Below, piece after piece: positions 1-37,806 of a stretch of DNA of 37,806 nt (the first letter of the stretch is position 1; the number at the start of each line of letters is the position of its first letter). Both the position numbers and the translations under genes were made by a program. The notes under the pieces were generated by a model, which saw only the letters and a program-made list of their open reading frames with translations, was not told the DNA's origin and made no database searches. The stretch lies in NCBI GenBank assembly GCA_020845635.1, contig JADLFI010000050.1, positions 1 through 37,806 of the forward strand, in the 5' to 3' direction. This DNA is from Bacteroidia bacterium. Its GTDB lineage: Bacteria > Bacteroidota > Bacteroidia > UBA4408.

Positions 1-53
1 AAGGCAACTATGAACAAGTTGATGATATTTTACTGATAGGCGTAAGAATTTAA
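1..53 (+). CDS. C-terminal end of a probable SpoIIE-type protein phosphatase (partial)
   Basis: Reading from base 3 gives 16 codons and a TAA stop at 51-53. The peptide ends in GNYEQVDDILLIGVRI. A tail of the form Q-(V/I)-DD-(I/V)-x-L-(I/V)-G-(I/V)-(R/K) is typical of the last strand of PP2C/SpoIIE serine phosphatase domains, which in Bacteroidota often follow TPR or 7TM sensor modules. Only the tail is visible, so the sensor part and the start cannot be described. The neighbouring lipoprotein gene converges on it from the other strand 43 bases away. Confidence 0.5.
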   Translation, partial: GNYEQVDDILLIGVRI

Positions 54-96
54 TCCATTTCTTAATTTATAAACTTTTATAATTCATATTCATTCT

Positions 97-1386
97 CTAT
101 CTGTTGTACATTAATCTTATCATACTTGGTTGATAGGGCAGCGGAATAGACTGTAATAAATTTCCACTTAAATTGTACTTTTTTATTGCCATGCTCTCTA
201 CAGTGTATATCTCGCTATTCAAATCATTATAGGTAAAATCAAAAATACTACTATTGTTGAGTAGAGGTAACAAGGAGTAGTTTTGTAAACTAAATTCCGA
301 TAAGCTTGAGGACTGATGTAATAATAACTTATTATCAGAAATTTTAATCAATGAATATATGTCTGAAGAGCTACTGTAAATTGGTGTAATATCATTACTT
401 GTATAGCTGAACATCCCTATGTGATGATTATTGTTGGCATCGGAATAGTTAAGCGCAAAAACATTGTTTTGTAAATGTACCATTGATTTTATATGATAGG
501 CACAGAGCAAATCTCTAACAATACCACTGGTATTTAAATCAAAGCATGTTATTTTATTTTGTTCGTTGTTATTTAATGATTTTTGATAGGTACATACTAT
601 GTTATTACCGGTTTCCGCCAGTTGAGGATAATAGTAAAATGCAGGGTCATAAAAATTATTGATATCAGTATAGTTAAGGGAGTTTATACGTGTAGTATAA
701 TGACTGGTTTTATGCAGATAAAAATTATTTTCGTCCTTATTAATTCCCGATACAATTGAGTTGGCATATTCCCAAACTTTTGACAGCCCGGGAATACTAT
801 ATGCCATAGCCTTTTGTGAGCTTAATACTGTTAGTACACTCTGCGATAAGGGAAAAAAATAATAATTGTTTACTTTTGAATCAAAGCTGATACTTTGTTG
901 ATATTCTCCAAGAGAATTATATATATTTAGCAATGATGTATTGCTTGTATTATTCGAACAAACTATGAAACCTATTAGCTTCCGCGCAGCTTCAAGAATA
1001 GTAATTTCGATATATTTTTTTGTTTCTGACTCTTCATCAAATGCCACTATAGTGATATAGTATTTCCCACTTTGATGAGTAGGATTGTTGAGCTTGAATA
1101 TTACTTCCTTCTCAACCTCTTTCTGATTTATTTCAAAAGACTGTGGTGTAGCAATAGCAATATTATTTTCATCATTTACTCCTACACGAATTGCCTTTAT
1201 TAATTGGTCATCTGTTACTTTAAATCTTACTATTATCTCATCATCAGCGGTGTAAACGGCACCGTTCTTAGGTAAAATAATTTCAATAACGGGTTTTAAA
1301 TTTTCGGCTTTCTTTTTACATGAAATAGCACAAATAATGACGATAAATAGCAGAAAAAAAATATGTAAAATAGGGCGATTTTTCAT
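97..1386 (-). CDS. Secreted lipoprotein with N-terminal Ig-like domain and possible beta-propeller
   Basis: The ATG at 1386 is preferred over the upstream in-frame start at 1416 because it gives a clean lipoprotein signal (MKNRPILH, a hydrophobic stretch, then AISC-KKK) and leaves a 10-base gap to the upstream gene instead of an overlap. The product is 429 residues. After the lipid-anchored Cys comes an Ig-like or DUF4625-like module (P-x-I-x-I-x-x-P-x-N-G, then F-K-V-T-D-D). The remaining roughly 290 residues are rich in Asn, Tyr and Ser, with repeated short strands that resemble a divergent beta-propeller; this fold is inferred. It is the second gene of a two-gene minus-strand unit behind the large gliding-type protein, which suggests shared expression and a joint role at the cell surface. 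No enzyme motif is visible. Confidence 0.7.
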   Translation of the reverse strand: MKNRPILHIFFLLFIVIICAISCKKKAENLKPVIEIILPKNGAVYTADDEIIVRFKVTDDQLIKAIRVGVNDENNIAIATPQSFEINQKEVEKEVIFKLNNPTHQSGKYYITIVAFDEESETKKYIEITILEAARKLIGFIVCSNNTSNTSLLNIYNSLGEYQQSISFDSKVNNYYFFPLSQSVLTVLSSQKAMAYSIPGLSKVWEYANSIVSGINKDENNFYLHKTSHYTTRINSLNYTDINNFYDPAFYYYPQLAETGNNIVCTYQKSLNNNEQNKITCFDLNTSGIVRDLLCAYHIKSMVHLQNNVFALNYSDANNNHHIGMFSYTSNDITPIYSSSSDIYSLIKISDNKLLLHQSSSLSEFSLQNYSLLPLLNNSSIFDFTYNDLNSEIYTVESMAIKKYNLSGNLLQSIPLPYQPSMIRLMYNR

Positions 1387-1396
1387 AAAAAGAAAC

Positions 1397-4300
1397 TTAA
1401 TCAATAACCGTAACAATGCCCGAACGATGTATAGTTTTACCTTTTATGGAAGTAAAATCAAGCATATATAAATACACTCCTTGAGGTACTTTTGAGCCTT
1501 TATAGGTTACATCCCAGTTTTGCCCCGGAGTAGTAGTTTCAAATATTTTCTCTCCCCATCTATTCCATATAGTAAACTCATAAGTAGCTGCCATATTAAT
1601 AAAAATACCTTTTGGTCCAAAGTTGGGTGAGTGTCCATCAATTACAAAAGCATTAGGAATATATAATACAGGTTCTTGCTCTAAACATATTACATTACTA
1701 TAGCTTTTTTCGGTAAACCCGAATTGATTTCCTGAACCTTCTACAGCTTCAACGTAATAACATATTTTGCCGTTAGGAGGAGTTATTTCAGAAACATCAT
1801 GTTCTATTAATTTTCCTGCGCTGTCAACGGTAGAAATTAGTGATGCATTATGTTTTAAATAATCATCGCACGAATACAAATTATAATGCATAACCTTTCC
1901 GTCCCACTCGCGGTAATCACTCCATTTTAGTTGATTTACGAAGCCTGCCAAAGCTTTTCCTTCAAGCAGTACTGTTGTTCCAATATTACTAATACCGGTT
2001 AAATTTCCACAAGCATCAATAACAAATATCTGATACTCATAGGCAGTTTCCTGGGTTTTAGCACTATTGTCGAAGTGTCGAATAAACTCGTCATAAGTAT
2101 CAATTGTAAATATTCCTAAAGTATCGGTAGTGCCACCCGGTATATTTTTGCGAGTAACCAAGTAACTGTAAATATCGGCAGAAGTGTCAATATAGCATTT
2201 TAGTTCAGCAGTAAAATCATTTTCAACAGTTGCATAGTTTAAATATGTATAATCGGCTAAATCAATAACATTAGCCACAAAGCAAACCTCATTGCTGGCG
2301 GCCGAAATATTTCCCTGTGTACTCAAAGCACGTACATAAAAACAATAGGTAGATGAATTATTCATGTTGGTATATGAGTATTTTTGTGTACTGCCCGAAA
2401 CTGTGGCAGCTAACTGGTAGGGCTGATTATCTTCTTTGACATAAATTAAATATTTGCTGATACCGCTAAACCCAAAATATGGACTCCATATCAAATCAGC
2501 CTTTCCAAGGCAACTATTAATATCTTTAGTCAAAAAAATGGTATGATGCAATACCGTTATATTTCCAACATTGTTACAACTGTCTATAGGAGCAATACCA
2601 TATATTTCAGGCCCATTGCCGGGGCTTGCATTATTGTTGATGTACGATGTGTTATTGAGTCCGTAAACCGTATCAATAGGGACAAGATTTCCATTAATTT
2701 CCTGCATAATCAAATAGGCATAAACCTGATTATCGGTAGAAGGAGCCCAACCTAAACAAACCAACTGGTTGGATAGTATTACACTGGCACTATCCAAAGC
2801 TAAATCCGGTGGTGGTGTGGTCTTTGTAAACAAAGCACTATCTACATTTGACGTAGAAATACAGCCTAATGAGTCTTGTAATTCAACTCTGTATTTTACC
2901 AAAACATGGCAGTTCACAAAATTATCATCATAACTAAAATTAGAAGTTGTTGTAACTTGTGTCCAAGGACCATTGTTTATTTTTTTGTATAATCGATAAA
3001 AAGGGTATGAACTTGATAATGGTGGTGTATGTAGTGCATTCCATGTGACAGTGTAATTATTATTCGATGCCGGCCCAATATCTAAATAAATTGTTTGTAA
3101 GGTGTCTAAGGCAGGAACAAGCACCTTTCCGAGACAGCCCGAACGGGTTTTTACAAAATAATATCTGGAACCTGTATTTGCCCCGGCTCCAACATGCGTA
3201 TAAGTACTTTGGTTATAATTAAAAACACTGTCAACAATGGTATATGGGCCATTGGGGCTTGTAGCACTGTAAATGTGATAACTGTTGAAGGTTGAAGCAG
3301 TATCTTCGGGTATTTCCCAGGTAAGTTCCACATCACCATTAGATAAAACATTGGCACAATGTAATTTTGGGGATTTAACTATAGGTATGGCCTTGACGAC
3401 TATAGTTGCTGTAACTACCGCATAGGAAGGGGCAGGACAATAATCATCACTAAAAGTAAATGTAAATGTATGGGCGTTAAAGTTAGTAATACATTGGTCA
3501 AAAGTTGCCACTTGTTCGCAACTTGTTTGCCAGTTAAAATTTAATGTAAGGGAACCTGTTCCTGTTTGAGGTGGGGGCGGACTGAGTGTAGCACAAGGTA
3601 AAAAATCACAGCCTGCATTGGGATTGGTAAAGTTGTCTCCAAACTGCCCGCCTTGTGCGGTGTAAACTATGCTTTGAGGGAAACCTGTAGGTAAATATCC
3701 ATTATCGGTTCCTGTTATAGAAAATTGCACCACATCACCGGCTGTTACTGTATCAACATAATTGGTGTATTGCCCGGTACTGGTATTAATAAATGGGGCA
3801 GTAACTACCGGAGGAAAATTTGCCCCACACGATAATATGACTGTTTGAATTTCACGATATATTTCAGCAACTTTTTGCCCGCATTTATAGGCTGTTGCTT
3901 TAATTACTTGCACATAGTTGCCAATATTGTAAACAGTAAATGATATTTCGCCTGTTTGACTGTTTAAGACAACCGGAATATTATTGGGATTTTGAGCGAC
4001 ACCGGGAAAAGGATTTTGCATGCTATAGCCCGACTCAAACGGTACCGGAGGCGGATTGCTAGCCGTAAAAGCAGCCCCCGGAGGTAAGTAATCAAGAGGT
4101 ATGTCAAATTCATAGCTGATTGAATCTAAATCAGGGTCATAAGCATTGGGATTATAGGTGTAAGGTGTTTGCCCACAAATTATTATACTTGGGCGTTCCT
4201 GGAAAACAGGTGAGGAATCAAAACAAGGTGAGGCGTTTTGACCATTATAGGCAAACATTTTTGCACGCAAAGTAAACCCATTGGTAGAATTTCCGGGGCT

Positions 4301-4744
4301 ACTAAAATTTAAGGCCAAGTTGGTAATTGCAGAATTTCTACAACAGTTACTCCAAGAGAATATCCAGCCTTGTGGTGGAGGCACTCCAGGTAAATTAACC
4401 GGATTGGATATTAGAATATATTCTTTAACTGCTGTATTTCCATTAGGACTCAAACAATTATAAGTTGGCCCTGCTCCATTACACTGTGGTGAAATATCTG
4501 TAGAGTCAATAATACTCATGGGTATAGAGGATACGCTTGGATGGTTGTGTACCGTTAAGGCAATTGGGCCATTATTGGTAATAGGAACAGCAGTTAAGCA
4601 GTCGCGATAAACCTTCATATGAAATTGATAAGTTCCTCCACCCAAACAAGTCCAAGTAATTTCACCTCCCATTAGGTGTGTAGCTTGAACCCTTGTTGCG
4701 AGTAACATACAGAATAACAATATGTGTTTATACTTCAGAAACAA
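1397..4744 (-). CDS. Large secreted protein with fibronectin-like repeats and a gliding-motility (CHU_C) C-terminal domain
   Basis: This 1115-residue protein begins with a signal peptide ending near TRVQA, followed by the ATHLMGGEI-type N-terminus of a recognisable Bacteroidota family of secreted surface proteins. Domains in order are a roughly 290-residue N-terminal region (about 22-310), a beta-rich section to about 450, a series of FN3-like modules (about 455-1010), and the terminal CHU_C domain with the IWNRWGEKIFE core, the PQGVYLY motif and the end IVTVID. CHU_C domains direct outer-membrane secretion by the type IX system ('type B' sorting). The start codon is TTG (CAA on the plus strand at 4742-4744). 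No ATG lies upstream in frame, and the next ATG (4708) would destroy the signal peptide. It probably acts as an adhesin or surface fibre. It shares a transcription unit with the downstream lipoprotein and is divergent from the next large gene. Confidence 0.85.
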   Translation of the reverse strand: MFLKYKHILLFCMLLATRVQATHLMGGEITWTCLGGGTYQFHMKVYRDCLTAVPITNNGPIALTVHNHPSVSSIPMSIIDSTDISPQCNGAGPTYNCLSPNGNTAVKEYILISNPVNLPGVPPPQGWIFSWSNCCRNSAITNLALNFSSPGNSTNGFTLRAKMFAYNGQNASPCFDSSPVFQERPSIIICGQTPYTYNPNAYDPDLDSISYEFDIPLDYLPPGAAFTASNPPPVPFESGYSMQNPFPGVAQNPNNIPVVLNSQTGEISFTVYNIGNYVQVIKATAYKCGQKVAEIYREIQTVILSCGANFPPVVTAPFINTSTGQYTNYVDTVTAGDVVQFSITGTDNGYLPTGFPQSIVYTAQGGQFGDNFTNPNAGCDFLPCATLSPPPPQTGTGSLTLNFNWQTSCEQVATFDQCITNFNAHTFTFTFSDDYCPAPSYAVVTATIVVKAIPIVKSPKLHCANVLSNGDVELTWEIPEDTASTFNSYHIYSATSPNGPYTIVDSVFNYNQSTYTHVGAGANTGSRYYFVKTRSGCLGKVLVPALDTLQTIYLDIGPASNNNYTVTWNALHTPPLSSSYPFYRLYKKINNGPWTQVTTTSNFSYDDNFVNCHVLVKYRVELQDSLGCISTSNVDSALFTKTTPPPDLALDSASVILSNQLVCLGWAPSTDNQVYAYLIMQEINGNLVPIDTVYGLNNTSYINNNASPGNGPEIYGIAPIDSCNNVGNITVLHHTIFLTKDINSCLGKADLIWSPYFGFSGISKYLIYVKEDNQPYQLAATVSGSTQKYSYTNMNNSSTYCFYVRALSTQGNISAASNEVCFVANVIDLADYTYLNYATVENDFTAELKCYIDTSADIYSYLVTRKNIPGGTTDTLGIFTIDTYDEFIRHFDNSAKTQETAYEYQIFVIDACGNLTGISNIGTTVLLEGKALAGFVNQLKWSDYREWDGKVMHYNLYSCDDYLKHNASLISTVDSAGKLIEHDVSEITPPNGKICYYVEAVEGSGNQFGFTEKSYSNVICLEQEPVLYIPNAFVIDGHSPNFGPKGIFINMAATYEFTIWNRWGEKIFETTTPGQNWDVTYKGSKVPQGVYLYMLDFTSIKGKTIHRSGIVTVID

Positions 4745-4903
4745 TCTTTTAGTTATTAGTTAAACAAAGCAAATGGTCATAATTTTTCTCTAAGGTACAA
4801 ATTTTAGTAAAATCATAAAATTATAAATAATTACGTAAAACAATTTGCATTTGTTAAAATTGCTTAATACTTTTATTCTAAAATTACTAAAAACAAATTC
4901 GCT

Positions 4904-7879
4904 ATGGAAAAAAAAATCATTTTTATTCTGGGAATTTTGTTCTCTGTTTTTGCTTGCAAAATATATGCGCAAAATACACTTATAACTTCCGAAGACTTTG
5001 AAAGCGGGACTTATATTACCACTTTAAATGATACAGGAATAGCTGCTAATACCGGGTCAAACAAATGGATTATTAATAATTCATACAGTGGTAATGGATT
5101 ATACCCCAATACTATTTCTCAAGACAGTACTGTGGGAGGATTAATTACTCATCCCAACAGTCAGTATTTACATATATACGACTCGGTAAGTGCCGCAAAC
5201 AATGGTGTTTCAAACGCTATATATAATCCCCAAAATGCATCAGATCGATTTACTGTAGTAAAACAGTTTTGTACTTTAGGGTTTAGCGGAGTTACTGTTG
5301 CTTATTACTATTTATGTAAGGGCGATAGTACTAATGCATACGGTCAAACTTATTACAGTATCAATAATGGTGCATGGACTCCTTTTCCCGGTGCGGTTTA
5401 TAGAAATACTAATAAATGGAAATATACCGAGCTGATAGATCCTGTTTTTGATAATAAAAGTAATGTGAGAATAGGTTTCAGATGGACAAACAACAGTACC
5501 AACAGTAACATAAAAACTTCATTTGCAATTGACGATATAAGAGTTGTAGGCAACTTTGATGTTAATATGGTTGGTATTACTATTGATTCGTTAAAACAAG
5601 TTCCGGTATGCCAAAATTTTAATTTCTTAGCCTATTTTTCATTAAGTAATCCTTTGTGTGGTAGTGGTTTTTACCAGATAGAATTAAGCAATGCTTCAGG
5701 TAACTTCAATAATCCAACCAGTTTAGGAATTTATCAATTAAACAATCTGAATATTCACCCTGTATTGTCATTAAACATTCCTGCCAGTACACCTCCCGGA
5801 GTTTGCTATAAGATAAGGATTACACGTATTGATGTTACCCCAAATGTGGTTAGCATGGTTAGTAATTGCTTTGAAGTGTTGCATTGCGGAAATACCGTTA
5901 CAACGCTTGAACCCGTCATGTTATCAAACCCTCTTGATACAATTTGTGTAGGTAGTGTTATTGATATTCCATTCTTTTCTACCGGGGTTTTCGTTAATAA
6001 TACTTATGTAGCTCAATTGTCTGACTCGGCCGGAAATTTTCCGCCTAACCCAAATGTTTTAGGAACATTTCCTAACTCCAACACTTATGACCCTGCCTTA
6101 GGTTCATTACCGGGTAATGTATCAGGTTTACTCAGCCCTTTGTTTCATCCTATACCTCCGGGATGTAATTATTACATTCGTGTAATATCTATTAATCCAA
6201 GCGCTATTGGAAGTGTTTATGGTCCTTTTTGTATCAGGAATTGCGATATTCTTACTAATGACCATCAGGATATAAAAGCATGTATTACTACTACTACGGG
6301 GTATGATACTACTTGTACAATTCAGGTACACCAATACGACTCAAATGCTGTGTATAACCCCGGAAATGAGTTTAAATTACAGTTGCTCAGCAGCATGACA
6401 TTTTCTGTGGTAAATACAGGTGGTTTGGGGTCTATTGAAGCTACCGGTGATACAATTATGCCTGTAAGTATTCCGGATTTAAATGGTTTAATGGCTTTAG
6501 GTTTAATGCCCGGCTTATATTATGCCAGAATAATAGCTACAAACAGCTCTAATATGTGGAATAGTTTAGGAACATTAATTAGAGTAGTAATAGGAGCACC
6601 TGAAGATGTTCCTTTAGGAGTATATGCTTACAATCCTACTAACTTTACCGGTTTTATTCCTGTTGGCGATTCAACCATTTGTTTAGGGTCAGCAATTTAT
6701 TTCACAATGTTACCTTATAATAGTAATTCAAGCTATGTGTGGACTTTAAATAACCAAACTAATTGGAGTACAGATCAATATACAGGTGTATTGTTTAACC
6801 AAACAGGAAATTTTTACATGAGTGTGGTCGAGACCAATTATGGATGCGTAGGTCCGGGTTCAGATACAGCCAAGATAACTGTTATTGGGCCGCCATCAGT
6901 TACCGTCTCAGGCCCCAATCAGGTTTGTGTTGGTGATACAGCAACGTTTAACGGTATATTGCAGAATAATACCTATTACCATTGGAGTACAAGTAACAAC
7001 GGACAAATTATAGATACTTTGAATAATATTACAAATATTTATTTCCCCAATACAGGTTCGGTACCGGTCTATTTGCACGCTGTAAATAGTTGTGGAGTGG
7101 CTAATGGTACAAAAAATATTATGGTGCGGCCTTTGCCAACGGTTGACGCAGGCAATGATACAACTATATGCCCCGGAATTCCTTTTACGCTTTCCACACC
7201 TGCCGGCAGTAACTATAATTATTATTGGATGGTAAATGACTCAACCTTTGCAACTACCCAAGAAACATTTGTTATCCCTGACCAAACAACAACCTACACT
7301 ATTAAAGTAACAAGCTTTGGGGCACTTGCCTGTAAAGGACAAGATTCAATAACAATAAGCTTAAAAGCACCCGGCTCAAGCTCCTATACCGATAGTACCA
7401 TTTGTGAGGGCGATCTAATACGATTAGATCCCGGAAGCGGAATAAATTATGTTTGGAATACCGGTTTTGAAGGGCAAATACTGGAGGTTAACCAACCGGG
7501 TACTTATGTAGTTGTTTATAACGAGTCAGCAGGAATTTGCTCTTCAAAAGATACCTTTAATATTCAAACCAAATACTGTGAAGAACCATTGCCCGATTCG
7601 CTCTTTGTGCCTAATGTATTTACAGTTAATGGCGATGGCTTAAACGATAAGTTTCGTATTTTCAATACAAATTATCAATCGCTGGAAGTTGTTATTTACA
7701 ACCGTTGGGGACAAAAAGTAGGCTATTGGAATGGAATTGACGGAGGTTGGGACGGAACACATATTGATAGTGGAAAAAATTGCCCCGATGGAGTGTATTT
7801 TTATGTTGGAAATGCACAAAGCAAAAATAATATTCCTCCTAAAGAGATTCATGGCACGGTTACTTTAATACGAAAGTAA
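4904..7879 (+). CDS. Large secreted protein with PKD/Ig-like domains and a gliding-motility (CHU_C) C-terminal domain
   Basis: The 991-residue product has a signal peptide (MEKKIIFILG to about residue 22, ending IYAQ). An N-terminal domain at about 28-215 carries SEDFESG and looks like a jelly-roll adhesion module. Long beta-rich middle regions follow. Two PKD/Ig-like modules lie at about 660-830 (GPNQVCVGDTATF and DAGNDTTICPG are typical of Bacteroidota PKD-like repeats). The C-terminal CHU_C domain begins near PNVFTVNGDGLND, contains YNRWGQKV and GVYFYVG, and ends GTVTLIRK. This is the type B sorting signal for the type IX secretion system. It is the second such protein here, transcribed away from the first across a 159-base spacer. 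It is probably cell-surface or secreted. No catalytic motif is visible. Confidence 0.85.
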   Translation: MEKKIIFILGILFSVFACKIYAQNTLITSEDFESGTYITTLNDTGIAANTGSNKWIINNSYSGNGLYPNTISQDSTVGGLITHPNSQYLHIYDSVSAANNGVSNAIYNPQNASDRFTVVKQFCTLGFSGVTVAYYYLCKGDSTNAYGQTYYSINNGAWTPFPGAVYRNTNKWKYTELIDPVFDNKSNVRIGFRWTNNSTNSNIKTSFAIDDIRVVGNFDVNMVGITIDSLKQVPVCQNFNFLAYFSLSNPLCGSGFYQIELSNASGNFNNPTSLGIYQLNNLNIHPVLSLNIPASTPPGVCYKIRITRIDVTPNVVSMVSNCFEVLHCGNTVTTLEPVMLSNPLDTICVGSVIDIPFFSTGVFVNNTYVAQLSDSAGNFPPNPNVLGTFPNSNTYDPALGSLPGNVSGLLSPLFHPIPPGCNYYIRVISINPSAIGSVYGPFCIRNCDILTNDHQDIKACITTTTGYDTTCTIQVHQYDSNAVYNPGNEFKLQLLSSMTFSVVNTGGLGSIEATGDTIMPVSIPDLNGLMALGLMPGLYYARIIATNSSNMWNSLGTLIRVVIGAPEDVPLGVYAYNPTNFTGFIPVGDSTICLGSAIYFTMLPYNSNSSYVWTLNNQTNWSTDQYTGVLFNQTGNFYMSVVETNYGCVGPGSDTAKITVIGPPSVTVSGPNQVCVGDTATFNGILQNNTYYHWSTSNNGQIIDTLNNITNIYFPNTGSVPVYLHAVNSCGVANGTKNIMVRPLPTVDAGNDTTICPGIPFTLSTPAGSNYNYYWMVNDSTFATTQETFVIPDQTTTYTIKVTSFGALACKGQDSITISLKAPGSSSYTDSTICEGDLIRLDPGSGINYVWNTGFEGQILEVNQPGTYVVVYNESAGICSSKDTFNIQTKYCEEPLPDSLFVPNVFTVNGDGLNDKFRIFNTNYQSLEVVIYNRWGQKVGYWNGIDGGWDGTHIDSGKNCPDGVYFYVGNAQSKNNIPPKEIHGTVTLIRK

Positions 7880-7981
7880 CTGATGCTGTGTTACACGGTA
7901 GATTCCCAAAAAAACAGTTGGCTTTAAAAGCACACCTATTTTTTTAAAACACCATAATATTATTTTGCGACTGTAGTTTCA

Positions 7982-8055
7982 AAGCTTTATTCAACCTGCC
8001 AAAGGCAGTCAGGCACAGGATTAAATCGAAACTTCGTTTAATTACGATATGTTAC
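7982..8055 (+). repeat. Dispersed intergenic hairpin repeat, copy A
   Basis: The segment AAGCTTTATTCAAC, then ACAGGATTAAATC, CTTCGTTTAAT and ATATGTTAC recurs in the same order at 31031-31089. This copy has 19 extra bases (7996-8014) containing a small perfect hairpin, CTGCC-AAA-GGCAG. The ATTAAA/TTTAAT arms can form an imperfect hairpin. It lies in the gap between the large secreted protein and the Crp-type regulator. Function is unknown; it is probably a genome-wide interspersed element. Confidence 0.6.
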
Positions 8056-8061
8056 ATGAGG

Positions 8062-8091
8062 TTGATATATTGATAATATAGTTTATATTTG
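8062..8091 (+). promoter_or_regulatory. Bacteroidota-type promoter of the Crp/Fnr regulator gene
   Basis: TTG at 8062-8064 and TATATTTG at 8084-8091 fit the -33 TTG / -7 TAnnTTTG pattern with a 19-base spacer. Transcription would begin near 8097-8099. This argues for the ATG at 8112 as the start rather than the upstream GTG at 8103. Confidence 0.6.
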
Positions 8092-8111
8092 ACACTCATA
8101 GTGTGTATTTT

Positions 8112-8699
8112 ATGAATAGCAGATTATCGTTAATTAGAGCAAATATTGAAAAACTGATTGTATTGTCGGATAGTGAGTTTGATACTTTCAGTAAATATTT
8201 AGTTCTGCGAAATATTCCTAAGAAGCATAAATTTCTGAGTGCCGGTGAAGTTTGCAATTATACCGGATTTATAACTTCGGGCTGTTTAATTACCTATACC
8301 ATTGATGAAAACGGAGCAGAACATGTAATACAATTTGCGGTAGAAGATTATTGGATTGGAGATTTATATAGTTTTATAACCGGAAGCGAATCTGCTTATA
8401 ATATTGAGGCCACAGAAGATACAACGGTATTGATTATTCATAAAAATGATTTAGAAAAGGTATATGAACAAATTCCCAAATTTGAACGTTTTTTCAGAAT
8501 ACTTGTGCAAAGAAGTTATGTGGCACTGCAACACCGTATTACTTTAAATCAGCGAGGAACGGCACAAGACAAATATGAGAACTTATTACAAAAAATAAAA
8601 GGCATTGAACTGCGTTCTACCCAAAAGCATATAGCTTCGTACATCGGTATAACCCCCGAGTCGTTAAGCCGTTTAAAGAGAAAACTTCATAATAAGTAG
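8112..8699 (+). CDS. Crp/Fnr-family transcriptional regulator
   Basis: The 195-residue protein (from the ATG at 8112) has the two-domain form usual for Bacteroidota Crp/Fnr proteins. An N-terminal cyclic-nucleotide-binding-like beta roll covers about residues 20-130 (LSAGEVCNYTGFITSGCL, then ENGAEHVIQFAVEDYWIGD). A C-terminal winged helix-turn-helix spans about 160-195 (QKHIASYIGITPESLSRLKR). The strict cAMP-binding residues of E. coli Crp are not evident, so the ligand is unknown. It stands alone, with its own promoter upstream and a converging gene downstream. Targets cannot be deduced. Family confidence is high. Confidence 0.9.
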   Translation: MNSRLSLIRANIEKLIVLSDSEFDTFSKYLVLRNIPKKHKFLSAGEVCNYTGFITSGCLITYTIDENGAEHVIQFAVEDYWIGDLYSFITGSESAYNIEATEDTTVLIIHKNDLEKVYEQIPKFERFFRILVQRSYVALQHRITLNQRGTAQDKYENLLQKIKGIELRSTQKHIASYIGITPESLSRLKRKLHNK

Positions 8700-8711
8700 T
8701 CCTTTTTAGAT

Positions 8712-8727
8712 AAGCATAAATGTGCTT
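8712..8727 (+). terminator. Weak hairpin between converging genes
   Basis: AAGCA (8712-8716) and TGCTT (8723-8727) form a 5-bp stem with a 6-base loop, followed by an AT-rich run ending in TTTT. It sits in the 52-base gap between two converging genes, where a terminator is expected. The stem is short. Confidence 0.25.
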
Positions 8728-8751
8728 TATTAATAATATTTTGAAGCTCAG

Positions 8752-9282
8752 TTAAGGCTTATTAAGTCTGTTTTTCATTATTTTTAATAACTGTAATGCT
8801 TCATCTTCGGTTAGTTGCAAACCTACAGCCTCGTCTTTATTTTCATAAGTAAAAAAAACAGTTTCTGCACCCATGCTCCAATAGTAGGGTTGCACACGTG
8901 CTTGTACCTTTCGGTCTTTAAAATTAACTACACGCAGATTGCTGATTAATTTGCTATTATAAATTTTATCAATACCTCTGCCGTTAACATCTCTGCGATA
9001 AACAAAGCCATTTTCGTTAAACAGAAAAATTTCTTTCCCATTTCTTCTCCAAGTCATGAGTACACTGGCTTTATATTCAAAGAATGCCCAAAACGCCATC
9101 CAAATAGCATACCACATTTTCTCTTCACGCGAACTATTAGTAAAAAACTGACTAAAAACAACTATTCCGCTAATGGTCCACAAAACAAACCATACCATCA
9201 ATATTTTAAACTTTGTTGTATCAGTAATAGAAGGAATTTCTAAGGTTTTTCTGTCGCTGCTAAGCTGCACTCTGTTTGACAT
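8752..9282 (-). CDS. Small inner-membrane protein with two membrane segments and a PH-like tail
   Basis: The 176-residue protein has two transmembrane helices close together (about residues 28-48, MVWFVLWTISGIVVFSQFF, and about 57-77, WYAIWMAFWAFFEYKASVL). The remaining roughly 100 residues form a soluble beta-rich domain. The arrangement resembles YcxB/PH-like membrane proteins, but no diagnostic motif was recognised. It follows ispH on the same strand after 47 bases and may be read from the same transcript. Function is unknown. Confidence 0.65.
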   Translation of the reverse strand: MSNRVQLSSDRKTLEIPSITDTTKFKILMVWFVLWTISGIVVFSQFFTNSSREEKMWYAIWMAFWAFFEYKASVLMTWRRNGKEIFLFNENGFVYRRDVNGRGIDKIYNSKLISNLRVVNFKDRKVQARVQPYYWSMGAETVFFTYENKDEAVGLQLTEDEALQLLKIMKNRLNKP

Positions 9283-9329
9283 AAGGTAAAATTAACTATA
9301 TTGAGGAGTTGAAATATTTTTCCCTATCA

Positions 9330-10235
9330 CTATGGATGAGAATCAGATAAAGTTAAATCAGTATTAATTTTTTCGATAACTTTTTTTACATTTTCCATCA
9401 ACCACATAGGAGTTGATGTTGCGCCACAAATGCCAACCGTTTGGGCATCGGTAAACCATTCGGGACTTAATTCAGAAGCCTCTGAAATAAAATATGAGCG
9501 TTCATTTTCTGCTTTACACGTATCAAACAAGGCTTTTCCGTTAGAGCTTTTCTTGCCGCTAACAAAAATAACAACATCATGCTTTAAAGCAAAGTTTCGC
9601 AATTGAGGCTCACGGTTACTTACCTGTCGGCATAAGGTATCGTTAGATTCAAAAAGCATATTTGGGTCGCCACCGGCTTGTTTTATTCTTTTTTCTATCT
9701 GTAGTACAAGATTACTAAAGCCTTTAGTACTTTTTGTAGTTTGCGAAAACAAACGTATTGGTCGTGTATAATCTATTTTATCCAAGTCTTCTTCAGTCAT
9801 TACTACTATGGCTTTGCCTTTAGTTTGACCAACCAATCCGTTAACTTCGGCATGTCCTTCTTTCCCAAAGATTACCAATTGACCACCATCATTCTCTGAG
9901 GTTTCAAAACCTTGACGAACTCTGTTTTGCAGTTTTAACACTACAGGGCACGAGGCATCAACAAGTTCAATATTGTTTTCTGCAGCTATCAAATATGTTG
10001 AGGGAGGTTCGCCATGTGCGCGAATAAGCACCTTTACATCTCTTAATTGACTTAATTGCTCATGCGTAATTATTTCTAATCCTTTTGCTCTTAGTCTATC
10101 CACTTCCATATTATTATGAACAATGTCTCCTAAACAATATAGTTTTCCCCCTCCGGCCAACTCATCTTCTGCCATTTGAATGGCATATACCACTCCAAAG
10201 CAAAAACCTGAATTTGCATCAATATTAACTTCCAT
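9330..10235 (-). CDS. ispH: 4-hydroxy-3-methylbut-2-enyl diphosphate reductase
   Basis: IspH (LytB) catalyses the last step of the MEP isoprenoid pathway, reducing HMBPP to IPP and DMAPP with a [4Fe-4S] cluster. All three cluster cysteines are present: C12 in GFCFGV, C96 in DASCPVV and C202 in NDTLCRQV. The substrate-binding residues H40 (DIVHN), H74 (RAHGEPP), H128 and E130 (GKEGHAEV) and the SSNG motif near 230 are also present. The length of 301 aa is close to the usual size. The gene lies downstream of cmk and an MFS gene on the same strand. The cmk-ispH neighbourhood is familiar in Bacteroidota, with the MFS gene here between them. The cytosolic enzyme is expected to be essential. Confidence 0.97.
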   Translation of the reverse strand: MEVNIDANSGFCFGVVYAIQMAEDELAGGGKLYCLGDIVHNNMEVDRLRAKGLEIITHEQLSQLRDVKVLIRAHGEPPSTYLIAAENNIELVDASCPVVLKLQNRVRQGFETSENDGGQLVIFGKEGHAEVNGLVGQTKGKAIVVMTEEDLDKIDYTRPIRLFSQTTKSTKGFSNLVLQIEKRIKQAGGDPNMLFESNDTLCRQVSNREPQLRNFALKHDVVIFVSGKKSSNGKALFDTCKAENERSYFISEASELSPEWFTDAQTVGICGATSTPMWLMENVKKVIEKINTDLTLSDSHP

Positions 10236-10311
10236 GGTTTAAAAAATTTCCTACAAAAGTAAAGAATTAATTATAATTGATAAAGCAGAAAATACGAAGT
10301 ATTGCCCATGC

Positions 10312-11520
10312 TTAGTTTTTATGCCTTATAAGTCCTTTTCGGGCATACCAAATACCAATAATAACAAAAATAGCAGCTGCGGCAAAGGACACCCCCGGAA
10401 AATATATCCCTTGAGTATTTTTGGTAAATTGATAAAATAAATTGGTCATGATTAGGGGCGAAAGTATGGAGGTTAAGCTGTTTAATGACGTTAACATGCC
10501 CTGCAAATTGCCTTGTTCTTTAGGCGAAACTTGCGATGATATTAAGGCCTGTATAGTTGGAGGGGCAATACCCCCAAGCGAGTATATAAAGGTGTAAGCA
10601 TACATCATCCAGGCTTTATTGGCAAATGAAAACAATGCTAATCCCAAAACATACATAAACAATCCGAAGTATATAGATTTTGACGTGCCTAATTTTTTTT
10701 GTGAAAAACGTATTAAGCCGCCTTGCACTATGGTAATCATTATTCCTACAAAACCCATTGAATAGCCAATTTCTATATCGCTCCATTGGTATAAGAACTT
10801 AGTATAAAATGCCCAAATTGATGGCATAACCTGAGCCGCCATATACAACAGAAACATACTGATAACAAGGGGTTGAATATTTTTATTATTTCTCAGTTGT
10901 ATAAATGTTCTGAAAGGATTGGCATCTTTTATATTGAATGGTCTTCTGTTATCAGGTTTTAGGGTCTCGGGTAAAATAAAGTATCCGTAAATGCAATTAA
11001 TAAATGATAAAACAGCAGCTAACGCAAAAGGCGCACGACTTCCAAACTCGCTGAACAAACCACCTAAAACAGGGCCTATGATGAAACCTAATCCAAAAGC
11101 AGCACCTACCAAACCAAAATTTTGTGCTCTTTTTTCGGGAGGGCTAACATCAGCAATACACGCAAATGCCGTAGAAAAACTTGCCCCGCAAATACCCGCT
11201 ATAACCCTGCCAAGAAAGAACAATGCTAAAGTGTGGGCAAAAGTTAGAAAAAGATAATTGACACCCAAACCAAACAATGATAAAAGAAGTACAGGTCTTC
11301 TTCCAAATCTGTCGCTTAAACTGCCTAACAATGGAGAAAATGCAAATTGCATCAGTGCATAGCCGGTCATCATTATACCGCTGTAGGTGGTGGCTTTGTT
11401 TACGGGTACTTGACCAATCTCGCTAATAATAGTAGCAATTACAGGAATTATAATTCCTATCCCTATACAATCAATAAGAACAGTAATAAAAATAAACGGG
11501 ATAGGATTTCGAACACTCAC
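10312..11520 (-). CDS. MFS drug exporter of the TetA-like (TCR/DHA1) group
   Basis: The 402-residue, 12-helix major facilitator has the DHA1 motif [12 protein letters not shown] (66-76) in the first cytoplasmic loop and the antiporter motif C form [11 protein letters not shown] (144-154) in helix 5. These are typical of proton-coupled drug efflux proteins such as TetA, but no specific substrate can be assigned. The start is a GTG at 11520. A TAA lies immediately upstream in frame and the next ATG would remove the first helix. It follows cmk after only 17 bases, so the two are likely co-transcribed, and ispH follows after 76 bases. Confidence 0.9.
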
Positions 11521-11537
11521 TTATATGTGCTTTTAAG

Positions 11538-12239
11538 CTATTCTTCCGAAATAAGTTTTAAATCTTCAATAAGCCTTAAAACAAAGTCTAATTGTTGCTG
11601 GGGGTTTAAATCACTATTATCCAAAATAATGGCATCATTTGCTTTTATTAAAGGATTTTCTTTACGGTGAGTATCGTCATAATCTCTCTCTACCAGGTTT
11701 TTTTTAACTTCATCATAAGTTATATGCGTGCCTTTACTCAATAACTCGTCATACCTTCTTTTAACACGTACTTCAATATCGGCAGTCATAAATAATTTTA
11801 AATCTGCATCTGGAAATACCACAGTACCTATATCTCTACCTTCCATCACTATACCTTTGTTTTTACCCATTTGCTTTTGCAAAACAATCATTTTATGACG
11901 TACTTCTTTAATGGCACTTACTTTACTTACATTTTCTGAAACTGCCATTTGCCTGATTTCTTTTTCCACATTTTCATTATTTAAATACACTTCGCTAAAT
12001 TGTAATGCGGCATTGTACTTAAAAGTAATATGTATATTGTCTAATTCGTTTATTACGTCCAAATGATTGATAGGTTCATTATGTTTAATAATATTACAAC
12101 GCATTAAATGCAGTGTGGTACACCTATACATAGCACCTGTATCAACATACTTATATTTTAGTTTAACTGCCAATGCTTTGGCCAGAGTGCTTTTCCCGCA
12201 CGAAGAATAGCCATCAATGGCAATAGTTATCTTTTTCAA
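11538..12239 (-). CDS. cmk: Cytidylate (CMP/dCMP) kinase
   Basis: Cmk phosphorylates CMP and dCMP with ATP in pyrimidine nucleotide metabolism. The 233-residue product has the P-loop GYSSCGKS (10-17) after a first beta strand, the YVDTGAMYR substrate motif, and the family signature EGRDIGTVVFPDADLKLF. RYDELLSKG and DDTHRKENPL, in the lid and substrate region, are also typical. No ATG starts the frame. A TTG at 12237-12239 directly precedes KKITIAIDG and is the best start, since an in-frame stop lies 13 codons upstream. It leads a probable minus-strand operon with the MFS exporter and perhaps ispH. Confidence 0.95.
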   Translation of the reverse strand: MKKITIAIDGYSSCGKSTLAKALAVKLKYKYVDTGAMYRCTTLHLMRCNIIKHNEPINHLDVINELDNIHITFKYNAALQFSEVYLNNENVEKEIRQMAVSENVSKVSAIKEVRHKMIVLQKQMGKNKGIVMEGRDIGTVVFPDADLKLFMTADIEVRVKRRYDELLSKGTHITYDEVKKNLVERDYDDTHRKENPLIKANDAIILDNSDLNPQQQLDFVLRLIEDLKLISEE

Positions 12240-12495
12240 AATAGCAATTTTTTGATTAAATAGTTGTTGTGCAAATTAAGGGAACATTTTTGAAATAGCG
12301 TAAAGAAATTTATTTTATCACACAAACCATATTCTTTTAAAACCAAAGCTAAAGGGGTTGTCAGTAGTATTTCCACTTGCCTCCTTTTAGCTAAAAAACT
12401 CCTAATTCAGGTAACAATTCTAAATTCATTTTATAGGATATAATCACATCGAAAAAATCTTATCATGGGTTAAGATATTAATATACTGTATGAAC

Positions 12496-12503
12496 TATTT
12501 TTG
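12496..12503 (+). promoter_or_regulatory. Candidate -7 element (TATTTTTG) of the pirin gene
   Basis: TATTTTTG fits TAnnTTTG and lies 23 bases before the ATG at 12527. No convincing TTG is seen at the -33 spacing. Further upstream (12347-12392) an imperfect AGCTAAA/TTTAGCT hairpin followed by AAAAAA has no clear owner. Confidence 0.4.
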
Positions 12504-12526
12504 TAAAATATCAGAATATAAGCGAT

Positions 12527-13399
12527 ATGACAACGAAAAAAGTAGAAATGATTTTTAGCCCCAATGCACCACATTTTGTTGGAAATGGGTTTAGAGTACA
12601 TAACTTTATTCCTAGCATTAGCTGTTTAAGTATGCAACGCATGAATCCATTTATTTTAATGGATTATAATTCTAAGTTTTTTTTTGAACCCAGTGTTGAG
12701 CCAAGGGGAGTAGGGGTACATCCACATAGAGGTTTTGAAACTGTAACTATTGCCTATAAAGGAAAAATTGAACATAGAGACAATAGTGGTGGAGGTGGCG
12801 TTATAGGCGAAGGCGATGTACAATGGATGACTGCCGGATCGGGCGTGTTACACAAAGAGTTTCACGAAAAAGAATGGAGTAAGAAAGGTGGAGAATTTCA
12901 AATGGTTCAACTTTGGGTTAACTTACCTTCCAAGGAAAAGAAGAACCCATCCAAATATCAGTCAATTCAAAATAATGATATTCCAAGATTTTATCTTGAA
13001 AATAATAGCGGAGAAATAGAGGTTATTGCAGGTAAGTATAATGGAACTGCCGGGGTAGCGCAAACACATACGCCACTACACCTGTATAATGCCAAACTAA
13101 AAAGAAATGCTGAAGTAACATTTAATTTCCCCGAAAATTATAATACCGCTTTACTGGTCATTGAAGGGGATATTCACATAAATAATGCTGAACAGGCTTC
13201 TAACGATCACTTTGTTTTAATGGCCAATAAAGGTCGTGAGTTTGCTATTAAAGCTCATGCCGATTCAATTATCTTGGTTTTAAGTGGCGAACCCATACAT
13301 GAACCCATAGTGGCTCAAGGTCCTTTTGTAATGAATAGCCGCCAAGAGATAATTCAGGCATACGAAGATTTTCGTTCCGGTAAATTTGGGGCATTATAA
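12527..13399 (+). CDS. Pirin-family bicupin protein
   Basis: The 290-residue protein has the N-terminal cupin metal site of pirins intact: H65 and H67 in GVHPHRGFETVTI, then H109 and E111 in GSGVLHKEFHE. These correspond to the four iron ligands of human pirin. A second, metal-free cupin occupies about 165-285 and contains the usual late motif SGEPIHEPIVAQGPFVMN. Pirins are iron proteins; some bacterial members have quercetin 2,3-dioxygenase activity, but the physiological role is often unclear. It is a single gene with a candidate promoter upstream and pckA 250 bases downstream. Family confidence is very high, activity unknown. Confidence 0.93.
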   Translation: MTTKKVEMIFSPNAPHFVGNGFRVHNFIPSISCLSMQRMNPFILMDYNSKFFFEPSVEPRGVGVHPHRGFETVTIAYKGKIEHRDNSGGGGVIGEGDVQWMTAGSGVLHKEFHEKEWSKKGGEFQMVQLWVNLPSKEKKNPSKYQSIQNNDIPRFYLENNSGEIEVIAGKYNGTAGVAQTHTPLHLYNAKLKRNAEVTFNFPENYNTALLVIEGDIHINNAEQASNDHFVLMANKGREFAIKAHADSIILVLSGEPIHEPIVAQGPFVMNSRQEIIQAYEDFRSGKFGAL

Positions 13400-13606
13400 G
13401 CCTTATTATTGAAAATGTTGGGTTAAAAACTATATTAATGTGATTAGAGATTTGCTCTTAATGATTATTTTGGTAAATAAAGTTGATAAGTTTTTTTGGT
13501 CATAAAATATATCTCTAAGCCCTTATATAGTTGCGTTTAGGGTAATTTGTAATGATTCAAAAGAAGGATTTTAACTAAACTTTCAGGATTTTATTGATAA
13601 AATAAC

Positions 13607-13614
13607 TAAATTTG
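13607..13614 (+). promoter_or_regulatory. Candidate -7 element (TAAATTTG) of pckA
   Basis: TAAATTTG matches TAnnTTTG and lies 38 bases before the pckA ATG. The expected -33 TTG is not obvious. The 253-base gap upstream of pckA holds no other gene. Confidence 0.45.
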
Positions 13615-13652
13615 CCCCCGTTTTTAATATTTTAAACTAAACTAAATAATAA

Positions 13653-15266
13653 ATGAACGAATTTGGGATAAAATCTAAAACGGCTACTATAGCCGATTTA
13701 GGATTGTCAAATGTTTCGGCTGCTTATTGGAACCTAAACCCGGCCGAATTGGTTGAAGAAACCATTTTAAGAGAGGAAGGTTTTTTAACTGACACAGGTG
13801 CGTTAGCCATTGATACCGGTGAGTTTACAGGGCGTTCGCCAAAAGATAAGTTTGTTGTGTATGATGATATTACCAAGGATACTATATGGTGGGGCGATGT
13901 AAACTTTAAATTTGATAGTGCTAATTGGGATATCCTTTACAATAGAGTAACTGCTTACTTGGGAGGCAAAGAAATTTATGTACGCGACAATTATGCATGT
14001 GCAAATCCTGAGTTTCGCATAAATATTCGTACCGTTACCGAGTTTCCGTGGAGCAATCTCTTTGCCGACAATTTGTTTTTACGTCCTACAAAAGAAGAAT
14101 TATTAAATTTTGTACCTGAATGGACTATAATAAATGCTCCGGGATTTAAAGCTACACCTGCTATTGATGGAACCCGTCAGCATAATTTTACAATTATGAA
14201 CTTTTCCAAAAAAATTATTCTTATTGGAGGTTCGGGATATACCGGTGAAATTAAAAAAAGCATTTTTACTTTATTGAACTATACCTTGCCTCACGAAAAA
14301 GGAGTTTTAAGTATGCACTGTTCAGCCAATGTTGGTAAGGAAGGCGACACAGCTATTTTCTTTGGTTTGAGTGGTACCGGTAAAACTACTCTTTCTGCCG
14401 ACCCAAAAAGAGGGTTGATTGGTGATGATGAACACGGATGGAGTGAAAACTCAGTATTTAATTTTGAAGGTGGTTGCTATGCCAAATGCGTTGATTTATC
14501 AAAAGAAAAGGAACCTCAAATTTTTGATGCTGTTAAATTTGGTGCATTACTTGAAAATATTGAGTGTTTTGAAGGAACATCAACCGTTGACTATACCAAA
14601 ACCCCTAAAACAGAAAACACCCGTGTTTCATACCCAATTCATCATATAAGTAATGCTGTTAACCCCTCTATGGGAGGAATACCAAAAAATATTTTCTTCT
14701 TAACCTGTGATGCTTTTGGAGTGTTACCGCCCATTTCAAAATTAACTACCGGGCAAAGTATGTATCATTTTATTAGTGGTTATACTGCTAAAGTGGCTGG
14801 TACAGAAGTAGGCGTTACCGAGCCTCAAACCACTTTTTCAGCATGTTTTGGTAAAGCATTTTTACCTTTACATCCTACCAAGTATGCCGAGCTGTTAGGC
14901 GAAAAATTAAAGCATAATAAGGTAAATGTTTGGTTAGTAAATACCGGTTGGAGCGGTGGAGCATACGGTACAGGAAGTCGTATGAAACTGAGCTATACCC
15001 GAGCACTAATTACTGCTGCCTTAAATGGCGAGTTGGATCATGTAAAATATGATACTTTGCCGGTGTTCGGACTTCAGTTCCCGCTAAGTTGTCCGGGCGT
15101 ACCCGAAGAAATTCTAAACCCTCGTAACACTTGGGCTGATAAAAATGCCTATGATGCAAAAGCTAATGATTTAGGAGCCAAATTTGTAAAGAATTTTGAG
15201 CAATATTTTGAAGCAGCCAACAAAGAAATAAGAGAGGCAGCTCCTAAAATTAATGTAAACGCATAA
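13653..15266 (+). CDS. pckA: ATP-dependent phosphoenolpyruvate carboxykinase
   Basis: PckA converts oxaloacetate and ATP to phosphoenolpyruvate and CO2, the entry step of gluconeogenesis. The 537-residue length is normal for the ATP-type enzyme. Visible signatures are the substrate-site TGRSPKDKF (about 59-68), the kinase-1 P-loop GLSGTGKTTL (about 238-248), the metal-binding GDDEHGW (about 256-262), and the late NTGWSGGAYGTG loop (about 430-441). The P-loop GTGKT form and overall length separate it from the GTP-dependent enzyme. It is a single-gene unit ended by a strong hairpin terminator. Confidence 0.97.
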   Translation: MNEFGIKSKTATIADLGLSNVSAAYWNLNPAELVEETILREEGFLTDTGALAIDTGEFTGRSPKDKFVVYDDITKDTIWWGDVNFKFDSANWDILYNRVTAYLGGKEIYVRDNYACANPEFRINIRTVTEFPWSNLFADNLFLRPTKEELLNFVPEWTIINAPGFKATPAIDGTRQHNFTIMNFSKKIILIGGSGYTGEIKKSIFTLLNYTLPHEKGVLSMHCSANVGKEGDTAIFFGLSGTGKTTLSADPKRGLIGDDEHGWSENSVFNFEGGCYAKCVDLSKEKEPQIFDAVKFGALLENIECFEGTSTVDYTKTPKTENTRVSYPIHHISNAVNPSMGGIPKNIFFLTCDAFGVLPPISKLTTGQSMYHFISGYTAKVAGTEVGVTEPQTTFSACFGKAFLPLHPTKYAELLGEKLKHNKVNVWLVNTGWSGGAYGTGSRMKLSYTRALITAALNGELDHVKYDTLPVFGLQFPLSCPGVPEEILNPRNTWADKNAYDAKANDLGAKFVKNFEQYFEAANKEIREAAPKINVNA

Positions 15267-15289
15267 TTTTTATTCGTAATAAGAAAACG

Positions 15290-15320
15290 CAGCCGGAGTA
15301 CTAATACTTCGGCTGTTTTT
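15290..15320. terminator. Strong, probably bidirectional intrinsic terminator
   Basis: CAGCCGGAGTA (15290-15300) pairs with TACTTCGGCTG (15305-15315) over 11 bp with one G-T pair and a CTAA loop, followed by TTTTTATTTT. An A-rich tract on the left gives a U-rich tail in the other direction. It lies between converging pckA and the asparaginase gene, overlapping the latter's stop, and can serve both. Confidence 0.85.
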
Positions 15321-16287
15321 ATTTTAGGTAAAATTCAGCATCTATTAATTGGTTGCCTATGATGTTGTATTTTGCGTAGTTAAAGCCTTTTTGCAAACAA
15401 AATGCCCCATATTCTCCGGTTTTATTAATAGCAATAAAACCTACTTGAATATCCCGGATATTACTCCTCTTCTTGTTCAATATTCTACTTACTGCTTCTT
15501 TGCACGCTTCGTGTGGGCTGCGGCCTTGCCTCATTAGTTCAACAACAAGATGCGAGCCGGCAATACGTATAACTTCCTCACCATGCCCGGTGGCGGTGGC
15601 TGCACCAACATTGTTATCAACATATAAACCTGCCCCTATAATTGGAGAGTCACCAATACGCCCGTGCATCTTATTGGCTAAGCCACTTGTAGTACACGCA
15701 CCAGATAGGTTACCATGTTGGTCAAGGGCAATCATTCCAATAGTATCGTGATTTTCAATATTAACCTGTGGCTTGTAGTTACTTGTTTTTAACCATTCCT
15801 TCCATTCTTTTTCCGACTCAGGAGTAAGTAAATTTTTCTTCTCAAAACCTTGACTCAAAGCAAAACTCAATGCCCCTTCACCACAAAGCATAACATGGGG
15901 AGTTTTTTCCATTACCGCCCTAGCTACCGATATGGGATGCATAATATGTTCAAGACAAGCCACCGAACCAATATTTAATTCAGAATCCATAATGCAAGCA
16001 TCTAAGGTAACACGCCCATCGCGATCGGGTCTTCCGCCATATCCTACGCTTCTTTCTTGAGGGTCGGCTTCTACTAATTTTACTCCAATTTCTACTGCGT
16101 CAAGAGCAGAGCCTTTATTTGAAATTATGCGCCATGCAATTTCGTTGGCCTTTAATCCAAATTTCCATGTACTTAACACTATAGGCACAGGATTATTATT
16201 CGCTATATTTTTTAAAGAATGGAGAGAAAGTGCAGTGCTTAACATTACACTTTTTTTAATAAAATCTCTTCTATTATTACTGTTCAT
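15319..16287 (-). CDS. Tat-exported N4-(beta-N-acetylglucosaminyl)-L-asparaginase
   Basis: Glycosylasparaginase is an Ntn-hydrolase that cuts the GlcNAc-Asn bond of glycoasparagine left from N-glycoprotein breakdown. The precursor self-cleaves before a Thr. That Thr is in the HDTIGM motif at about residue 180 of the 322-residue product, followed by the conserved GACTTSGLANKMHGRIGDSP and GAATATGHGEE segments. The ATG at 16287 is preferred over one 14 codons upstream, because it starts a twin-arginine signal (NNRRDFIKKS followed by a hydrophobic stretch), implying periplasmic or outer-membrane location. It is a lone gene converging on pckA. Confidence 0.93.
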   Translation of the reverse strand: MNSNNRRDFIKKSVMLSTALSLHSLKNIANNNPVPIVLSTWKFGLKANEIAWRIISNKGSALDAVEIGVKLVEADPQERSVGYGGRPDRDGRVTLDACIMDSELNIGSVACLEHIMHPISVARAVMEKTPHVMLCGEGALSFALSQGFEKKNLLTPESEKEWKEWLKTSNYKPQVNIENHDTIGMIALDQHGNLSGACTTSGLANKMHGRIGDSPIIGAGLYVDNNVGAATATGHGEEVIRIAGSHLVVELMRQGRSPHEACKEAVSRILNKKRSNIRDIQVGFIAINKTGEYGAFCLQKGFNYAKYNIIGNQLIDAEFYLK

Positions 16288-16486
16288 GGTTTGAATTTCT
16301 TTAGCATAAAGATATAAAAAGTAGAACATAAATTATATCCTTTAAAAATATCATAACGATACAGATTTTAACGTGTCAATTTTGTGTTTGTTAAATCGTC
16401 TAAAACCTTTGCTATGAGAGGCTTTTAGCCAATTTGGTTTAACAATAATTAACAGCCTTTTGACACATACTCAATAGATGCGGTTT

Positions 16487-16494
16487 TAAATTTG
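16487..16494 (+). promoter_or_regulatory. Promoter -7 element (TAAATTTG) of the moxR-bat operon
   Basis: TAAATTTG fits TAnnTTTG. A TTTG lies at 16459-16462, at a rather long 24-base spacing. A start of transcription near 16500 places the in-frame ATG at 16492 inside the promoter, so translation should start at 16528. Confidence 0.55.
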
Positions 16495-16527
16495 CATACT
16501 AAGCTATCATCAATAATAATATACTAC

Positions 16528-17526
16528 ATGGAAACAACATCGGTTGATATTAGAGAGTTGAATGAAAAAATTCAACGCGAAAGTGCCTTCATAGACTTAA
16601 TCAATATGGAGATGGATAAAGTAATTGTGGGGCAAAAGTATATGGTAGAACGCTTAATGATTGGTCTTTTGTCAAATGGTCATATTTTATTAGAAGGCGT
16701 TCCGGGCTTAGCAAAAACACTTGCTATTAAATCGTTGTCATCTACCATTCATGCTAACTTCAGTCGTATTCAATTTACGCCTGATTTACTTCCTGCTGAC
16801 GTTATTGGTACTATGATTTATAATCAAAAGAAAGAAGAATTTACCATTAGACAGGGACCTGTCTTTGCTAACTTTATTTTGGCTGATGAGATTAACCGTG
16901 CCCCTGCTAAAGTACAAAGTGCTTTGCTGGAGGCCATGCAAGAACGACAAGTTACCATAGGTGATCAAACATTTAAATTGCCCGAACCATTTTTGGTGTT
17001 GGCTACGCAAAACCCGGTTGAACAGGAAGGAACTTATCCGCTGCCTGAGGCACAAGTGGATAGATTTATGATGAAGATAGTTATAGGTTATCCATCACGT
17101 GAGGACGAGAAAAAAATTATACGTCAAAACGTATTACAAGAATTTCCCAAACCTAATACTGTAATTCAACCTCAGGATATAATTAAAGCACGTGAGGTGG
17201 TAAGAAGTGTTTATATGGATGAAAAAATAGAACAATACATTGTAGATATTGTTTTTGCATCACGTTTCCCTAAGGAGTATAAGTTGAACAAACTAGAGCA
17301 AATGATAAATTTTGGGGCATCGCCACGTGCAAGTATTAATTTGGCTTTAGCAGCAAAAGCTTATGCTTTTATTAAACGTAGAGGTTATGTTATTCCCGAA
17401 GATGTTAGGGCTATATGTGCCGATGTAATGCGCCACCGTTTAGGACTTACTTATGAAGCCGAAGCTGAAAACATCACCTCAGAAGATATTATTAATGAAA
17501 TATTGAATGTGGTAGAAGTACCATAG
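16528..17526 (+). CDS. MoxR-family AAA+ ATPase
   Basis: MoxR ATPases act as chaperone-like partners of VWA-domain proteins. From the ATG at 16528 the product has 332 residues. It shows the Walker A-like EGVPGLAKT, the Walker B ADEINRAPAKVQSALLEAMQ and the sensor-1 motif ATQNPVEQEGTYPLPEAQ, followed by the C-terminal helical lid with SPRAS. It is the first gene of an eight-gene, co-directional operon with the DUF58 gene 31 bases downstream and then the bat genes. This is the classic Bacteroidota order, so it most likely remodels or loads the BatA/BatB complex at the inner membrane. Confidence 0.95.
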   Translation: METTSVDIRELNEKIQRESAFIDLINMEMDKVIVGQKYMVERLMIGLLSNGHILLEGVPGLAKTLAIKSLSSTIHANFSRIQFTPDLLPADVIGTMIYNQKKEEFTIRQGPVFANFILADEINRAPAKVQSALLEAMQERQVTIGDQTFKLPEPFLVLATQNPVEQEGTYPLPEAQVDRFMMKIVIGYPSREDEKKIIRQNVLQEFPKPNTVIQPQDIIKAREVVRSVYMDEKIEQYIVDIVFASRFPKEYKLNKLEQMINFGASPRASINLALAAKAYAFIKRRGYVIPEDVRAICADVMRHRLGLTYEAEAENITSEDIINEILNVVEVP

Positions 17527-17557
17527 TTCCGGTTTACCAATTATACGTATTCGCGCC

Positions 17558-18427
17558 ATGGAATCTTCAGAGCTTATTAAAAAAGTTAGAAAGATTGAAA
17601 TAAAATCACGCGGACTTTCTAATCAGATATTTTCGGGAGAATATCATAGTAAGTTCAAAGGGCAAGGAATGGCTTTTAGTGAAGTAAGAGAATACCAACC
17701 CGGAGATGATATAAGAACCATTGATTGGAATGTTACGGCTCGTTTTAATCATCCTTTCGTAAAAATTTATGAAGAGGAAAGAGAAATGACTGTAATGTTG
17801 CTGGTAGATATTAGCGCATCCGGAAATTTTGGAACAAAAAAGCAACTTAAACAAGATTTATTGACCGAGATTTGTGCGGTATTGGCTTTCTCGGCTATGC
17901 AGAATAACGATAAAATTGGCGTTATCTTTTTTACCGATAAAGTAGAGAAATTTATTCCACCTAAAAAAGGACGCACCCATGTTTTGCGTATTATTAGAGA
18001 GCTAATTGAGTTTAAGCCTAGTCAGCAGGGAACCGATATTTCTGTTGCTTTACGTTATTTTACCAATATGATTAAGAAGCGTTGTACAGCCTTTTTAATC
18101 TCAGACTTTATAGATAATAATTTTGAAGATGCGTTAAAAATAACATCGCGTAAACACGATTTGGTAGCAATTCGTTTATATGATGAAAAAGAAACTGAAA
18201 TACCCGCAGTAGGTTTACTTAATTTGAAAGATGCAGAAACCGGCAAATCTACCTGGGTTGATACTAGCAGTAAAGATTTCAGAGCTTTCTATAAAGCACA
18301 ACAGCTTAAGCGACAGGAAAACCTAGTCAATACATTTCGAAAAAATAATATTGACAATACCTCTATAGCTACCCACCAAAACTATGTAAGACCATTGATA
18401 GAATTGTTTAAAAGAAGAGAGAAATAA
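17558..18427 (+). CDS. DUF58 (VWA-like) protein of the Bat operon
   Basis: The 289-residue protein carries the DUF58 signature GEYHSKFKGQGMAFSEVREY followed by PGDDIRTIDWNVTAR (about 27-60). It then has a VWA-like domain with a DISAS metal-site motif near residue 90. It has no signal peptide or membrane helix and is presumably cytoplasmic. It sits between moxR and the membrane components, 1 base from the next gene. DUF58 proteins regularly accompany MoxR ATPases and are thought to link the ATPase to the membrane VWA proteins. The exact biochemical role is unknown. Confidence 0.93.
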   Translation: MESSELIKKVRKIEIKSRGLSNQIFSGEYHSKFKGQGMAFSEVREYQPGDDIRTIDWNVTARFNHPFVKIYEEEREMTVMLLVDISASGNFGTKKQLKQDLLTEICAVLAFSAMQNNDKIGVIFFTDKVEKFIPPKKGRTHVLRIIRELIEFKPSQQGTDISVALRYFTNMIKKRCTAFLISDFIDNNFEDALKITSRKHDLVAIRLYDEKETEIPAVGLLNLKDAETGKSTWVDTSSKDFRAFYKAQQLKRQENLVNTFRKNNIDNTSIATHQNYVRPLIELFKRREK

Positions 18428-18428
18428 C

Positions 18429-19385
18429 ATGAAACGCTTATATATAATATTTTTTTGTATTGGGTTATGGATACTCTTTATGATGAATCCTGCTACGCTT
18501 ATGGGGCAGAATGTTAAGGTTAATGCCCAATTACAAAAAAATCAAATAAAAATAGGGCAACAAACCAATATAGTTTTATCAGCCACAACACCTCAACAAG
18601 CGCATATTGTTTTTCCACCTTTGGCCGATACCCTTATCGGGAAGGTTGATATTGTTAACCAAAGTAAAATTGATACACTCACAGCCAATAATCAAATAAC
18701 CTATCAGCAAATCATAACCATTACTTCTTTCGATAGCGGTTATTTTGCCATACCGCCTTTTAGTTTTCGATTAAAAGACGATACCACTCAAAACTTACTT
18801 ACCGAGGCCTTGTTACTTACAGTACAAACCGTTCCGGTTGATACAACAAAAGCTATTAAGGAAATAAAACCTATACTTCAGGCTCCTTTTAGCATTTGGG
18901 AATATAAAACCCAAATTATTTTAGGAATAGTTGTTATTGCTGCTGTATTAGCTTTAATATATTATTTTAGAAAAATAAGAAAACCAAAAACTATTATTGC
19001 TGAGCCGGTAGTGGTTAAGCGCCCTGCACATGAAATAGCACTAGAAGCCTTAAATCAGCTTAAGGAACAAAAATTATGGCAGCAGGGTCAAGTAAAAGAA
19101 TATCATATTATAATTTCTGATACCATCAGAACATACATTGAAGGGCGCTATGAAATAGGTGCTATGGAAATGACCAGTGATGAAATATTAAGAAGTATCA
19201 GATTAGTTATAAATAACGAGCAACTTAAACAAAAACTAACTCAAGTATTAGTATTAAGCGATATGGTAAAATTTGCCAAGGAAAGTCCATTGCCACTCGA
19301 AAACGAGAAGGTGCTTGAGTTTGCTTTTGATTTTGTGAATGAAACTTTGGTCAACTTTAATCAGGAGGAATCTAAAAATGTATAA
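18429..19385 (+). CDS. Membrane-anchored Bat-operon accessory protein
   Basis: The 318-residue protein has a signal sequence or first helix (about 3-25), a periplasmic beta-sandwich (about 28-135), one transmembrane helix (about 162-180) and a cytoplasmic helical domain (about 195-310) containing EYHIIISDTIRTYIEGRY and LSDMVKFAKESPLPLENE. The same arrangement and the last motif recur in the tail of BatD downstream (CEFARFSPV), so the two may share a fold there. Proteins of this kind occupy this slot in many Bacteroidota Bat operons. No function is established. Its last 8 bases overlap batA. Confidence 0.85.
   Translation: MKRLYIIFFCIGLWILFMMNPATLMGQNVKVNAQLQKNQIKIGQQTNIVLSATTPQQAHIVFPPLADTLIGKVDIVNQSKIDTLTANNQITYQQIITITSFDSGYFAIPPFSFRLKDDTTQNLLTEALLLTVQTVPVDTTKAIKEIKPILQAPFSIWEYKTQIILGIVVIAAVLALIYYFRKIRKPKTIIAEPVVVKRPAHEIALEALNQLKEQKLWQQGQVKEYHIIISDTIRTYIEGRYEIGAMEMTSDEILRSIRLVINNEQLKQKLTQVLVLSDMVKFAKESPLPLENEKVLEFAFDFVNETLVNFNQEESKNV
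19363..19368 (+). promoter_or_regulatory. Ribosome binding site AGGAGG that fixes the batA start
   Basis: A full AGGAGG, rare in this window, lies 9 bases before the ATG at 19378. It favours that start over the in-frame ATG at 19339, which would lie upstream of this site, deep inside the previous gene. It probably secures re-initiation at the overlapping gene junction. Confidence 0.65.
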
Positions 19386-20385
19386 GGATATTAGTTTTGC
19401 AAATCCTGGTTTTTTATGGCTGCTCCTATTGGTGCCGCTTATATTGGGATGGTATATTTTCAAATTGTATTATCGTTCCAATTATTTTGTGTCAACGGCT
19501 ACAGATATCTTTACCACCTATAAACAAGGGCTAAAATCTTACCTGAGGCATTTGCCTATTATTATGCGCAGTGTGGCATTATCGGCTCTAATAGTAGCAT
19601 TGGCACGTCCACAGTCAAAGCATAGCTGGCAGGATGTAAAAACAGAGGGAATTGATATAGTGATGGCAGTTGATATTTCGGCTTCAATGCTAGCAAAAGA
19701 TTTTAAACCCGATAGGTTGGAGGCATCTAAGAAGATGGCTTTAGAATTTATTGATAATCGTCCAAACGATAGGATAGGTTTAGTTATTTTCAGTGGCGAG
19801 AGCTTTACTCAATGCCCTTTAACATCTGACCATACGGTGCTAAAAAATTTATTCAGTCAAATAAAAACCGGTATGTTGCAAGATGGTACTGCCATAGGTA
19901 TGGGCCTGGCTACAGCTATTTCGCGAATAAAGGATAGCAGTGCTAAGAGTAAAGTAATTATACTGCTTACTGATGGTGTAAATAATGCAGGTGCTGTATC
20001 GCCAGATTTGGCGGCAGATTTGGCTCATCCTTTTGGGATTAGAATTTACACTATTGGTGTAGGAACCAATGGAATGGCCTACTCGCCAGTGGGTATTTAT
20101 CCTAATGGGCAATATGCCTATGACTATGTAAAAGTAGAAATTGATGAACCTGTTTTGAAAAAAATAGCTGAGAGTACCGGAGGTAGGTATTTTAGAGCCA
20201 CCAACAACGAAAAACTAAAAGCTATTTATTCTGAGATTGATAAAATGGAAAAAACAATAGTAGAAGAGAAACAATATTCAAAAAAAGCGGAGCTTTTTCA
20301 TCCTTTGGCCATAGCTGCTTTTGTTCTGCTCTTTGTTGAATTTCTATTGAAGAATACTGTTTTTAAATCATTAACCGGAAGTTAA
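19378..20385 (+). CDS. batA: BatA: membrane VWA-domain protein
   Basis: The 335-residue protein starts at 19378 and overlaps the previous stop by 8 bases. It has N-terminal membrane helices (about 10-30 and 60-77), a von Willebrand A domain with an intact MIDAS (D99-x-S101-x-S103 in VDISASML, the conserved T in DGTAIG, and D in LLTDGVN), and a C-terminal helix near 310-328 (PLAIAAFVLLFVEFLL). BatA and BatB form a paired membrane VWA complex first described in Bacteroides aerotolerance. It is followed 1 base later by batB. The mechanism of the Bat complex remains unsettled; protection of the envelope from oxidative stress is the usual proposal. Confidence 0.93.
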   Translation: MYKDISFANPGFLWLLLLVPLILGWYIFKLYYRSNYFVSTATDIFTTYKQGLKSYLRHLPIIMRSVALSALIVALARPQSKHSWQDVKTEGIDIVMAVDISASMLAKDFKPDRLEASKKMALEFIDNRPNDRIGLVIFSGESFTQCPLTSDHTVLKNLFSQIKTGMLQDGTAIGMGLATAISRIKDSSAKSKVIILLTDGVNNAGAVSPDLAADLAHPFGIRIYTIGVGTNGMAYSPVGIYPNGQYAYDYVKVEIDEPVLKKIAESTGGRYFRATNNEKLKAIYSEIDKMEKTIVEEKQYSKKAELFHPLAIAAFVLLFVEFLLKNTVFKSLTGS

Positions 20386-20386
20386 A

Positions 20387-21427
20387 ATGTTTAGATTTGA
20401 AAATATATGGGCATTATACGGATTGGTACTGATACCGGTATTCATCATTTTATTTTTATTTATTTTAAGATGGAGAAACAAAAATTTATTGAAGATAGCC
20501 GAGTTGCCCCTACAACATATTGTATTACCACAACTTTCTAAAACAAAAATTGTATGGCGATTTGTTTTTTGGTTAACTGCCCTTTCTTTAATTGTTATTG
20601 CAATTGCTAACCCCCAGTTTGGCACACGGTTGGAAGATGTTAAGCAAGAAGGGATAGATATTATGATTGCACTTGATGTTTCAAATAGTATGAAAGCTCA
20701 AGACTTGCAACCTAATCGTTTAGAGAGTGCCAAGCAAGCCATTGGCCGCTTAATTAACAACATGGTAAACGACCGTATAGGGATTGTGATTTTTGCCGGA
20801 CAAAGCTATGTACAATTACCAATTACCTCTGACTATGGTTCGGCAAAACTTTTTCTCAGAAATATTTCAACCGACTTAGTTCAAACTCAGGGTACAGCTA
20901 TAGGTTCAGCAATTGATTTAGCAGCTCAATCATTTGATCAAAATAGTAAAACAAACAAAGTAATTATTGTAATTACTGATGGCGAAAATCATGAGGATGA
21001 TGCTGTGAAAGCTGCCGAAAAAGCTGCGGAACAAGGAGTAAGAGTGTTTACAATAGGAATGGGTTCCGAGTCGGGTGTACCACTGCCAATCATCAACAAT
21101 GGAAATGTTGTCGGGTATTATAAAGATAATGATGGGAATACTGTTGTATCAAAACTTAATACCACCTTGTTAAAAGAAATTGCTGCTGCAGGCAATGGTG
21201 TTTATGTGCAGGCCGGAAAAAACTCGTCAGCACTTAATGTTGCCATGAATGAGCTAAATAAAATTGAGAAAAAAGAATACGGAAGCAGAAAGTACACTGA
21301 CTTTGAAGGACGTTTCCAGTTTTTTATTGCCGGGGCTATCTTATTACTGCTGGCCGAAACCTCTTTATCTGAACGTAAAAGTAAGTTGTTACAAAGGTTG
21401 AATTTGTTTAATGAAAATAAAAAATAG
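20387..21427 (+). CDS. batB: BatB: membrane VWA-domain protein
   Basis: The 346-residue protein has the same plan as BatA. Two helices lie near the N-terminus (about 8-28 and 57-75), followed by a VWA domain with MIDAS D97-x-S99-x-S101 (LDVSNSMKAQDL), TQGTAIGSAI and ITDGENHED, and a C-terminal helix near 308-326. LQPNRLESAK after the MIDAS mirrors FKPDRLEASK in BatA, showing the two are paralogues. It is separated by 1 base from batA and 6 bases from batC, so the genes are almost certainly translated from one mRNA. Confidence 0.93.
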   Translation: MFRFENIWALYGLVLIPVFIILFLFILRWRNKNLLKIAELPLQHIVLPQLSKTKIVWRFVFWLTALSLIVIAIANPQFGTRLEDVKQEGIDIMIALDVSNSMKAQDLQPNRLESAKQAIGRLINNMVNDRIGIVIFAGQSYVQLPITSDYGSAKLFLRNISTDLVQTQGTAIGSAIDLAAQSFDQNSKTNKVIIVITDGENHEDDAVKAAEKAAEQGVRVFTIGMGSESGVPLPIINNGNVVGYYKDNDGNTVVSKLNTTLLKEIAAAGNGVYVQAGKNSSALNVAMNELNKIEKKEYGSRKYTDFEGRFQFFIAGAILLLLAETSLSERKSKLLQRLNLFNENKK

Positions 21428-21433
21428 ATAGTT

Positions 21434-22201
21434 ATGAGGAGAAGGAATTTAATATTTTTATTACGTTATATTTTAGTTATTGTTTTTATCATAACAGGCC
21501 GTACTGTGATGGCTCAGAAAGAAAATAAAGACATAAGAAGCGGAAATGAATTGTTCAATGAAAAAAAATTTGATGTTGCCGAGAAGAAGTACAGAGAGGC
21601 TCTTCAAAAAAATAAAGACTCAAAAATTGCCACTTATAACTTAGGAAATGCCCTTTATAAGCAAAATAAATTTGATGAGGCTTTAGAAAAATATGATGAA
21701 GTTGCAAAGACCGAAAAAGATAAAAAAATAAAGGCAGAGGCATATCATAATTTGGGCAACGCTTATTTGCAAAATAAAAAATATAAAGAAAGTATTGAGG
21801 AGTATAAGAAAGCACTTAAACTAAATCCTGATGATGAAGATACGCGCTACAACCTTGCATATGCAAAAGCCAAGCTAATTCAACAGCAGCAAAGCCAATC
21901 ACAAGAAAATAAAGATAACAAGGATAAGCAAGATAAGGATAAGCAGAATCAGGAAAATCAAAATAAAGACAAACAGGAGCAAGATAAAAAGGATCAGCAG
22001 AATGAGGATAATAAAGATAAGCAGGAGCAAAACCAGGACAAAAAGGAGAACCAGCAGAATAAGCCCCGCGAGCAGAAAATGAATAAGGAAGATGCAGAAA
22101 GATTGCTGAATGCCATTAACAATCAGGAACAAAACTTACATGATAAGAAAAAAGATAAGAAAGGGCAAGGGGTTAAAATACAGATTGATAAAGAATGGTA
22201 A
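21434..22201 (+). CDS. batC: BatC: periplasmic TPR protein with a highly charged tail
   Basis: The 255-residue protein has a signal sequence (to about residue 28, MAQ) and about three TPR units at 35-150 (YREALQKNKDSKIATYNLGN, AYHNLGNAYLQNKKYKESI). It then has a very biased tail (about 155-235) made mainly of Lys, Gln, Asn, Asp and Glu, built on repeats of DKQ/DKD. The TPR part is expected to scaffold BatA/B/D/E. The charged tail is common in BatC proteins but is long here. The antisense reading of the tail is an apparent Leu/Ile-rich frame and is not a gene. Confidence 0.9.
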   Translation: MRRRNLIFLLRYILVIVFIITGRTVMAQKENKDIRSGNELFNEKKFDVAEKKYREALQKNKDSKIATYNLGNALYKQNKFDEALEKYDEVAKTEKDKKIKAEAYHNLGNAYLQNKKYKESIEEYKKALKLNPDDEDTRYNLAYAKAKLIQQQQSQSQENKDNKDKQDKDKQNQENQNKDKQEQDKKDQQNEDNKDKQEQNQDKKENQQNKPREQKMNKEDAERLLNAINNQEQNLHDKKKDKKGQGVKIQIDKEW

Positions 22202-22241
22202 TTAGTTTTTAATTAAGATTATCTTGTTGTATAATTGATAT

Positions 22242-24086
22242 ATGAAAATGATTAAACACATTATATACAGTAAATTTACTTTAGCTTTCTTATTTGTACT
22301 GTTTGCAGTACAAGTATCAATAGCACAGGAGGCTTCATTTACGGCAACTGTTTCAAAAAACAGAGTAAGTGTGGGAGAGCAATTTCAGATTAGTTTTACG
22401 GTAAATACCAGCGGCTCAAATTTTAAAGCCCCTGATTTTAGTAATTTTAGTGTTTACAGCGGCCCTAACCAGTCAACAAGTATGCAAATAGTCAATGGTA
22501 ATTACTCACAATCATTATCCATTAACTATATTCTGGCGGCCAACCGTGAAGGTAAGTTTACTATAGGTGCAGCAAGCATTAATGCCGGAGGAAAAACACT
22601 CAGCACCAAACCCATTACTATTGAAGTAGTAAAAGGTAATGCACAAGCACGACAAAACAACAGTGGCTCAAATACCGGCACAAGTGCAGGCTATCCGGCC
22701 GATTTAGAAAGTAATATCTTTTTGCGTGCCAGTGTAAGTAAAAGTCGTGTATATTTAGGCGAACAGCTTTTTGTTTCATTCAAAGTATATACACGCATAA
22801 ACATTGTAGATAATTCTTTATCTAAGACCCCCTCATATAATGGATTTTATGCTGAAGAAATATCCAAACAACGTCAAGCCGAATTACATTCAGAAGTTGT
22901 TGACGGGATTCAATATCAGGTGGCAGAGATTAAAAAAACTATCTTAATTCCGCAGAAATCCGGTACATTAACCATTGATCCAATGGAAATGGAAATTGTA
23001 ACAAGGGTTAAAAGCAAAGGCCGAAGCAATAATTTCTTTGACCAGTTTTTTGGAGGTGGTTATGACGATGTTAGACTTACTATTGCCAACAAACCAATAA
23101 AAATTGAGGTAAAGCCTTTACCTGAGAAAAACAAACCGGCCAATTTTAATGGAGCCGTAGGGCAGTTTAATATTGAAGCATCAATCAATAATTCGGAGCT
23201 GAAAACTGATGAAAGTTCTAATATTAACTACACCATAAAAGGAAAGGGTAATTTAAAACTTATTGATGCCTTTAAACTTAATTTACCAAGTGATATTGAA
23301 ACTTATGATCCTAAAATAAGCGATAAAATAAATGTAAACGATGAGGGAATTAAAGGTTCCAGATCATTTGATTATTTGCTGATTCCCCGACATGCAGGCA
23401 ACTTCACTATTCCCTCATTAAACTTTTCGTACTTTGATCCACAAAAAGAGCAGTATGTAACTTTACCCACTCCCGAGTTTGCTTTGAAAGTTGCTAAAGG
23501 TCAGGGAGGAGATGGATTGGCTGTATCGCACGGTGTTGAAAAGGAAGATGTAAAACTTGTTGGGAGTGATATCAGGTATATAAAGACCAATGTACCTGTA
23601 TTTATCAGTAATTCATCAACAATGTTTAATACCGGGATATTTTGGATGCTGTTTTTTATGCCTGTGATTCTTTATTTGGGTTTTACATGGTGGTTTGTTC
23701 GTTATAAGAAAAAATATTCTGATGTTGCCGGTAATCGAATTCGCAAAGCTAACATGGTTGCTCAAAAACAATTAAAAGCTGCCAAAGAGTTTTTACAAAG
23801 TAATGATTACAATGCTTTTTTTGATGAAACCTTTAAAGCCCTATACGGATATATTGGAAACAAGCTAACCCTCAATAATGCCGATATTAATAAGGATAAA
23901 ATTAAAGATACTTTAAAGCAAAAAGGTATTGAGCAAAGTTTGATAGACCGATTGATAAGTATAATAGAAACTTGTGAGTTTGCCCGGTTTTCGCCTGTAA
24001 AAACCAAAGAAAAAATGAATGAAACCTATCAGGAATCAATAGAGCTAATTTCTATTTTGGACAGTAAACTGAAGAAATTATTATAG
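22242..24086 (+). CDS. batD: BatD: large membrane-anchored oxygen-tolerance protein
   Basis: The 614-residue protein has a signal peptide (to about residue 29, SIAQ) and a long periplasmic part of three Ig-like beta domains. The first begins ASFTATVSKNRVSVGEQFQ, the second LRASVSKSRVYLGEQLFV and the third near IEASINNSELKTDESSNINY. One transmembrane helix follows at about 465-488 (FWMLFFMPVILYLGFTWWF). The cytoplasmic helical tail (about 500-614) contains YNAFFDETFKALYGYIGNKL. This matches the BatD / oxygen-tolerance family. Neighbours on both sides confirm the assignment. Confidence 0.93.
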   Translation: MKMIKHIIYSKFTLAFLFVLFAVQVSIAQEASFTATVSKNRVSVGEQFQISFTVNTSGSNFKAPDFSNFSVYSGPNQSTSMQIVNGNYSQSLSINYILAANREGKFTIGAASINAGGKTLSTKPITIEVVKGNAQARQNNSGSNTGTSAGYPADLESNIFLRASVSKSRVYLGEQLFVSFKVYTRINIVDNSLSKTPSYNGFYAEEISKQRQAELHSEVVDGIQYQVAEIKKTILIPQKSGTLTIDPMEMEIVTRVKSKGRSNNFFDQFFGGGYDDVRLTIANKPIKIEVKPLPEKNKPANFNGAVGQFNIEASINNSELKTDESSNINYTIKGKGNLKLIDAFKLNLPSDIETYDPKISDKINVNDEGIKGSRSFDYLLIPRHAGNFTIPSLNFSYFDPQKEQYVTLPTPEFALKVAKGQGGDGLAVSHGVEKEDVKLVGSDIRYIKTNVPVFISNSSTMFNTGIFWMLFFMPVILYLGFTWWFVRYKKKYSDVAGNRIRKANMVAQKQLKAAKEFLQSNDYNAFFDETFKALYGYIGNKLTLNNADINKDKIKDTLKQKGIEQSLIDRLISIIETCEFARFSPVKTKEKMNETYQESIELISILDSKLKKLL

Positions 24087-24090
24087 AAAA

Positions 24091-24870
24091 ATGAAAAGGA
24101 GCAATTTATCATATATAATTCTGGCAATAGGCATATTTCTGACTAATTTGTTGTCATTTAAAGTCTTCGCCAACGATAACACAGCCTTGTATTTAGCGGC
24201 ACAGGAAGCATACAAAAAGCAAGATTACACTAAAGCAATTAACGACTATCAAAAAATTTTACATAATGAGGTATATGCAGCCGAGATATTTTATAATCTT
24301 GGAAATTGCTATTATAAAGTAGATAGTATAGGAAAAGCTATTCAATACTACGAAAAGGCCAGAAAACTTATTGGAGATGACGATGACTTGATGTATAATT
24401 TAAAATTAGCACAAAGCAAAACTGTTGATAAAATTGAACCAATACCTGAGTTTATTGTAACCTCAACCTGGAAAAATATTTTGAACTATAATTCAGCCGA
24501 CCGATGGGCATACCTTGTGCTTTTGAATTTTGCGTTGATGTTTTTAGCCTTAATAGTATTTCAAATTTCAAAGAAACCTATCCTGAAAAAAACATTTTTT
24601 AGTTTTGCAATGGTTATGGGAGTACTTACATTTTTGTTTTTTATTTTAGCCAAAAACCGGGCAGAGGCTGATAAAAGAATAAATAAAGGAGTATTAATAA
24701 CCGGTGTTTATACCGTTAAGAGTGCTCCTAACAACACATCAACCGATTTGTTTGTAATACACGAAGGAACCATGTTTAAAATTGTGGAGTACGAAAATGA
24801 TTGGCTAAAGATTAAACTTGATAACGGTAATCAAGGGTGGGTAATCAAAAAAGAAGTAGGTCAAATATAG
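24091..24870 (+). CDS. batE: BatE: TPR and SH3 membrane protein
   Basis: The 259-residue protein has a signal sequence (to about residue 27), TPR units at about 30-110 (AAEIFYNLGNCYYKVDSIGKA), two membrane helices (about 145-165 and 172-190) and a bacterial SH3-like domain at the C-terminus (about 200-259, ending WLKIKLDNGNQGWVIKKEVGQI). This is the standard BatE layout. It ends the operon. The downstream 580 bases carry no convincing gene and no strong terminator. Confidence 0.9.
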   Translation: MKRSNLSYIILAIGIFLTNLLSFKVFANDNTALYLAAQEAYKKQDYTKAINDYQKILHNEVYAAEIFYNLGNCYYKVDSIGKAIQYYEKARKLIGDDDDLMYNLKLAQSKTVDKIEPIPEFIVTSTWKNILNYNSADRWAYLVLLNFALMFLALIVFQISKKPILKKTFFSFAMVMGVLTFLFFILAKNRAEADKRINKGVLITGVYTVKSAPNNTSTDLFVIHEGTMFKIVEYENDWLKIKLDNGNQGWVIKKEVGQI

Positions 24871-25453
24871 TTTTTCAACTTATATTCTTTTTTTGCAAGC
24901 CTTTACCTACTGCTTAGGAAGTACTTTTGTAATTTATTTATTGACCAACTCTCCTACCACATTCACTATTAACTAACATGCAACCCCAAAATACTGCAGA
25001 AGCATTAGAGCCGAGTAGCTATATAATTAAGGGGACATTAGCAGATTTGCTCAACATGCTCAGACAAAAATCAGTATGGGGGCAAGTTGTATAAAGCAGA
25101 TGATACATAACCAAAATTAAAGAGGTAAGTTATTTATTCGAAACTTGATGACAGGGAAAGAGCATACACTATATTCAATAACAACCTTGATGTTTAATCA
25201 TTGTCCAAGAAAACTGCAGCACAATGATTATACTTGAAAAAATATTTACGTTTCAGATTGATAAGGTTGAAGTTTTTCTCTAAATTTACATATTGGTTTT
25301 TACTTTAGCTTATGGTATAATGGCATCACAATATAATATGCCCTAATTTAAATTAGATTCGGTTGAAATCATTAAACACAAAACATTTATTTCTATAAAA
25401 TGTAAAAAAATAAAGTATCATACAATATTTTCCTATAAATAATACTTACAACA
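24871..25453 (+). other. Gene-poor stretch after the Bat operon
   Basis: No convincing gene is present. The only notable open frame is a 38-codon reading at 24978-25094 (begins MQPQNTAEALEPSSYI) without a good ribosome site; it may be a decayed remnant. A perfect 10-bp inverted repeat TAATCATTGT / ACAATGATTA lies at 25195-25204 and 25221-25230 with a 16-base loop, followed by a short A-run. Its role is unknown. Confidence 0.5.
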
Positions 25454-26233
25454 ATGCAATTACATAAAATATTATCCATAGTAATTTCCCTTTTCTTTTC
25501 TGTTCTTTCTTTTTCGGGGTACTCACAAAATAATTCCTTTTATGTATCAGAGTTAAATGGTAAATACGGAGTAAAAAATGATAAAGGGGAAACTATTGTA
25601 CCTGAGAAATATGCCTCAGTTGTAATTCTCTCTGATGGTAGCTTTTTGGTTTATGAAGAAAATCCCGGTTGGCCAATGATTATTAACCGTAAGGGAGAAA
25701 CTTTAGTGAGTAAGACAAATTACATAGGTAAAGTTTTGGATGCGTTTGAGAGTCATTATATATGTCAGTACTACAAAGAAGGGAAAATGGCTGATATAGT
25801 TTTAATTAAAGCTCCTGATGTAATTTTATACAATTTTCCATTAAAATATATTCATGCTGAATTTGTAAAAGATAGCTGCTATACCTATGTGGACGCTCAA
25901 ACTTTGACACAAGGTGAAAAACTTTTATTAGATATCAATGGAAAACTATTGACAGGAGCAGATAATGTTCAAAATTTTGATTATATAAAGAAGTTATTTA
26001 GAAATTGTAATGGATATGCCGTAGTATTGAAAAATAAGGGATATGACGGTATTCTGAGCGGTGTATATGATTTATATAAAAAGAAGATGATAATTCCATG
26101 TAATTTTTCCGATATTGAATTTGATGAAAAAACTGGTTTAATTAAGGCCTATGACAAAGTTAAAACCCTTACCTATAATTTATATGATATGAGCGGGCAA
26201 CTGGTAAGATCATGGGAAGAAATAAAAAAATAG
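25454..26233 (+). CDS. Secreted WG-repeat-like protein
   Basis: The 259-residue product has a signal peptide (to about residue 24, GYSQ). It then has short repeating modules of the WG-repeat type: NGKYGVKNDKGETIVPEKYA, INRKGETLV and a later VYDLYKKKMIIPCNFSDIEF unit. WG repeats are found in secreted proteins of Bacteroidota, usually of unknown function. The copies are degenerate here; the G-x-x-x-x-G-x-x-I-(V/I)-P pattern is clearest in the first. It is an isolated gene with about 580 and 760 bases of apparently noncoding DNA on its sides. Confidence 0.65.
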   Translation: MQLHKILSIVISLFFSVLSFSGYSQNNSFYVSELNGKYGVKNDKGETIVPEKYASVVILSDGSFLVYEENPGWPMIINRKGETLVSKTNYIGKVLDAFESHYICQYYKEGKMADIVLIKAPDVILYNFPLKYIHAEFVKDSCYTYVDAQTLTQGEKLLLDINGKLLTGADNVQNFDYIKKLFRNCNGYAVVLKNKGYDGILSGVYDLYKKKMIIPCNFSDIEFDEKTGLIKAYDKVKTLTYNLYDMSGQLVRSWEEIKK

Positions 26234-26996
26234 TAATCAATTTAGAGTCATAAATACCTAGCTGCATCAATCTCAATAGGGTGTATTAGTGATTGAATAG
26301 GGCTTTTGTGTGTATATCAAAATTTTTGATTTAATAAGATTGTAATTCTCACAAACTGTTACTTCCACCCAACTTCAAACCTTAAGTATGCAAATAATAT
26401 CATTTTTCATGATATTATTTTTCGTAGTTTATTGCTCTAATTGTTTTGTATATGGAGTAGCTGTTTCACTTGGTTAAGCCAATCTTTTTATCTTGCGGTA
26501 AATAACCATTGATTGGTTGTTATTTTTAAATATTTTTTGTAGAATATGAATTGGAAACATAGTTAATTCATTAAAGTATAAACTAAATATTCTTTGGAAG
26601 TCTGTATTAATTAGTGTTTTTCTGTTACATGATGTATAAATTATTCAAGCTTATTCTGTTTCAGTTTTTTAGATTTAGCGTTATTAGCTAAATACTTACT
26701 TATCGGTAATATAAGGTTAGAAGTAGGAAAATGTAAAGCCCCTCACATCAGATAATCGAATAAGATAATTTATGCCCGGTCTCTATAAAACAATTAAAAG
26801 TATATCATTTGTAATGCCTCGCTATTTCATTTTTTATGTCCCAAAAATACATGCAAACAGGAACAAGTGAAATTAATAGATCATAGTCGGATAATTACTT
26901 ATAACGCTTCAATGAATATAAGAAATAAGCAAGTATTAGGCAGAAATGTTGTTCAAACAGAAGCAACCCTTGTTCTTTGTTCCGAAATTTACAGGA
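26234..26996 (+). other. 760-base AT-rich noncoding stretch
   Basis: Stops are frequent in all frames and no gene is supported. It contains the perfect hairpin listed separately and, near 26506-26535, a weaker AATAAC/GTTATT hairpin followed by T-runs. It may be degraded accessory DNA. Confidence 0.5.
26392..26420. terminator. Perfect 12-bp AT-rich inverted repeat
   Basis: AAATAATATCAT (26392-26403) and ATGATATTATTT (26409-26420) form a perfect stem with loop TTTTC, followed by a short T-run. It lies 160 bases after the WG-type gene and could end its transcript, or be a protein-binding palindrome. Low GC makes it a weak terminator. Confidence 0.35.
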
Positions 26997-27620
26997 TTAG
27001 AATGGTGTATTTGTTTTGGTTAAATTAATATTTTCAATGCTACCTTCATAATCCCCTGTCAAAGAGGAATACAACTTAATGCCGGAAGCTGTGATGGTAA
27101 TTTCACCATTGTTGTTTACCACCTGAATGCTTTGGTTATCTGTAGATTTTGAAAAGTTCGTACCAACATTTACTACAACTTTCCCTGGATTAACCTGTCC
27201 ATTAACTGTTGCAAACTCTGCTACCTGGTAGGTACCGATTGTCGGGTAGTTTTTCCCGTCAAAGGAAAATGTTACGACCAGACCTGCATTAGTGGGTATA
27301 TTTGCAAAAAGTAGCTCTGCTCTATTTGTATTCGCATCAGAATCTGAAAGTTCGTGATACTTTGCTCCGGCCCAATTGCATGTAATTTCTGTGATGCCCG
27401 GTGCAGCTATGCTTCCGGTAAAGCTTACATTACCACTGCCAACAAATTTTTGAGTAGAAGTGGTAAGTGGAGTAGAGTTATTGGGATTATTGGGGCTGCT
27501 CGGAGTGCTTGGAGTGCTCGGAATATTGAGATTGTTTTCATTTTCCTTGCTGCATGACGCAAAAACTATAAGTGAAGCTATCACCGAGATTTTCATTAAA
27601 CACATTACATTCATTCTCAT
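26997..27620 (-). CDS. Lipoprotein of unknown function with Ser/Thr/Pro/Asn linker
   Basis: The 207-residue lipoprotein has lipobox FASC followed by SKENENN. In-frame ATGs at 27620, 27614, 27605 and 27596 are all possible; the one at 27614 would best match the signal length of the neighbouring paralogue. After the Cys comes a spacer of about 30 residues made of Ser, Thr, Pro and Asn, then a beta-rich domain of about 150 residues (GSGNVSFTGSI, IGTYQVAEF). No known domain was recognised. The signal region is almost identical in DNA to that of the lipoprotein gene upstream, 20 bases away, so the two probably form one transcription unit. Confidence 0.7.
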   Translation of the reverse strand: MRMNVMCLMKISVIASLIVFASCSKENENNLNIPSTPSTPSSPNNPNNSTPLTTSTQKFVGSGNVSFTGSIAAPGITEITCNWAGAKYHELSDSDANTNRAELLFANIPTNAGLVVTFSFDGKNYPTIGTYQVAEFATVNGQVNPGKVVVNVGTNFSKSTDNQSIQVVNNNGEITITASGIKLYSSLTGDYEGSIENINLTKTNTPF

Positions 27621-27640
27621 CTTGTTGCTTTGTATATAGA

Positions 27641-28249
27641 TTAATATATAGCAATATCTAAGTCAAATGAACCTTCTGTTACTTTTTTGATGTTACTCGC
27701 ATCAAAAGTCCCATCGCTATTATTTTGCTTTACAGCATCAAAGTAGAAGGTTCCTTTAATATGCGTCCCGGTGTTCGATTCAATAATGATTTTACCGTTT
27801 TGCACATAATCCCATTTCGTACTCCAATTCATATATTCTGAATTTTCATACTTAGTGTACATTGCACTTGCTTGGTATTCCAAATTTGAAATGTGAATGG
27901 GGTCAAAGTCATAGGTGCCTGCCAACCAGTCGGCAGCACCGGATACAGAGGTGCCAAAGGGTAATAAATTAAAGTAAATGGTTTCTGTTTGATCCGCATT
28001 TTGACCGATAATTTGCAACATCTTGGTAGAGGAAACGAATTTTGCTTTGGCTTTACTATCATCTGTAGCAAACGGAGTTCCATCAACTTTTGCAGCAAAT
28101 TTTGTGGCTGTAGGTTGGGGTGTAGGAGTTGGCGCAGGAGCAGGAGTAGGCGTAGGAACGCTAGGATTGTTGTCATTTTCCTTGCTACATGAAGCAAAAA
28201 CTAAAAGTGAAGTCAATGCCACGATTTTAAAGAAAGAGAATAGTTTCAT
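27641..28249 (-). CDS. Lipoprotein of unknown function, possible DUF6252 type
   Basis: The 202-residue lipoprotein begins MKLFSFFKIV and has lipobox FASC-SKENDNN, then a Pro/Thr/Ala linker (about 30-48) and a globular domain that starts KFAAKVDGTPFATDD. Such a start is seen in DUF6252-like Bacteroidota lipoproteins; this assignment is tentative. The domain contains IYFNLLPFGTSV and GTYDFDPIHIS. It is expected in the outer membrane. The N-terminal 24 residues closely match the downstream lipoprotein although the mature domains differ. Confidence 0.7.
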   Translation of the reverse strand: MKLFSFFKIVALTSLLVFASCSKENDNNPSVPTPTPAPAPTPTPQPTATKFAAKVDGTPFATDDSKAKAKFVSSTKMLQIIGQNADQTETIYFNLLPFGTSVSGAADWLAGTYDFDPIHISNLEYQASAMYTKYENSEYMNWSTKWDYVQNGKIIIESNTGTHIKGTFYFDAVKQNNSDGTFDASNIKKVTEGSFDLDIAIY

Positions 28250-28307
28250 TGTATTATAGATATAACTTTTTACAGCGTGAAAGTAGTGCTTGACAAAGTT
28301 TCTGACA

Positions 28308-28325
28308 ATGGGCTGAACGGCCCAT
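28308..28325. terminator. GC-rich hairpin after the response-regulator gene
   Basis: ATGGGC (28308-28313) pairs with GCCCAT (28320-28325) around a 6-base loop, 4 bases beyond the response-regulator stop. It is followed by ATTTTTAT on the plus strand, but the minus strand, where the gene lies, has no U-tract. It could slow or end transcription; weak evidence. Confidence 0.3.
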
Positions 28326-28329
28326 ATTT

Positions 28330-28977
28330 TTATAATAATTTGTTTTGGCGCGCTTTTTCAATCAATTCAATGCGGTTGTGTGCTTGTAATTTTTGATAAA
28401 TGTTTTCGATGTGTCGCTTTACCGTGAATGGAGAAATGAAAAGCTTTTCGGCAATGGTTTTATTGGAGATACCGGTACTTAATTGTTCTAAAATTTCAGT
28501 TTCTCTGCCGGTCAGTTCTATGGTTATAGGACTTGCTGTTTTTTCAACAATTGGTGCATTTTTGAGCAATCTCAATGTTTTAACAGCAATTGAAGGCGAC
28601 ATCACAGCACCGCCATTTAGGGTATCTGTAATGGTTTCAAAAATTTTTTCGGCTTTGGTTTCTTTCAAAATATAACTGTCGGCCCCTGCCTTAATAGCAT
28701 CAAAAATATAATTATCATCGTCATAAACAGTAATCATCACAATCTTTATCTGTGGGTATTTTTGTTTTATGGCTTGGGTGGCTTCAATACCATTCATTAC
28801 CGGCATTTCAATATCCATTAAAATCAGGTCAACTGAATTATTTTGCTTCAAAAACTCCAATACTTCTTGTCCGTTTCGAGCAACATAGCTTATAACTATG
28901 TCCGAAAAATTAGCCAATTTATCTGATATAGCTTGCAAGGCAAAGGCATTGTCTTCAACGATAATAAGCTTTGTCAT
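28330..28977 (-). CDS. NarL/FixJ-family response regulator
   Basis: The 215-residue protein has a receiver domain (1-120) with acidic pocket E8/D9, phospho-acceptor D55 in LILMDIEMP, and the conserved K in SYILKET near 106. A C-terminal LuxR-type helix-turn-helix follows (about 150-210, LTGRETEILEQLSTGISNKTIAEKL, FTVKRHIENIYQKL). Its ATG overlaps the stop of the upstream sensor kinase by 4 bases (ATGA), so the two are translationally coupled partners. It is a DNA-binding activator or repressor; its targets are unknown, but the lipoprotein genes directly downstream are plausible. Confidence 0.95.
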   Translation of the reverse strand: MTKLIIVEDNAFALQAISDKLANFSDIVISYVARNGQEVLEFLKQNNSVDLILMDIEMPVMNGIEATQAIKQKYPQIKIVMITVYDDDNYIFDAIKAGADSYILKETKAEKIFETITDTLNGGAVMSPSIAVKTLRLLKNAPIVEKTASPITIELTGRETEILEQLSTGISNKTIAEKLFISPFTVKRHIENIYQKLQAHNRIELIEKARQNKLL

Positions 28978-30659
28978 ATATTATGATTATTATCTAATAT
29001 TAATTCTATCGTATATTTTGTACCTTTTCCCTCGGCCGTTTCCACATTTAAATTTCCATTAAGTTCCACAATACGATTTATGATATTGGATATTCCGTAC
29101 GATTTATTCTTTGCTTCTTCAAAATTAAAACCAATGCCGTTATCTGAGATTTTTATGGTTAGGAGCTTTTCAATTTGATTAACTTCAATAAAAATATCTT
29201 TTGAGTTTGCGTATTTTATTGCATTATTCAAAATTTCTTGAAATACCCTAAAAACATTTATTGCTTGCTTTGAGCTCAAGGTATAATTACTTTTAAAATT
29301 AAATTGAAAATGAAGTTGCACACCTTCCTTTGCTTCTGATGTTCTGTTGATAAAATTTAGCATTTTCAATTTCAGTTCATTCAAATTCAATTCTTTTGAA
29401 TTAAGTGCCCAAATAGTGTTTTTAAGTTCTGAAATAGAGTTTTCTGAGAACTCGGATAATGTGTTAATTCTTGTATTTAAAGCATCGTCTAACTTTTGTG
29501 TAGAATTTAATAAACTATCCGAAACAGATTTTATTAATGTTAGTTGAGAACCCAGACTATCATGTAATTCTCTTGAAATTTCGAGGCGTTGTTCCTGAAT
29601 TTTGGAGTGCGACAGCTCCTGCAACAGTTGGTTTTCTAGTGCTAATTGTTTTTGTAAGAGTTTAGACTTTTGACGGGAATACACTAAAATACCCAAACCT
29701 ATAAGCACAACACATGCTAGTATAATTATCCATACATTCTTTTGTTTAGAAATTAGTTTTTGTTCCGTAATTTGTTTTTCCTTCTTTTCGGTTTCATATT
29801 TGGTTTGATAATACAACAATGCATTGTTTTTTTCGCTTGTAAACAGGCTGTCTTTCAACTGAACATAGTTATTCAGAAATTGAGAGGCAGAGTGATGGTC
29901 ACCGGTTTCATCTTTTAGTTGATAGGTATAGTAATAAATATCTAATAGCTTTTCGGGACTATTGCTGATAGTGGCATAATGCAGTGCAGAATCTAAATAG
30001 TAATATGCCTGCTTGTAATCTTTTTTCAAGCGCTCTATGTCCACCATATTGCTATACACAGTAGCAAAATGATAATCATCTTTGTACGATTGTGGGTTTG
30101 TGAGGGCAAGCTTAAAGTAGGTTTCAGCCTTTTCCAATTGGTTTAATTTCTTATAAGTATTTCCCAGATTATTGTATGAGTATGAACTGTCGCTGGCATT
30201 CATAGCAAAGGGCAGTGCCTTTAAATGTTCTTCAATAGCTTGTTGGGGTCTTTTACTGTCATCATAATTAATACCCGCATTATTATACACATACCAATAA
30301 AGATTCTTATTTGTTTGTTCTGGGTGTTCATCAAGTACTTTTTTTGCCAGATAGGCGTATTCAATTCCTTTGTCATAATGGCTAAAATCATGGTATGACA
30401 AGGAAGCGCGGTTAAGTGCTTTGGCTTGCCAATTATATTCTTGAGCTTTCTCAAAACCATCAGCACTCCGCAAAAAATAGGGAATGGCGTTTTCAAATTC
30501 GTATTTGCCGGCTAGTTCAATACCCTTATTGTAATTCATCATAGCCAAAGAAAATACCGTAATGTTTTCTTTATTTTCAGACCTAGTGCTATTTTTATCC
30601 CTACAGGATAAAAGAAGCAAAATGGAAATAATGAAAAGGAAACTATTACGAGGCACCAC
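28974..30659 (-). CDS. TPR-containing sensor histidine kinase (HisKA_3 type), possible lipoprotein
   Basis: The 561-residue protein opens with a hydrophobic segment ending LLLLSC (C19), which fits a lipobox as well as an uncleaved signal. About five TPR units follow (45-270, e.g. YNNLGNTYKKLNQLEKAETYF), then a transmembrane helix (about 309-328), a coiled-coil segment, the HisKA_3 dimerisation helix with phospho-acceptor H366 in ISRELHDSLGSQLTL, and a HATPase domain (N-box EILNNAIKYANS, G1 DNGIGF, G2 YGISNI). The TPR sensor would face the periplasm. The start is GTG; no ATG lies upstream in frame. It pairs with the overlapping NarL-type regulator downstream. Confidence 0.93.
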   Translation of the reverse strand: MVPRNSFLFIISILLLLSCRDKNSTRSENKENITVFSLAMMNYNKGIELAGKYEFENAIPYFLRSADGFEKAQEYNWQAKALNRASLSYHDFSHYDKGIEYAYLAKKVLDEHPEQTNKNLYWYVYNNAGINYDDSKRPQQAIEEHLKALPFAMNASDSSYSYNNLGNTYKKLNQLEKAETYFKLALTNPQSYKDDYHFATVYSNMVDIERLKKDYKQAYYYLDSALHYATISNSPEKLLDIYYYTYQLKDETGDHHSASQFLNNYVQLKDSLFTSEKNNALLYYQTKYETEKKEKQITEQKLISKQKNVWIIILACVVLIGLGILVYSRQKSKLLQKQLALENQLLQELSHSKIQEQRLEISRELHDSLGSQLTLIKSVSDSLLNSTQKLDDALNTRINTLSEFSENSISELKNTIWALNSKELNLNELKLKMLNFINRTSEAKEGVQLHFQFNFKSNYTLSSKQAINVFRVFQEILNNAIKYANSKDIFIEVNQIEKLLTIKISDNGIGFNFEEAKNKSYGISNIINRIVELNGNLNVETAEGKGTKYTIELILDNNHNI

Positions 30660-30675
30660 AAAGAGTAATTTTAGA

Positions 30676-30683
30676 CAAAAATA
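30676..30683 (-). promoter_or_regulatory. Candidate -7 element of the sensor kinase operon
   Basis: On the minus strand this reads TATTTTTG, matching TAnnTTTG. It lies 16 bases before the GTG start, implying a very short leader. No -33 TTG is seen. Confidence 0.35.
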
Positions 30684-31030
30684 GAAATTAAATCCGTTGA
30701 GTTTTATATCATTTTTTTGCTCTATTTTGGTTGACCTTTCAATATTATAGCGGCAAGTTATTCAACTCCCAGTGGACTATAAAGTTACATGATATTTGTG
30801 TAAAACCTTTTTTCCTTTCACAATAAATTCATCTATTCAAAGCTAGTCAAAATTTAGATAATAACGAGCTATATTCTGAGAGCTTAATAATTCACGACCC
30901 TTCTTCATGCTTTCCTGAAACATCAGCCTGTGAAAAAACTCGAGTATTTAACACAAGCTGTTTATTTTTTTGAAATAAAAATACAAATATAAACTGATAA
31001 ACATCTAAAGCTATTCAATCGAACTCCGGA

Positions 31031-31089
31031 AGCTTTATTCAACACAGGATTAAATCAAAGCATAGCTTCGTTTAATCCCTATATGTTAC
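31031..31089 (+). repeat. Dispersed intergenic hairpin repeat, copy B
   Basis: Shares AGCTTTATTCAAC, ACAGGATTAAATC, CTTCGTTTAAT and ATATGTTAC in order with copy A at 7982-8055, without its 19-base insert. Here the core folds well: GGATTAAATCAAAGC (31047-31061) pairs with GCTTCGTTTAATCC (31065-31078) over 13 bp with one bulge and one mismatch. Its right end (GTTAC) coincides with the start of the cassette's left inverted repeat. Confidence 0.65.
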
Positions 31090-31099
31090 CACCAGTGCT
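31085..31099 (+). repeat. Left inverted repeat of the cassette
   Basis: GTTACCACCAGTGCT; pairs with 37672-37686 with 14 of 15 positions complementary. Overlaps the last 5 bases of hairpin repeat copy B. Confidence 0.6.
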
Positions 31100-31203
31100 T
31101 CCTTGCCTATCGTGGTTTGTCAGTCTATATGTTAATGCTTTTTTCATTGTCTTTTGTTGTGCGGTGGCTTATTTTTTAAAATTTCTTTTTCTCTTCGGTT
31201 GGC

Positions 31204-31272
31204 TTTGCAAGCTCTTTGACAAAGCTTTGGTCTGAGGGTCGGCTTGTGCGGCTATGGCAATGTGCTTGCAAA
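31204..31272 (+). other. Structured noncoding left end of the cassette
   Basis: Perfect 9-bp inverted repeat TTTGCAAGC (31204-31212) / GCTTGCAAA (31264-31272) enclosing a smaller CTTTG-A-CAAAG palindrome (31214-31224) and the G/T-rich motifs shared with the right end. It lies just beyond the helicase stop and could act as a transcript end or a recombination structure. Confidence 0.45.
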
Positions 31273-31294
31273 TTGTTTGGCTTACTTGAAATAC

Positions 31295-33133
31295 TTACCA
31301 TTCATCTTCATTTGTTTGATTAATTTCTACTGTCGATGCCATAGATTTATATCGCTTAAAAATTTCCAAACTGTCTTTAATTGCCTCATACTCTTCGTGG
31401 TCTCTGAGTTCCTCATCTATTATGTCAAATACCTTGTAGTTGGAGATTACAAAGCATTTTTTAATGGCTCTTGTTATAGCCACGTTCAATCGGTTAGGGC
31501 TATAAAAAAAGTCCAACCTTCTCATTGATAATAGTGGATGAGAATTTGCAAAACTGTATATGATATACTCTCTTTCTTGCCCTTGCATACCATCAACTGT
31601 GTCAACTAGCATGGTGTCAAATGGCTTTGAGATAGATTTTGGCAGTATCTTTTTAACTTCATTTTTTATTTCTCTTACTTGGGCACGGAAGGGAGATATA
31701 ATGCCAATGTCTTTTATGTTTACACCATTCAGTAAAAGGTCTGACACTAATTCTGCAACAAGTTTTGCTTCGTGAGGTGAACGATGATTTCCATCAAAAA
31801 CATTATGCAGAATCAGTTTATGAGATTCGCTGTTCAAAATTTCAGGATGATGTTTACCTTGATACCTTGTATTATCTTCCTGAGTTGTAGATGAAGATTG
31901 AAGCAAATCTTGATAAAATAACGTGTTCGGAATTTTAATTAATGACTTATTCAATCGATAGGAAGTGTTCAGAAGGTTAATTTCGTTACGGTAAATTCGT
32001 GCTAATCTGCTAAAAATAGATTCAGCAAACATTTCATTATTTGATCCTTTTGGAATTATGGGGTCAAGTTGCTTATGGTCACCCACAAAAATATATTTCC
32101 CGGTTCGGCACATTGCCGCAATTGATAAAGGAATACTTAATTGTGCAGCTTCATCAATAATACACACATCGAATTTCCAGCCGTCCAATTTTTTACTTCC
32201 CGGATAGCAAAGTGAGTATGCAGTTGAACCGATTGCAATTCCTTTTTGACTGAAATTAGTGTTGTTTATATACCCAGAATAAGTTACCCGAGATTTCTTT
32301 GCGACAAAGGGATTCTCTTGTACTTCTTTGTTGCTTGCTTTTTCACCAATCTTGATGACTTTTGTGTTGTCCTTTATTTTTGATGCAATTGCATTAAGAC
32401 AGTTATTAATAGCAGTATGTGTTGGTGCTGTTACGAAAACCTTTAAGCCAGAATCAACAAGATAATTAACAATATTTCCAATAGTTTCTGTTTTCCCTGT
32501 ACCTGGAGGCCCTTGAATTATACAAAAGTCACTTGCATTGATGGCTTTTAAGTAAGCTGTGTTCTGAGAATCGTTAAGATATCCTAATTTTTGCGAATAG
32601 CCTTGGAAGGAATTTTTGGTTTTGCCATTTAAGAAGTTTTCAATTTTTTGAAGCGTTGCAGGATTGTTTTTTAATACGTCAGCAGCGGTTAGTAGTAATT
32701 TCGTTCCGATATCAACTTTTTCTGTATTTATCTCCCAATTGTTTTTTGGGTACGTTGCATATTCAATATAACATGAGCTTACATTAAAATCATTCGGTTT
32801 TAAAATGAAGTTTTCCGTACTATCTTCTTCAACCTCCATTATAAATTCCCTGCTACCATAACTTAAACGAACTGGATTGCCCTCTTTAAACTTTGAGATG
32901 TTGTTGTCACAAATAACTTTAACTGATGAGATATACCTCTGCGATGAAGGTAATGGATGACACCACTGATTTGGCAAGCCTTCGAAAAACTCCATTTCAA
33001 CACGGAGATTAGTCATTGTTACTCCTTTAGCAACCCTTTCGTCTAATGGTAATCTTTGTTGCTCTTCAAAATCCTGAAGGTTTTTGGTAAGTTCAATTTG
33101 AATTGCTGCTTCAAATTCTTTTAGTAGGTCCAT
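31295..33133 (-). CDS. Upf1/Dna2-like superfamily 1 helicase
   Basis: The 612-residue, compact SF1B-type helicase has a complete motif set: Q-motif region near Q190, Walker A GPPGTGKT (208-215), APTHTA (Ia, 236-241), Walker B DEAAQ (327-331), GDHKQLDP (III, 351-358), SYR (391-393), VDGMQGQE (V, 513-520) and NRLNVAITRA (VI, 547-556). The N-terminal 180 residues include a beta-rich region, probably the nucleic-acid-binding stalk/barrel domain of Upf1-like proteins. It should unwind DNA or RNA with ATP. It is the last gene of the reverse transcriptase operon and starts 1 base after the nuclease gene, so the two are likely to act together, as a split version of nuclease-helicase fusions such as Dna2. 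Confidence 0.93.
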   Translation of the reverse strand: MDLLKEFEAAIQIELTKNLQDFEEQQRLPLDERVAKGVTMTNLRVEMEFFEGLPNQWCHPLPSSQRYISSVKVICDNNISKFKEGNPVRLSYGSREFIMEVEEDSTENFILKPNDFNVSSCYIEYATYPKNNWEINTEKVDIGTKLLLTAADVLKNNPATLQKIENFLNGKTKNSFQGYSQKLGYLNDSQNTAYLKAINASDFCIIQGPPGTGKTETIGNIVNYLVDSGLKVFVTAPTHTAINNCLNAIASKIKDNTKVIKIGEKASNKEVQENPFVAKKSRVTYSGYINNTNFSQKGIAIGSTAYSLCYPGSKKLDGWKFDVCIIDEAAQLSIPLSIAAMCRTGKYIFVGDHKQLDPIIPKGSNNEMFAESIFSRLARIYRNEINLLNTSYRLNKSLIKIPNTLFYQDLLQSSSTTQEDNTRYQGKHHPEILNSESHKLILHNVFDGNHRSPHEAKLVAELVSDLLLNGVNIKDIGIISPFRAQVREIKNEVKKILPKSISKPFDTMLVDTVDGMQGQEREYIIYSFANSHPLLSMRRLDFFYSPNRLNVAITRAIKKCFVISNYKVFDIIDEELRDHEEYEAIKDSLEIFKRYKSMASTVEINQTNEDEW

Positions 33134-33134
33134 G

Positions 33135-34985
33135 TTATATTTTTACTTTTAGTGAGTTTAAAATGATGTTAGTTTCTTTTTTCATCAAAGGTACATCCAC
33201 CACATGGTAGTCTGTGTAGTTTTCGTGTAACACTATTAACTTCATTGATGATATTTTCATAGCATATTCCGTTTCAGCAATATGCTTATAAATGTTCTGT
33301 TGTAGACAGTATCTATTGAAACTTGAATTATCTAATGAGCTTAATTCTGATAAGGCGTAGCCATATCCGAAAATTCTTGGTCGTCCATCAATAATTAGTT
33401 TTTTACTTCTCTTCCAGTCTAGCATTACATATTCGTCTTTATTTTCTTTTTTGAAAAGACAATCAATGGTTCCTGCAACATTATACTTGTCAGAGAAAAT
33501 CATTCTTTCCGCATCAAAGAACAGTAGGTTTCTTGGTTTTATTTCTTTGTTATAAAAATCTAGGAATAATTCAAACTCCTTTGAGTCTGAATCAAACTCG
33601 TTTTGCTTAAGAAAACATTCGATTTGATTATGCAGATATGTTCCTTTTTCAGCAGCTTCATCTCGCATTAATAGATACTCGTCCAATACATCTTCCTCTG
33701 TTCTGTTTTCTTCTTCCGCTTTTCGTTCAATATATCTCTTGAGGTCAAAAGGAAAAAATCGTTCGATTAGAGTCGTTACAGAGATATACTCGGCATTACC
33801 AGTTTCATCTTTTGGATGTACATATTTGTGTGATTCTTCGTCAAATGCTATACTGCTATTCCAACCATCAAATTGAAATCTCTTAGTTCTCTGAATTACA
33901 TTTTCTACACTTTCCGTTTCCGAAGTATCTATTTCAATTTCCTTGTAACTGTATTGTTTTTGAAATCTTTCAATTCCAAGATATTTTTCACGGTAGTAAA
34001 TCTTTTGCCATTGTATGCATTGATTGTAGTCCCATTGATTTTCTCTGAAACAAGTTGTATCGGTTTTAAAATTTCGATTGTATATTGAGTTAAGAACATT
34101 CTTTACATAGTCAATACATTCGTAGGGCTGAGTGTGAACTTGCTTTTCAGTGAACCGTATTACTATCCATCCGCTTTCGGTAAAAAATAAATCTCTGATG
34201 TTATCTTGTTTTATTTCATCCTCAGGATTAATGAAATGGGTTGGATATCTGTAATAACCATCATAGGGCTCATCTATTTCAATGTCAATGTACAAGTTTA
34301 GATTTTTATCGAACAAAACGATATCTGGTTCATATGGCTTATTAAAATTAGGTATTACCATATGAACATTATTAGTCATTTCAATGCCCGTGATATTTTG
34401 TTTTAGCTGATTATAAAAGTCACTCTCCTTGTATCCCTTTTGATTAGAACGTCCATTTCTAGGCAGTTTTAAAATCGTATTACTTTTAGGCATTTTAACG
34501 ACAGGGTAAAGGTATTGCTCGTCTTGTGCGAAATGACTATTAGGTTCAAATAATATTCTTAAGTCATCTGTTTGCTCTAGATTAGGTTCTGACTTGATGA
34601 TTTGTTTAGTAAACTCTCTCGGACTTTCTTCATCTTGCCTAGGTTTTATCTTACCTGTTGGTTGTTGACTTTTATCACTAGGTTGTTTTGTTTTATTTTC
34701 CTTTCCTGTACTTTGCTTTATCGGGCTAGCTTCTTTGTTTATGGTTTTATATTCTTCATAAACTTCTAATGGCTCTTGTACAACTGTTAGTGTTTTTTTA
34801 TTGGACTCTTTTAATTTTTTTTTCTCGTGTTTATGTTTTGCCCAATCTTGTTTTATTTCTGTAAAAAACTCACTCTTTTTTTCTTTGCTCAGTTGTGCAG
34901 GTGACGTAACGCCATAAAGTTCCATCTTACCTAAAAAGAAGGCTCTATACTCTTTCTGTAATTCAGATAGCTTTCTTTCGTTCAT
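33135..34985 (-). CDS. Protein with two PD-(D/E)XK-like nuclease domains
   Basis: The 616-residue protein has three parts. Residues 1-130 are helical and then very Lys/Gln/Ser-rich and probably disordered. At about 185-300 a DUF559/Vsr-like fold shows E187, PD at 220-221 (EPDIVLFD) and a YIDIEIDEP strand (232-240) followed by GWIVIRF; a canonical D/E-x-K is not obvious, the strand reading IEID. At about 395-590 a RecB/Cas4-like domain shows LHNQIE (H452), GTIDC (D508), LDWKRSKK (D523 and K525) and QxxxY (Q562-Y566), the full motif set of active RecB-type exonucleases. It starts 48 bases after the small HEPN-like gene and precedes the helicase by 1 base. It probably cuts or trims DNA in concert with the helicase. 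Confidence 0.8.
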   Translation of the reverse strand: MNERKLSELQKEYRAFFLGKMELYGVTSPAQLSKEKKSEFFTEIKQDWAKHKHEKKKLKESNKKTLTVVQEPLEVYEEYKTINKEASPIKQSTGKENKTKQPSDKSQQPTGKIKPRQDEESPREFTKQIIKSEPNLEQTDDLRILFEPNSHFAQDEQYLYPVVKMPKSNTILKLPRNGRSNQKGYKESDFYNQLKQNITGIEMTNNVHMVIPNFNKPYEPDIVLFDKNLNLYIDIEIDEPYDGYYRYPTHFINPEDEIKQDNIRDLFFTESGWIVIRFTEKQVHTQPYECIDYVKNVLNSIYNRNFKTDTTCFRENQWDYNQCIQWQKIYYREKYLGIERFQKQYSYKEIEIDTSETESVENVIQRTKRFQFDGWNSSIAFDEESHKYVHPKDETGNAEYISVTTLIERFFPFDLKRYIERKAEEENRTEEDVLDEYLLMRDEAAEKGTYLHNQIECFLKQNEFDSDSKEFELFLDFYNKEIKPRNLLFFDAERMIFSDKYNVAGTIDCLFKKENKDEYVMLDWKRSKKLIIDGRPRIFGYGYALSELSSLDNSSFNRYCLQQNIYKHIAETEYAMKISSMKLIVLHENYTDYHVVDVPLMKKETNIILNSLKVKI

Positions 34986-35033
34986 ATGAGCTAATTATTT
35001 ATTTTCAAGTCACTAATAATTATATTCCATTAA

Positions 35034-35669
35034 CTATTTAGGCACTTTATTTTCACCCATCACCATATGAGAAAACGCAATCAATGAATGTTTGAAGCAT
35101 TGAATAATAACATCTCTCCATTTGTTGCACTGAGAATTAGATATTCTTTTTGGAATTCTAATCCCATCCTTTTCTTCGGTTTGTATGTGCTGAAAAGCAG
35201 ATCGAATTTGATATATATTCTTGAAGTTTTGTCCGATCTCTTGTTCAATTCCACCCTTACCTATAAGATAATTGTAAACATCGGTTTCTTTTATACCAGC
35301 ATACGTTTTAGGTATTGATTCACCTTTATCAATTTGAATATACTTAAGCAAAAAGTTATCATAGCATTTAAGCGCACTATCTGTCCATCCTTTTATTTTT
35401 CTGCCCCAGATATGCTTCACGGTTGGGCAGTGCTCCAAACAGTCTTTAGCATTTTCATTTGAAGACTGATAATAAGGCGAACCCAGCCATTGTTTTAAAT
35501 TCAGTTGCAATTCGCTTTCAATAATGTCTTTTGTCAGATACTCTACAAATTGATTGTTAAGCTCATTTAGTAAGTCTTTAACGTCTGAAGTAATGTAGTT
35601 AAGTTGATATTCCGGGGTTGAAGCACCGGAAAAAGATTGCATTGTATTTCTTATTTCCGTAAACTTCAT
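35034..35669 (-). CDS. Small operon protein with a HEPN-like R-x4-H motif
   Basis: The 211-residue, mostly helical protein was not recognised by overall sequence. In the C-terminal half, after a helix QEIGQNFKNIYQI, it carries R156-SAFQ-H161 at the start of a further segment, then a last amphipathic helix WRDVIIQCFKHSLIAF. R-x4-6-H late in a helical domain is the active-site pattern of HEPN ribonucleases and nucleotidyltransferase-linked toxins, but Ser rather than the usual polar Asn/Asp/His follows the Arg, so the call is tentative. Its ATG overlaps the reverse transcriptase stop (ATGA), indicating translational coupling and probable complex formation or stoichiometric production. It could be an RNase effector or a structural partner. 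Confidence 0.6.
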   Translation of the reverse strand: MKFTEIRNTMQSFSGASTPEYQLNYITSDVKDLLNELNNQFVEYLTKDIIESELQLNLKQWLGSPYYQSSNENAKDCLEHCPTVKHIWGRKIKGWTDSALKCYDNFLLKYIQIDKGESIPKTYAGIKETDVYNYLIGKGGIEQEIGQNFKNIYQIRSAFQHIQTEEKDGIRIPKRISNSQCNKWRDVIIQCFKHSLIAFSHMVMGENKVPK

Positions 35670-37384
35670 AATCCCATTTGTTTAACAAGTTCATCTATAG
35701 TACTAACAAGATTAGTATCCTTTTTCCAATAGTCCAGTGTTATCAATTTCAAGTAATTATTCGCTTCCTTAGAGAGCTGTACTCGTAAGGTTGATTTTAA
35801 TTGTTGGTCATCAGAATGTTTAATAAGCATGCAGTATAGAGCATAGCGAACTAATTCTGAGTTTTCAGCTTTTAGATATTTGAAAAACACTCTAAGTTCC
35901 CTGTCAGAATACCTGAAATTGTAGGTAAGGCATGTAATGATGTGATAGCGATAGCATTCGTAATTTTTATCTGCTTTGTAAATTGAAATAAGTTCTTCTC
36001 TCAAAGTCCCATTATCCTTGTAATGCTGAAGCGTTAAAATATAATTACTTGCCCTCCAATAAAATTTCTTCAAAGCGAAAAGCCAGTATTGCAGAAGATT
36101 ATCTGATGCTTTGACTTGCTTGTATTCAGAAAGTGAACGAACTGCTGTGCCGTATTTGGCACTTAAACGAATGAAGTCAATATCATCCGTTTTTTCAGGC
36201 TCAGCCAATTCAAGTGAATCATTTTTAAAAAGACTAGGTAGTTCAAGTTCAACATCGCTGATTTCTTTTTCCCAAAAAGCAATAATTTTTTCAGGGTCAG
36301 TAATGTTTTCTAATTGTTTTTTAGCATCACTTTCATCATGTTCTTCGGGCGATTGTTCGCTTAAACCGAGTAATGATTTTATGATGTTACTTTCTAGTCC
36401 ACCTTCAGAAAGCTCAGTAAAAAAAGATTCATCCTCTGTATAATCGTTTCCTATAACTTCAAATCGTCTGAGTTCTTTTACCGTTTCATCTTCTTTGGCT
36501 GTGTCAATGGCGGTTATACCTGTCTTTTTTGAATTAATAGAAAGACCATGTCCTTTTAAATAATTGTCAATATGGACTAACACATTTCTCAATTCGATTT
36601 CAGAATATCCATAGATTTTGATGTCGTCCATGTAGCGATAATACTTGAAAGCTTCGCTTATCAACTCCTTGTCAAGTGGATATAAAAGTAAGTTTGCTAG
36701 GAGATAGGAAGGCTGTGGCCCTTGTGGTATTCCAACACCCGGAGTGCTGCTTTCTTTAGTCCCCGACCATGCATTCAGGCAAACCGAAAGTAAGTCCAGA
36801 ATTTCATCCTCCACACCAAAATGAGTACTTAGTGTAAAAAGCAAATTGTAGTGTGGTATGGAATCAAAAAAACCTGTTATATCTGTTTCGAACTTGTGTG
36901 TTGCCTTGTCTTGCTCTATAGCTTTTATTACAGAGTCTTTGAACCTTACAAATAAGGATTTCCAAAACTTGAAAAAGAAATATTTCGGATTTTCTTGTTC
37001 GAGTAATTCAGCACCTTGTCTTGTTTCTGGCATTAAAACTGAACCAAATACAAAATCATCATGCTCTGCCAACAATTCATAATTTCTTGCTGCTATCACA
37101 TTTGCAATAGCTTGGTATACTAAAGCATCTTCAATCATCAAAAGCGTTTTTGTCCTTTGTGTGCCTGATGATTTTGGCTCGTAATATTTAAAGCCACGTT
37201 GGGGTGAATACTTTCCGACTATGAGTTTTTCTGAAAGTTGCTTTAAGTTTTTATCCAGTTGAGCACCAAAGGCATGTATTCCAAAACGGTCTTTCACTAA
37301 CCATTCAGGCCAGCATACTATTCTGTAATAGGCTAGTTTAAGGTTGTCAGTACTGAAATATGTTTCTAATGTTCTATCACTCAT
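35666..37384 (-). CDS. Defence-type (UG/Abi-like) reverse transcriptase
   Basis: The 572-residue protein has fingers-palm motifs of a prokaryotic reverse transcriptase: RT1/2 region RTKTLLMIEDALVYQAI (77-93), motif A TDITGFFDSI (D168), motif B GIPQGPQPS (218-226), catalytic YMDD (251-254) and a motif D-like GHGLSINSKKTGI (278-290). There is no maturase/HNH domain of group II introns, no retron-type ncRNA arrangement evident, and no DGR-type motif. After the palm comes an acidic linker (about 295-395) and then roughly 180 residues of short helices (e.g. ELRVFFKYLKAENSELVRYALYCMLIK) resembling the alpha-helical repeat extension of Abi/UG reverse transcriptases. It is the first gene of the four-gene operon. 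It probably makes cDNA or untemplated DNA in anti-phage defence. Which UG class it belongs to cannot be told by eye. Confidence 0.88.
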   Translation of the reverse strand: MSDRTLETYFSTDNLKLAYYRIVCWPEWLVKDRFGIHAFGAQLDKNLKQLSEKLIVGKYSPQRGFKYYEPKSSGTQRTKTLLMIEDALVYQAIANVIAARNYELLAEHDDFVFGSVLMPETRQGAELLEQENPKYFFFKFWKSLFVRFKDSVIKAIEQDKATHKFETDITGFFDSIPHYNLLFTLSTHFGVEDEILDLLSVCLNAWSGTKESSTPGVGIPQGPQPSYLLANLLLYPLDKELISEAFKYYRYMDDIKIYGYSEIELRNVLVHIDNYLKGHGLSINSKKTGITAIDTAKEDETVKELRRFEVIGNDYTEDESFFTELSEGGLESNIIKSLLGLSEQSPEEHDESDAKKQLENITDPEKIIAFWEKEISDVELELPSLFKNDSLELAEPEKTDDIDFIRLSAKYGTAVRSLSEYKQVKASDNLLQYWLFALKKFYWRASNYILTLQHYKDNGTLREELISIYKADKNYECYRYHIITCLTYNFRYSDRELRVFFKYLKAENSELVRYALYCMLIKHSDDQQLKSTLRVQLSKEANNYLKLITLDYWKKDTNLVSTIDELVKQMGL

Positions 37385-37397
37385 TATTTCAAAATCT

Positions 37398-37405
37398 CAA
37401 AGTTA
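37398..37405 (-). promoter_or_regulatory. Candidate -7 element of the reverse transcriptase operon
   Basis: On the minus strand this reads TAACTTTG, matching TAnnTTTG, 13 bases before the ATG. No -33 TTG is apparent. If used, the leader is very short and the upstream hairpin would not be part of this mRNA. Confidence 0.35.
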
Positions 37406-37431
37406 AAATTTGTTACGTTGTGCGATGGTAA

Positions 37432-37496
37432 AAACGGCTCTTTTGGTTTTGCGAAGCATTGGCTTTGTGTGTCGGGCAAAACCAAATGTGCCGTTT
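37432..37496 (-). other. Long hairpin upstream of the reverse transcriptase; candidate noncoding RNA or recombination structure
   Basis: AAACGGC (37432-37438) pairs with GCCGTTT (37490-37496), and TTTGGTTTTGC (37442-37452) with GCAAAACCAAA (37476-37486). That is 18 Watson-Crick pairs separated by a 3x3 internal loop, with a 23-base apical loop. It starts 48 bases upstream of the reverse transcriptase ATG. Several defence reverse transcriptases use a noncoding RNA encoded next to the gene; this is the only strong candidate here. Transcription is not shown. Confidence 0.45.
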
Positions 37497-37671
37497 GTGC
37501 GGCTGGTTAAAAGAAATTTTAAAAAATGCGAAGGGTCGGCTTTTTCCTTTTTCTCTGTCACCTGTCCCAACAGCAAAACACGGTCAGCTTGTTTGTCTGT
37601 CCGCTTGGTCGATATGATCTGTATGTCGAGTCCATTTTTAGTCATTGTCTTGCTGTGTCGTCTGTCTTTTT

Positions 37672-37686
37672 AGCATTGGTGGTAAC
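37672..37686 (-). repeat. Right inverted repeat of the cassette
   Basis: AGCATTGGTGGTAAC; its reverse complement GTTACCACCAATGCT matches the left copy at 31085-31099 except for one A/G difference. Confidence 0.6.
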
Positions 37687-37734
37687 GGCAGTCTGTCTAA
37701 TAACTTCCTTTCTCCGTTAATTTCTTTCACTAAT

Positions 37735-37806
37735 CTACACATTAATTTCAATTTTAAGCAACTTTAAAAAGTCTTTTTTCAAAATAGATTTCTCTAAAAT
37801 GAAAAA
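37735..37806 (-). CDS. Possible C-terminal end of a gene entering from the right (partial)
   Basis: On the minus strand a frame is open from the window edge for 23 codons (ends KDFLKLLKIEINV) to a TAG at 37735-37737. A second minus-strand frame is also open for 16 codons, so the reading frame is uncertain. It lies outside the cassette's right repeat and would be a flanking chromosomal gene. Confidence 0.2.
   Translation of the reverse strand, partial: FFILEKSILKKDFLKLLKIEINV

Follow-up and report, generated by a model that had tools for sequence, protein, structure and literature searches.

A constant reverse transcriptase-HEPN-like pair beside a nuclease-helicase module: a candidate two-module defence locus in a Bacteroidia bacterium

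The window (the whole stretch of Bacteroidia DNA analyzed, 37,806 nucleotides) harbored a four-gene operon composed, as judged by sequence comparison, of two modules. A UG19-like reverse transcriptase (RT) and a HEPN-like protein made up a constant pair that exchanged its partners among loci and retained intact active-site residues, and a nuclease gene and a helicase gene made up the second module. It is the partner counts across RT loci that argue for two modules instead of one machine. We consider it somewhat probable (roughly 0.55) that the locus combines a split AbiA-like abortive-infection module, acting as a second line, with a separate nuclease-helicase module.

Operon organization

Four intact, co-directional open reading frames, with no internal stop, occupied positions 31295 to 37384 of the window on the minus strand (Table 1), and their short junctions agreed with the first-pass annotation of this DNA, whose proposal of a defence context was also supported. 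The contig ended 422 bases upstream of the RT gene. As homologues of all four proteins exist elsewhere (37-90% identity for the RT, 21-82% for the HEPN-like protein, 32-73% for the nuclease and 24-61% for the helicase), the four-gene locus is not a product of chance. No methylase, HsdM or HsdS gene was found in the window operon.

Table 1. Features of the four-gene locus, in window positions and protein residues
Feature	Positions	Strand	Details
RT, UG19-like	35666..37384	-	572 aa
RT domain			residues ~1-300
Poorly predicted stretch of RT			residues 303-361
Helical C-terminal domain of RT			residues ~364-569
HEPN-like partner, PADLOC RTas1465	35034..35669	-	211 aa
ATGA stop/start overlap, RT/HEPN-like gene	35666..35669	-	
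Two-domain nuclease	33135..34985	-	616 aa; starts 48 bases past stop of HEPN-like gene
Predicted N-terminal nuclease domain, DUF559/Vsr-like	33966..34508	-	residues ~160-340
Predicted C-terminal nuclease domain, RecB/Cas4-like	33138..33644	-	residues ~448-616; label by eye
SF1 helicase	31295..33133	-	612 aa; starts 1 base past nuclease stop
Leader, ~300 bases upstream of RT	37390..37687	-	common to L011 and L026, partly L016
Leader hairpin	37432..37496	-	21-nt arms, 90% complementary
Left cassette end GTTACCACCAATGCT	37672..37686	-	homology with L011 and L026 begins one base ahead of it
Right cassette end, inverted copy GTTACCACCAGTGCT	31085..31099	+	same arrangement in L026
Right-end element, downstream of helicase	31080..31230	-	part of dispersed sequence

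Partners of the RT-HEPN pair in other loci

Comparisons were made over 20 distinct RT loci (the window and 19 others), L013 being excluded from distinct counts as identical to L012 over 19,716 bases. A nuclease and a helicase were encoded beside the RT in the window alone, their absence not being assessable in four of the 20 loci (L011, L016, L028 and L029) that ended early downstream. RT homologues kept one of the three genes accompanying the window RT, the HEPN-like gene (17/17 with a complete RT), and the nuclease-helicase pair was seen beside the RT in no other locus. A relative of the N-terminal nuclease domain lay upstream in L022, and a distant SF1 helicase was present in L012 and L017.

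In the other loci, RT-HEPN was accompanied by HsdM/HsdS, other DNA methylases, sacsin-type proteins, NOV_C proteins or other helicases. Partners differed among close relatives: the RTs of L011, L012, L014 and L026 shared 85-90% identity with the window RT, and their pairs were followed downstream by a DNA methylase, a sacsin-helicase set, HsdM-HsdS-NOV_C and NOV_C, respectively. RT-HEPN of L017 was located inside an HsdM...HsdM-HsdS arrangement, where its junctions measured 1 and 7 bases, in an order that also included HsdM-HsdS-sacsin-helicase. N6-methylase genes were detected in the examined flanks of 7 of the 20 loci, versus an expectation of 0.38 calculated from how densely they occur in 10 genomes (using 33 methylase genes, counted by hand), and in 5 of 11 once related loci were merged. 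Where the neighbour encoded a methylase, a NOV_C protein or a sacsin-type protein, junctions measured on the longest open frames were overlaps or at most 16 bases in L014, L017, L018, L019, L021, L028 and L029; larger neighbour junctions were those of the window (48 bases), L012 (62) and L022 and L026 (~145 each). Since the scanned flanks of L015, L016, L025 and L027 (4/20) contained no restriction-type neighbour, the pair may also act alone.

Pfam searches covered part of the neighbour genes, picked by size and adjacency, and the remaining labels came from clustering, which was the sole source for the HsdM preceding the L017 RT, HsdM/HsdS of L024 and NOV_C of L019. L029 was counted as NOV_C-like by clustering, its own Pfam scan giving none; the sacsin match of L030 was below cut-off, and the NOV_C gene of L026 consisted of two overlapping frames. 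Labels given by eye to L042 (PIWI-like) and L043 (type III-like) were dropped, no Pfam family being obtained at E 0.01.

The reverse transcriptase

Assignment of the RT to the UG/Abi type was borne out. The window RT matched Pfam RVT_1 (E 3.8e-19), and its best PADLOC group was RT_UG19 (E 8.5e-116; next group, 1.3e-50). RT_UG19 was matched by 17/17 member RTs, the ranking of best models being known for the window RT alone. The YYRYMDD motif was intact, with D168, D253 and D254 kept in 18/18 aligned rows. Tyrosines 9, 68, 90, 248, 249, 251, 258 and 455 were invariant, and the alignment contained no invariant tyrosine in residues 10-67, the expected site of an AbiK-type priming loop.

The AlphaFold model of the RT (pLDDT 77.9) displayed ten helices in residues 401-569. 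Among its best 50 structural matches, the longest alignments (399-452 residues) were obtained with AbiA, DRT6, DRT4/UG15 and AbiK, the remaining ones covering 307 residues at most. By its predicted C-terminal helical domain, the window RT fits UG/Abi class 1, for which a C-terminal alpha-helical repeat domain is the defining feature in passages of PMC13174585. The RT_UG19 model scored the window RT at 386 bits versus 547 for the RT of L004, a locus that yielded no HEPN relative and in which the next gene encoded a 232-aa protein. Because the L004 RT outscored that of the window and was devoid of a HEPN relative, window-type RTs may represent a HEPN-bearing subclade of UG19.

A plasmid search for RT relatives gave 10 records, 8 of group II intron type and none with 80% query coverage, and no relative was found in phages, nor in viral contigs by a two-pattern scan. 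Retron identity was rejected (best profile UG19; 43.4 bits with the retron St85 model for a cut-off of 235), and no Rfam match was obtained in the window at gathering score.

The HEPN-like partner and the constancy of the pair

The HEPN-like gene was directly downstream of the RT in 17/17 distinct loci with a complete RT (L016, L028 and L029, whose RT was truncated by the contig end, were excluded from HEPN counts). The ATGA junction was found in 18/18 rows (17 distinct loci); where the listed gap was -16, an ATG located 12 bases further inside yielded the same ATGA. RTas1465 of PADLOC matched 17/17 HEPN-like proteins. Over 375 class genomes, this model gave two solid matches (G000 and G273), each adjoining an RT, and a third, weak and partial, in G205 (58 positions, E 8.6e-5).

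The earlier description of this partner as HEPN-like stood on its motif and predicted fold, and profile search gave no Pfam match for the window protein. The motif R156-S-A-F-Q-H161 (RX4H) was present in the window; its His was kept in 17/17 distinct rows and its Arg in 14/17, the latter missing in L020, L023 and L024. The RX4-6H motif sits at the end of helix 3 in the HEPN fold according to a section of PMC3710099, and in the predicted model (pLDDT 79.8) helix 141-160 precedes H161. Among the best 22 VIA rows, 16 were HEPN-fold chains (Z at most 8.9), interspersed with gp41 bundles (Z 8.1-8.4). The latter are unrelated, and Z values of 8-9 are under the caution level for helical bundles. AbiA was missing from these rows, which was uninformative in either direction. 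Foldseek with the model gave no match at E 0.001 or better, a PDB sequence search with the HEPN alignment gave no convincing relative, and a plasmid search with the L002 HEPN protein gave none.

The constant 1:1 pairing with ATGA overlap would also be expected if RT and HEPN made up a polymerase complex in which HEPN is structural and untemplated DNA is antiviral, the neighbours being mere island genes. Such a reading is rather unlikely. According to PMC11077055, the HEPN of AbiA brings about the dimer, no RNase activity was seen in vitro and deletion of the domain abolishes the polymerase activity, for which it is required; loss of the motif Arg in 3/17 distinct rows points the same way. Conservation of RX4-5H in 14/17 rows and of His in all 17 speaks for a catalytic role, although AbiA keeps the motif too. 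Retron-Kva2 (a type IX retron), described in PMC13405049, is moreover an RT system whose HEPN RNase is toxic, and the enrichment and tight junctions of the neighbours exceed what a loose island would give. The structural reading is partly compatible with a split AbiA-like abortive-infection module.

Cassette ends, leader and right-end element

The operon was flanked by inverted ends. In L096 and L097, 218-269 bases of the leader preceded type I restriction-modification (R-M) operons, with no RT near these copies within the 13 kb examined, so most of the leader is better read as a cassette end than as an RT template. A role as RT-specific ncRNA or template was rejected for the leader, which gave no Rfam match at gathering score and is shared with these RT-less operons.

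Of 198 class genomes, 30 (its own included) matched the right-end element at E 0.001, mostly over 20-80 bases; in G144, G079 and G139, all distinct from its own genome, the match exceeded 120 bases. Parts of the element adjoined varied genes. Allowing one mismatch, the end pattern was not enriched genome-wide versus a reversed control (9 vs 6). The integron integrase model TIGR02249, with scores given per piece, was above cut-off in 0/8 genomes, weak pieces occurring in 8/8 and in 14/14 controls. Hairpins and conserved ends were present at the cassette, and visual inspection showed no GTTRRRY core.

The two pairs could be unconnected passengers on a mobile cassette, functionally linked by nothing more than a shared promoter, a possibility that we judge unlikely. 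It would account for the inverted ends common to L026, the left end ahead of type I operons near which the examined DNA contained no RT, and the right-end sequence beside varied genes. It fits poorly with RT-HEPN being embedded in the type I-like operon of L017, and the recurrent association with one broad neighbour class suggests more than shared transport.

The nuclease-helicase pair

The nuclease had been called a double nuclease; two predicted domains were retained by motif, and profiles were weak. The window protein reached the cut-off of no Pfam family, its DUF559 match having E 0.016. DUF559 matches of its homologues were also under cut-off, and the Vsr label was given by eye. Across 5 aligned homologues, the N-terminal domain displayed invariant D221, E236-I-D238-E239, H250 and R264-D265, and the C-terminal domain invariant H452, G505, D508, D523-W, Q562 and Y566, with K525 kept except for E in L082. 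The homologue from L083 matched PDDEXK_1 (23.1 bits, cut-off 22) and that from the phage contig L087 matched PHROG exonucleases (E 6e-25). The double nuclease is thus a motif-based call with weak profile support. The SF1 helicase was confirmed by AAA_11 (E 1.4e-28) and AAA_12 (E 4.4e-38), the nearest family being IGHMBP2-type (under its cut-off), with Walker A GPPGTGKT and DEAA intact.

Nuclease and helicase were found in the absence of an RT after HsdM-HsdS in L081, alone in L083 and on a phage in L087, a contig with a major head protein (E 3.8e-28) on which a RecE-like exonuclease, the nuclease and the helicase were consecutive. Beside a RecE-like gene, phage DNA metabolism fits as well as defence. 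No classical HsdR was seen in the type I-like operons of L081 or L017.

That the pair is a captured phage-type recombination or DNA-processing set, as the gene row of L087 would suggest, and not a restriction unit, is doubtful given its position directly after HsdM and HsdS in L081. Phages also carry defence genes. Least probable is the composite machine of the first-pass annotation, in which cDNA synthesis would feed or license a split nuclease-helicase and HEPN would act as an RNase. The genes are co-directional, closely joined and placed between inverted ends, and their co-expression is likely, but the combination was seen at a single one of the 20 distinct RT loci (of which four are cut downstream), its nuclease-helicase part recurs in three places with no RT, and RTs of 85-90% identity have other partners.

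Proposed function and significance

Under the two-module reading, RT and HEPN would constitute a split AbiA-like abortive-infection unit located inside or beside various DNA-targeting defence operons, and nuclease and SF1 helicase a two-gene DNA-degrading unit that, after HsdM-HsdS, resembles a restriction subunit. The nuclease-helicase unit would attack incoming DNA first, probably performing restriction. On its failure, or on an infection signal, RT-HEPN would act and halt the cell, as compared with PrrC. The RT may synthesize untemplated, protein-primed DNA, HEPN may cleave RNA and/or hold the RT oligomer together, and release of the pair would presumably follow failure of the neighbouring system. 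More tentatively, RT-HEPN could be a mobile suicide fuse plugged into almost any DNA-targeting defence, the untemplated DNA of the RT sensing failure of the neighbour and freeing HEPN; the systems so wired would be type I, other methylase systems, sacsin-helicase, NOV_C and nuclease-helicase.

A separate HEPN gene allows the roles of RT and HEPN to be separated, which fused AbiA does not, and the exchange of partners amounts to a natural experiment in the coupling of restriction to RT-based abortive infection. A literature search found no functional study of the UG19 group, which becomes a testable case through this locus; PMC8934634 was the one pertinent paper located. The comparison also describes a nuclease-helicase pair in the place expected for HsdR after HsdM-HsdS, also borne by a phage.

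Comparison with known systems

The four genes had been regarded as an unrecognized combination, which held for the full set but not for its core: the RT-HEPN pair is already modelled in PADLOC-DB 2.0.0 by the candidate DRT entries RT_UG19 and RTas1465, which are models only, with no mechanism given. AbiK, DRT4 (UG15) and DRT6 possess an RT and a helical domain as here (425-452 residues aligned, 11-14% identity in structural alignments); they are single-protein systems not known to have a HEPN partner. Type I R-M is approached through loci with a split restriction part (HsdM-HsdS-nuclease-helicase in L081, HsdM-HsdS-sacsin-helicase in L017), and differs from the window operon by its HsdM and HsdS.

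PrrC/PrrI and other R-M-embedded HEPN genes are located in or beside HsdM/HsdS operons, as here. PrrC works as a second line with a type I restriction enzyme, as summarized in a section of PMC3710099, and carries an ABC ATPase where RT-HEPN carries an RT. Retron-Kva2 shares the scheme of an RT with a HEPN RNase effector proposed here; it has a retron RT and msDNA, in contrast to a helical-domain RT in a window with no Rfam match. AbiA from Lactococcus harbors the same three domains (RT, helical and HEPN) in fused form, and its fused RT-HEPN was listed in 2013 in operons with R-M (PMC3710099, same section). Its structural alignment with the model of the window RT spanned 399 residues (Z 19.6). 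AbiA differs by its RX6H motif versus RX4H in a partner with no Pfam match here, and by a fused HEPN domain where the present pair has a separate gene in 17/17 distinct loci.

An RT-HEPN core beside a nuclease-helicase pair

The four genes were found at the positions proposed by the first-pass annotation; all run on the minus strand and are separated by -4, 48 and 1 bases. The locus is a novel joining of two modules, a UG19-like reverse transcriptase (RT) with a HEPN-like protein and a two-domain nuclease with an SF1 helicase, rather than a novel machine; the two-module structure was given a probability of about 0.9.

Features of the window and gene runs at three related loci
Feature	Positions	Strand	Assignment
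Four-gene locus	31295-37384	-	
Gene 1, RT		-	Pfam RVT_1; PADLOC RT_UG19 (E 8.5e-116)
Gene 2, HEPN-like		-	PADLOC RTas1465 (E 5e-12)
Gene 3, nuclease		-	no profile above curated cut-off (Pfam, PADLOC, NCBIfam)
Gene 4, SF1 helicase		-	Pfam AAA_11/AAA_12
Exact copies of GTTACCACCANTGC	31085; 37686		inverted relative to each other
Regions of the cassette ends	31080-31230; 37540-37686		
L012 (RT locus)	480-3782		upstream of RT-HEPN: DUF499 protein with Swt1-like HEPN domain (second HEPN in one island) and McrBC-type genes
L015 (RT locus)	11413-13644		3' of RT-HEPN: DnaB C-terminal domain protein, second RT (363 aa)
L087 (phage contig)	5375-9567		consecutive RecE-like exonuclease, two-domain nuclease, SF1 helicase

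The HEPN-like protein of the window gave no Pfam match above cut-off and no NCBIfam match, and the helicase scored 200.8 bits against TIGR00376 (IGHMBP2 family), under the cut-off of 348.9. The RT was rare (3/395 class genomes), as were matches to the UG19 model (3/395 phylum genomes), the window's genome being counted in both. When a species genome collection was scanned once, using three aligned RTs as the query, 20 loci (L011-L030) were returned. Dropping L013, a duplicate of L012, and adding the window gave 20 distinct loci, all from Bacteroidota except L026 (an Ignavibacteria bin) and many from metagenome bins. In all 17 distinct loci with an RT uncut by a contig end, open-frame clustering placed a HEPN-like gene immediately 3' of the RT; the junction was an ATGA overlap in 17/17, and every RT and partner matched RT_UG19 and RTas1465, respectively. 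Against 375 class genomes, RTas1465 displayed two solid matches, both adjoining the RT, and one weak partial match. The RT-HEPN core is a pair already catalogued in PADLOC, for which no functional study was found in the literature searched. The combination that the first-pass annotation had not recognised was new as a four-gene set, but not in its core.

In another genome (G454, L004/L008), a UG19 match of 547 bits, higher than that of the window, was followed by a gene for a 232-aa protein of no recognised kind. As no HEPN relative was found adjoining this stronger match, UG19 as modelled may contain more than one system.

Partners of the two modules

Restriction-type partners were present in 16/20 distinct loci, window counted; none was found among the genes scanned at L015, L016, L025 and L027. 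At L025, a phage-integrase-type gene adjoined the pair.

Restriction-type partners of the RT-HEPN pair, labelled from Pfam or open-frame clustering
Locus	Partner
Window	nuclease-helicase
L011	N6_N4 methylase
L012	sacsin domain and SF1 helicase; McrBC-type genes upstream
L014	N6 methylase 5' of pair; HsdM-HsdS-NOV_C 3'
L017	HsdM 5' of pair; HsdM-HsdS-sacsin-helicase 3'
L018	NOV_C and Eco57I-type methylase
L019	PLD-SNF2 helicase and Eco57I/TaqI_C methylase 5' of pair; NOV_C 3'
L020	HsdM-HsdS-sacsin, divergent
L021, L030	sacsin-type
L022	Hsp70-like and UvrD-like (weakest case among the 16)
L023	SNF2 helicase and Eco57I methylase, divergent
L024	HsdM, GmrSD, HsdS, divergent
L026, L029	NOV_C
L028	HsdM

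The flanks of 7/20 loci (L014, L017, L018, L019, L020, L024, L028) held N6-methylase genes; the expected number was 0.38, based on a density of 33 such genes over 34.9 Mb in 10 genomes, which were not chosen at random (P ~5e-8 with loci taken as independent; P = 1e-6 at 5/11 with related loci merged). A 2008 study tied GHKL (MORC-type) proteins to helicases and nucleases of R-M operons (PMC2292703, in excerpt), so that sacsin-type neighbours are compatible with a restriction context.

The nuclease was matched in 10/390 class genomes (E 1e-8, window's genome counted), by its N-terminal domain alone in six of them, and an alignment of five nucleases displayed two predicted catalytic blocks. L081 encoded HsdM-HsdS-nuclease-helicase, with 52% identity to each window protein (helicase cut at the contig end), and its genome was absent from the RT matches among the 395 class genomes scanned. 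In this type I-like operon, nuclease and helicase take the place expected of HsdR, 3' of HsdM and HsdS. L083 harbored the pair at 30% identity, and L082 the nuclease with no adjoining helicase. On the IMG/VR contig of L087, which also encoded a major head protein, relatives at 69% and 59% lay 3' of the RecE-like gene. The first-pass proposal of one composite machine, tying cDNA synthesis to nuclease and helicase, was not upheld, since most RT loci elsewhere carried other partners (four of the 19 being truncated downstream) and the nuclease-helicase pair also occurred without the RT.

Cassette ends and recent partner exchange

The two copies of GTTACCACCANTGC were the only exact ones in the window and its genome, and homology to L011 and L026 began one base ahead of the left copy. 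Both ends bracketed RT-HEPN-NOV_C at L026. The left end also lay 5' of HsdR-HsdM-HsdS (L096) and, with one mismatch, of HsdM...HsdS...HsdR (L097); no RT was found within the DNA retrieved around either. The right-end element gave partial matches in 30/198 genomes (window's genome counted), longer than 120 bases in three others. Ten upstream genes from 19 other copies were scanned: three were clearly of restriction or defence type (Eco57I/TaqI_C methylase, HsdS, AIPR), a further two (MZB, DUF1016_N) may be, and five had no family above cut-off. The inverted ends or the dispersed right-end element bracketed or adjoined defence operons of several Bacteroidota genomes, the same ends carrying varied cargo (window, L026, L096, L097, L041-L059). 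No transposase or integron integrase was linked to them. At L096 (G130:C33), an open frame of 91 aa, resembling a tyrosine recombinase C-terminus, lay just outside the cassette at a distance of ~130 bases from its left end; a pattern search of 4.4 kb (L098) found no longer copy.

The window, L011, L012, L014 and L026 formed a single clade (support 99/98), within which DNA identity of 76-90% ended near the HEPN stop codon and the genes 3' of it were unlike. L014 and L026 shared 90% identity in RT-HEPN and 88% in the NOV_C gene, only L014 having HsdM and HsdS in between.

Predicted structures

In the HEPN model (pLDDT 79.8), the motif sat at the end of helix 141-160. Foldseek returned no significant match to this model, and the best 22 VIA rows comprised 16 HEPN-fold chains, five gp41 bundles and one BAR domain at similar Z; the HEPN domain of AbiA itself is reported to reach Z 8-9 to sacsin and HEPN toxins (PMC11077055, in excerpt). 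Among the 50 rows listed for the RT model (pLDDT 77.9), RTs of group II introns, DGRs and DRT9 had similar or higher Z but at most 307 residues aligned, and chain-length alignments were obtained with AbiA (Z 19.6, 399 residues), DRT6 (18.5, 430), DRT4 (17.8, 427) and AbiK (17.8, 446).

Possible mechanism and known systems

Confidence in the mechanism of the locus is modest. Helical-domain Abi RTs (AbiA, AbiK) perform untemplated DNA synthesis, primed in AbiK via a tyrosine (excerpts of PMC11077055, PMC9508834), and by analogy the UG19-like RT would do likewise; no invariant tyrosine was found at RT residues 10-67 of the RT alignment. The HEPN-like protein could be either an RNase effector, as most rows retain its motif, or a structural component, the motif Arg being absent in L020, L023 and L024 and the AbiA HEPN having no observed RNase activity (PMC11077055, in excerpt). 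In that three-locus clade the Arg is replaced by Leu and the His retained; judged from this substitution, RNase activity may be lost there.

The siting of RT-HEPN next to R-M genes follows the pattern of PrrC, a HEPN protein encoded beside R-M and released as a toxin when restriction is blocked (PMC3710099, in excerpt); by the same logic, blocked neighbouring restriction would release an RT-HEPN toxin. The nearest characterised relative of the RT-HEPN core is AbiA, from which it differs in being split over two genes.

Follow-up and report, generated by a model that had tools for sequence, protein, structure and literature searches.

Integrons built on the IntI integrase have been reported in Bacteroidota, where their prevalence varies (PMC9668308), and the superintegrons of Vibrio include promoter-bearing cassettes that hold no gene (PMC11014356). 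Beside defence reverse transcriptases (RTs) of the DRT2, DRT3 and DRT9 types, noncoding RNAs have been described (PMC12596737, PMC12483538, PMC13174585). The window examined here, that is, the whole analysed stretch of 37,806 nucleotides, carries a long hairpin shortly before the gene of an RT of the UG19 group, which the first-pass annotation read mainly as the noncoding RNA of that RT and alternatively as a folded recombination end. Our analysis indicated that this hairpin is very probably an element of a cassette frame and not an RNA of the RT. To the best explanation as a whole, a cassette frame whose hairpins insulate the enclosed operon, we assign a probability of roughly 0.6, a compromise between high confidence in the frame and a tentative preference for insulation. 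No paper describing such frame hairpins was found in the part of the open-access literature that was covered, nor was any on the function of UG19.

Judged from its sequence, the UG19 RT operon is an integron-type gene cassette of 6.6 kb (31085-37686), with the hairpin before the RT gene (hairpin 1) as part of its frame; it is so classed because of the order of elements in its relatives and the uniform orientation of sites and hairpins there. The features of the cassette and its borders are the following:

37683..37806, plus strand: boundary repeat A, on the far side of the leader; about 10 copies in the genome, the contig ending inside the repeat
37508..37686, minus strand: cassette leader; it opens with the cassette start GTTACCACCAATGCT (37686 down to 37672) and extends to hairpin 1
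37432..37496, minus strand: hairpin 1, a frame hairpin (inverted repeat, fold and covariance model match)
37398..37405, minus strand: predicted −7 promoter box TAACTTTG, in the gap that separates hairpin 1 from the RT start codon
35666..37384, minus strand: reverse transcriptase of the UG19 group, 572 aa (PADLOC RT_UG19, E 8.5e-116; Pfam RVT_1, E 3.8e-19)
35034..35669, minus strand: UG19-associated partner protein RTas1465, 211 aa (PADLOC, E 5.2e-12)
33135..34985, minus strand: third operon gene, 616 aa, possibly a nuclease (no family above cut-off; weak DUF559 nuclease-like match)
31295..33133, minus strand: fourth operon gene, a superfamily 1 helicase (AAA_11/AAA_12), 612 aa (Pfam/PADLOC)
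31204..31272, minus strand: hairpin 2, a frame hairpin (inverted repeat; held-out match to model R1, E 0.0022)
31085..31203, minus strand: cassette trailer, ending in AGCACTGGTGGTAAC (31099 down to 31085), which is complementary to the cassette start
30919..31098, minus strand: boundary repeat C, adjoining the cassette; about 40 copies in the genome, arrayed with genes between them

Membership in UG19 was indicated by matches to both the RT_UG19 profile and the associated protein RTas1465, and the leader is common to cassettes with unrelated genes. Hairpin 1 consists of two arms of 21 nt (37432-37452 and 37476-37496) that are 90% complementary and spaced by 23 nt, with the sequence AAACGGC-ACA-TTTGGTTTTGC / GCAAAACCAAA-AGA-GCCGTTT, and is followed on the minus strand by TTTTT. 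An inverted-repeat check reproduced the architecture given in the first-pass annotation, with 7 bp, a 3x3 loop, 11 bp and an apical loop of 23 nt, as well as the distance of 48 nt to the RT start codon. Within the 3x3 loop the central C-G is able to pair, so that the helix is interrupted by two single mismatches, which read A-A on one strand and T-T on the opposite one. Folded as single-stranded DNA, hairpin 1 reached −20.8 kcal/mol (z −5.3), a value equalled by none of 200 shuffles, and the 296-nt leader folded as RNA gave a z of −3.0. Among the close inverted repeats of the window hairpin 1 is indeed the strongest, as had been claimed, and the runner-up (31204-31225/31251-31272), which had gone unreported, is hairpin 2 of the same operon. 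Hairpin 2 starts 22 nt past the stop codon of the helicase, the last gene of the four-gene operon, and its sequence TTTGCAAGC-ACA-TTGCCATAGC / GCTTTGTCAA-AGA-GCTTGCAAA repeats the mismatch design of hairpin 1; in both, a variable outer stem leads through ACA facing AGA into an inner stem that closes a loop of 23-25 nt. An open reading frame of 80 aa (37403-37645, minus strand) also lies inside the leader; it is similar in some relatives (L155, L159 and L160, for example) and, judged by eye, interrupted by stops in most other leaders, and may be chance or a relic.

A covariance model built from nine copies of the hairpin, which matched 37417-37507 of the window with 102.5 bits, found matches in 129 of 395 Bacteroidia genomes and in 7 of the 8 genomes of the same order, as against close RT homologues in 3 of the 395; random control regions of those genomes, 280 kb in all, gave no match. 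In the same genome, copies precede a type IIG methylase gene (contig C14) and an hsdR gene (C43), and on C38 a circularly permuted hairpin stands before an HTH-hsdM pair, beside a tyrosine recombinase. Elsewhere, the hairpin stands before dozens of unrelated operons for restriction-modification, other defence and, in some cases, apparently metal resistance. The same hairpin on cassettes that lack an RT, an outcome that the first-pass annotation had itself named as pointing away from an RNA role, was thus widely found.

Hairpin 1 accompanies UG19 relatives from named genomes at five loci (L233, L234, L235, L236 and L238), and the closest RT relatives whose start codon is present keep it in 5 of 6 cases. 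The sixth, from Lunatimonas (L240; 97% identity over the N-terminal part of the RT), retains the leader and the promoter box and has lost the hairpin exactly between two GCACA repeats; this loss is weaker evidence, because an insertion at the GIPQG motif disrupts the UG19 RT gene of Lunatimonas salinarum (L239 1-143, L240 9678-9727). Two further UG19 RTs have no hairpin, namely that of a Flavobacteriaceae genome (L237), with an intact RT 65% identical and an intact partner gene, and that of L212. Conservation of the element with the RT across RT homologues, as expected of a DRT noncoding RNA, was therefore not found. The same Flavobacteriaceae genome encodes a second, retron-like RT just downstream of its UG19 operon (L237 12553-13644).

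The pairing of the stems was assayed on 39 copies outside the model, aligned without regard to structure. Standard pairs filled 98.8% of the pair cells, compared with at most 66.8% when the partner was slid by 1-3 columns; double changes occurred in 59 cells versus 11.2 in shuffles, and 9 of the 17 stem pairs had changed on both sides. The first nine copies gave the same picture. Stem pairing is thus under selection. The first-pass annotation had proposed covariation as a check, and the compensatory changes proved strong, but they track the cassette frame and not the RT.

In the relatives, the elements follow one another as attC-like site, leader, hairpin 1, promoter, operon, stop codon, hairpin 2, trailer and attC-like site. 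The frequencies given here for the frame are biased, as the loci were chosen as best matches of the model, and they rest on simple open reading frame calls and on many contigs from metagenome assemblies that end in repeats. Neighbouring hairpins more than 400 nt apart had the same orientation in 37 of 37 cases (78 loci). Strong matches, representing hairpin 1, were followed by a gene on the same strand in 83 of 89 cases, at a median gap of about 57 nt, and none of 62 lay within 70 nt of a stop codon; weak matches, the hairpin 2 class, stood no more than 27 nt from a stop codon in 24 of 47. Between hairpin 1 and the start codon, a promoter box of the Bacteroidota type (TAnnTTTG) was present in 22 of 59 cassettes versus 1.9 expected, and in 10 together with a fitting −33 motif, versus 0.14 expected, while a forward pair of promoter motifs occurred in at most 2 of 73 leaders. 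Because the predicted promoter lies between the hairpin and the start codon, the hairpin should fall outside the RT transcript. Hairpin 1 was followed by a run of at least five Ts in 44 of the 59 (by none in 12), and hairpin 2 by at least four in 12 of 25 (by none in 13); a simple terminator scan with a loop limit of 8 did not call the hairpin. Furthermore, the motif GCCAACGCAC often occurs directly after hairpin 1 and directly before hairpin 2, and also in both loops, and its complement GTGCGTTGGC resembles the attC border CGTTGGC.

The cassettes carry mostly restriction-modification and other defence operons. Among 66 first genes after hairpin 1, Pfam assigned N6_Mtase to 8, HsdM_N to 7, HTH_3 to 6, ResIII to 5, HSDR_N and Eco57I to 4 each, a C5 methylase to 3, and MmeI and RT to 2 each, in agreement with PADLOC; these families were absent from the top 25 listed for 66 control genes. 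The frame is not exclusive to defence, since some cassettes resemble metal-resistance operons by their protein starts (L174, L204, L207 and L210, with heavy-metal-binding and ArsR-type proteins).

In many loci, a site of about 121 bp that resembles attC lies directly upstream of the leader. Its two ends are marked by an invariant AAC and an invariant GTT, and its arms vary in sequence without losing their pairing (in nine sequences, 15 of 18 pairs showed compensation). A covariance model of this site gave 104 matches at E < 0.01, all on the hairpin strand, and no match in control DNA; the site lay 14-194 nt before hairpin 1 in 30 of 38 cases and 18-149 nt after hairpin 2 in 25 of 31. Tandem sites of this kind, with AAC...GTT borders and covarying arms, were found in relatives including the UG19 cassettes of L238, with a site on both sides (7166-7297 and 13395-13526), and of L233, with one directly before the leader. 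Without a model, looking for attC at every GTT position gave nothing beyond the control level, and with the correct border and a score of at least 9 the signal was modest (9 of 55 versus 15 of 542 in control) and became clear only with the covariance model. The hairpin itself was rejected as the attC site, as the consensus of hairpin 1 lacks AAC/GTT boxes and the adjoining element fits. The notion of a folded recombination end, put forward as the alternative in the first-pass annotation, was therefore largely supported: the hairpin does lie in the conserved leader of a cassette, but the hallmarks of a recombination site belong to the neighbouring attC-like element. In the window, the flanking repeats A and C belong to a different type; they carry the AAC/GTT borders only (GTTACC/GGTAAC), and a compensated attC fold sought in them was not found. 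Repeats A and C also recur on contigs C10 (1-13000, L056) and C13 (1-12000, L055), where they are arrayed with small cassettes of Fic, HipA-like and toxin-antitoxin-like genes and often terminate contigs; this is a second, different cassette array without frame hairpins.

Tyrosine recombinase genes stand directly upstream of the leader at five loci (L154, L169, L176, L204 and L207) and divergently at L162 and on C38. The recombinases of the arrays matched the XerA/integron-integrase model NF040815 best or nearly best, yet the seven that adjoin arrays, one of them a fragment, scored 132-211 bits versus an integron-integrase cut-off of 265, and that of C38, at 182 bits, also remained below it. 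An integrase with the insertion specific to IntI was not found for the hairpin arrays, and a true IntI was present in 1 of the 395 Bacteroidia genomes (G145, C40 3592-4530, L242). A canonical IntI integron is accordingly unsupported, and a plasmid or phage origin was rejected as well, no similar DNA being present in a plasmid or phage collection. The hairpin arrays thus seem to work like integrons and are not classed as IntI integrons, and the cassettes would move by recombination at the attC-like sites through tyrosine recombinases related to XerA and IntI. On C38 (G000, L018) the tyrosine recombinase (172-1248) has an extra N-terminal domain and is divergent from the HTH-hsdM operon, and the circularly permuted frame hairpin (1500-1575) lies between the two.

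As to what the frame hairpins do, we tentatively favour transcriptional insulation over a role as DNA, because both hairpins stand exactly at the borders of the operon and, on the coding strand, a T run comes after hairpin 1. The frame hairpins would mark the borders of a transcription unit: hairpin 1 with its T run, just before the cassette promoter, would stop transcription arriving from upstream cassettes, and hairpin 2, directly past the last stop codon, would close the message of the operon. A costly or toxic defence operon might in this way be insulated wherever its cassette lands. Intrinsic termination alone is unlikely to be the whole function, because the T run is missing at 13 of 25 hairpins 2 and 12 of 59 hairpins 1; the long stem of modest G+C and the conserved loop of 23 nt, which terminators do not need, likewise speak against a plain terminator, and insulation does not explain the loop sequence or the pair of A-A mismatches.

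A second possibility, which we hold to be less probable but worth serious consideration, is that the frame hairpins work at the DNA level, either as folds or as repeats, in the exchange or excision of cargo, a second level of recombination nested inside the cassette. It would better account for the conserved loops, the recurrence of GCCAACGCAC beside and within both hairpins with its complement resembling CGTTGGC, and the often absent T run of hairpin 2, and it is consistent with alike frames around unrelated cargo and with the permuted copy beside a tyrosine recombinase. AAC/GTT borders are lacking from the hairpin itself, however, and no identical pair of frames with swapped cargo was found; the precise loss of hairpin 1 between the GCACA repeats of Lunatimonas, which would fit excision, is also expected from replication slippage between short repeats. 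That the palindromic hairpins of leader and trailer are selfish passengers, spreading with the cassettes without benefit to them, is unlikely: the close similarity in sequence throughout the class, the modular leaders, which differ in length, and the tolerated loss in Lunatimonas are in line with this reading, but the stems are kept by compensatory change, and random insertion would not produce the constant position and orientation that the hairpins show with respect to promoter, stop codon and attC-like site. Finally, that hairpin 1 is, or belongs to, a noncoding RNA serving the UG19 RT as template or cofactor, as in DRT2, DRT3 and DRT9, can practically be dismissed, since despite its closeness to the RT gene, its retention in most of the closest RT relatives and the RNA fold of the leader, it precedes many operons without an RT, is missing from two UG19 loci, lies upstream of the predicted promoter in leaders that almost never hold a forward promoter of their own, and yielded no family match in Rfam beyond one chance hit.

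Collectively, at somewhat below even odds in our estimate, these loci may represent a large, undescribed Bacteroidota family of integron-like arrays that use XerA-like recombinases instead of IntI and hold whole defence operons between two hairpins for insulation or cargo exchange. If so, the arrays of Bacteroidota would constitute a swappable immune repertoire, and the cassette frame would explain the shuffling of defence operons, including rare UG19 RTs, in many Bacteroidia. The two sequence models, of the frame hairpin and of the attC-like site, offer a way to delimit cassettes and thereby to locate unknown defence genes. The locus also holds a warning, namely that a hairpin next to a defence RT, even one that covaries, is not necessarily the RNA of that RT.

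With IntI integrons the arrays share the head-to-tail arrangement, the defence cargo and directional attC-like sites whose AAC/GTT borders are invariant and whose arms covary; some arrays also have, at their edge, a recombinase gene with an attI-like site. They differ in that the cassettes consist of long operons of several genes, bring a promoter of their own and are framed by two hairpins, and in that the recombinases have no IntI match region and fall short of the integron-integrase cut-off. Like the promoter cassettes of Vibrio, they supply expression signals from inside the array and not from Pc alone, but those cassettes are gene-less, whereas here each operon has its promoter behind a conserved hairpin. 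With the RNAs of DRT2, DRT3 and DRT9 the hairpin has in common that a structured element adjoins a defence RT gene, but here the element is also found on cassettes without an RT. With intrinsic terminators it shares a stem followed by a coding-strand T run (44 of 59 hairpins 1), whereas the frame hairpins are long and mismatched, enclose a large conserved loop and, in the case of hairpin 2, often have no T run.
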